DNA from: Allacma fusca
Lineage: Eukaryota; Arthropoda; Collembola; Symphypleona; Sminthuridae
NCBI GenBank assembly: GCA_947179485.1
Contig: OX359250.1
Coordinates: 41,176,600-41,240,599, forward strand
DNA length: 64,000 nucleotides
Reading direction: 5' to 3'
Positions within the stretch are counted from its first letter, which is position 1. Every line of letters begins with the position of its first letter. The notes under the pieces were generated by a model. That model saw only the letters and a program-made list of their open reading frames with translations, was not told the origin of the DNA and ran no database searches. A program made the translations under genes and the position numbers. Of this stretch, positions 1-64,000 are shown in pieces.

Positions 1-1554
1 TCAAAAACTCTGGATAACAGGCTCATCAAAGTGCAACAAAGTCGGGATTTTTTGGGAAAAACTGAAGTTTAAAATGTCTTACGTCCAAATTTTTTTTCTA
101 AATATATTTTGACACTTGCTGGAAGCAAATTTTGTGGCCTTACCAGGAAGTTATTACACGTAATTATATGCTCCTCTATAATCACCCTAAAATGTTTATA
201 AATATACCAGTGAGCGTTGACCACTTGTCAGTAAAACGCTTGTGCAAACCGGTGCGCATTAAAACGATTGTGGATGAACTCCTCTACGTACACACAAACA
301 CTCGTCCTTTTTCACTCTTGGTACTATATTGATTTAACGATTCATTAAATTTCCGGCGTGTAATCGTAATCCGTATGTGTACACAAATTTTGAAAAAGCG
401 TTAGCACTTAAACTCAAATTACGCAGGTGGAAATGTGTGCGACATCTACCGGTCCACATGAGAGACAATGTAATGTAAGCAACAGTTGCAATAATAATAA
501 TAACCATAGATGGCGCGAACACCCCGGTTTCTATACATATGAATTGCATGTGTTTAAACGTGACCTTATTTAATTTTCTGACGTCAAAAGGATGATCCCG
601 ATGACCTTATAAACCTTAGACTTTTTACTTTTTAGTTAATTTGTCCCTAAAAAAATTTGAATTGCCTGGTGTCATTGGTTCGGACGTTATGGTGATGACA
701 GACAAGCAGACACTCACAGACAATTCCAATAGTGTCTTTGGAGCTTCGCTTCGCCTTTAAAAAGTTATAGAGGGTATTGAGAGTATTGTCACGTTGGGCG
801 GGCCTTACTTCTAATATGAAACCGCGAAAGTCTTAATGTTGCTCATTTGTAACGGCTCCAAGTCAAGCTCATGATCAAGTGAAGCTGAGTCCTGCAATGC
901 TATTGTATTGAAGTGCTCCCAAGCTAACAATAAGCAGTAGGTAGGTTTCGATTAAAAACAGGAGTTAGTTTAGGATTTACCTGTTGACACTGACAGTATA
1001 GTTTGTTTGAATTGTTTATAAATTACTGTCATCAGAAATATACTTTAAAAATGACAAATTCCGTGGGAACTGTTACAAACAAAATAACTGACAGGGTCGA
1101 GGGAAATTACTGAAGAGCTTCGAGGTCACTTTCTACGTAAAGAGTTTTGGTTTCTTGCATGCTAAGTAAGTACATGTGTATTTATTAAATTTAAATGAAA
1201 CTGATTACATAATCACGGAATTGTAATTTGTGCGAAAATCAAAAGGGATTAATAATTTATTACAGATTGATTTAATATCACAACTTTTGAAATGCTCAAT
1301 TGAATTCTGTTGTTGGGAAGAAGATGCTAGGCATCCGTGGGAAATTAGCTGAGTGTTGATCATGTAAATATGTAAACAAGGATAATTATGTGGAATTCAA
1401 TGTCAGTTCTACATTAATTATTACTTTTATGGCGTTGAAGGAAGGCAGAGGTCGCACATAGAGTATTGGAATTGGAAATTGTATTTTTTTTTTGTTTTAA
1501 TTACAGAGCTAGGCTGGAGATCCTCAACGAACAGTATTACTGACACCTGAGGAG
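1..1554. other. Intergenic / 5' region of NCAPG
   Basis: No convincing coding exon was found. A possible 5'-UTR intron of the downstream condensin gene runs from a GTAAGTAC donor near 1165 to a polypyrimidine-type acceptor ending TTACAG at 1506, which leaves about 49 nt of leader before the start codon at 1555. This is inferred from the splice consensus only. Confidence 0.4.
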
Positions 1555-4500
1555 ATGAAACCGGCGAGACATAGGAAGCCTAGGGTAACAGGTCCTGTTA
1601 CCAATGATGAGTTCAAGGTAGGAATGTTCAAGCACATTTTGGACGTTTTGCAAAAGGCTCAACACACTTCGAGCTTTGGGAAGATTGTTAGGGAATTAAA
1701 AGATGTATACTATCGTCAGACTGATCCCGCTGTAAGTTTATTTTTAGTCATTGCTGATCTGATTTGTAAAAGGTTAGAGAGCTTTTAACAAATTGTTTGT
1801 GGTTATTTGGTGGTGTTGCAGGAAATAAAGGACTACAGGAAATATTTTTTCAGCTTACTTTGGCAAGCTATGGTGGTGCCTTTCAAAGAAGGAGCGTGTA
1901 GTTCTCAGGAACGCATGATAAAGTGCTATACTAAGTTTGTACTGGAAACCGGGACCGAGGAAGATACTTGCAGACCTAATAATGACTTTCCTCCTTTTTA
2001 TACTTTCTGCATTCGAGCTTATAAGGAGGTAGGTCTTAATAGCTATGTACCATGTGTCACTGTGTTTCTCAAAGTTGTAACGATTATTGTATTTTATGGA
2101 ACACAGTACCACAGCGACTCCCGGTCCCTCGTAAGATTGCGACTGATTCAGCTAGTCCATGAAATTCTGAAAGAAAAACACGAGGAGGTATTTTTTTCTC
2201 GTCGGAAAACAACCGCGATTTTGAAAGATATTCTTCTGCAGCGCAGCAAAGTATGAGGGATATTTTATTGTTTACAAAAAATTCAAGGGATATAGTTTTA
2301 ATTTTATAATATTTTTTTAATTATTTTTTTAGGATGTTAATCCCACTGTCCGTTCCTTTGCTTTCAAATGTCTGCAATTTTTAGTCGATGGAACAGAAAA
2401 GGAAATTTTAGAGAGTAAGTTGGTTTTAAAAAATTAAGAGCTCGATGTATCTTCAATGTCTGGATTTTTGAAATTCATTTTCACAAATCTTTGCAATGTT
2501 TTTAGGATTGAAATACCATTCGCAATATGACCCATCTATGATTGCTAGGAAGTCCGCTTTTCTTACGCTAGTTTCTGGCAGTTTTCCTGTGAGACCTTCA
2601 ATCGTTGTCAAGAAAGTGTATGACAAGAGTGAAGTTATACGATTGGAAGCGTTCAAGGCTTTAAAGAACATACCGTTCGGCAATATAAAGTCCCAGCAAC
2701 GTTTAAAATTAATTCAGTGGGGCTTAATGCAACCTTCAGGTAACTTAATTTTCATGAATCAAAACTGCTAATTGATAGCTGCTAGTTTTACTATATTCGT
2801 AAACCTGACAAACAGTATTTCGAATTTTGAAGACGACTGTTTATCTAAGGTGAATTTTTTCGAATAGTTTCAATCAAAAACCTTTTTATCGATGAGTTGG
2901 TACCTGCATGGATAGCGGATGAAGTCTATTGTAATGATGTTATCAAGTTTTTTACACATATTGACATCGCGAGAAATGCGCAAACTGCTCATTTGCTTTT
3001 CCGAGCCTTACTGCCGTAAGTATTAGTACTACAAATCAAATTACGTGTCGAGAAAAACTTGAGTACCTTTGTTTACCTGAATTTTAGAGATGATTCAGAG
3101 GAGACGTTTGAAAAGTTGGATTTAAGTTTCCTGAATGAAGACAAGTTAATTCCTATAGAAAGTATGGTAGTCGAAAAAATGCTATACTGGAGGTATATCT
3201 GTAACCTTTTCAAGTTTAAGCCATACTGTACCAGTAAGACTATCCCAGATCCTGCTAAAATGATAGAATGCGTTGAACGGTGGGTGTTCCTGAATACTCT
3301 TCAAAAATAATTGTATCCATGTCTTTGTCTTCAGGATCATAAAAATTATAATGTATTTTATTTATACGTAGTGTTATTGTAGAAATTCATGAGGAAAATA
3401 GGAAGGCGAAGGAGGAAGATAGAGATGAAGAATTTGAGCACATTTTATGCCTGGAACAAATACTACGCGTTGCAGAATTATGTAATTATGAAGAAGCTAG
3501 TCGACGGGACATGGAAATTCTTTTAAGAAAAATCCTTCGCGACCCTATTCTTGATGAAGCAGTGGTTATTTTTACTGCTGTAGATGTAGCACACACTATT
3601 GTAGAGAAAAGCCAATTTAGTAACTTTATGACTGAAATATTACAAGAAATTTTTGAAGTGGAATCGCGAACATTATTTTCAGAAAATCAGATTAGATTAG
3701 GAGGCACCATTCTACAAAATTCACCTATTGTTAGTGGAGATCCAGGTCTATCCATTGAGCGTGTAGCCAGAGTTTCTGAAAATGCTGAACATTTTTCAGC
3801 AATTCCTAAAAAACTCGAAGAGCCAATACTACCAAAGATTATTAATTCGCCAGTAAAGAATACTGCTTCTTGCGAGTGTCCAATACTGGAGGAGGCTAAA
3901 TCCCAATCCATTGGTAGCCCTGAAAAATTTGGAGGAATTTGTACTCAATATTTAGTTCCTCCTATGTCCAATGTCACGACGCCAAAAACGGGTCGCGGGA
4001 ACAGTTCCGCTCCATTTCTCGTATTGCCGGGAGACGGCAACAAACATTCATTGTTTACATCTACACCTATACGGCGTGAACATGAAGAAACTCGGTCTAA
4101 AGTTCAGCCCAGAAACAAGCAGCAGGAAATTTTGAAGCTGAAGAATGAGGTAATCTCTTCTATATTTTGTATCGGATTTGCAGTGAGTTTATACGTGAAA
4201 TAATAAGTTAAAACTGCAATATTAATTTCGAAAGCGTGGTGAACTTGTCGCTCAACGCCATCGCTTGCGAAACAAAATAGAGACCGCCCTTAAATCTAAC
4301 GACTTCCTGGAAGCTGAAAGGTATCAGACCGAAATCAATGGCATTCAGAATCAAGAAGACTTAATTTTACAAGAGATTCGCTGTCTAGAACTACCCGATT
4401 CCGATAATAATGTCCCGCGAACCCCTGAGGTCGTGAGAAATAACATTGATGAGTTGACACCAATTCGTACAAGTCCACCCTCTGAACGAGTAACCAACGC

Positions 4501-7442
4501 AGAACGATCGATTCATCGACATTCAAGGAACAATCACAGTCTGTTTCTAAACCTGAGTGACGATTCAATCGATTTTAATGAAAATGATTTTGAAGCAAAC
4601 CAGATTGTTCCGAGATTATGTGACAGCTTGAGGGGGATAGTTATGCTGACGAGGTTTCTAGCCTGGCAAGACAATATTAGCCCTTACGTAAAGATGATGT
4701 ATGATGATAATATTTTTGATTGCTTGGAGGTAAATCCTGGATTAAGTGCCGACTTGCCAAAATATACCTTTTTTTTTTTATAAGCATGAGTGTAATATTA
4801 TAACTAATTTTAGTATATGTTGCTTATAGAAAGAAGACCATCGAATAAGAATGTTTACCATGTATTTGATATGCATGGTAGGACTTATAGATAAGACTGA
4901 AGCTAAGAAATCGCTAGCTGTTTTAATTCAGGTATGCTGATTTCCACGAATTATTAGTGAATTTTTATTAGTGTTTATTCTTGTTCTCACTGTTTTGTTA
5001 ATTTCTAGGGTATTTCACAGGAGGAAGATGACGAGGTGGTTGCCGCTGCATTCAAATGTATGGTGGACCTATTACTCAAACATGACTACCATACTTTTCT
5101 TGTCCAAGATGAAGATGAAGAGATTGCTCGTGAATGTACGCTGATTTTAAATACAATAATAGTTTTTTATCTTCGTACACATTGCTGAGATTTGTTAAAA
5201 TTTGCCTCTTATGTTATCCCCATATATTGCTCCTTCGAGTGTATGAATAAGTGGTAATGTAACTTGCAGTGCCATATCCTTTGAATGATTCAAACGCAAC
5301 TGTTCCCGAATTACAGTGTGAATTGATGAAGCATTTGAAGTCGTTTCATGTTCTCAACGATGAACAAGTAATAATGATTCTTTCCTGGTGGTTTTTTATA
5401 TTCTTCCTAATTTTAATGTTTAAAATCGAACATTTTACTATTTTGAACTTTTTTGCAGAAACCTAATAGGTTATCCATCAAGGTATTAGGAATGATAAAA
5501 CTTCTAATTCGTAATCGTATTGATGATGAAGACACTATCAGCTGGCTTTTGGATTTATGGCTCGATGAACGCTACGGTAATTTCAGTCATTTTTTATTTG
5601 CTTTATTTGCATACACAACTTATCGTCTACCTGACATTAAATCAACAATTGTCTAACTTGTGTTGTATACATGGTTTTTATTTTAGTTGCCACTCCGATA
5701 AGCTTTAATATTGGTCACTGGTTACCATTGTACATATCGATGAGCACCGCCCATGCTCTTCGGATTACGTCAGCTTTTCTGACATGGTAATGTGTTTACC
5801 TCTTTTTGAGATTTTAAGTAGATAAACTAGTGACTGGTGTGTTCTTTTTGTTTTACCGCAATATTTTCACGCAATCAGCGTCTTAAAAAATGTGCTGTGC
5901 GTATTTTAATTTTTTTTTTTTATTAATTATATTTATTTTTTTATTTATATAATTAATTTTATTTAGAAAACGTTTGAACGGGAGTAAATTATGAGCCAAA
6001 ACAAAGATAATATCAAGTTTTTTAAAATCAGTGGGGGTGGTAATTTGCTGTCAAAGCCATCTACTTCTTTTATTTCAATTAATAAACCCTTCTTATTTAC
6101 AAAACTAATCTACAAATCCCTCTAATTAGCAGTGAAAGTATTAAAATGTGAAAGCTCCAGTTTATCCATGAAAGCGTCAAATGACGAAGACAACTCTCTG
6201 GTTAACTACTGATTATAGCCGAGCGGTTGACGGCTGAGCATATGCGAGCATATAAAGGCCCGTCCGTCAAGAATCTCATGTTTTCCTTAATTATTTGAAC
6301 TTGAACTAACAGTATTACTTGTAGTCATGAATTCACTAATTGAAGGGTTGTTTTACTCAATACATAGACAGTTGTTTCAGCTAATTACCATCTTTTCACA
6401 TAAATATTTACTGTAAGTGTGCAGGTCATTATGGCATTGTCAGTGTGAAGGAAGCACGTCACAGTAGCGTGGAGCACACGATTGTTTGAAAATATTCATT
6501 TTTACTTCAGCTATTACAGTCGATAAGATTTAACGCCATTAATGTTATTTCTTGTATAATCTTTTGAACTCTGTTAGCATTAAGAGGATATTCACTAATG
6601 AACAACCAGAAAGTGAGGAAGACCTTAAAGAAAAAGCATCAAAGTTGGCTAATTTTGTATTACCGCACGTCCGATCTCACCAGGAGCCACTGGAGGACAG
6701 TTTAGTGAGTAATGAATATGATTTAAAAACCTGTACATAGTAGAATGTGAGATTTTAAATTTTTGGTTTTGAATAGATGCTGTCCGAGCGGGTCATCATC
6801 ATGTTTTTACTAGAAATCAATCGCAATGCTATTTCACCACATGCAAAACCACTGTTCACGTTTACAAAGCTACTTGACATTCAAACTAAATCGGGTGCGG
6901 CCAAAATTTTGTCAACTGTTCAGCGTTTAATATCTTCTCTGACATCTGTCGAAGTCATGGTACGTGAAACTTGATTCCAGCATTCCATGTAAAACATAAT
7001 TTCCCTAGTTTTGCTCTGGTCAAGTAAAATTAATAATTTATGGTAATTCTAGAAACAAGTCAAGCTTTTCTCTAACTTGAAAACATTGACGAAACAGTTG
7101 GAGAAAAGATTCGGACTGATTGGAAAACACAATAATTCCAGTGATGATGAAAGTACATGCAATGAAAGTAATTCATCGGATTTGAAGGAAAGTAAACTTG
7201 ATAGTCCTGGTCCTGTTGGTGATACAAACAGGAATGAATGCAAGTCGAGCAGTGCAATTGGGGATTCATGTCCTGAATCAGTCAGTCAGAATGACAATAA
7301 TTTGCAAAGTATGATTTTTCAAAATGGTTCAGAATTACTAGGAAACAAGGGACGAACTCATAATTATGGACTTTTCGCGAGTAATAATGAACGAACGAAA
7401 AGATTAACTACACAATCGGACGAATGTCAAACTTCTGTATAG
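1555..7442 (+). CDS. NCAPG: Condensin complex subunit 3 (CAP-G), 17 exons
   Basis: HEAT-repeat subunit of condensin I, which compacts mitotic chromosomes together with SMC2, SMC4, CAP-H and CAP-D2. Exons: 1555-1731, 1822-2028, 2107-2250, 2333-2414, 2506-2739, 2868-3015, 3088-3279, 3372-4149, 4235-4729, 4830-4931, 5009-5135, 5270-5367, 5459-5576, 5687-5786, 6578-6704, 6777-6959, 7053-7442. They join in frame to 1233 codons. HEAT-type segments are visible (for example DVNPTVRSFAFKCLQFL in exon 4). The charged helix LVAQRHRLRNKIETALKSND in exon 9 and the block GLIDKTEAKKSLAVLIQ in exon 10 match the conserved C-terminal (Cnd3) half of CAP-G. The tail is rich in Ser, Asn and Asp. At 1233 residues it is longer than vertebrate CAP-G (about 1015), mainly because of low-complexity sequence in exon 8 and the tail. 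The start codon is the first ATG of the open exon. Family assignment is firm; individual splice borders are predictions. Confidence 0.9.
5787..6577 (+). other. Long intron 14 of NCAPG
   Basis: This 791-bp intron is the only long one in NCAPG, whose other introns are about 70-135 bp. It contains an AT-rich tract (about 5900-5970) and a short tRNA-like A-box string, but no coding exon and no transposon ends that I can recognise. Confidence 0.5.
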
Positions 7443-7900
7443 ATAGTTTTGAGTTCCTTTACCTCGCTCATATTTGTGATGTTGTTATATTGTAGTAGTT
7501 AGTATTGGCTCTTTTTTACATGTAAAACTAATTTTGACAATAATAATAATTATTCATTCCGAAACTAAACATTTCGTCTTAGGTAATTTTTGCATAAACT
7601 GATGTCAGTAGAATATGCTTTGTATTCCTGGGTGTTCAATAGAATAGAACAGCGTATTTGCTTATCACGGGATTTATTTGGTCGAAACTTGCATCGCCTC
7701 TTAATTACCTGGTACCGCCTGATTTCATTAGCATAAGAATTTTTTCTCGATAATTCGTACTAGTTTTATCCATCCACAGCAATTCACATTTTCTGCGTCA
7801 CTTTAGTCTAACAAGTCTGACAGTTTACATCACAAATTTTTACCTACCTAAAAGCATTTCACTTAAGTTTAAAAACCACTGAAAGTGTTAGTGCTTTAGG
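7443..7900. other. Intergenic, NCAPG to protease homologue
   Basis: 458 bp holding the NCAPG 3' end and the promoter/leader of the next gene. No exact AATAAA was seen, and no other feature was recognised. Confidence 0.4.
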
Positions 7901-10462
7901 ATGGGACCTAAAGTTAAAGGTGAGGATTTTCAGGTTGCGTTCATCAATATTTCAGAAAAACGATTAATTTTTTTAAAGGTCTTTATTTTTCGGAATGTTT
8001 TGAAAAATTGAACTTAAATGTGGAATTGGTTTTAGAATTACTGTTGCCGCTGGCGGTGGTGGTTTTTCACCTGGGTATTTGCACTGCTTTTGAAATCCCT
8101 TTTTTCGGCGGTCGTCCCAACATCGAAATTTTGAATGGTAGCAATTCAAGTGTAGATCCGGACTCAAAATTACACTTACTAATGCCACATATTTTTATCA
8201 TCCCCCTCAACCAATTGGAAGCTGAGAACATGATTCCGGAGGCCAGTATTAATTTCACAGGAGTTCCTTCAGTAGAATTTGAGAAGCTCAAGGTAACATT
8301 TGCAGACATACCTGGGAAATGAGGCAATATATTGTATTTAACCGTAATATTCGAGAACTTTTGAGATGAAAATTAGTATAATAGTAATCAGGGACATACT
8401 TTTAAGGTAGTGGTAGAAGACTTGTACAATCAGGACTTTTCTATAGCTCCTACCGAAAATGAAATGTTCTAATCGTTTTCTCTAATGTGTTTGCAGAATT
8501 CAGCTAAAACTGCAGGACTGTCGGAACCTAAAGCTGATCGTCTGGTCCGAGCCGCAAAGATTATGAACATGACTTTTGATGAGGTGACCATTTGGTTCAA
8601 TACATTTCCTTACTAAGCAAATTACCTTGACTTTCTACAGCTGCAGTTGCATACATAAAGCTATAATTCCAGATTTGTAGTTGCAATTGACTTGCGAGAA
8701 TATTTTATTCATGGCGTTTAAACATATTTGCGTTTCAGTTGGCTGAAGCTAGAAAAATTTTATCAAGTCCAACAACCTCAGCCGATTTTGCAGATCAAGT
8801 TCGGCAAAAGTTAGAGCAAGCCGCCATTGAACATCAGCTTAATGCAAGCCAAAACCAGCTTTACAAAGACCAATCTGCAAATCAACTAAATCCAGGAGCT
8901 TTAAATTCTACACCCATGGTAATAATGGAGTCACTTAACGCGACCGATGACAAGGGTGCAAACAAGACCATTGACCCCTTGACTCTACAGAAATTAGCCG
9001 TCTCCTCTGCTTTAGGTGGATTGAAGCAAAACGAAACTCAACGTTTAGTACGGGCCATTATGCAGTCCAATATGAACTCTACTCATGTAAACAACCTGGT
9101 GGATGTGATGACTCAACATGCCCCAACTACAGCCGACCTTAATCTCCTAGCCGATCACTTGGAATCTAATGGTACTTCCAATTCCAACGGAACCTTCAAA
9201 TCTAACGTTACCAACAACGTGGACAAACAAGGCAACAGTAGTGCCTGGTTCAGCGTACCACTGCCTCAAGACCAAGAAAGTCAGCGCAAAGCGAGAGAAT
9301 CGTCCGTGGATTCCTTTATATTTAGTTCAACCCGAAATTGTGGAGTTAGCCCCCAAGTAGTACCGTCCAGGTTAAGTAATGTTGCAGCTGGTCAGTATCC
9401 ATGGAATGCAGCCATACTCACATCTGATGATGTCTTTCATTGCTCTGGAACGCTCATATCCGAAAGTATCGTGTTGACTACAGCTTCCTGCATCTTAAAC
9501 TACAAGAAAAACAACTTGGCTTTGAAAATTGTTCTAGGAGCTTGGAGTTTCCCCCCTGATGCTTCTAATAGTCAACCCCAACTTGCAGTGTACTCTAAAG
9601 CTGCTGTGTTGCACCCATGTAAGTTTTAAGAAGTTTTGCTGATCATATGACTTCAAGGTTCGTGCGTGTGTGTGTGTTTGTTTAGCATAATTTGTGTAGC
9701 TATAGTTTAGCTCCATACTGTTTGTTGACAGAATGATTGATATGGTGACCTCGTACCTCACAATGCTTTTTATGTGTTGTTTTTAGCATACGTGGAAGGT
9801 AGTGCAGACATAAAGAACAACATTGGCCTAATCCGATTGTACGAAGAGGTCAACTTCGATCAGTATCCACACATATTTCCAATCTGTATCGTTGGACTTT
9901 CTATAATTGACCCTAAAGCGCTTTCAAATCAATGCAAAGTTCAAGGCTGGCCTAATTTGCAAGTAAGATTGCTCATTGCTATTTAAATTAGACTGCTTTT
10001 TAACACTACTGAGCTGACTAGCTTTTTGAAGCTGTAACTATTGTTTTTGATTTCTGGAACTACAAAATAATGGTTTTGATAGAATGTGGACACTAAACAT
10101 GCCAAGTCCTTCATCGCTGGAGGTGAAGTTCAGACCAACACAACAGGATGTACTCCAGCTAATTCTTGTGTGACGGGAACAGCGTGCAAAGTAAGATTTG
10201 TAGCAAGTAACAAACCTTCTCCTCTTTGAAAATTGTGTTTCCAGAGTTACATAACATTGGTTATTTGTTCCAATCTTAGGCAAATGAAGGTTCTGCTGTG
10301 GCTTGTCCTGGAAGTTCTCTGCGGTACTACCAATGGGGGATTGTTGCATCCCAGCCCAAATGTGCTCCCGGTGCCTCCGTCAGTGTGTCAACTGTCAGCA
10401 TTTTCGACAACTATGACTTTATTTTAAATTATCTGAAAGCTCCTAATCCAAATTCAGCTTAG
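7901..10462 (+). CDS. Secreted serine protease homologue, catalytically dead
   Basis: Exons 7901-7919, 8036-8292, 8497-8583, 8739-9618, 9787-9962, 10083-10190 and 10280-10462 join to 569 codons. Exon 1 supplies MGPKVK and exon 2 the hydrophobic core LLLPLAVVVFHLGICTA, together a signal peptide. Residues about 30-320 form a low-complexity, Asn/Ser/Gln-rich region with many N-glycosylation sequons and no CLIP-type cysteine array. A chymotrypsin-fold domain follows from about residue 330 (QYPWNAAIL, FHCSGTLISESIVLTTASC, NQCKVQGWPN, YQWGIVAS). All three catalytic positions are changed: the His of TAAHC is Ser (TTASC), the Asp of DIALL is Asn (KNNIGLI), and GDSGGP corresponds to ANEGSA. It therefore resembles the masquerade-like or prophenoloxidase-cofactor class of arthropod protease homologues, which act as binding or adaptor proteins in haemolymph. 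That role is inferred from the class. Fold assignment is strong; the N-terminal exon is less certain. Confidence 0.85.
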
Positions 10463-13400
10463 AATGAACATGCAAATTAGAAGTAGTTCCTAGAGAGTTA
10501 AAATTTTAGCAAAATGGTATAGTCCTCAAAACAGTATTATTAAAATCACATTGTCTTATTACATTGAATTACCCATTTTTAAGTTTCATAATATTATTGA
10601 ACTGTTTCACTACACACCAACTCCTTACATTCACCATTAAGTTCATAAAGGAGCAAGTAGCTTTTGACAAGCAAGCGATTCTGTGCTCTACTTCCATACT
10701 GTCGTTGAAGTTACTATTTGACTAGCAAACCCAAAATTTAAAATGACTTTGTTAACATGGCGCAAGAAGTATTTCAGAGCATAAGGAGATAATTACAAAG
10801 TCATATCCACAAAGTCGTATTTTTCTATGTGGACTAATATTTGGTTGAGGGAGATAAATTAACTGTAGCTTTATACAAGACTCAAGTCCAGTCACTTATC
10901 AATCAGAGGCATCAGAAAAATTAGAGGAAATTTCCCAAAATTTTGTTGTCGTTGACTACTCCTGGGCACTTTACTGTAATAATTTTAGCGAAGAGAGATT
11001 ATTTATTGTCCACGACAGTCAGTTGCAGTTCTGAGTTCAGTGTATTCTCTTGTGAGTCCTTATCTTCAAAGAAAGCAGAGGCGCCTTCCTATGTTCCGTC
11101 TCTTGCTATTACTTTTAATTTCATTTTTTTCAAGTACTTCATACATGCACGAACGAGTCCGCTGACTTAATTAAAATTACTTTCTGCAAATGTGTCTCTA
11201 TGTCCTTTCTATGTAGTTACATGTCATTGGTGTCTTCTTTTTTTTCCTGCTGGAATTCATTTCTTTTGCTACCAGCGACAGTACTTTTCCCATGTCTCAT
11301 TACTTAATTGTCTCCAAGTCCAAGTCCTGGCATGCAAATACTTTACGTGTGTAACTACTTGATTGAAGTACTTCCACAAAGTTCACAGTACAGTGTAAAC
11401 TTTTGGATTGTAATGCATACATTAATGTGTACATTTTTACGATAATATGCACATTACTACATATTATGTATAATTACATATACATGTCCTTTCGCTCTAC
11501 ATAAACCTGATGGCAAAATATTTCCGTCCGGATTTATTTTCGTCTCATTCAAAATTTGCTTATTTAAAACTTTGACCCTGACCCGAGTCTTCCCAATCGA
11601 CCACTAATATATGCATAGATGTGCTAAATATGGGAAGAATCTTATGCACGTAACTATTTACTTCTTACATACTTGGAATTTTGCGAGGCCAGAGGGCATA
11701 TTTAAAGTATCGTATTCCCCGTAGCAAGTTTGCGTATTTGTAAGTGAGAGGTTGTTGGGTCACTACAACTTGTCGTTAATTTGTGGATGACTTTTATTAG
11801 CCTTCCAACATTTCAACGAATTGCTCATCAACAGACGACACTGCAAATCCGAGTTTATTTTAAGGTTCTTATCAGCAATTATTAGCTAGCTGAGTTTATA
11901 AATAGTATCATGAAACTATTAATTGGAAATAACCGGAAAATTGTCGGATATATCAAACTAAATTCATTTTGATCCTATAAAAATTCACGCGACGAATGAT
12001 ACGATTAAGTCACGAGGAATCACTTGTAAATTTGGACCTCACCATTAACTGATTAAGTGCGTGATTTGAGCGTACTTATCAGAAATAGCCCAGTTATTAA
12101 GTATGGGGTAAAAATTAAGTACTTGTTGAGGCTACAGATTTTTTACTAATGGACCTTACGTATCCAACATTTTGAGGAAATGGTGGAAAGGTACTACATA
12201 TTGCATAGACACAAAAGCCGATCATACATATGTAAACCGTGTAATTGCTAGGGTAAAAGTTAATGAAAGACTGAAGAACGATAGGAACCTTCCTTGTGGC
12301 GCCCATGAATGACCTAAAGGCCGGGAAGTACTGTGACTCAAGTTGCTTTCGATAAGCTAATCTCATAAGAATTGCTAAAAATAACTTGTAATAATTAATC
12401 TAAAAATAAACAATAATACTTGTTTTGATGGAAGGAAATCTTTGATTGATTACAGCAGACCTGAACTACAAGCTCGAGACCAAATGTGTCCCCACATTTT
12501 GCCTACCCTACTTCCCGCTCTCAGTGACAGTCAATGTATATGAGGCATCTATAAAGTGACGGGGGGTTTATTTTTGTGTAATTTGTTTGTCAAAGGGAAG
12601 AAATTAGTTGGAGTTAATAGGATTAAAGTGGATCAAAAATTACCTCAGGGTTCCTCACCCTTTTAGTCAATTGCTAAATATTTTTAGGAATTTAAAATAT
12701 ACGCCGGACAGCTTTGAGGCCTTGTATCGCTCATACCTGTTTAGTAGTGTTTACATTCGTGTGTCAACAGCTATTCCAAGTTACCTATTCCCTGCTGAGC
12801 TGGTTTTAGAATTGAAATGACGACACTCATAAGTAATTACGTGTTTCTTCAATACTTGGAAAAGCACTTGAAGTTATTAATAGATACAGTAAAACAAGCT
12901 GGCATAATACGTACTCATTTTTATTTTTTATACGAATTTGTCCCACAACACTTTTTTAAACTGTATTTTTACAAGCCTTAAGAAGGTCTTTAGAGAACTT
13001 GCCTGGAATAATTGATGACCCCGAGCTGTATCTCCCTATTTTGTTGTCAACTACTTGTAAGGTACGAGTACACTTTTGCTGTGAGAGCATGATCACGTAT
13101 ATTATGTCACAATCCGAGCGCACAAACAAAATTAAATGCATTCCCGTTTGACTTATGTTCAATTAATTTGTCTGGACTGATTGACTTCAGTAACATTGAA
13201 TGATTTTGGAGTTTTGGAGCTTTCCTAAATAACAGCAATAGGTACACATCTCACACTTGTTCGAGTACAACATGAGGACATTATCTGAGAGCTCGATAGT
13301 GCTACCTAGAAATTTCCGTATTAGTCACATTGTGAAGTACATATAAAATACCTAGTGTGTCCTAAACAAATATGCCTTCTTAAGCTTCAGATAAAGGGGG

Positions 13401-13820
13401 TCAACTTTGTGTAGAAGTTAAAAAATGAAATGTTAGTCTCAACTGATAAGAATTCATTGCCACCCTGTCAATATTTATAAAGGATCTCGGAAACTGAGAT
13501 GGTCACTGATCAACCCGTTCTGGCTTTGTAACAACCATAAGTATCCGCTTACAATTAGCCACAAGTATATACTGTATTTTTACAAGGAAAATATCCTAGA
13601 AGTTGTATTTTCGAAAATAACAACCCAGCTTTAATATTTCTAGAATCTGAGAGTGAATTTTCGAAAAAATTCAAGGTACTTATTCGATAGGATAATGTAC
13701 TTGCTCGAGCCTAGTTTACCCGTTATTTCAAAGGCAAATTTTCAAAAATTAAGAGGTGTCAATAAACAAAATCGTATTTCATCGTCTTCAAAATCAAGTT
13801 TGTTCACCGGAATCCGCAAA
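10463..13820. other. Intergenic region
   Basis: About 3.4 kb without a recognisable gene. Short open frames near 10943-11170, 12115-12366, 12608-12820 and 12956-13162 show no domain, codon bias or splice context. The segment just before 13821 is open in the frame of the next gene from 13653, but that stretch is probably leader because the signal sequence begins at 13821. Confidence 0.4.
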
Positions 13821-16800
13821 ATGTGGAGAAGCCGTCCTCTTTTGCTAGTAGTGGCTCTTTGGTCCTGTTTGGGGCTCATTGAGATTTCTCAAGCTGCCCC
13901 AACGGATTACGTCACGGATTCGTCCTCAACGAACCCGAGTGTCCAAGACTCTGTTTTCGTCGAGCAGAAAGATTTAACCCAACCGACATGGACTGCCTCA
14001 ACCAATATTAACACCAAATCACTAATGCGTAAGTCAACTTTTATTATCATACATAATATATAAATTATATTTGAAGATTATATGTGCAATACATGTAGTA
14101 TGGAGCTTGATGGTAGCGGAAGTACTCTACGTATTGCACATATGTTTAGCCCTTCAAATGCTATAATAAATAGTAGTTCTTAATGTCGTTAATGTCATAA
14201 ATTATAAATAATGCCTGGAAGCTTCCCATTCGCTAGGCTACTACTATTATGACTTCCATTAAGATCTGCTAGCTAGAACAATTATTTTTCAAAAACTGAA
14301 GTAACCCTATAATTGGTATCTCAATTTTTGACAATACTTTTAATGGAGCCTTCTTATTTTTAGCAAATTGTACTGAGCCAAGTATTAATGACTTTCCCGA
14401 TGATCTTTTCACTGAGGAGCAATTACACAATGGGGCTTTCCTATTTCATGTGGTTGTGTCCGCTTACGTATTTTATGCCATAGCTTACCTATGTGAGACT
14501 TTTTTCGTTCCTTCAGTGGAAGAAATGTGTAAAGGTAAGTGGTAGTCATTTCGGAATTCTCAATATATACCACACAAAAATATTCATTTCCTATGACCAA
14601 AACTGTTTCAAAAATTGCATCCTGATGTTTAAAAAAATAGTATTACACATCCCCGCGGACGTGGCAGGAGCAACATTTATGGCAATTGCAACTTCTTCCC
14701 CTGAATTTTTTACTAATGTGATTGGCACCTTCGTAACCAAAGGAAACATTGGAGTTGGGTCAGTGGTCGGAAGTGCTGTTTTTAATTTTCTGGCTATTAT
14801 ATCTTGGTGTGGCCTGGTTGTGAAAGACGTGAGTAGTAACTATGACGGGAATTATTACTTAATCTTAGACAAATTCAATTTGGGAAATAGTATTTGAATT
14901 TATATGGATTTATAAATATTTGCTTTGGTTTCTTGACAACAGGGTTTAGAGTTAGACTGGTGGCCTTTGACCCGTGACTGTGGATTTTATTTATTTTCCA
15001 TATTTTCATTGATTGGAGTGCTGTGGGATGGGAAAGTATTCTGGTACGAGGGTCTCTACTTTGTCATCCTCTACATTTTTTATGTGATAGGTAATTGCTT
15101 CAACTCATTAGCAAGAATAATAATAGCTATTAATACTCTTGATTACTTACAAATCTACCTAATATTTTTAACTTAAAAATAAACTTGAACTTTCACAGTC
15201 GTTTGCAAGAATGCCAAAATACAAGATCTCATTCAAAGGGGGAGTGAAAAGGCGAGAGAGAAGTGTGTAATCAGAAGGGTTCCTACAAGAGAAAGGCTCC
15301 GAGAGCTCCTGGTTTGTAGCTTGTCGTACGATGGGTTTAAGGGCAGCAGTGAAATCACTCCTCTCTTGAGTAAGTTATTATTTTATTACTATAAAAAATC
15401 CGAATCTATCCCTTGAGACAAGTTGATCTGATTGAGCGGGTACAAATAACAATTTTTTGTGCAAATTATTGTGCAGGTGATAAAAGTGGGAGATATGTCC
15501 TCAAGCCCCAAGTAGACTTCACAGTCGGAGGAAACAATGACAAATGCCATGGGAAAGATAACAAAATCTGTCCAGATCGGAAAGGTCCGGGCCCAAACAA
15601 AAGTCTCCGTTCAGTAACGGTCATGACGCCAGCAGTGAAATTAAATAATCAAGAGAACCTTAAGCATTGTCACGGAGCTCCTAAAAAACAGCCTGAACCC
15701 ACGGGGTCAAAGCACCTAGACTCAGGTAATTACTTACTATATGTTATCTCACTAATTGTAAATGCTCTCATTGGGTGGAAGCAATTCTTAGTATTCAGTG
15801 TCTGTTCAATAGACAAATACAGAACATATTATCCTCTGCTTGAATCAGTAATTCATTGAGGAATACTTCACCGTACGAAACGTCAATAAATATATTGATC
15901 CCCTTCTTTAGGGAATTATACAGTATGTAATCTCTCTTTAAAAGAGACATCCCAGAACATTTTATATGTAGGGTAAAAAAAGTGTACACACTTGCCTTTA
16001 GTGCAATGAATTTGTTTCTCATTATAGGAATGTCTTTAATAATAATTCTTACTTACATTACTTACAGGTGAAGTTGGACTCTTTGACCTACCCAAGTCCA
16101 AGTCCTGGTTCAAATGGTTGGAGTTTGTGTTGGGCTGGCCAGTACGTTGTATTTTGCATTTAACAATCCCCGACTGTCGGATGACACGCTACTGTCATTG
16201 GTACCCTCTCACCTTCGCAATGTGCATAGTTTACATGGGCGTATTTTCGTACCTGATTACCTGGATGATGACTGTGATAGGTAAGGACCTTTCGGCACTT
16301 TTCTTGGCCTGTATGACATTTTAGAGGGGAACATAATTACGACAAAGATCCCATGAACTAATAGTACGTACAATGTAAGAGACGTTGCATAAAAAATAAA
16401 CATTTGTATTTGTTCACATTATAGGGGACGCTCTGGGAATTCCTGATGCAGTAATGGGACTGACTTTCATAGCTGCTGGAACTAGTCTACCGGAGGCCCT
16501 GTCCTCGGTTATTGTGGCTCAGCAAGGTATAGAAAAATGTGTTGAATAAATCGTTGTTGGCATCAAACTGCATGAGACGTATTGTCCTAATTCAGTTTTA
16601 ATAAAGACTCAAGGACTGTTATCAAAATAGGAGCGGAGTAATAACATGTAAATAATATGTTTGTCTTCCAGGTTTGGGTAATATGAGTGTGAGCAACTCC
16701 GTTGGATCCAATACATTCAACATTCTCCTGTGCCTTGGCCTACCCTGGATGATAAGGAATTTTATTCTGATTGGGGCAGGAGCAGAGGGCTACATTTCCA

Positions 16801-17009
16801 TGAGTGCTGGAGCATTCGGTTACGTGTCCATATTTTTGGTCGCTTCCACAGTCATTCTTTATGGTCTCATAGCGTGGAACAGATTTTATTTGGATTTCAA
16901 AATTGGAGTTGTGGCTATGATAATGTACCTCCTTTTCTTGGTACTGGCCTCACTACTAGAACTGAACTTCTTTTTCTTAGTTAACCCGCCGACCTGCAAG
17001 ATTACATAA
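13821..17009 (+). CDS. K+-dependent-type Na+/Ca2+ exchanger (SLC24/NCKX family)
   Basis: Nine exons: 13821-14028, 14364-14534, 14641-14828, 14943-15090, 15199-15369, 15477-15725, 16068-16280, 16425-16526, 16672-17009. They sum to 595 codons. An N-terminal hydrophobic segment (LLLVVALWSCLGLIEISQA) looks like the cleavable signal of NCKX proteins. The two inverted alpha repeats are clear: alpha-1 in exon 3 (DVAGATFMAIATSSPEFF) and alpha-2 in exons 8-9 (PDAVMGLTFIAAGTSLPEA, then NSVGSNTFNILL). A long hydrophilic loop lies between them (exons 5-6), with further membrane helices on both sides. The protein should exchange Na+ for Ca2+ at a membrane. In alpha-2, the two acidic residues equivalent to Asp548 and Asp575 of mammalian NCKX2 read Glu and Asn. 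The second change is at the site linked to K+ dependence. AATAAA lies at 17227. Which SLC24 paralogue it corresponds to is not resolved. Confidence 0.88.
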
Positions 17010-20000
17010 TTTAAATATTTATGTAGTATAATTATTTTATACAGTATATAAGTTTGAAGGATAAACTCTTATATGAAGAATTCCTTCATGTACAGTATGA
17101 CAGTCATCAACTAATGATAATTGTATCTTATATTTAACTACGTGGATATTGGGATACACCTGTGATGAATACTAATTAATTTACTAATGTAATAATTTTT
17201 TTAAACAGCATTTATGTTGACTTTTGAATAAAAAGAAATGATTTTTTAAAGTATACTGTTCCTACATTGTATTACTGAAAGAGGCAGTCAGACAGTCAAA
17301 GTGAGTAAATTAAGTAATTAGTAATTACATAATTTGGGAACGGGTTTAACGAGTCATTAATCATACAGGAAACCACTTATTGTTAGTTCCCGTACCCCAT
17401 ATAGTAAAGCTGACAAAAAGATTAAGTTTTCCCATGATTTAACAATTCGTTTTTCCAAACTTTTTTAACTTGTTTCATTCCTCTAACACAAGTTCTCTTG
17501 ACATAGCGGTCAACTGTAGGGCGCAAATTAAGTCGGATTTTATTTTGGAAAAGCTTCAATTTTGACAATTGTTATCAATTCATCCTTTCATTATTTTTCT
17601 AAAATATTCTTTTAGCACTGATTTGTATAAAATTTAACTTCAAAATTTGCAATGAGACATGTTAACAAAATCCCTACCCACAGAAATCTTTCATTTGATA
17701 AAACTCTTGTGCATCAACTTCTTTTCGTATGTTTACGTGGGTGACAAGAATGAAGATGACATTTAAAGTTGTCAGCAATGGCTCCCCGAGAACAAGAATA
17801 ATTATTGCAGCAAAATTAGGTTCAAATTTTGAGAAGCAACATTGCATGATAATTATCAATTGAATTTTTTAATGATTCCTTCGGGGGTTACTTCACATCC
17901 GTCAATGAGTCACTTGGAGGATTCATTTATTTTGTCAATTCTAAACTCTTCAAAGGCTCTACTGACCTTTTCTTTCTCCATTTCAGTAACCGTTGGAATT
18001 TCTGAGATGACACATGCATTTAAGCCGTGTCTATTGACAGGCTTAAATCTAGTACGTAATTACATAAACGAAATAGCATTTAACAATTTTGATTGAGCTC
18101 ATGGAGACATAAATATGCTGGATTAAATGGTAACTTCAAAATATATAATGGCAAATGGTGTGAAATAAAATGATCCCATATCAGGAATTCCAGGCATCTT
18201 GTATCGATCAGATGACAGCAACTAAAAAGTTTACTACCGGATAAAAACGATAATTTTATCGATTTAACGTTATTTGTAGCCCACGGTTTTTGGTTTACGT
18301 AATTGGACAAATACAATAAAGCGTTATTTCGAACTCTGCATTTTTACCGTTAATAACGTTATCCAGCAACGTTACACATCACTGTCGTTAATTATCAACA
18401 ATTTACTAGTAAACTTCAACTATCTCACTATTTTATTCCCAACTATACCCTTTCTGAAAGTTTACTCGTAATATCGTAAGTCTCGTTCGTGCATATCGTT
18501 ATCCGGAATTTCAGAGTGAACTACACCGAGATTAACGATATTTCATACGCCATTCCCTATGGCCTATACGCCTTATTAGTTGGTGGGAATCTGAGAAATT
18601 ACATATCTAGGGCAGTTACTTGTTCATTAGCAAGCGTCTGGAAATCAAATAGATGAATTTCCTTTCCTTGGGAAAAATCGATTTTTCACTTTCCTAATAG
18701 TGCTTAAAATGTAAAGTTTATATGTAATACACAATCTTTTGAGATGTCAATTCCCATTAACTTACAAAATCCTAAAGAACTAAAACTTGTACTATTTTGG
18801 GGTCCGGTTTTGCCCCAGTATCCCAACTATGTATGTACATGTACCATGAAATGACTTTACCCGCCTTAACGTTTTATTTCTCACCATACAAGTACATAAG
18901 TTCCCATTTTATTAATTAATTACACTCGAAACCTCATTAAAATTCAACGCAAAAAATGACGTATTCGTATACTTCCTGTAAAAATGAAACAATTATTTCG
19001 TACTTCCTGTGAACGGGAACAAAAAAAATATCTGCCTGAATTGTTGAAGTGAACCCACCAAGTCGGTCAGCTTGTACGGATTACACGGGGTCAATTTGTA
19101 CACACGTTGAGTCTACAATACATATCAGGCCATTTTTATTTTTTATAAAGCGGGTCTGAGTTCAAAATTTTCATACTCCGACTTTTTTAGAATATCGCCA
19201 AAACATTTGATTTAAAGCCACATCTCGGTCGGTAATAGGTCACTTGAATGCTATATGATTGCGCTACAAAATGCATTATACCCTCCACCGAAATTTTGAA
19301 ATTCTAATCCACATTTTGGTGGGACAACCAAAAATACACGAGTTTTGGAAAAATGTTAACAATTGTCTTTTCTCTCCCCTAGCGCGGATCTCCTCCCGCT
19401 ATTGTTTTTGTGTGGAACAGGTTTGAGCAAAATTGGAACAAGACCAATTCATGTGTAGAAATCATACACTTAGGAATTCCTCATGTGATAATGTATACCA
19501 TTTTAGGTAATAACAAAAGTAGTTGGCTGCGTATAAATGTGTAAGTATATTGCCAATATGCCAATTTGACAACAAGTGTCACCAACATCACATATGTATG
19601 TATAACTTACGAGTTATTATTCTTTTAAGTAAAATGCCCAAGAGTCATGGCCACGGTCTATTCTCATAGCTCAACTCCAATGCTGATTGCAAAATATTTA
19701 CTCACAGTCGCCTCAGTTCTCATACACACATAAGTACATGTACAGTAATTACAAATGGAGCTGTTTTCAAAGACGTGAAATTACATGCTACATTATATAG
19801 GCAGGCAGTAGGTGATTAGTAAATACCAACACTTGTGGCTGGTGTGCGTAGTTGTAGGCGTAAGATGCTGATCCTCGGGCACATAAACCAGGTTTGTAGG
19901 TGACTTTTTGCTTTTTAAATAAACATTTGTCCTCTCCTAATTTTGGGCCTCAACAGTTTTACATTTCAACAATCGACTACCGAACTGGACCACCTTTTTA

Positions 20001-21455
20001 GAAAAATCCCATTATTACAATTTCCATGCTCACAATTGAGGCTACCGTGTGAATTGGATTTTACTGTGAATCCGCTTAGAAGCGTCGATCAAATTAATCC
20101 CTTTGATCTGCAGCTCATTTCATTGAACTTTATATGAAAACAAATGTTCCATCTTAAATACACATAGTGGAACTCGGATGCACACTCAACTTCAGTAATT
20201 CATTTTATGGTGCTTGTGGTCTGCATTAATAGTCATGATGACCCTACATATTACCACCGTTTCAGGTTCCAGTTTGTTATATGTTGTACAGTTTCAAATC
20301 ATGTTCTTGCCAGCACAAATGAAACTGGATACATCTGCTAGCAACATTTATCACAGATCATCCAAGTCAACGCATTAGAGTATGTATGCAAAAATAAGGA
20401 TGGAGATCGAACAATTGTGTAGATTACATTTACCAAACTCTGTCTTATAAACGGGTGGATATAAGCCAATATTACACATATAACAGACAGTTTAGGCAGC
20501 CCCAAGACCCGTGGGCGTAATGCTTAAGGAGAGTGCATGTTTCGAATTATTTTCTGACAAAAATTGGCCGCCTCTGAGTATCTGTTATATCGAGAGTTGC
20601 TTGTAATACAAAAAATGGTAATCCCTCCTAACGATAATCAGTGCGTCTGGAAACATTTTTTCAGTCTAAGCAAAGTATCATTGAAATCAGGGACTTCTTG
20701 ACAACTCCACAATAACACCTTCCTTCAATACGGCCTACTAGAACACTACCGTAAATTATAACAATTTATACGAGGAAGACTTAACACATGGCTATATGAA
20801 AGAGATGTTTTGCAGTGCACATGTGAAAATCAAAAGTTCAAACCAAAACTGCGCGTTGAATACGACCAACCTTTGAAAATGTAGTAAATGAATTTAATTT
20901 CAAAATGTAAAAAATTATTACCTTTGGATAAGCTGAATTGTAACATTAATCAAAAATCAAATCCTGTATGATTTGCACATCGTCAACGAGGAAAATTTAA
21001 TCGTTCTCAAAATAGAGCCCCTTAATCACCGTTTCACCAATTTCTCATGTTGCACAAAACATTACAATGGTTTTTAATGGAAATGCCCTTCCAAATGTAA
21101 ACCTCCAAGAATTGCTTCACAGATTTAGTCAATGTGATTGAAATTAACGCCTACCGCAGTAGCTTCCTAATTTTAATTAATCATCCCGGTATTCGAGATA
21201 ATTTCATTTGATGATATTGAAAATCAAGTTGTTACAAAGGTGAGGAGCAATACTAATTCCACTAATCATTTTAAAATAGGACAGTTACACAAAACGCTTG
21301 TGATATAAGACTGTGAAGTGATGCTCACTTTACACTGACATAGACTCCAAAACCTACTTAAACCTATCGATATTATCGAATACAAACATATAGCCTTTTA
21401 AGATGAAAATAAACGCTGGAAATCCCCATTTACACATGATCTGTCTACAAAAAAA
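17010..21455. other. Convergent intergenic region between NCKX and HP1
   Basis: About 4.4 kb between two 3' ends. It includes a poly(A) signal for the exchanger (17227-17232) and a stretch at about 18240-18560 with recurrent AACGTTA/CGTTAAT-type motifs that may be an eroded transposon. No protein domain was recognised on either strand. Confidence 0.4.
17227..17232 (+). terminator. Poly(A) signal AATAAA of the NCKX gene
   Basis: Exact AATAAA hexamer about 220 nt after the stop codon, the first one downstream. Its use is inferred from position. Confidence 0.5.
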
Positions 21456-22331
<876 letters not shown>

Positions 22332-25300
22332 TCCAAAATTCCTCCCCGACTCACAATTACCCTTCAGAACTCAGAACAGCAACTAAGAGAAAGCCCAATT
22401 AAATCTTCTACCTCAACTTCACAAATTCAAAACATCAAAGTTAACCACACAGGAGTACATCCGTCAACACAATTAGGTTCCTCACAAAAGGTGAAATCCG
22501 CGCAATCCACCCCACACCACACTCACAACTCATTGTCCTTCCGTATATAATAAAACCGCCAAGTTAAACCACATGTACAACTAATTCCCACATTGAACCC
22601 CAGCATTTAACACTTAAATTACAGTCCTCCCCACCAATATCCCAAACAGGTCCATCAACACACATAAAGCAAGGCATTTCATATTTCCCAACATGTCAAT
22701 TAGCAATCACAGAATGACCCGCCATCCATGCCGGTAAAAAAAAAACTTTGAGCCCTCAAAAGTTTAAGGCGTACAATTCGTGTCCAATTAACTCCAATTA
22801 AGCTTGACAACGCTCCAAAAACTAATTACGTCACAAAGACAAACTCCGAATTTCCTTCCCACCTTCAAAAAACGTCGAAGGATCGACCATAATCATTTCA
22901 ATTCAAATTCCCTGATCGTCGTTGAAGCATGCATGGTCTCCCGAGGGAGCCGGAGGAAACATCCATTCCCACTACATGACTGACAACTTGACTTGACCCA
23001 TTAGCCCTGTAATACTTGATGACAATCACACTCCAAAAAAATTATAGTACCATATATGAATGGTACATATATAGGGAACCGAATTGATAAGCCAGTGTAG
23101 TAGCCAGCCATGATGGGATTGAGGGTTCATACATCTATCTATCTGTGTGTGGTGGAGCCCAAAAATACGACGCCGCTTCTCGCGGTCAAACTAATAATTG
23201 ACAAGAGTTAGAAACCGACAAAAATTCTAGAGTTTTACCTGAACTCAAAGGGTCTGCTTAGTCTGAGTGGGAAATTCGGCTCGGAGAGAAGATGACTTGA
23301 AGGGAAGATGCTTGGTAACTTGTGAAGGAACTGCGAGGGATCCGTGAACAAAAATAATGCTTAAACGCATACACACTCACTCAATGAACTGAAGACTATA
23401 ATGAATAAGTAGAAGCACAAGAGCAGAGAGCACTATCTTCTTCCTATTCTTTCACGCACCGCACCACTCACTCCTATGTGAAGTCCACTATTGCCGTCTC
23501 TACACTGAATCAACCGCACGGCTCGTACATTCAGCTACATATCGATAGAGATGTGCGCGCAGCCTATTTCCCAGCTCTTGGCTCTTGCTTGTGTGTTCCA
23601 GGGCCTGCAAAACCTGAACTTGTGTTAGTTCTTTTAGCATCTTATTCCTTCAGGTAATCACCACAAGTGATAGAGTACACGAGCCAGGATGTGTCAGGGG
23701 TTGAGTGTATCAGACTTTCATTTAAGTCTCAGCATGTCCCTTGCCTATTGTATCATAGCGGTTTCTTAAGCAAAGTGCAAAGGATGGGCAGGACCTTGTG
23801 GATATGTTTCTTGTAGCGAAAAATCCTTTATAAAGAGAACTAACAAGAAAAACCATTCTATGATAATTGATCCCTCCTAAATCCTTTCTAAACTGATCCC
23901 TTGTAAATCTCTTATAAACTGACCCCTGTCCCTACTAAACGGATCCCTTGTGACTAGAAATCCCTTTGAAAACAATCCATTGTAACCAGAAATTCTTCAT
24001 AAAGTGACCCCTTGTAACGAGAAATCAATTATAAAACAAACCCTTGAAAGATTAATCCCGTATAAACTGACCCATTGTAACGAGAAATCCCTTATAAAAC
24101 AATCCCTTGTAAAAAGTAATCCCGTATAACTGAGTGTCTGTAAGGAGAAATCCTTTAAAACAACTCCCTTGTAACAAGAAATAAGCCGAATCATTATAAC
24201 GAGAAATCCATCGTGTTAAAACAATATTTTACTTGATTAAGAATGCTACTCACTTATTAGTGTGCTTAGTTTTTTGAAACAGAAATAACAAGATTCCAGT
24301 TTGTTCTTATTAGAGTACACTCTCGCTACAAGATACTCCGTTGCATTTATTTAAAAAAAAAAGACATTCCTAGACAATTTAGACGCAAATGGAATTACGC
24401 AAATCTTATTTTTCCTCTTCAAAAGAGGATTTTGACTTAGGAGGGGTGTAGATGGTTTCAGAGGCACTCTTATATAAAGAGTGCTCTGACTAATATGCTC
24501 TGGGTGTGCTATTGAATAATGTAATAGTAAAATATTTATTTTGTTACATCCTATAGCTTTTAGATTGAAGCAGTAATAATTATTTCAGGATTTTATTCTA
24601 TTTTGAAGGTAGGCATTAGGGAAACTGCAGCATTGCCACCCAACTCCTAAATCTGGATATCACAGGGATGCTGTTTTTTGTACCCTAGGGCAAGGTAGTG
24701 ATAAACGACAATCTCACTCACTCCAAGAAAAACTTATTTCATAACTTGCATTTATTTAGTAGAAAGACCTCGCAGCACCAGAGGAGCTAAAACACTTCAT
24801 TTAAAATTTTGTGTGACGCAAGCCTTGGTGTGACACTGGATCTTTATTTCTTATCATCCCTCGGTTTCATGGTCAGTCTAGGACTAGTGAGCACTGAGTT
24901 GCGTTTTATAACTGGAACTGAAAAACTATCGAACTAAACATGCTATAAGTAAGTACTTACCTATAGATAGCTCCATGTTTACTAAGTCCCTCTTGCTACA
25001 GTAAATGGTAGTTTGGTGTTTGGTCTGGCGGAGTTCTGGGCTTCTTAGCTGAAAGCTCCTAATTTGCGTTCGAAGGAAGAAAGTTGATGCAGATCGCTGT
25101 CATGCTGATCATGTCCACGTTGTAGATTTCGTCATTCTTTTTTTTACAGGAATTTATGCACGTATACATACTTGAAGCTTATTATTAAAAATAAGGTAAA
25201 GCAAACAGAAAATACGTACTTTTGATACTGATAACACTGCACTTTTACAATATAAAGCGAACACTTGACGCCATTTACGAGTGGTAACAGTATAGCAACT

Positions 25301-26301
25301 CGTTCCATTGATTGACAGAATGTCTGCAGTAATATTCAGATTTCGCACGTAGGTACTCCAGACAACAGTAAAAAAATCCCTCGTAAAGTTATCCCTCATC
25401 ATAACGAGTTTTAATTGCAAATGTTGTATAATGCATGGCGGGGCGGAGTAAATGTGTCCCTTACACCGAAAAAATCCTCATAAAACAATTCCTTCCAAAG
25501 AGATACTACTGTTGTAGTTTGTAGTATGCATACACAATGATAAAAAATACTATCTGGAAAGTAGATTGTACTTTTGCATATGTGTACTTCAAATTATAAA
25601 GCTCTACAATAATAAAAAATTACTATGAATATGAAATATGATCTAATGGCTGTTTCCTCTCATCAATAAAGTCTACCTTCATGAATTTTGTGCACTTTTA
25701 AGTTCATATAGAAATGCTTATGCTTCTGGGGTTATTCTGCTATTATTGATAAGTAAACGTACAGTACGTAGAAACTCGTTAAGTTTTGACTCCACGTACT
25801 TACATTCCCTATTAATATTTTCAAAACTCACTTATTATTAAAAGTTTCCTTGAAAAATTAACAAGTGTACTTAAAGTTGCATGTACGTAGACGGTCGACT
25901 AAGTTACTAGAAAAATGACTCGGTCGTGATCAACTCCTATTTGGATTACAAATAATAAGGGATTCTGCTCAATAGTAAAAATTCAACGATGATAATGAAA
26001 TAAAATTATGTACTTGAAGTTATTGAAGAATTATTTTTGTATTTGGGTACTTTTTAAGACAAGTATTGTTTATAAAGATGACAATGAACATTTTTCGGAA
26101 TTGGTGATGAGTTTTGCGAAAGGTGAATAATATTAATGCGTGACGATTTTTGTTGCGTACGTGCTTGCATACTTACAGTTCCAGTTCCAAGTTTTTTACA
26201 AGTCGCACGTCCCTGTAAATTTTCTTTGGACACGGGCCTGCTATATGGACATGATTTTGAGGTTCATCAATATAATTCCCAGCTGAAGGTAAGGAGACAA
26301 A
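22332..26301. other. Region between the divergent HP1 and SPATA17-like genes
   Basis: The first ~900 bp is probably the HP1 5'-UTR intron; 23239-23500 may hold its non-coding exon and promoter. A degenerate minisatellite (23815-24215) follows, with scattered related copies near 25370-25500. No other coding sequence was recognised. Confidence 0.4.
23815..24215. repeat. Degenerate minisatellite, unit about 30 bp
   Basis: Roughly a dozen diverged copies of two alternating blocks close to AACGAGAAATCCCTTATAAA and ACAATCCCTTGT run through this segment. Two similar strings recur about 1.2 kb downstream (near 25370-25395 and 25468-25495). On the minus strand the array happens to be open and yields a repeating DFSLQ-type peptide. 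The lack of a start context and splice sites argues that this is a by-product of the repeat. Confidence 0.7.
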
Positions 26302-27626
26302 ATGAGTACTTACACCAGATGTCGACCCACAGTGTGCAGCATATTTTATCAGGAGAAGGAATTCAGAAATATTCAAAGCTTCTACGCTCTCAAGAAACTG
26401 GAATGGCAGGCAAATAGGGAACACGAAGCAGCCATAAAAATCCAGTCCTTTTTTCGCAAGTGGTTAATGCTGAAAAATTTCCAGCTCCTCCATCAAGCTG
26501 CCATTAAAATTCAATCTCTCATTCGAGGATTCCTGGGGCGACGGAGGGTTGAGCGTATCAAAGCAGAGCTTGAGAGACAGAGACTAGAGGATCTACGAAA
26601 TAAAGCAGCCACAACTATCCAAGCAGCCTGGAGAGGTTACTTATCTCGTAAAAATAATTTTGATTTTTATAAGTACAAAGACCTTCAAAGGAAGAATGAC
26701 GAATACCGAAACTCCATTGATTCCATCAATTCACTGGAGTCCCTGGCAACTATGACAGGAATAAGTTCAAAGGATGATTTAGAAAACACATTGAACAACC
26801 TCTTGAATATGGAGAACATAGATGATATTCTCAAATTGAGTCCGTCACGTGTTTGCGCCCTTCAGGGGTACATTGATGCAGCGAATAGGAAATGTCTGTT
26901 GAAAGGCTTCCGGCCAGCGAAAAAGAATGTTATTTTAGCTCAGAAACTCGGAGATCAATGTTCAAAATTAACACAGAAGGATTCTTTGGATGCTATTTTC
27001 CCTGATCTAACTGATGTGGAGGGGATTATCCACCCTGACACAGAAAAGGTTAATAATAATTAATAATTACTATTAGTGTTCATTGTTAAAACCTACGAGG
27101 GAAACTGCAACAAAATTTTTATGCTGCTTGATTTTGAGCTCCCCTCAGCTCTTGCAAATTTAACATATGCGTTTTGTTTTTGTTTCCATTACTATATGTA
27201 CATATTTGAATGTAATGAATTGTACCCCGTTGCCCCAAAAACCGAAACTATGATTAATCTTTCCAGGCCGCACAACTCAAGGACGCTATCAAGAAACTGC
27301 GAGAGAACATTGAAATGACCGAGCAAAAACATCTGAAAAAACAGCATTATTTACTCCGAACGTACCAGCAACCAGGAGTGTTGAGCAATATTGGAACCCA
27401 TTTATTAACAGCAAAGGAGGAGAAGCTTAAATCCCTGAAATTTTGGGAACCTGCTCCTCCTACAGCAACCACAACTCCAAATAAAAAGCACACTGGCTGT
27501 GGGTTCCCCTTCTCAAAGAAATTCAAAAAGCTATTCAAGGCGGAAAGTAAAGCTTCAAGAGTACCGCCTGTCCCTGTTTTCATGAATGAATTTATAAGTA
27601 CGGGCAGTAGCAGCTACAAAAAATAA
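26302..27626 (+). CDS. SPATA17-like IQ-motif protein
   Basis: Two coding exons, 26302-27048 and 27267-27626, give 368 residues, close to vertebrate SPATA17 (about 360). Three IQ motifs for calmodulin or light-chain binding lie at residues about 43-60 (AAIKIQSFFRKWLMLKNF), 66-83 (AAIKIQSLIRGFLGRRRV) and 102-119 (AATTIQAAWRGYLSRKNN). A charged helical linker follows. Exon 2 contains HYLLRTYQQPGVLSN, which resembles the post-IQ block of SPATA17. SPATA17 is a testis- and cilium-associated protein; the role here is inferred from homology. The start at 26302 is the first ATG of the open frame; upstream, that frame is closed by a TGA at about 26284, and no better 5' exon was found. The stop codon overlaps one AATAAA (27622) and a second follows at 27632. 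Confidence 0.75.
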
Positions 27627-28434
27627 ACGGAAATAAAATGAATTGCATTTAAACTGTTTTCGTATCTTAAGGAATCGACTACAGCCCATTGCATGTAAAG
27701 CATAAAAAATAATCCAAGCCCAGGGGGGCATTAACACCACAAGTATGACCATGATTCCCTCAATTTCTAAAATTATTCCCGATTGTCGCTAAAATTTTAA
27801 TGAATGCCAACACAAACACCCAGGCCTAAAAATTCCACGAATACTTTTTCCAAAAGTTTAAAAAAAAAACAAAGAATTTTTTCCCCATGAATTAGTTTCC
27901 CTCAACTGCTTATGGTTTCTGGAGTTGCAATTAACTGAACATAAATATAATCATTACGCTATACGTAGATATACTTCATTTAAAGTCAATTTTTTTCGGG
28001 GGGGGGGGAACCGAAATGAACGTTTAAAATTGTTAGATTTAAAAAGATGTACTTCGTCTCTCGTTTGTGCAGGATTTCTTGGATTTATGTACTTGTAAAG
28101 ATGCGGAGACAGAGGAATTTAGTTTTTTCATGAGAGGATTTCGTAGTCGCAAAAATATTTCAGAGCATATTGTTTTGTAACAAATTATTTCATATGGATT
28201 CATTTGAGTCTAATATCGTATTCCAAAACCCAGGAGGTTGTAGAAAGAGTTGACATCTAACTATTTAACAATGATAATTGTTTTTTGATTTATTTCAACT
28301 TTTTTTTGTAGTAATTAGTGGTCTCTTGCTAATTGGAGTTTAATCACGGAATTGAGACATTCTTGCTTTAGCCCGCTAATTTCAAATCTTCACCATGTGG
28401 AAGATTGAGAGGTGCGAAGATTGCTTGTCGTAAA
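27627..28434. other. Spacer between SPATA17 and the nested transposons
   Basis: About 800 bp with poly(A) and poly(G) runs (a G tract near 28000) and no gene. It ends with the left target-site copy gtcgtaaa (28427-28434) of the outer transposon. Confidence 0.4.
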
Positions 28435-29569
28435 CAGTGATGCTCACACTACTCTACTTTTCCGTAGTGGTAGTGGAATAGTGGTAAAGTGTAGAGTATT
28501 TCTAATAAGTACATATATTAAGTAGTTATTGGTAGAGTAGGACCGCACTGAGATAGTTTCTGCTAGGAGTAGTGGTAGGTAGAGGTAGCGGGTTGCTGTA
28601 CTTATTAGAATAACGCATTGTAGTTCCGTCAAATTATTGCAGTGGCAATAGAGTAGAGCAAGGCTATGCAGTCTTGGACTCACACGAAAGACTGAGTGGG
28701 TAAACCATAGGACTGACTGAAGACTGTGACTGACTGGGACTGATAGAAAACTGTATTTTAAAGACTGAGACTGACTGGGACTGATAGGAATTCGAGCAGA
28801 GACTGACTGAGACTGACATGACCGCTAGTAGCTGAGACATGTATGAATATGTACAAAGAATGCTTGATTGGTAGAGGAGGAGTAACAATCAAAGTGTATG
28901 TACTTACGCATAAACAATTCGTCTTTCGTTTCATTGGACATACAAAACGCTACCAAAAATAAACCCGAAGACTTGTAACTTGGAAGTATAGTGTAACGCT
29001 TTTGCGAACAAAAACAATATTCGATAAAGACCAAAGTTGTCTTGTTTTGTTCATATTACTAAATAGGAATGATATACCTCTATGCAGGAAATCTTGATTT
29101 GTGTTTTATGGAGCTTCTAATAGGGTTACAAATTCAATCCCGATGATCTCCGGAAACAATTTTGTTGTCCCCGGTGGACGCTCCTGTTCCCTTTTCAAGC
29201 ACTTTTACGGCAATTACTGGCATTTGCCTGACTATATTTCCATCAGTGGCTAGTATTATGTATATTTGATTTTCTTAGACCAATCTTGTCAAGATTTTCT
29301 AAAATTTACTTCATTGAATTAGGGAAATGTTTGGGGTACTCTGAGCCACAAAAAATGTACAAATAATTATGGATTTATCTAAACTCAAAATTGCCATACG
29401 TTTGCTGTGAATCTTATAGGATTTCCAGTGAGATATTTTAAATTCTTTAATAATTGTGATCGTGACAGGCTAGTGAGAAATATTGAGCATCAAGAACGAA
29501 GGTAATCGTTCAATTTAAAACATACGTTACATTTTGAGCTCCTGTGATCCCAATGAGTCATCTAATAAT

Positions 29570-29897
29570 CAGAGCTGTCCAAAATACATGCTCACCAAAT
29601 ACAAATTACAAAATACAAAATACATTCTTCCGTCGTCGAAAATACAAACCACAAAATACAAAATACATTCTTCCGGCGTCGAAAATACAAACTACAAAAT
29701 ACAAAATACATACTCAAAACGTAGAAAATACAAACTACAAAATACTAAATACATTCTTCAGGCGACGAAAATACAAACTACAAAATACAAAATACATACC
29801 TAGCCACGAAAATACAAAATACAAAATACAAAAATGTATTTGAAAAACGTATTTGAAGTACATGTATTTAAAATACCATGTATTTTGGACAGCTCTG
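29570..29897. mobile_element. 328-bp hAT-type MITE with internal tandem repeats
   Basis: A perfect 21-bp terminal inverted repeat begins CAGAGCTGTCCAAAATAC (left 29570-29590, right 29877-29897). Identical 8-bp duplications ctaataat flank it (29562-29569 and 29898-29905). The interior is almost wholly a tandem array (about 29597-29830) of five full units and a partial one, each 42-43 bp and built from AAATACAAA strings plus a CTTCCGGCGTCG-type spacer. The perfect ends suggest recent movement. Confidence 0.9.
29597..29830. repeat. Tandem array inside the MITE, 42-43 bp unit
   Basis: Units begin near 29597, 29639, 29681, 29725, 29768 and (partial) 29808. Each has the form AAATACAAACTACAAAATAC followed by AAAATACAT and a variable spacer. 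The apparent open frames across it are repeat artefacts. Confidence 0.8.
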
Positions 29898-30109
29898 CTA
29901 ATAATATAGGGATAATATCAATATAGGGAAGATCCTTATAGGTAACTACATTCTCACAGCTTACAATTAAAATAGGTGTATTTTGTAGAAGAACAAAAAC
30001 AAGTTTTTCAAAATACATTTTGATCTTGGTTTTAAAAAATTCCCTGATTGTTTGCACAGCTATTAGACGATCATTGCAATGGTATTTTCTGTAGAGACAA
30101 CATCAGAAA

Positions 30110-31062
30110 TATAGCTCCTCACGAGTACGAGTAGATACTCGAGTTCGAGTACGAGTACTGGTCGAGTACGGTATAACTTGTATTATTGCTTGAACTCGTC
30201 GGTCGAGTATTCGTTTTCGTACTCGAACTTGAGTATATTTCTAACGAGTATCAGAGCGAGTACAAGTACGTTCATAGTACTTGAACCAAAGCACGTGTAC
30301 GAGTTCGGGACATGACTTCAAAACTTGAACCCGTACTTGGATTTACATTTGATACTCGAGTAATTTTCTCCAGCACAAAGTTCACATCTATATTTCCTTG
30401 ATTACAAAAAAGTTGCTGTTATTCCGAAGCAGAAAGGAAAAGCGGTTAAATTCAAAATTACTACGAACAGCATGAAACGTTACACCTACAGCGTAAGTTA
30501 TTGTTACAGCTCCGAATTGAGTACTACTGTAGTTACTATTTGTAAGTATTTACCTATCGCCGTAAAATGTAATGGAACAGGAGAATAGGGCAGAATTAAT
30601 GGAGGTTAGAATGAGATTGACCTGACTGAAGAGAATCCAGTCAATATGACTGGCAGAAGCAAATCTTGATCTATGTATTGTTCATCGGTATTTTAATCTC
30701 GTTGGAGAAAATTTTCATTGCAAAAACTGTTCGTAAGTTGGAGTTACAAATTTTTGTTATTTGAATCTACTATTTCTTTTCTATGTTAATCTCTCTTTAA
30801 CAAAATATAACGTCTAAAATGTTTTTTTCGGTGTACTTGATACTCCAGTACGGCTCGAGTACTAGTTCAAGTACAGGTCGGTCGGTATAAACGTTTTATA
30901 CTCGAAAACACGGTCCAAGTTCGGTAAAAAATTATGTACAGGATTTTTTACTCGTACTTGAAGACACAAGTCCGGGTCAAGGGGGAATTTGGGCCGACAA
31001 TTCGAGTACGGTTCCAAGTACGAGTACGGTATGGATAACTACTCGACCCGTGAGGAGCTATA
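30110..31062. mobile_element. 953-bp element with CGAGTA-rich ends
   Basis: Inverted ends TATAGCTCCTCACG (30110-30123) and its near-complement ending GTGAGGAGCTATA (to 31062; the base before the shared GTGAGGAGC block also differs) are flanked by 8-bp duplications atcagaaa (30102-30109) and atcaggaa (31063-31070), which match at 7 of 8 positions. About 240 bp at the left end and 220 bp at the right consist of overlapping GAGTAC/CGAGTA/TACTCG motifs that can pair as a foldback. The unique centre (about 30365-30835) has no recognised coding capacity. The exact outer base is inferred from the best duplication match. Confidence 0.75.
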
Positions 31063-32591
31063 ATCAGGAATATAATGCAAAGTTAAAGAGCTGAAATCTG
31101 AAAATCTCTCTCAGGCGCCAAATTAAAAGAAATGCTGTAATGGAGAAAGGTTTGGAGAAATTAAGATTGTAGGATGCGACATGTTTGGTAACGTGATAAA
31201 TTGTTGGTCCTTCGACCATTCTCCTATTCAATTATTTTTAAATTTAGCTAACATGGTTCAAACTGGAGAACAAATTCTTTTCCATGATTATTTATCAAGA
31301 TACTAGCACACAGAAGAAAAAATATTACTTTAAAAGGAGAGTTCGAAAATTAATTCAATAGTCGATATTGAGACCATTAAAATGCGTATTCTCAACCCTC
31401 CTGTGCTCCTGTGGTTTTATATGCATATGGAATACATTAAGGACTGACTGAGACTTTTGCTAAGGACTTTTACCAGGACTGAGACTGATAGGGACTGATA
31501 CACTGATACTATAAGACTGAGTGGACTGACTGATAGAATGCTACTTGGGACTGTTAAAGGACTGTGACTGATAAAACCAAAGACTGCATAGCCTTGGAGT
31601 AGAGGTAGTGGTATAGGCTTCAGTATTTCATACATAAGTAGTGCTAACCTTTAACCATTACTTCCTCAAGTGAAAGAGTGAAACGCACCAGTAATATAAT
31701 GTTAAACGTTATGCCTAAGCGTGCGTAACCTAATTTCAAAGTAAGGCGGCATGCATAAATTATGTAACGCTTATTGTTAGTCGATCGGTGGTGGTTTTCC
31801 TTAACGTTATGCTAACGGTATTTTTGTACTCTTTTACCTAACGCAATATTTGATTAGACCCGATTTCAACGCGTAGGCATTCTTGGCATATTTAGTGAAA
31901 ATATTTGAGAGCAAGGTTTAATTGTTAAGAATATGTGTGAAAATCAAAGGACTGCAATTTTTACAAGACAAGAGTAATTTCCGACATAATTTTAGTACTA
32001 ATTATTTAAGTTATGCATAAATTAATTATCATTGCGTTATGTATGATAGTGGGGGATGACAGTGTTACGTATGTTACGTAGTAGCTTTGCTGTAGTTCTC
32101 GCATTAGGTTATTAGGTATCGCTTGGAATTACTTGAAACATTTATTAAAAAATACTTTCAAAATTCGAACATTTTTTTGCGTCTTGCGTTAGCGAAGTGT
32201 AGAGTAGTGGGTGGCGAATATAATGTTTTTAGAGTAGCGGTTCGGTAGTGGTTATGTAGGCGCCAACAAAAGTACTGGTAGTGGTAGTGGGTAGTGTTTT
32301 CTGTAAATATAAATGTGTTGTAATTAGAGGTAGTGGTTTACACTGTCACATCTGAATTTTGTAGTAGTAACGGCAAGTGTAACTGGCGCATTTCTACATA
32401 GCGTATTTTAGAGTAGTGGGAATTCGAATGAGCATCACTGGTCGTAAATCCTTCTTGGCCCTTATTAAAAATTTGAGTAGGAAAGCAATTATTGTTTGTT
32501 TATTCGTAAATAGTTATATAAGATTGTTGGTTGTTTTGGTTTAATTGCGAATTCATAAAAAAATAAATAAAAACCATAGTTTGTCACAAAC

Positions 32592-35500
32592 ATGGATCTG
32601 TTACCAACCACAAGTGAAGAGTTCAGCAAAAAAAGCTACTGGGACACATTTTTCAAGAATATAAAGGATGAACCTTTTGAATGGTAATTTTGTATTTATT
32701 TTGTATTGTTTGGTTTGTTGTATTTTCAATTTTGTTTATTTTTTTGTATGTGTTGAAATTTGTATATATTTTTTAAATGTATACTATATATGTAATTTAG
32801 CGTTTGAAAGATTTCTAAAGGGAATCTAAAGATTGTAAATTGGGGAAAAAGCAATTGGAATTATGAACAAATGTCGAAGGATTATTATGATGTTCGGAAT
32901 TAACAATAATAGTAAAAAAATTAATATTTACTTACATAGGTGTACGTGTAAAATTTTGCTGTGACATGTACTTTTAATGGATTAACTTTTTAATAAGGTA
33001 CGGAGAGTACGATGAATTGGCGGAATTACTCCACAAATATATTTCCCTCAAGGACAACTTGCTCATAACAGGCTGCGGGAACTCGACACTCAGCTTTTGT
33101 TTACATCGGGCTGGAATCACGTAAAGGCTACTTTGTTTAATATCTGTTTTTAATATAGTTAATTCTAAGGCAAGATACTCATTTTTAGGTGCACCTCTAC
33201 CTCTACCTAGTAGGAGATTGGAGGAATGGTTTTATTTTGAATGTTTGACTTTTATTTATTATTGAGTGTATGTGTGATGTGGGGTCTCTTTGACAAATAA
33301 TTATCATGTACATTTTGACAACTTTTCAGAAATCAAATCAGCATTGATATAAGTGATGTGGTCGTAAACCAAATGAAAGTGTCTTACCCAGACTTGAACT
33401 TTATGCTGGAAGATGTGACACGGATGGGATTTGAAGTAAGAGCGCTAATTGATTTTGTTTAACTACAGCTGAAAAGCTTTGAATAAAGATGGTTTATTTA
33501 AACGTGACAATTTTAAATACTTCCAGGACGAAATCTTCACCTGCGTTTTGGACAAAGGCACGGTCGATGCTCTCACTCCGCCCACTGAGTCGTCATCTGG
33601 ATCTGTGGAGAAGTCAAAAGTGGAACTGATGTTTGATGAGGTCAACAGGGTCACTAAGAAAGGTGGGAGGTTCATTATAATTTCTTTACTGCAGCCACAC
33701 GTCGCACAGAAATTATTTACTTACTTTCATCGGGCTGGATGGATGATTAGAGTGGTTCGATGCAGTGAGGTTGAAGAGAAGGCTTTGAAGCTCTCTGCGG
33801 ACAGAATTGTCTTTCCAATTTTCATGGTCGTCGTTACGAAAGTAAAGCTGCCGCCAAGTATTTCACCGGTAAAGGCCTAGCTCATTTTATTCTATTCTGT
33901 ATCGTACCGTACATGTTTAACTTTTTATAGTGTTGCTATTTTGTCAGGTTATCGAAGTTGCCTGTGCAGGAAGCAGTTTTTCAAGACTTACTTCTGTGGA
34001 TAGTTTGCTCAGTGTAATTTTAAATCAGCAAGGCATGATGCAGCTACGACGTGAACTCATGAGCATTGGGGCCGGGGCTGAGAAGGAAATAGCCCTTCGT
34101 TTAGTTTCTAAGGAGGGGCAAGATCGGTTTGTCTTCTATGTCACGGATGCCATGAAACTTATTAAGAATCCTGTCGAGAAACGATTTGGTGTTTTTATTG
34201 TTCCTGAAGGCAGGTTAGAACAAGAATAATTACTATTGCTACTGTAGCCAATGTTTCTCGGTTTTGTAATATGAATTTTGATTAGTATTACTTAAACCAA
34301 AATATTTTCTTACTGTATTTAACGGTTAAGAAATTATCGGTGGAATGTTTACACAGGGAAACAGAGTGGCTTTTTGGAACGCACGAAGGTCGGATTCAAC
34401 TCGCTCAGGAGTCCAACTTCACTCGATTAATTGTGGTCCATTTCATGCGTGGACAGACGTATGCCTCCATGGAAAGCGTTCAGCAAGAGATCTCTGGACA
34501 TATTCAATTCATGATGCCGAGAAGTGTCTCGGAAAGGAATATAAAGGTAAGTTCATGAGTATAGTTGTTTGTAAATAGTATCTATTTCCCAATCTACTGT
34601 AAAATTGGGTCAAATAATATAACATTACCAAAAAAAATAATTGATCATCACACTCATGCTACCTTTGTTAATAATTGGTACATGAATTAGGTCTATGATT
34701 TATTGCCGCATCTATGTGTATTGTAGTAGTTATTTTAGATGTTTAAAAGTTAAAAAATAATTCTTTTAAAATATCTTCCTCGTCAGTAGGCTTTGAGAGC
34801 TTTAATCCGGTTTTAGAATCTTGGTGATTTCTTAATTCCGTTGTTTCAAATAAGGTAGTTGTCGAAGGTATGACCAAATGAGCATCTGAGATTTGACCTT
34901 GATGACAATCTCCGCTTTGTAGACACATTCGACTTTTTCTTTCAAAGGACTTAATGTGACCTAGTTCCAAATTTGGTGTTGTCTGCATAGTTTCGTTCAC
35001 AAAAACACGCTTGGACGATTTTGAAGACGTAACATTCGCAGATTCCATAGGATCAATTTTTGGGGAAACTTTTGCCGATGAAAGGGGTTTATCCCGGTCT
35101 GATTTCAAGCAGCGATTGTTTTGAAGGAGGATCTCTTCACGTTGCTGAATTGTTCGTAGTATCCATTTGAGCCTTTGATTATCATCGGAGCAGCGACTGA
35201 ATTTCTTATCTAAGCATTCGCATCGCTCGGAAAGGCTTGTGTTTTGCTCCTGCAGTTGAACCAGCTTTGCTCTAACAGTTTTAATAATATTCATACTCCG
35301 TTTTAAAGTAGTTACACAGTAAAAATATAAACATATCTGAAAGACTCAAAAGTGTGACCTGTACTTCGATTATCATATGTAATATCGAAAAACTATGGGC
35401 TAAATAGGTTTAAATAATAAGTTCTATTTAGCCTTAAATGTGATTAAAAACAAGGGTTAATATTTAAGTAATAACTGGCGACATTTCAATCTTTAAAATA

Positions 35501-37855
35501 ATCTGAAAGAAGTAAAAGAGAATATACGTCAAAAGCTGATTCTGCCTTAAAACATCCCGCAATTTCTGATCGCTAGTGACGTCCGTGACCAAAGTGCTCT
35601 TGTCAGCTGTCTCGTGCGGGATTGACCTTTGAGTTTGGAGATTTTCCAGTTTTTCCTGGGTTTGAGCCAATTTACAAATCAGATTTGCAACTTTCTTCCG
35701 ATCTTCAAGTTTTAAATCGAAAATTGTGGGCTTTTTGTCTTCATCAAACAGACCTGGCTGCAGCAGTTTCTCCGATTCTTTTTTCAAGCTGTCAGTAGAC
35801 ATTTGCTGGAGTTGTCTTTTCTGAGAGGGGATAGTAAACGTTTTCCCTGAGAAAGATCGAAGAAGATCGTCAGCAGATGATCCATTCCTGTTACTCTTAA
35901 TGCTAGAAGTGCTCGAAATTACATATGTATTTAGGGAAGACAAACTCGTCGAGGACAAGGGCAACACATTATTTCGATTGGACAAGTTCTGATTTTTTAA
36001 GGGGCCTGCTCTAGTTTTAGACTTGGAGGTAGCTTTGGAAGTATTCGTTGGAAGTACTTGTTCTTCCAGAATAACATAACTTGTGCTAGAACTGCAGCTG
36101 CTGCTGTTAAACATGTTTTCAAACCTTATTTGAGCTACAATGGAAGTGATAGCTATTATAAAAATATTATGCTTAATTCTTGTCTGGTTTGTCAATTTAT
36201 TGTATTTCAGGCTCCTATAATGACAATCAGCAATGACGTGGGAACCCGAACTATTCGCTATAATGGAAAATCCGATTTTTCGGGAGAGTTTGTCGTTGAA
36301 GACGTGATTTGTGATTCGGGTCAAATCTCCAGAAGACTCATCTTTCTCAATAATCCCAATGTGATTCAGTCGGATGTAGCTCTATCCGTCGGTAAATATT
36401 ACAAATTATGTTTCCTATGCAGAACAATAATAATTATTATAACTGCTGTATGTAAATTAAGTTTTGCGTCGGAAAGAATTGTCAGTTATTTTTATATTGG
36501 ATTTTTTTAAATTTAAAAGTTCTAAAAAAAATCTCTAAACAAATATAGTAATAATTAAAAAAGCAGTTACGGAAGAAAGAAATTTGTTACGCTTGCTTTA
36601 AAACTCCTTCCAATGTTTTCTCCTTATTTAGAAGTAATTGTAAATAAAATTTTAAAATCGACTGGTCTGTTGAACACTGCCATTAATATTTTACTATAAT
36701 CTGTAGAGTATTTTCTGGAATTTGAAAGTACTCTTTCCTTTATTAATACTTCCTGAATATTTATTTATTGAGTAACCTGCTTGTTGTAACTTTAAACATT
36801 TGCAAAGGTTGTCTAACCTTTAAGTTGGAGAATTGTTATAAATTATTATTTGTTATATCTAGTGTTATTTTTTATTTTCTTAGTGAAGAAAAAAGGGAAG
36901 GAGAAAATAATTTTCAAAAGAGTTTTGGCCTGTGAACATCACCAAATTATGTCGATTGCTTTTGGTCTACTGAGTAAACTATTCAAGTACGACAACGTCA
37001 TCGACACGCTACTTGTCGGACTTGGCGGTGGACTTCTAGCCTTTTTCATAGTCGACGTTTTGCCTAATGTACGTAAGAAATAATTTGTGATAATTCTCGT
37101 TGCTATAGATTTATTAAGCTAAATAGAACAATTTTTATAAGCTCAGTTTGCATTACTTAGATCAAGCTGACTGCTGTTGAAATCGATAAAGAAATTGTGA
37201 AAGTGGCTCGGGACTACTTTGGATTGCCCAAACAGCTGGAGGGATTAGATGTACTAGTTGACGATGGCCTTAAGGTCATCGAAAATACGGGTAATATTTA
37301 TATGCAAAATTATAGACGGTGCAATTTTTATTTAAAAAATTATTTAATAATTGTTTTTACATTTTGATTGCAGAATCTCTTTACAATATAATCCTCTTGG
37401 ACGTCGACAATAAATCCGTCACTGAAGGCCTTAGCTGTCCCCCACCAGCTTTCCTCGAAGAAAAAGCCCTGCTCCAAATGAAATCCAAATTAAACTCCGA
37501 AGCTGGAATATTAGTTTTAAATTTGGTCTGCCGAAATGTCAAATTAAAAACTAGCTACATAAATTTAGTAACTAAACTGTTCCCCTTAGTGTATTCCTAT
37601 CAAGTCGGGTCGGACCTGAATAATATTTTATTTTGTTTTGTGAGCATCCCTCCTGGAACGGAGAAGCAAAGGAGTGGGGAAATTAAAGGAGCCATTAAAT
37701 GGTTGGACAATGTAGTAGCCAGCAGGGCTCAGAGGAAGCAATCCAAAAATCAAAGTCAGACCAATCATTCCGAATGGAATTCAGACGCGAAGCAATTTTT
37801 TGACGAGGATGTTGATTTCATTGAGGAACAGTTCAAGCTTTTAAAAATTAAATAA
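32592..37855 (+). CDS. METTL13: eEF1A lysine and N-terminal methyltransferase
   Basis: Ten exons: 32592-32683, 32998-33120, 33330-33435, 33527-33868, 33948-34213, 34357-34546, 36211-36391, 36884-37068, 37161-37290, 37374-37855. They sum to 698 codons, essentially the length of human METTL13. The protein has two class I methyltransferase domains that modify eEF1A: the N-terminal one targets a lysine and the C-terminal one the alpha-amino group. Domain 1 shows the SAM motif LLITGCGNSTLS (about residues 52-63) after WYGEYDELAELL. Domain 2 shows LLVGLGGGLLAFF, then LTAVEIDKEIVKVARDYFG and CPPPAF, as in the spermidine-synthase-like fold. The linker contains RRLIFLNNPNVIQS, a METTL13 hallmark. The donor of exon 8 is taken after LPN (AAT/gtacgt) because the alternative at 37073 breaks the frame. 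Intron 6 (34547-36210) hosts an antisense gene. A poly(A) signal lies at 37892. Confidence 0.93.
34699..34704 (-). terminator. Poly(A) signal of the nested antisense gene
   Basis: AATAAA on the minus strand (TTTATT on plus) about 40 nt after the stop codon of the nested gene. Confidence 0.5.
34743..36114 (-). CDS. Coiled-coil protein nested antisense in METTL13 intron 6
   Basis: Minus-strand exons 36114-35528 and 35295-34743 join in frame (CTTTTGAC/gtatatt to aaacggag/TATGAAT) to 379 codons, wholly inside METTL13 intron 6. Residues 1-110 are Ser/Thr/Asn-rich and probably disordered. Residues about 135-260 are a charged helix or coiled coil (KLEDRKKVANLICKLAQTQE; RAKLVQLQEQNTSLSERCEC). The C-terminal 120 residues are low complexity. 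The EDRKKVANLI block faintly resembles hinderin (KIAA1328), but I cannot verify that, and other centrosomal coiled-coil proteins are possible. A longer reading from 36324 would overlap the METTL13 exon at 36211, so 36114 is preferred. On this strand AATAAA lies about 40 nt past the stop (34699-34704). That signal and the clean frame across the intron support a real gene. Confidence 0.68.
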
Positions 37856-37891
37856 ATTTTTATTATGCGTACTTACAAGTAAAAATGATTT

Positions 37892-37897
37892 AATAAA
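37892..37897 (+). terminator. Poly(A) signal AATAAA of METTL13
   Basis: Exact hexamer 37 nt after the stop codon. Confidence 0.6.
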
Positions 37898-40299
37898 GTG
37901 TTGTTTTTTTAAATATATCTGTAAGCAACAAATATATATGTTTAACATATAGCAGTTGGCTTTATGGCTCCGCAGTATAATATGAAAGTTTTTAAGCGAT
38001 GACATAATTCGTTGCTTATATCTCATTGTCATTATTGGCAGCGCGATACGGTCTGTAATCATGTATATTTTTTACCCCGGTCCTCAGCCCGAAAATCAGA
38101 GGGCAGACTTTCAGTAATTTGAACCTTTTTTCAAAATGTTATTGTTGCCAAAACTACAGTAATAATAATGATGAACAAACAAGACATGAGTTTGCTTGTT
38201 TGCTACCATGACCCAACGTTCAAATGGTGATATTTTGATGAAACCTCACATATGTTTTATTTCCCGACAATATTTTGTCTAGGATTTCGAATTTTAAATG
38301 TTTGCAGAACAATTTAGTAGCTTTAAAGTGAGCCATTAGAGATCGAGATGTGACATGCTATTGTAGTTTTTTGAATTTAAAGATAGTTCGTAGATTTAGT
38401 TCTATAGAAATGATGAATTCTGGCCAAATTATATGATTAAAAGACAATTTGTCCCGGCAAGGTTTTCGAAGATTTTTCCTTGGATAAAATTAATTGTTTT
38501 TGATTTTACTGCCAAAATTTTTGCTATAATTTTCGAATTTCGGTTGATATGATTTATTTGTGTACTTACAGCTATTAAAGTTTTTGAATGAGCTCTTAAC
38601 AAAACCTGAAGATACACTTCACTCCCAATCAAAAGTTATAGATGGGGTACTTCGAGAGTCCTAAGGTGCCCCAAAATCGGTTTATAGAAATTTTGAACAG
38701 GTGAACATGGTATTTTTAAATTAAAAATATTTTCCAGATAGCCCTGGTGACCCAGATTGACCCGAGTTAACCCAACCTGACTCAATTTAACCCATGTTAA
38801 CGCAGTCTTGGGGTTGGTGAGCATGTCTCCACTATTTCTTATTGCAGACAGAAATTGTTGACGTTTTGTTCAAAATATGGTTATTTTTGATTTTACCCTC
38901 GAAATTTTTAATACGGTTTTGAAATTTGAGTCCTAATGTTTTCTTAAGTAGAGCAATCAAATCGGTTTTGGAAGGAGGAATTTTAAATCCAAGTAGACAA
39001 TGTTTTGAAAATTATATACATGTTCCTGGTAGGTCTAATGTTAGTTGTTTTACTTCGGATGAATTCCGAGTAATCTCTGAACGCACTAGCTCGGCATGTT
39101 GGATATATGTACAAGAATCAGTCAAAATTTTCAGTTTAAAATAATGTGGTATTGGACTTGGCTTTACGCATAATTCTTGTGAGAACATTCTTTTCAGAAT
39201 GATGGCATCTGAATTTTCAGGACAAAAATGTAAGCTGATATTTTTAACCCGGTTGACTCACACTATCAAAATGCGCCTCTCGAAATTGGCCAAAAAACCC
39301 ACAAATCATTCAAAATAAAATATCCATTGGAAATTTTCCCAATTATTTTTAGGTCAATTTCAAATTTCGACTTGGTAGACAAATAACCTAGGGAATATTT
39401 ACATTTACAACCCCGACAGCATCCAGCCCCAGTTCCCAGTCTCCTGCCTGTTATTTTAGACCTCCCATAAAGTCCAATGGATCTTGAATCTATCATATAT
39501 GTATTTATTATGTAAATTATTATGTAAATTATTATTACCCAAATAATAAAAAAATCATTTTAGAATTTACACTGCAATACAACCCTAAATGAGAAAATAA
39601 ATTCATTTATGGTTCTAATTAAAACAATGTTAAAATTAGTCAGTCCCATGTACAGACTTGATTTAAGTCCAATTATTATTTTGGAAATAAAAACTCGACG
39701 TGACTGAAAGAGGGCTTGAGGAAGTAACTGTGGTTTACAGATAAAACTCCAGGATGGTTTCTTGTCACTTTTGTCGGATCTATGGTTAATGCATTTTCTT
39801 GGATTTCCTTGCCACATTGCCAATAACCACATATGTACTTTTATTATTATAAGAGTTATTATTTTTAATCAAACTCCCATACTTGCTGCTCTGAAGCAAA
39901 TTTGTTTACATTAAGCGGTGTTAAAATATTTCCAGGGTTAAATGTTACGTCAGAATGAATACTCACTAACTCACTATATCTTCCAACAATTATAGTATCT
40001 TCAGGCCAGTGTTTATTCAGCACTGAATGAAAACCACGTACACAGCAATTAGCAACCCTATACAATAATAAATCTGGGGACCCTAACAAAACAAAATTGC
40101 TCTGGTTATTACATTCACCTCACAGACCGCATCAGACAGAGATTCTCATATATAGCGCCGAAATCATTATTTGCAGCATTTATTTTTAAAGCGAATTTGC
40201 AAAATTCAGTGACATACAAATTTTTTAAAAGCGAATGGAAAAAAATATCATCAGGACACTCCAATAATAAATTTTTAATTATGGCAGGACTCCGACCTT

Positions 40300-40375
40300 A
40301 AAATGAAAAGTTTTTTTATTTAAATAATGTAATTTCATATTTAAAAATTTATTTAAAAAAAAACCTTTTCATTTT
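40300..40375. repeat. AT-rich inverted repeat (hairpin)
   Basis: AAAATGAAAAGTTTTTTT at the left is mirrored by AAAACCTTTTCATTTT at the right, with further partial pairing inward, giving a stem of about 25 bp. It could be a relic of a foldback element. Confidence 0.55.
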
Positions 40376-41792
40376 GCTATGGGAAAGGGAGCACATTATT
40401 AATATCATCTTCGTTAGTAATAATATTACATTTTTTAAATTGACAAAACTGTATAAAAAAGTACGTCCAAAAATCCAATGATTGCAAAAAAGCATTCCAA
40501 TTATTTCCAATGCTTACTTTACAAAATAATTGTCAGTAGCTTAAATTAAGCTCAATGTTATTTTTTATCCATAGAATAAATTATTATTGTATACAAGGGT
40601 TTGTTTCAATGGAGTCGAATAATTTTGAAAAGGAATATATCAATACGATAAAATAATTATTCATAACACTGCCCAGCAAACAATTGGGAGATAAAGGTGA
40701 GATAATATGTATGGCAATGAGATCGAGAGTCAAACGTGTGGGTCTCCAAAGGTACATGTTCTTCTGATGCATTAATTTACGAAAGCCAAATGAGAAAAAA
40801 AAGAACATGAGCAAGTTCATCCAAGGCCTTTTTGTGATTACTGTGTGTATATAGGTGATGCGGTATATGTTCCAAAGGCTATTACAATTTTGGGGACTAC
40901 TTCTGGGGACCTCCTTCCATCCTTCCTTCGATTTATCAGATAGCTATAGAATCTATTGTTTTTTCCTTCCTGAAGCCATACAGAGTCCAGGGGAGTCAAA
41001 GTATTACAACAAAACAATTTACGTAAGATATTACTATAAGATTATTCACTCTTTTTTTTTATTATTACATACAGCCTTTGAATTTCTACGGAATCTCAAT
41101 TGGTACTGCTCAAGTCTGAATAAATGCTATGGTATTGTACGTCTAGAGCTCGGAACAGAAGGAACTGCATTGCCTCCCTGCCCACTTATTGCCAACGAGC
41201 CAGCTGCTGGGGTCTACCCGGGAAACTAGAAGTCACGAGAAACTTCTCCGAAGTCTCAGTCTCCGGAGAGCTGGGACAGAGACACATTCTTCCGTAGAGC
41301 TGTTATTGTCAAGGGGAGAGAAAAAGTTTGAGTGAGGAGGTATAGATACTTACAACTATATTATGTCTCTTCAAATTTTTAATATCCGATGATGTTACCG
41401 AATCAACCACAAAATGAGTTGTTTACGAAATTCCTAAATTGTAGAAAGTTATGAACAAAATAAACTTCTGGGTCTCTCTGAAACCTTTCCGTTCACCAGT
41501 TCCAGACTTGACGAAAAAAAAAAGATTGGATAATATACGGAGATAGTTTGCGGTGAGACCTGTGATAACAGTAGTATAGTGGTGTGGTGAGTGTCGATAC
41601 ATCGATTGTAAATGACATTGACTCGGGATTAGTTGATTGTGTGTACGAGACGTAGGTTTTGAGAGTAGTGGTGTATACGAGTAACTCCGAACTTTTATTT
41701 GTGAGTTTGCTGGAAGTTTTTTTTTTTTGGATGTTTCTTAAAAATACACTGTCATTTCCAGTTGACGTTTGTTCAAGTCTTCTGGTTTGCTG

Positions 41793-43517
41793 ATGATATC
41801 TTCGTTAGAATCTTTTTCAAGAAAGGGACGAAGCTTGTAAGTGGAATTTGAAGTTGGGGTTTTTTTTTTTAAATAGTAAGTTTCTAAAGGATTCACATTA
41901 TTTTTTTTTTTTAGAAAAGAGATTGAAGGGAATCCGGAGTTGTACCCACAATTGGAAGAAGAAGAGAGCCAAAGAGGGATTACTAGAATAGAAGTTGCAT
42001 CGGCGAAGTCTGTTGGGGAAGAGAATCAATTTGATCTCTGGACAAGTTTCCTAAACGATATAGATATGTTTCGAGTGTCAGGGAAGAGTGCGGCCTTGCC
42101 TCCAAATCCTTTTTATCATCGAGTGAAAGTAACAACTTATGACAAAATCAAGATGGGATTTTGTTGCATTGTCCTTTTACCTATCAGAGCAGTTTTAGTT
42201 GCAATTACACTATCCCTGGCGTGGGCATTTGCATCTCTTGGAACCCTCGGCTTGTCGTTAGAAAAACTATGCTCGGAGCCGCGGCTCTCGAAACCTCGTC
42301 GGATACTTCGATGGATCACGGCTCGAATTTTTGTGAGAGCAGCATTCCTTTTTGCAGGGTTCTACTGGGTGAAGGTTATAGGATCACGGGCAAAAACGAA
42401 AGAGGCTCCGATCATCCTTGTGGTCTCGCATACTTCAATATTCGATTCGCTACCTTTAATTCTCCTCGGAACTCCAACAGTGGTCGCCAAATCGGAGGTT
42501 CATGGGATACCAATTATTGGTAAACTGGTGGATCTCACCCAGCCAATCTACGTTCGACGAGAAAACCCAAGCTCAAGACATATTGCCATCAAAGAGATCG
42601 CCAGACGAGCTCAGTCTACTGTAGAATGGCCTCAAATCATGATCTTTCCAGAAGGAACGTGCACGAATCATACCTGCTTAGCCAAATTCAAGATTGGAGC
42701 ATTTTATCCTGGAGTTCCCATTCAACCTGTGGTAGTTCGTTGGCCCAATCGCTCCGATACGACCACTTGGACCTTCGATGGGATTCCAGCTTGGAAAGTA
42801 TTGTTTTTCACATTTTCTCAGTTCATCAATTATTTTGAAATGGAGTACCTTCCGGTGTATCATCCTGATGAAGATGAGCAAGAAGATCCGAAACTATACG
42901 CTTCAAATATGGAATGTTATTTATCAGAGGTCATGGGGATTCCTGCAACGGACTACGAATATGAACATGGTGGACAGCTAGTTGAAATGAGAAACTCTGA
43001 ATTGCCGAAACGTCTCGCTCTTGTTGAAAAATTACATTCCCAGCTACGAACTCAAATGAGAAGCTCAGAGGTTGAAATTGCAAGGGAAGCTTTAAAGAAA
43101 GAAATGAAATGGAGTGCTGATGCTACTCAGGTCAACCGTCTGTTTGGGTTGGACAAGGAAAACACGGAAGTTCAAAAACTGTTTACAATTTACGACCGTA
43201 ATTATTCTGGCACGATAGACCTTCGAGAGTATTTCACACATGTGTTTCTTCTCAACCCCGGTATCCCCAGGGACAAGATTTCTATGATAATATTTATGTT
43301 GTATGGACAAAACAGACTTTTAGACCGTGACACGCTCTTTAGCGTACTTAAAAACTTGTTCTTTATTTCGGAGAGCAAGGCGGAAGTGATGATAAGGAAG
43401 GCAGAAGCCGAAAAACTCGAGAGGATTGATCTCCCATGTTTTGAGGAGATAATGGGCAAACGTTTGGATTTTGTTAAGTTATTTGCGATGGAAGCCTGTG
43501 GTGAATTAAAAACTTGA
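41793..43517 (+). CDS. Lysophosphatidylcholine acyltransferase (LPCAT1/2-like)
   Basis: Exon 1 (41793-41836, MISSLESFSRKGRS...) splices over a 78-bp intron to 41915-43517, giving 548 residues. It should transfer an acyl chain from acyl-CoA to lysophospholipids at the ER or lipid-droplet surface (Lands cycle). A hydrophobic hairpin lies at about residues 95-130 (CCIVLLPIRAVLVAITLSLA) and a second hydrophobic stretch at about 153-165. The PlsC-type active site HTSIFD is at about 187-192 and the second motif FPEGTCTN at about 259-266. One canonical EF-hand loop (DRNYSGTIDLRE, about 442-453) follows, with EF-like helices to the C terminus, as in LPCAT1 and LPCAT2. There is no C-terminal KKxx signal (it ends GELKT). 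The near-absence of introns contrasts with its neighbours. LPCAT1 versus LPCAT2 cannot be separated by eye. Confidence 0.9.
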
Positions 43518-46500
43518 GAGATCTCTTATTGGAAACTATTTCCTCAAATGTTAACTATGCATGTGCTCTATGCACTGTGCACTTTTATACTGTAGATACT
43601 CAACCTCAAAAATGTACCCTTAAATCCTTACATGATTAATACTTCTTCTGCATAGCACTGTTGTTATTGCAGATTATTACGGAATTACTATACTCTTTTA
43701 GGAATTGATTGTCAATTAAAATAATTTAGTCACAATAATCGTTCCTCGACCCCAATTTATGAATACTCAAACAGCAATATCGTTAATTGTTATAGGATTT
43801 TTTTGTCTTGAGGCAGAGCTGAATAAAGAATTATTATGAAGGTGGAATAAAGAATTATTATGAAGGTGGAAATAAATAATAAATCACAACCTGTACTATT
43901 ATAAATTATTGATACTTGTACCCTATAGTTTGTGACATCAACAGCTTCTTCCCCTCCAAATTATATAGTAACAGGGAAACAATACTTAAAATAACCTCCA
44001 AAGGCATTTAATTTGGGTAAAGGGTTTTCAGGTGCTTCCGGTACTCTTCCTGGTATATCGATCCTGATTACTACCCATGAGTTTACATATTTTAGGCGTC
44101 AAATTCAGGTAAAGAACCTTCGTAATAAAAATAACCAATATCGGAGATATTTGTGGAAGACAACGATGTCCTATAGGATTTACCCTATCCATCATCAAAA
44201 AAGGTGAAGGCAGAAGCAAGTAATTTCTTTAAGCCAGTTTCAGAGTCAACAGGACAAGTAATGGTTTAAACATTAAAGGGACTAGCGGCCATCAAGTAAT
44301 AAATTATGAGTCTCTTGGGAACTCATAACATTTCAAGAGTACAGGAAATCATGATCATTATTCACCCAGAGGAAATATCCACCATAGACACATTAATACC
44401 CTCCCCATGACAAGGCATAATATAAAGACTAGCCCGTACCAGGTAAAAGTTACTTTCACCTCCTACCAGAGAAACTTTATCCACCGTTATGTGTAAGTAA
44501 TAAGTACTTACCACAATGTGACAAGTAGAAAAGCCTGACTTTTTATACCTACTAATGAAACCTGGACTGGCCATCTTAAAGCACGACTATATGACGGTTT
44601 TATTATATTCATAAGCATTTTCTGTACTGCTAATTACTTAACTTCCAACTTTAACCAACATAGGAGCTCAAATCCCTAAGTATCCCGCAGCATGACTGCT
44701 TGGCATGATTATTGCTCCTTTAATGCACTAGTATCATCTTGCCCCAATTATTATCTCACTTACGAACAACTCCCGCTATTAAAACGGATGGCTCTAACCA
44801 GAATCTTCATTAAAATTAATTCTTTCTCCCTTCGTCCTGACCCTTGCCCTAAACAAATTAAAGGACATTTTTTTTACATCCGTTAAAATTCCACGGGCCC
44901 TAGAACATAGTATGTTGTAGCGAGGATTAAGTAGAAATAAAAAATGTTTTTTCGAAAAACAAGCATTTTGAAAGGCATATAGCTTGTACTCAAACTTTTC
45001 CTATTTTTATCTATTTTTCAAAGGCCTTGACTATATGCAGTATTTTTTTCCAGTCCGAGTTTGAGCATAAGACTGGATCAGTATAGTTACAGAAGACTGC
45101 GAAAAAAAAAAAGACTCATGAAATATTTCTTGTTCACTTCCACAGTTCAAGTCCATCTAATAACTGTAAATTGTGATTGTAAACCTGGACAAACTGCTAC
45201 ATGATATGAAGCGTGATATGTGAACGGTTCTTTCTATTGCTTCAGATTCAGACGAACTTCTGACGTCAGATCTAAAACTTGATTTAATGCTGTGCAGTGC
45301 ATATGTGATTGTAGTAGATTCGTAGATTGTAAGTATACGCTTTAATCTATAATGTACATACATACTTACAGCAGAAGCAGAAAAAGCCTTGTAGTTGGGA
45401 GGAAGTGGATTTGGAGACGGTGCAGAGCGGGCAGTTCAAACGTAACATTTAGGTTATAAACGCATTTATAAAAGTACAGTGAAGGGACGTGAAGACATGT
45501 GATTTTAATTCTACATAATTCAGTATTATTTTCTGCTTCATGTTAAATTGCGAATAAAATTATTGGAAAAATTGTGCCCTCTCTATAAATTGACCAGCCA
45601 CTTCAAAATACAAATAGATTTTAATCCCTGAGAAAGTTGAAGGTCTAAATTGGGTCACAGCCTGGAAAAACAACCTATTTTGTGTGCGTGTATCGATTTT
45701 AAGATCCAGTGAAACTGAGTCAGTGGTACATAATTGGTAAGTAGACAAAATTGTGGATTCAGAGCCGAATATAATATTATTTCAAATAATTGTGACTTAA
45801 AATATATAAGCTGGAGTAATAAATAACGTCATATGGGTGTTGGTTGTTAATTAGTTGTAAGTGAATTCTAGGCAAAGTACGATTCAGTTCCAAATCATTC
45901 TAGGGGCCTATTGGGGTCAAATCTACAAATCATGTTCATGGGTGACCTTATTGGGGGTAGGTTACGGTAGTAGGTTAGGTCATCGGCTCGAAGGGGCCAG
46001 TGACATGGATGGGGGACTGATATCGTACTTTGAATCCTGGGTCTGAGGACAGGTATCGCAAAATATCGTACGTACCCCTCATGGCATTATCATTTGATTT
46101 GAGTTTCTTGATAATTGCAGTTGCATAGGGAAATAGTTCCAGATAAGCTCTCTCCCATACCAGTCCCGCAGAGAGAATAGGTGTGATATTACGTTGCACT
46201 TGTCTATTTAACTCCACGACGTACTGGGACGGTCATAGCCTGATTGAAGGCTTATTTTTGAAAGTGATTAAGTTGCGAGTTGCGCTTTAGGTATTAACCA
46301 TGGTATAATGAATGGTGAAATGAGTTAGACGATGATGAAGTTGAAGAGAATGGTCAAATCACTATAGAGTGGGATCAAGTGAAGTGTGACAGGAAGATCG
46401 GGTTGCGAAGAGTAAAGAGACAATACAGTACCATCGCATAGGATTGAAGCATTTAAGAAGGGAATTTATAAGTTTCGAGTGTTAAAGGTAGAGTGTGCAA

Positions 46501-49020
46501 TTTTTTCTGGTGGTTTCTCTCTGCTTTTAAAAATTATATTTTTGTAAAAAAAATATAATTGTGCATTAAACTTGTTCAGGTTGAGTTGAGGAAATTAAAT
46601 GAATAAGCTAATCTGCGTATAGATTGAAGAACGTGGTTTCTCTCAGGGCTTTGAGTAAACTAGTGATGTGAGAGTGAGATGCGAAATTGCATTTCATCAT
46701 TCTTGTTTCAGTCAGACATCAAAGTGTTCTGGGTAGGTAATGTAGGTATGTAGTAATCGGAAGTTTCGTTGCGTGCCTACTTATCACTAGTGAGATCCTC
46801 TGTTTGTAAACCGCTTTGCCCCGTTGAATTGTTGTAATAACGAACCTTGTTTTCCGAAACGATTAATTCTGAAATCTCTTTTCTTGCTTGTCAGGTAGGT
46901 TCTATTTGCACGTGTTTGAAAGATTGATGTTGTTTGCTGGAAGTAATTAATTTTAGGATCAGTATAACACATTCAAGTCATTGGAACATTCGCATCAGTT
47001 GCAGGCTTTGAAATAGGAGAATAATAATTATTAATTTAGATGTTCATAGAATTCAGTAGTATTACCTAACTAATCCAGTTCACCTAGACGGTTTGTTCTT
47101 AATAGCTGTATTTCTGGGTATGCTTATTTAAATTAAACCAACTAACCCGTTTTCTGTTATGACTGTTTGTACTGCAGGATTTTCCTAAGAATCAGTTTCT
47201 AATGACAGGGAATGGAATCAGCTAAAAGGTTTTTCGAAAACATTTTCGGCGGCACTGGTTAGTACGACCTAATAATAATTATTATTAATTGCATGAGTAT
47301 CCTTTATTATTTTCTAAGCACAGACACCCCGGTTGCAACTTTATTGTACAGCACTACTGCAGACTGATTGTTTAGCGGCGTTGCAGAATTGCATGTAAAA
47401 AAGAAATGTTACCGTTCCCAAAAGTCAAACTCGCTATTAATCTTCTTGAAAGGTCGGAAAACAGTGACATCGACTATCGTGTAATGCTAGTGGATACTGG
47501 ATACTCAGTTTCTTTCATTACCACTGTGCAGTAGTAAGTTTTGAAAGTAGCAAGAATTTTACAAATACTAAATATCTTTGGTAGATTGATTATTGGTGAA
47601 AATGACCTTTCACGTTGCTTCGACTGGATTATGTAGTTTTCCCGTTATCAAAGGTTAGAGCGTAGAGGCGGATTTGCACTTCCAGATTTTTATTTCCCCT
47701 AATTTCCTTACCCGTGTCCATACGGCCGAACTTGTATATAGTATCTGCTCGTTCCCATCCCGTCGGAGGATTGTGAGTATCCTATCGATAGTATAAGTTG
47801 AGTGTCTTACCCTAATCGAGTCAATTTTCATGTTAAGAAGTGCGTATAGAGCGTAAGCTAATAATAATAATGTTTTACTACTTGCTTTGGCTAATATCAC
47901 TAAGCCCGTACAACGTAACAGCATAACCATTTGATTCATATTGTTTTACAATGTTCTATGTTTGCTAAGAATCAAATGGTTGTAAAGGTTTCATTTTTAT
48001 TCGTTGAAGCATGACTGCGAGTGTTTTGTTGAGATGCTTTTTTGAATCATCTCTAGTTTAAGCACTTCGTTAATCGTAGGGATTAGGTTTGATGTGCACA
48101 ATAGCTAGTCTCGGTAACTGTATTGAAAAGGTTGCAGTCTCAAATGACTCGCCTAGTATCTGTAGGGAATTCGTTTCTGTTGACTCATTTATAGAGGTAC
48201 AAATTTGCAGGTTTTTATTTAGTATCATTTATTGGTAGTAGTGAATTTTACTTATGTACCTGCATTGCATGTATTACAGTGACATGTCAGAAACACATTA
48301 CTTCTTTATATTTTGAGATTGGTTATTTTGTGATTTTAATAGAAAAGAGTGTACTCGCTGAGTCTGGTGCGCTAAGTAAAATCTAAAAGAACTGTGACCG
48401 GGATACTTATAGCAGAGAAAATGCATGAACAATTCACGGGTGTAATAGTATTTTAATTTTTCAAATCTAAAGCAATTAAAAAAAAGTAAGTACTTAAAAC
48501 TATGGATGTTACATGAAGCTGTTACCAATCAGAGATAATCAGAGGGTAGTTATAAATTTTGAATGAAAACAACCCGTATTTGAGGGATATTAGGTATTGT
48601 TGACCTCTCAGGTCTTCTAAACTATAAGTTTCCCGGACATAATTTTTTCAGATTTTTACTCGGCGCATCGAACTTAGCCAGTATACCAATTTTTATTAAA
48701 ATCTATAAACACCCAATAAATACCCACATTCCTTCTAATTTGGTTATGAGAAATGTTGGCTTCACACGGAATAGTTCATGTTTTCAACACCGTTTGACTG
48801 AACTGTAAACAGAGGTGTTACCTCAATTTAGTTACACATTTGAGATTCATTGTAAACACTAATGAGTCTAACTTCCCATCATATAATCGTGTCATAAAAG
48901 GCCATTTAACTTGCTTGGAAATGTTGGATTAAGTACTGTAAACAAGTTCTTAATGGTACTAGACCTGACAACTCAAGCTTTCTATTTCAATGATTTATTT
49001 TTCTTCCAGATCCCCCTAAG
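43518..49020. other. Intergenic region, LPCAT to ATAD1
   Basis: About 5.5 kb. It starts with the LPCAT 3'-UTR, which has a duplicated AATAAA block (43821-43868), and ends with a probable 5'-UTR acceptor (TTCTTCCAG at 49010) 10 nt before the ATAD1 start codon, so part of it may be an ATAD1 leader intron. No domain was recognised in the short open frames. Confidence 0.4.
43821..43868 (+). repeat. Exact 24-bp tandem duplication containing AATAAA
   Basis: The unit GAATAAAGAATTATTATGAA plus GGTG occurs twice without a mismatch (43821-43844 and 43845-43868), so each copy carries a poly(A) hexamer. A third AATAAA follows at about 43870. These are the likely 3'-end signals of the LPCAT transcript. 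Confidence 0.85.
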
Positions 49021-50434
49021 ATGTCTGGAGCCTTGTCGAAACTGGGACCTGCTGGTCAAGATTTACCAGCAAAGAAGGAATTGCGGGAAGTGGTTTTTCA
49101 TTTAATCCGAGCGGGTGCCATGGGCTTGCTCACATTTTATTTAGTGCGTTGGGCACTTCGGCATGCAGACCCAACGTATCAGCAGAAGCAGAAAGCTAAA
49201 ATCAAAGCTAAGGAGCTTATGGATCGCATTGGAATTAAAAATGTACAACTTAATGAGTACGAGGTAATGATTGCTAGTCATCTAGTTGATCCAAATCACC
49301 TTAAAGTGTCCTGGGATGATGTCGCTGGTCTCGACGAAGTGATTGAGCAATTGAAGAAAACTGTTATTTTCCCGGTTCTTGCCCAGCAAAAAGTCACCCG
49401 CATGTCGCGGCTTATTCAGCCTCCCAAAGGTAAAGGAAGATAGTTGTCTTGGACTAATACTTAAACATTTTTTCCACTGAGAAACTAATGTAATTACTCG
49501 CTATTGTTGGTTGTAGGTGTTTTGCTCTATGGACCACCAGGATGTGGAAAAACTCTTATTGCTAAAGCTATGGCTAAAGAAGCGAAATGCTGGTTTATTA
49601 ATTTGGACGTATCTGTTCTCACAGATAAATGGTATGGCGAGTCACAGAAATTAACTGCAGCAGTTTTCTCCCTAGCGGAGAAACTTCAACCATGCATTAT
49701 TTTCATTGATGAAATTGACTCACTTCTTCGACTTCGCGCAACACAAGATCACGAAGTTACTGCCATGATGAAAGCTCAATTTATGTCTCTTTGGGACGGT
49801 TTAATAACTGACCCCCGAAAAACAGTAATTGTCATGGGAGCTACGAACAGACCGAAAGATATGGATTCGGCTATTTTGCGGCGTATGGCGGCAAAGTTAA
49901 ATATTCCCTTACCTGATCTCAACCAGCGAAAGCATATACTGGATATAACTTTACGTAATGAGGTTCTCGCTGCTGAATTTGACATCGATGAGTTGGCAAA
50001 ATTAACTGATGGATTTTCTGGATCGGATTTGAAGGAAGTAGCTCGATCTGCGGCTGTCTCATGCTTGGCAGATTTGCAGTTATCATCCTCAGGAGATCCA
50101 ATTGTTATCCCAGAGGACATCGCCGCTTATGGCGATAGTACAAAGTAAGATCAACTTGATCAGTTAAATTATATCAAGGAAGGTTTCACGACTGATATTG
50201 ACTTTTTATTTCAGCAATACGGGATGGTTCCGCTGGTTCAGTGGATCGAGAGAAACTCCAGAACCAGCAAGTACTAGCTCTGCCTCTGAAATATCTCTGA
50301 ATCCTGGTCAGCGTAGTATGTCGCTTCGTCCTATAACTATGAGAGATTTTAAGGTTGCTATTCAAAAGGCTAAGGAATCTAGGGCTCACTGCGGCACTCA
50401 GATATTAAACCGTCACAAGCTAGAGCTAGATTGA
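49021..50434 (+). CDS. ATAD1: Outer-mitochondrial AAA translocase Msp1/ATAD1
   Basis: Exons 49021-49429, 49517-50144 and 50215-50434 give 418 residues. ATAD1/Msp1 extracts mislocalised tail-anchored proteins from the outer mitochondrial membrane and peroxisomes. An N-terminal membrane segment (about residues 26-47: FHLIRAGAMGLLTFYLVRWA) precedes the linker (NEYEVMIASHLVDP) and AAA domain. Walker A is GPPGCGKT (about 142-149) and Walker B IIFIDEID with the catalytic Glu at about 202. Sensor 1 and the arginine-finger region read MGATNRPKDMDSAILRRM. The following residues are AAKL rather than the usual PTRF of ATAD1. The C-terminal helix carries a WFRWFSG segment and a Ser/Thr-rich linker before ITMRDFKVAIQKAK, which makes it about 55 residues longer than vertebrate ATAD1. 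The ATG lies 10 nt inside an exon whose acceptor ends at 49010. A poly(A) signal lies at 50477. Confidence 0.93.
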
Positions 50435-52963
50435 TAGAAGATAAGATGGTAGTGGAAATCTTTTCTGTAAATTTCGAATAAAGTGATTTAGTTAACGAAA
50501 TTGAAAACTCTTGGGCGTGAATGCAGACAAGCTGAAGTTTACATGAAAAGACATCAATCATCGCCCAGTGTACGTACAAGATCATTCTTTTGTAGTCAGT
50601 AGCTTTATATTTTTCATTTTATTGGTGCCCAAAGGAATTTATTGAGTTGTAGACATTGCTTTTGTATAACGAACCCGCAGCTGATTAGTTATGTAAACCG
50701 CAATGATCCATTTGCTATATATTATATATTATGTTCCCTAATTTTGTCACTTTTGGTGCTAAACTCATACAGTTCAAGAATGCAGAGAGGGTTAGCGTTT
50801 GTGTGAAATATTCCCATTATTTCGGAATAATTTGTTAGTTTTGTACTGTTTTGCATGTGGTTCGTTCATGTCCCTGAAATGTTTTAATTTACGAGCACAC
50901 ATTCAAGTTGAATAATTTTGTCGTCGTAAACTGTTTGATTTATTCTCACAAAGTTAAAATTGTGTAGACAGTATTCCATATGTTTCATTGAATTCACAAT
51001 GAGAATGTGTCGAGTATGAAAGTAAATTGTACACTTGGGAACATTTTAAAGCTGAACGTCTGTACTACAAAGGCTTTTAAATGTATGCTTTTTTGTTAAA
51101 AGCATCTTTGTACCATTACCAGTACGTTTTATTGTAGAGCGTAGTATTGTAGTGATCATTTAATCAAATTTAGATCGCTGTATTAGAAATTACGTCTGCG
51201 GTGACTCTGAATCTGATAAGCTCTTAAAATCTGGACTTTTGGGAAAAATGCACTCGACCTTTATTGTGGTACCATCTCATTACCTAAATTTACACAAAAT
51301 ATCGTATTCTAATTTTGGCGCAAAGTATTTAAAAATTCTATGAGAATAACATAAAATTACGGGGCAATAAATTACTATTAATCTATTGATTCCCTTTCAT
51401 TAGGAGGGAGTTCTACGATCTGGAAATACAATTTTGCTTCTCATTGTTTTTCGCACTGACTTCAAAGCTAAATTACTCATAAGTGAAATATGTAACTACG
51501 CACTGCACACATTGTACAAATCCACAGAAGATCCGGAAATTGTTGTGTTTTTATCGTCACTACTTGTTTTGCTCATTCCATTTTGCTGTGTGAACAAGAA
51601 CAGGGAAATGTCAAAATGAGCTGTTATGAACAAACAATTCCATTAGAGCAAGTGAAGGTACGGCCATCCAATTAGTACAAAATGTATAGGTACGTCACCG
51701 TTCCCTTTGTCCAGTACTTACTAGAAAGGTGCTCAGTTTTCAAGCTCGCACTGCACTGACTTAATCTAAGTTTATTGTTAACCAAACACATGTCAGCATC
51801 AAATAACCAACATCACTGTATGCCGATTCCATGTAGATAAAATAAGAACCCTTCACTCCTCTCATTGAAAAAGTCATTTCCAATCCAAAACCTCGATTTA
51901 TGTACTTATGCTAACGACTAATAAGCCATCCTACCGTCGGGGAAGAGGCAAAATGGAAAAGATGCATTTTCGATTAAAAGCAAACTGGTCTTCATTTTTG
52001 TCTAAAGGCGAAATCAACATAAAGGCTTCCCTAAAAGGCAAAAGGAAAATGAACTACACTGACAGAAAAGCCAAACGAACTACGTCCATGCTTAAAAACG
52101 GCAAAAGTCCAGGTAACCAACTGCTTTTTATAAGCCTCTATGTACTGGGTCAAGTCCGCGGGCGGAACGGCTGAAAGCGAATCTGAAAGAATTAATCTTC
52201 CGGAATACTAATAATTCCCGAGATTTGAAAGGTCACATTTAGCGTCTCTATTTTTTTAAGTATCCATTTTTGGAAAAGGGTGTAACTCTTGATAGCCCTT
52301 AAAGTTTCCCCTGAAGGACTGATTTTGATTAGCTTAATTTCCCATCATAAATCGCTAATTCCAATCATTTCGTCAAAATACTTACAATTAGACAAGACTT
52401 ACTACCAAGGAGAGTAATATATTGCAAAACAAAGCACGCAGTAGATACATTTCTTCAAAACAGTTGCATATCAATGCAGGACTGGTAAGCACTGCCAGTT
52501 GAATGTTAAGCGCCAAATGTGCTCCATCCAACCCGTCCAAAATAAAGACTGCTCCAGAGAGTTCTTCAAGAAAACTGAGTTTAAAACGTAACAAGCAGTA
52601 CATTCTCAAACAAGTCCCAAATTATGAATTGTGACACCTTGAACCTGAACTATAAAAAGATTTCATTTTTGTGAGGGTGGAAGTCTATAGAGTTATTTTT
52701 GTAAACATAAGTTGGATCTTGTAATTATTTGAGCTAGCACCAATAATAATAATTATTTAAATTATTAAGTGTTCAGGATTTTTGTATCACACGGGTGCTC
52801 GCTAATTGTTATAATTACTACAAACTGACCTTGTAACAATTCGGTTTTTGTGCTCTAACTGCCGTTGATTTTTTTCACGCCCATTTTTCTAATGCGTGAC
52901 TCATTTGAATGTAATAAATTCTCTGAAGTGGAAAGAGCTGGATTTGGAAATCAACGTCTTTAA
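50435..52963. other. Intergenic region, ATAD1 to TYW5
   Basis: About 2.5 kb. Short open frames (51434-51619, 51908-52174, minus 52388-52609) have no recognisable domain or splice context. Nothing else was recognised. Confidence 0.4.
50477..50482 (+). terminator. Poly(A) signal AATAAA of ATAD1
   Basis: Exact hexamer about 43 nt after the ATAD1 stop codon. Confidence 0.55.
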
Positions 52964-55900
52964 ATGCAACCAACTAAGCCGATTGACATAATTACACTTG
53001 ACTCAGCCCAGTCGGTTGATGAGGATGTGATTTGCGGAAGAGAGGAACCGGTAGTCATTAGAGGATTTAATCTTGGAGATTGCCTCACCAAGTGGACCCC
53101 GGAGTACCTGAGAGCTAAAGGATCCGACAAACTTGTGAAAGTTCACCGAAGCCCTTATAAAAGATTGGACTTCCGTAGGAAAAATTTTGCGTATGAAACA
53201 GTGACGTTCTCGGACCTGGTGAAGCATTGTAGCGAGGGATCCGAGAGCAAGGACTACTGGTACTTGCGCTCTTTGGGGGAAGATCCAAGGTGACAATTAA
53301 GAAACTTATGTTGGACTTGAGTCGAGAGGCCTTCTCCGTTTATTCTTGTTGTTGTGATTTATAATATGCTAAGTTACTGTTTCTAAATGTTCTGCAAGCT
53401 CTAACCGTTTACTTTTATTTTTAAAATATCTAGGGGGAAAGACGTATCGGACCTTGAAAAACACTTCCCGGATCTGTTTGCTGATATTTGTATTCCTAAG
53501 GTTTTCGATGAAGAGTTGTTCTTCTCGTCTGTCTTCCGAATAACATCACCGGGTTTACAACTTTGGACGCACTACGATACGTGTCACAATATTCTAATTC
53601 AAGTGCGCGGTCGAAAGCGGGTTGTGTTTTATCCTCCGTCGGAAGCCCTCAATTTGTATCTGGACGGGGACAAGTCTGAAGTTTTGGACATCGACAGTCC
53701 TGATTTAGAAGCGTTTCCTAAATTCGCCTTAGCTACTCGTTATGAAACGTTTCTAGATGAAGGGGATATTGTTTTCATTCCGGCACTGTGGTTCCACAAT
53801 ATAACGGCCTTGGATTTTAGCATATCTGTTAATGTGTTTTGGAAGAACCTTCCACTGGACTTGTATGACAAGAAGGACACTTACGGAAATAAAGATTTCA
53901 TACCTGCTCAGTTGGTAAGTTGGAAAACATAAAGAAGTAGTTTTAATTATTTATAGGGCTTGAGTTAATAATGTACCTATTTGCATCAGACATGAAAAGT
54001 TCGGTTTGGATAATCTGTCTTTTCATTTCTTTCATACAATGTATAAATATATATATGGTTCTAGTGTCGACCAATTCATACTTACCAGAATCCACGGTTG
54101 CATTGTAACACTCTCGTCTCAAATAAGTTACCCTTCATTTCTCACTAAGGAGTTTCAAAACTTATGGAGCGTGAAGTGGATCCATGAACCGTGTTACTGT
54201 TTCTGTGTTTCTTAAACATAGTATATTCGTAGTTAAATGTGGATTCAACTGATGAGATGACAGATGTTAAATTTTGTAATTGTAAACAATGAATTACTAT
54301 GAAAACTTTGTTTTAATACGTCGGTATTGCAGAGCACCATACATTATGTAGTTTATTCATGACGCGTTTAACAGGGCCGAATTCAGGTATACTAATAAGT
54401 TTTAATGGTTCCTTCCGTAAAGTAAGTTACCACTACTACCGTTTGTATTTATTTATTTTATGTGTAGATATGTATGGTGCGTAGCTTTCGCTCTGAATGG
54501 TATTTGATGCCATAAATTACGTGTTAAGTCAATCGCTGTTAAATCAAGAAATGAAATCTCCCCATTTAACATACAGTTACGCCTTTTTGGTTAGTAAATG
54601 AAAGCCGTTCTTATTGTTAACGACACTTACAAATATTACTTATTGTCTGTCAGCCTCGCGACTACGGATGAAAAAGTGCAAAGGATTTTAAGGCTTCAAA
54701 ATATCCAAATGTAATCTTGATTCCTTTGACAGATTGTGGAAACATCGTATTCAAAGCTATGTTCGTGTATGTAAATAGTTTGTTCCGGTTGGTCTCTTGT
54801 CAGAGTGTGAAGATTGCTACATATACAAAGTGTGTGAGATTGTCACCTTTGCGAATTATTTCGTAATGGGGTCGTCCACCGTATCAACTAAAACCCATAC
54901 ATTTCTGCAATGAACCTGTCGTGTCATATACATTAGAGATAATGGCATGTGTCGAGTGTATAATTGGGTTACGTTCAGAGGCTGTTGGGGGTTATTGCTT
55001 TGTAATCCTTGTTTTTCCATGCATTGGTTGTCCTTTTAGAAAATTCTTCATGGAAGGGAGTTTTGTTTCATTTTTACATTAAAAATGTAGTAATTAACTC
55101 TTAATCTGCCAGCGAGAAAAGATTTTTTCGCATTGAGGTTATAAATACTTACGGAACTTCAGAATGCCAAGTTTAGTTGCATTTTTTGTGTCTTCACGTG
55201 TGGACTGAAAGTGTACATTTATGTTAACCAAAATTGAATAAAAATAAATTCATCACTTCAAGGAAGCTCAAAAATGAAGGTTCAAAGCCTTTTATTCCTC
55301 ACTCCGATATTTCTTCTGATGTACTTGTCTCAATTGGTGAGTGTTTCAACAATATTTCAATAATGTTTGTTTGACTACGGTTTTTACAATATATTTCGAA
55401 TACTGGAAGTAAATTACCTTTGTCGTTTATTTATAGCCCTTCACGACGGGACAGTTTTTGTTGCCAGCAAGAGTGCCAGACAATAGTACTTGTTCTGGTA
55501 TCACCTCTAATTTGTTCAAACGACAACTTCGAAGAATCTCGACATGCACCCGTCAGCTAAATCTCAAAGGAGGTCACCACGTAAGCATGTTTTATTGAAA
55601 TGAGTAAAGCTGTGTCGTATAATTGATTGCTGGTTTATTTATTTATTTTTACTTACAGTGTGTTTTGAAGTGCGCGATGATCATGGAAGGAGTGGTTTGT
55701 TTGATTTAAAGACTTTGTTGCCTACTTTAACCGTTTCTTGAAAAGCTGTAACATGGGGAAATTTGTAATGAAATACATGTTGGTAATTTTAGCTCTCAAA
55801 GGAAGGTAAAATTGACCAAAAACTCTTGGACCAATTCGTAGACAGATTCCCTGACTTTTTACAACAAAGAGTTATTCAGTATATTGAACGCTGTCGTGTT

Positions 55901-56957
55901 GTTGCAGGTTAGGCATTTTTTGGTGTCACGCATGCTTTCGTAACAATTTACTCAATAAAACAATGTTGTATAACTATTCCTCTTTACAGCAGGAAAACTT
56001 GACCACAAAGAAAAGTCTTGTAAAAGCTACGAGCCTCTTTCTCGCTGTATTACGGATGCCGTTTTCAACGTGAGTATTGAACAATGTGAATACTGCTGAA
56101 ATTTGATTTGTACCTCAATTATTCATTTTTGCATGTTGCTCAATTGCATTTATTTCCAGCTCTGTGGTCCGACACCATTTTAAATCTGGCTATGAAGCAG
56201 CTCTGAAGACAAGCAACGAGCTAATTACATTATCTTGGTGTAATCAATCTCCTTAGTTTTATATACCCAGTATTTCTCAGGACACCTTTACGATTTCCTT
56301 CAGAACAGCTTCACACAAAACTTGTGAACCGAGATCATTTTTGTACAAAACTATAAATTTTGTCTTTAGATATGCATACCCTTAAGTCTAATAATTGCAC
56401 ATCTGAAGCGAATTATTAAATATTGTTTGAAGCTTACTTGATGTTTTTTTTTTCAAGATAGAAAACTTATAATCTTAGTAGTCGGAAAATTTGACTGGGA
56501 GTTGAATAAAACCTTTATTGTAACGATTTTTAACAGCGAAATGTTTTATTGGCGAAGTCATACTTTCATATATGTACCAAAATAAATCACAGTTTACTTA
56601 CGACGGATATGATTTGTAAGCAAGAGGATATAAGTAGAGAATAAGATTTAAATGGCATAGCTATATTTATACGAATAAAGTATACTTGCGGTTAGTGTAC
56701 GTCAAATTAGCAAAAATGAATTTTTCGAGAGAAGAGCTAAATGTTTAGTACGTTTTGTTTATTTTCTTACGTGTATTTTATTTTTTTTATTACAGGGGTT
56801 CAGAACGCTTGATAAAGCTGCAGGGCAGCTAAAAAATTTACCTCCAACTTATGAAGATTTCTACTTACGCCGGATGATAATATCCTTAGAGAACCGTCTT
56901 TCGAAAATTTCTGCTTTAGCTCCACGAGACAATAACGTCCACAATGAACAAGACTAA
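52964..56957 (+). CDS. TYW5: tRNA wybutosine-synthesizing protein 5 (JmjC hydroxylase)
   Basis: Exons 52964-53289, 53434-53914 and 56796-56957 give 322 residues (human TYW5 is 315). TYW5 is a 2-oxoglutarate/Fe(II) JmjC oxygenase that hydroxylates the wybutosine side chain next to the tRNA-Phe anticodon. The iron ligands are visible as HYD (His155, Asp157) and the distal His230 in [13 protein letters not shown]. Family blocks include [20 protein letters not shown] and [11 protein letters not shown]. The last exon ([13 protein letters not shown]) matches the conserved TYW5 C-terminal helix, which proves that the gene continues across the 2.9-kb intron 53915-56795. That intron contains a complete second gene on the same strand. 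The stop is only 49 bp upstream of the MCM9 start codon, and the nearest AATAAA is inside MCM9 exon 1. Confidence 0.92.
53915..55273 (+). other. 5' part of TYW5 intron 2, upstream of the nested gene
   Basis: About 1.36 kb of AT-rich intron that must also hold the promoter of the nested OBP-like gene. No exon, repeat or transposon end was recognised. Confidence 0.4.
55274..56183 (+). CDS. Odorant-binding-protein-like secreted protein nested in TYW5
   Basis: Six small exons (55274-55336, 55437-55580, 55659-55694, 55793-55907, 55990-56069, 56160-56183) sum to 462 nt, 153 residues. A signal peptide starts the protein ([20 protein letters not shown]). Cysteines at 40, 70, 74, 115, 130 and 139 give C-x29-C-x3-C-x40-C-x14-C-x8-C. 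This lies inside the classic insect OBP (PBP/GOBP) pattern, and [12 protein letters not shown] falls where OBPs carry their G-K-I-D turn. Two extra cysteines (58 and 148) could form a fourth disulphide. Insect OBPs carry hydrophobic ligands in chemosensory lymph or other fluids. The ligand here is unknown. The gene lies entirely inside TYW5 intron 2 on the same strand. Exon 5 has tandem AG acceptors 3 nt apart. A poly(A) signal lies at 56505. Spacing evidence is strong; no sequence search was possible. Confidence 0.8.
56184..56795 (+). other. 3' part of TYW5 intron 2
   Basis: About 600 bp holding the likely 3'-UTR of the OBP-like gene (AATAAA at 56505 and 56581) before the TYW5 exon 3 acceptor TTACAG (56795). 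Confidence 0.45.
56505..56510 (+). terminator. Poly(A) signal of the OBP-like gene
   Basis: AATAAA about 320 nt after the stop codon, with another at 56581. It lies within a TYW5 intron, so the host transcript must splice past it. Confidence 0.5.
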
Positions 56958-57006
56958 TTTAAATAATGATAGTTTCATCTAACCCAAAGGGTTTATTAAG
57001 TCAGCC

Positions 57007-61099
<4,093 letters not shown>

Positions 61100-64000
61100 T
61101 TACAAGGGGTGTTCTGTTCTAAATTTACATTCGACTAACGTCCAATTCGGGAGTAATCTACGTGTTTTTTCAAGTCATTGTATCTTAAAGTACCCCTGTT
61201 ATTTTGCTGGTTAAGATATCAAGTATTCTAATAGAAACTGTTTCAGAAGGAAAGTATGAGTGAACTCTTAATACTTGTGTGTAATTCCAAATGATTCGGT
61301 CTTTATTTTTGACGAATGTTTAACTTCTTTGATGTATTAATATCCGAATAAATAACAATGTTTACACCAACTCCAAAATCTAACCATTCCCTTTCCTTCA
61401 TTATAATTTCAATAAATTTTGCATGCTCTAGCATTTGCTCCTCACCAAACAGTACATTTTTTAAAGCTTATTTTCTTTGTACTCCAACTCCGTATATTGT
61501 AACGTAACTGTAAAGTTGAACACAACTGCTTAAGACAATACTTGAAACACCGCACCGGTGAGTATGCGTGTGCATATGTATGCAATTGTAAACCATTATC
61601 CACCGTACTGATCATTCCTCGTTACTAATGTCTACAAATGATTACTATCTATGTACATATATCGTTTTAAGTAATCATTGTCTAATAGGGAAAAAAGTTC
61701 ATTCTTTTATCAAACACACATCAATGTCATTCCGGGTGTGGGGCAACGTGTGGATGAAGGAACGGTGAGTAGAGTACCTCTTCACTTCACTGCAATGAAA
61801 TAATCACAATGATAAAGAATAAAAGAGGGGTGTATCCTTCTACCACTACCGCTACGATGTTCTGTCCACACGCCGCTCACATTATTAAGTACGTGAAACC
61901 ATTATCAATGTCATTTTTAAAGTTGCCCGTGATTAATCCAAAGAATAATTCCCTTCAGGCCAACCCAATGACCGTTAAATTCCCTTGAACGATGTAGCTG
62001 GACAAAATAGCCAGATAAAGTTGGACTGCAGATGATACTACCTGGTAAAGAAATCAACTGAAAGTGGTGGACAATGAAGTAGCCAGCAACTATAATACGT
62101 AGACTCAAATACAAATATTGATACTAATGTGTAATTAACAACCATTTCAGTAAGGACTAGTAAATAATGCTTAGTTCAATATTTCAATTTTTGCAAATGT
62201 TTTGCTGAAAATCCACCATTCTACTACACTTTCATGTAAATCAATATTTATCAGAATCACATAGTTCGACACAGCCTCTGTCTTCCCGTGTCAATTATCT
62301 CGTCAGTATCTATTCTACGAAAGGCATATATATATCTAGTGCTAAAGTGTTTTTTTGTGCACTCCAAGTGCCTTTCCAGATAAGCTTAATTTTAGCGGAC
62401 CTCAACACCTTTTGCTGATGGAATATCGATTGCTCAATATCGATGCACGACTTTTATGAAATAATTTCACTTAACTTTTAAACCGGTCAAGTGTAACTAC
62501 TCTTTGCTAGATACATTGATATACCACAAGTAAGCAATTCATAATACGTATCGCTGACACTCTGATTTTGAGAATCTGTCAGATCAAACCACTCATGAAA
62601 CGGCATGTGGAAATATTCCCCATGTGTATCACTATGCCCCATCCTGACCCAACGAGTTTAAATTGTATATCCTATCGTGTAATAAAATAAAAATGCTTAT
62701 TGAGTTAATGCTTTACAACACAGAACGCTCACACACGAACAAATTAAGTGAAACAAACCAGTCACTTGCATACTCCCGCAGTCCTCCCGTTATTACAGCT
62801 TAAAGGGTACAATAAATGAGGAAAATGCTCAATGGTAACTATTTTTTATAGTTTTTCTGTACAACGTAAGTGTAAGTTTACGAGTACGGACAGAACACAA
62901 ACCCACCAACATCCGACCAGATTCATATAATTTAATTGCCGTTATGAAGTTACTAATTCAATCCTATTCAATTTCCAGTCTCTTATAGTTTCATCTCCTT
63001 TACTCACAGAATAGTCAAATGATAACCATTTCCGGGGAAAGGACCAGTCGAGATACAAAATAGTATACGAGTATTCCATACCCATGCATAGTTAGTACAT
63101 ATTTCCATTATTTTAGTTTATAAAGACCTTTTAACCTTCCAGCACAATCATACTCGTTTGCAACTAAATACCAACAGACACCAGTACTACTACTATGAGT
63201 CAAAGCCTCTATCTCTCTTCAACTGACGCACTATAAAACGTAAATGACAAACGCCAAACCATACATACACACATCCCAGGACTAAAAAAAGTATCTCTTA
63301 AAGATAAATCATATAGTAAGTATCGTATTTTTGACTTATCGAAGTGGAGCATGAAAATATGAAGTCATTCATGAAACACAGGTGTTATGGGAATTCGCCA
63401 TGAATCAGTCAATCAGTGTATCAAGCTATTCCCCTACCCATTAATAAAGGTGTCTCTCTGTATCACGACTAATAACCCTGATAGTAATGAGTCCTCCGTA
63501 ACTCTTGCAGAGCTTGTTTACGTGTGTGTACTAATGGCTCGAACAACCTACACTTTCAGAATGAACCTGCTTCCCAACTATAAAGAAGGACAGAAAATTA
63601 TATGGGATCCTGGAAGAATAATAAATCCTTTATGGCACAAACCCTGCTCACTTTTGATACAAGGTGTCATTTTTGCACCAGATAAAGAGATATGGTAATG
63701 ATGTCAGTCAGCATGAGCTAACCGAGTCATTTATCGCAAAAATTCATATCAGTCGGAATTAACTTTTCCTTGATCTCTACATAGTACAATTCTATATATC
63801 CCCAAACCCCCATCCATACAAAAACAACTGCATAACAAATAGATACTAAAAGTGCTAAAATTGAAATTGCTTTCATTCGGACACTCAATATTGCATTTCG
63901 CAAGTTCTTTTTTTTTTACAACTACCACACAGGAGCGGAGTATTAAGGACAGTTACTGTCTAAATTCTCAGAAACTATTTCACTCTGTCAGACTTCCTTC
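61100..64000. other. Downstream intergenic region
   Basis: About 2.9 kb. It begins with the MCM9 3'-UTR (AATAAA near 61347). No gene was recognised. A 103-codon open frame at 63387-63698 has no domain, signal peptide or splice context that I can support. Confidence 0.4.

Follow-up and report, generated by a model that had tools for sequence, protein, structure and literature searches.

A candidate odorant-binding protein gene nested in the last intron of TYW5 in the globular springtail Allacma fusca

Introduction

Insect odorant-binding proteins (OBPs), a family of small carrier proteins that are secreted, are recognised by three residues between the second and third conserved cysteines (C2 and C3) and eight between the fifth and sixth (C5 and C6) (PMC8067015). 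In 2014, Pelosi and colleagues described OBPs of two springtails, Folsomia candida and Orchesella cincta; the text of their paper gives five F. candida sequences and a table four, and their conclusion is that OBPs and hexapods are of equal age (PMC4145409). Proteins with more than six cysteines are called plus-C OBPs in a loose usage of the term (PMC4145409, PMC5054612). Among non-insect arthropods, the 'OBP-like' proteins of the VdesOBP1 type from Varroa are also small six-cysteine helical carriers, but with cysteine positions of their own and the pairing C1-C6, C2-C3 and C4-C5 (PMC8222343). The terms 'OBP' and 'odorant-binding' do not occur in the available part of a paper on the dipluran Campodea (PMC6938034). 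A search for odorant receptors and Orco in the springtail Holacanthella found neither (PMC5644144). A chromosome-level assembly of Allacma fusca has been published (PMC10427803).

A. fusca is a globular springtail (Collembola, Symphypleona, Sminthuridae). F. candida and O. cincta belong to a different springtail order than Symphypleona. The A. fusca gene analyzed here shares with their OBPs the class of animals and the family name, a likeness drawn from the published description rather than from sequence.

Materials and Methods

The analysis covered a stretch of 64,000 nucleotides of A. fusca DNA, referred to as the window. The training set of a codon-usage score comprised TYW5, MCM9, LPCAT and ATAD1, four genes in the window with known relatives, and each of them was scored with itself left out. 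The MCM9 training model starts 16 bases too early, within an intron (57145-57160), and also takes in a few intronic bases at its end. The ATAD1 gene matched an outer mitochondrial transmembrane helix translocase in the PDB (E 5.2e-110) over residues 50-328, which span its one join. TYW5, MCM9 and ATAD1 supplied the 12 introns for a splice-site matrix, and in these introns donors scored 5.0-9.3 and acceptors 3.8-13.4.

For the shuffle control of the profile match, the cysteines and the first 27 residues of the protein were kept in place and the remaining residues were permuted. The limit of E <= 10 in this control is nominal, since the filters of HMMER discard most matches above an E value of about 0.1.

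Results

The host, the tRNA-modification gene TYW5, was identified by homology to PDB entry 3al5, a JmjC protein named C2orf60, which we take to be human TYW5. The alignment (E 9e-95, residues 26-303) runs straight through the join of exons 2 and 3 at residue 269, and therefore the 2881 bases between these exons are an intron of TYW5 with the OBP-like gene inside it on the same strand, as an earlier note on this DNA had proposed. The organism is a non-insect hexapod, a possibility raised in that note: just downstream, all 551 compared residues of MCM9 (the first 551 of 722) are identical to an A. fusca protein, and the next match listed is from the springtail Orchesella dallaii at 55%.

The nested gene occupies 55274-56183 of the forward strand. 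Splicing of its six exons in silico gave one open frame of 151-153 residues, depending on two one-codon ambiguities, namely the donor of exon 3 (55694 or 55691, with a valine present or absent) and the acceptor of exon 5 (55990 or 55993, with two alanines or one). All four resulting versions are in frame. The features are listed in Table 1.

Table 1. Positions in the window of the nested gene, its candidate signals and its host gene, with splice-site scores
Feature	Position	Strand	Content and evidence
TYW5 exon 1	52964..53289	+	homology to 3al5
TYW5 exon 2	53434..53914	+	homology to 3al5
TYW5 intron 2 (last)	53915..56795	+	contains the OBP gene; protein homology spans the join
Candidate promoter, TATAAAT box	55140..55146	+	consensus match only; 134 bases before the ATG
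OBP exon 1	55274..55336	+	hydrophobic, signal-peptide-like start; donor 7.7; codon score slightly negative alone
OBP exon 2	55437..55580	+	C1 (Cys40, by spacing) and extra Cys58; acceptor 3.9, donor 5.1
OBP exon 3 (36-base micro-exon)	55659..55694 (or ..55691)	+	C2-x3-C3 (CVLKC); acceptor 9.3, donor 2.4 (55694) or -0.5 (55691)
OBP exon 4	55793..55907	+	LSKEGKID... through C4 (Cys115); acceptor 0.4, donor 5.3
OBP exon 5	55990..56069 (or 55993..)	+	C5 and C6 (Cys130, Cys139); tandem acceptor 4.8 and 10.0, donor 8.2
OBP exon 6	56160..56183	+	extra Cys148 and stop codon; acceptor 3.0
Candidate poly(A) signal AATAAA of the nested gene	56505..56510	+	consensus match only, inside the host intron
TYW5 exon 3	56796..56957	+	homology to 3al5

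The coding score of the joined exons was 0.102 bits per codon, compared with 0.041-0.178 for the four neighbouring genes. None of 5000 non-coding assemblies of open pieces of equal length reached this score (maximum 0.094), and the remaining two frames of the joined exons, interrupted by 6 and 8 stops, scored -0.043 and 0.032, respectively. Exon 1 by itself gave -1.1 bits over its 21 codons.

Splice-site strength was uneven. Four of the six candidate donors (exons 1, 2, 4 and 5) and four of the six candidate acceptors (exons 2 and 3 and the tandem pair of exon 5) scored within the training range, and both candidate donors of exon 3 and the acceptors of exons 4 and 6 fell below it. Five of the 12 candidate sites (donors 55694 and 55691; acceptors 55437, 55793 and 56160) lie under the 90th percentile of non-coding GT and AG sites (4.0 and 4.1, respectively). 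The weakest join of the model is intron 3, because the donor of exon 3 and the acceptor of exon 4 both score low. The alignment to odorant-binding proteins in the PDB nevertheless runs across this join free of gaps. These two poor sites would fit a pseudogene, a dead relic of an OBP gene left in the TYW5 intron; however, the six exons carry neither stop codon nor frameshift, the six-cysteine pattern is intact and the coding bias resembles that of the neighbouring genes, so that a relic is improbable.

The same-strand position allows another explanation, in which the exons belong to TYW5 as alternative exons and yield a chimaeric or truncated TYW5 with no separate gene. The end of TYW5 exon 2 and the starts of OBP exons 2-4 are all in phase 0, which makes in-frame splicing possible. 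In contrast, the nested gene has its own ATG with a hydrophobic start, its own stop codon and a flanking TATA box and AATAAA, and the family that it matches consists of stand-alone secreted proteins; alternative TYW5 exons are accordingly the least credible of the explanations weighed here. The TATAAA at 55140, one of three within 53901-56800, and the AATAAA at 56505 would fit a gene of its own. Other poly(A)-type motifs are AATAAA at 56581 and 56674 and ATTAAA at 56415. A promoter scan returned no hits, with a bacterial model that is meaningless for springtail DNA.

The earlier note had described six in-frame exons encoding C-x29-C-x3-C-x40-C-x14-C-x8-C with two additional cysteines, and this observation is confirmed, the pattern being reproduced at the positions of Table 1. 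The cysteines of the 153-residue version lie at residues 40, 58, 70, 74, 115, 130, 139 and 148. The two extra ones are Cys58, between C1 and C2, and Cys148, eight residues past C6. The other splice versions give spacings of 39 and 13, which still satisfy the insect OBP range quoted in that note, C-x25-30-C-x3-C-x36-42-C-x8-14-C-x8-C. When eight cysteines were placed at random in residues 27-153, the six-cysteine spacing arose in 112 of 2,000,000 trials. The N-terminus is hydrophobic by eye, with a mean hydropathy of 1.33 over residues 4-20, and the computed pI of the mature protein is 9.26, thus basic. Insect OBPs are usually acidic.

In the Pfam search, PBP_GOBP (PF01395) was the sole family past its cut-off; Peptidase_A25 was listed at 10-13 bits against a cut-off of 27.8, and a search of NCBIfam returned no family. 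The 152-residue version with the valine scored 23.2 bits (E 7.7e-5) against the PBP_GOBP cut-off of 22. With the 153-residue joins of the earlier note the score was 22.9 bits (E 9.9e-5), a match past the cut-off by about 1 bit that upholds the proposed OBP membership for the C2-C6 part only, since it spans profile positions 43-110 of 113. No profile similarity was found around C1 in this search, and the assignment of Cys40 as C1 was made from spacing alone. The score above the cut-off hinges on the intron 3 donor at 55694; with donor 55691 the valine-less versions reached 18.4-18.8 bits, under the cut-off.

The low Pfam score, the lack of a significant single homologue, the basic pI and the two extra cysteines would suit another secreted cysteine-rich helical family that acquired OBP-like cysteine spacing by convergence. 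However, none of nine cysteine-preserving shuffles matched PBP_GOBP at E <= 10, and therefore the match does not come from cysteine spacing alone and the non-cysteine residues carry it; one shuffle matched Toddler, far under the cut-off of that family. No other Pfam family exceeded its cut-off with the real protein. Convergence is thus considered unlikely, and membership in the OBP family is preferred.

The PDB search pointed in the same direction, in agreement with the earlier note: eight of the 11 distinct sequences at E <= 10 were odorant-binding proteins, seven of these eight being LUSH variants. The best match was 8bxu (E 0.019), followed by the LUSH variants (E 0.13-0.28), with none significant singly. 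C2-C6 were aligned in the 8bxu and LUSH alignments. The remaining three matches were a C-type lectin domain protein, a sigma factor and 'erythrocyte membrane protein 1'. When the valine-less 151-residue version was used, two of five matches were OBPs and the top match was a lectin (E 0.17).

The classical OBPs represented by LUSH (1oof and variants) and 8bxu, which are presumably insect proteins, share with the A. fusca protein a secreted-looking start, a length close to its 151-153 residues, the exact C2-x3-C3 and C5-x8-C6 spacings and alignable C2-C6, and its C1-C2, C3-C4 and C4-C5 spacings are inside the range quoted in the earlier note. Unlike them, the A. fusca protein has two extra cysteines, a basic pI and a C1 region outside the profile, and the similarity is very low. 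A protein of the chelicerate or myriapod 'OBP-like' type, rather than of the insect OBP type, might also be expected in a non-insect arthropod, the Varroa proteins being six-cysteine proteins as well (PMC8222343). However, the cysteine spacing matches the insect pattern, and the Varroa structures 7NYJ and 7NZA were absent among the sequences listed to E 10 from the searched copy of the PDB, which may or may not contain them, whereas LUSH and other OBPs were present. The 'OBP-like' assignment is accordingly very improbable.

A length-limited, shared-word search of 5.8 billion proteins with the 151-residue valine-less query yielded 11 candidates and no homologue at E <= 10. Absence from the protein databases was rejected as a sign of novelty, as the A. 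fusca LPCAT is likewise missing from the named matches listed, its best match being a metagenome protein at 67%; the A. fusca protein set in the databases may be incomplete. Within the window, tblastn with the OBP protein found no second OBP below E 0.01 besides the gene itself (best 0.045, across stop codons), and no further convincing OBP exon was seen by eye among the CxxxC-type frames listed. A megablast against phages gave no match and is irrelevant here.

Discussion

The evidence from the DNA indicates that this locus is likely a real gene of the PBP_GOBP family of A. fusca, transcribed separately from its host TYW5, whose last intron contains it in the same orientation. The interpretation in the earlier note is, as a whole, partly supported. 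Its suggestion that the gene might have arisen in the intron fared less well: birth in place was rejected because the gene resembles an old family, which favours a member that was moved or retained. No report of OBP genes nested in introns of host genes was found in the literature, which is no proof that such genes are unpublished.

The earlier note had also held that such a gene in a non-insect hexapod would bear on the origin of the OBP family. The organism is indeed a non-insect hexapod; the argument about origin is weakened, since OBPs have been known from springtails since 2014 (PMC4145409) and therefore the origin of the family is not moved by the A. fusca gene. The gene adds a member to a family already described in these animals, and on its own it leaves current views as they are.

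Given that a search of a springtail genome for odorant receptors found none, the protein would need ionotropic or gustatory receptors to act in olfaction, and otherwise it may carry ligands outside olfaction. If sensory, the protein probably works with receptors other than odorant receptors. Springtails have OBPs, and in Holacanthella no odorant receptors were found, so that any springtail OBP with well-established limits is of use for asking what function these carriers served before the receptor system of insects arose. A. fusca contributes a candidate OBP from the globular group whose cysteine set is unusual, and its defined position in the last TYW5 intron allows conservation to be checked across springtail genomes. 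A broader proposal would hold that springtails possess an eight-cysteine OBP type whose tail is stapled by a fourth bridge, that such a protein in an animal without odorant receptors shows a use of OBPs before insect olfaction, and that the nesting in TYW5, if conserved, is old; this proposal is speculative and rather unlikely to hold.

On the best reading, the gene may have its own promoter and encode a divergent OBP with eight cysteines that is secreted and carries ligands. Transcription would start at the TATA-type promoter within the TYW5 intron, and the transcript would be spliced from six exons. The protein would be secreted and cleaved near residue 26. By analogy with the family, it would fold into a small helical carrier locked by disulphides, with hydrophobic ligands held in an internal pocket. 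The classical bridges C1-C3, C2-C5 and C4-C6 would correspond to Cys40-74, Cys70-130 and Cys115-139, and a fourth bridge, between the extra Cys58 and Cys148, may anchor the C-terminal tail to the first helical region.

With eight cysteines, one of them past C6, the A. fusca protein is a plus-C OBP in the loose sense (PMC4145409). Unlike in the dipteran plus-C OBPs as described in the available part of PMC5054612, its extra cysteines are not at the described positions, Cys58 lying between C1 and C2. In comparison with plus-C OBPs, C5 and C6 of the A. fusca protein are also separated by eight residues, and Gly-Pro follows its last cysteine.

Possible alternative splicing of the candidate odorant-binding-protein (OBP) gene

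The third exon of the six-exon OBP gene, nested in the last intron of the tRNA-modification gene TYW5, is a micro-exon containing C2 and C3 of the six OBP-pattern cysteines. Because its 36 bases comprise a whole number of codons, skipping of the exon would preserve the frame and yield a product without both cysteines. Use of either site of the tandem acceptor CAGCAG at exon 5 would add or omit a single alanine in the stretch from C4 to C5, so that two isoforms are predicted.

TYW5-MCM9 boundary

The stop codon of TYW5 is separated from the start of MCM9, on the same strand, by only 49 bases, and the sole AATAAA between 56957 and 57200 is located within the first coding exon of MCM9. This arrangement suggests that the two transcription units may overlap or that one transcript may be common to both genes.

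Other features of the window

For the long, uninterrupted LPCAT-like frame, 396 relatives were found. Among the best 120 of these, the closest was a JGI metagenome protein (67% identity over 387 residues), the remaining 119 showed 32-44% identity, and Allacma was seen in none of the names, which were listed in truncated form. Separately, a set of frames appeared by eye to resemble a chromodomain HP1-type protein.

Positions of the features in the window
Feature	Position	Strand
HP1-like frames	21459-22370	-
Tandem array, 32/63-base units	23936-24182	
Tandem array, 43-base units	29597-29833	
LPCAT-like frame	41880-43514	
OBP exon 3	55659-55694	+
OBP exon 5 tandem acceptor	55990-55992	+
TYW5-MCM9 boundary	56955-57069	+
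MCM9 start	57007	+
AATAAA	57034	+
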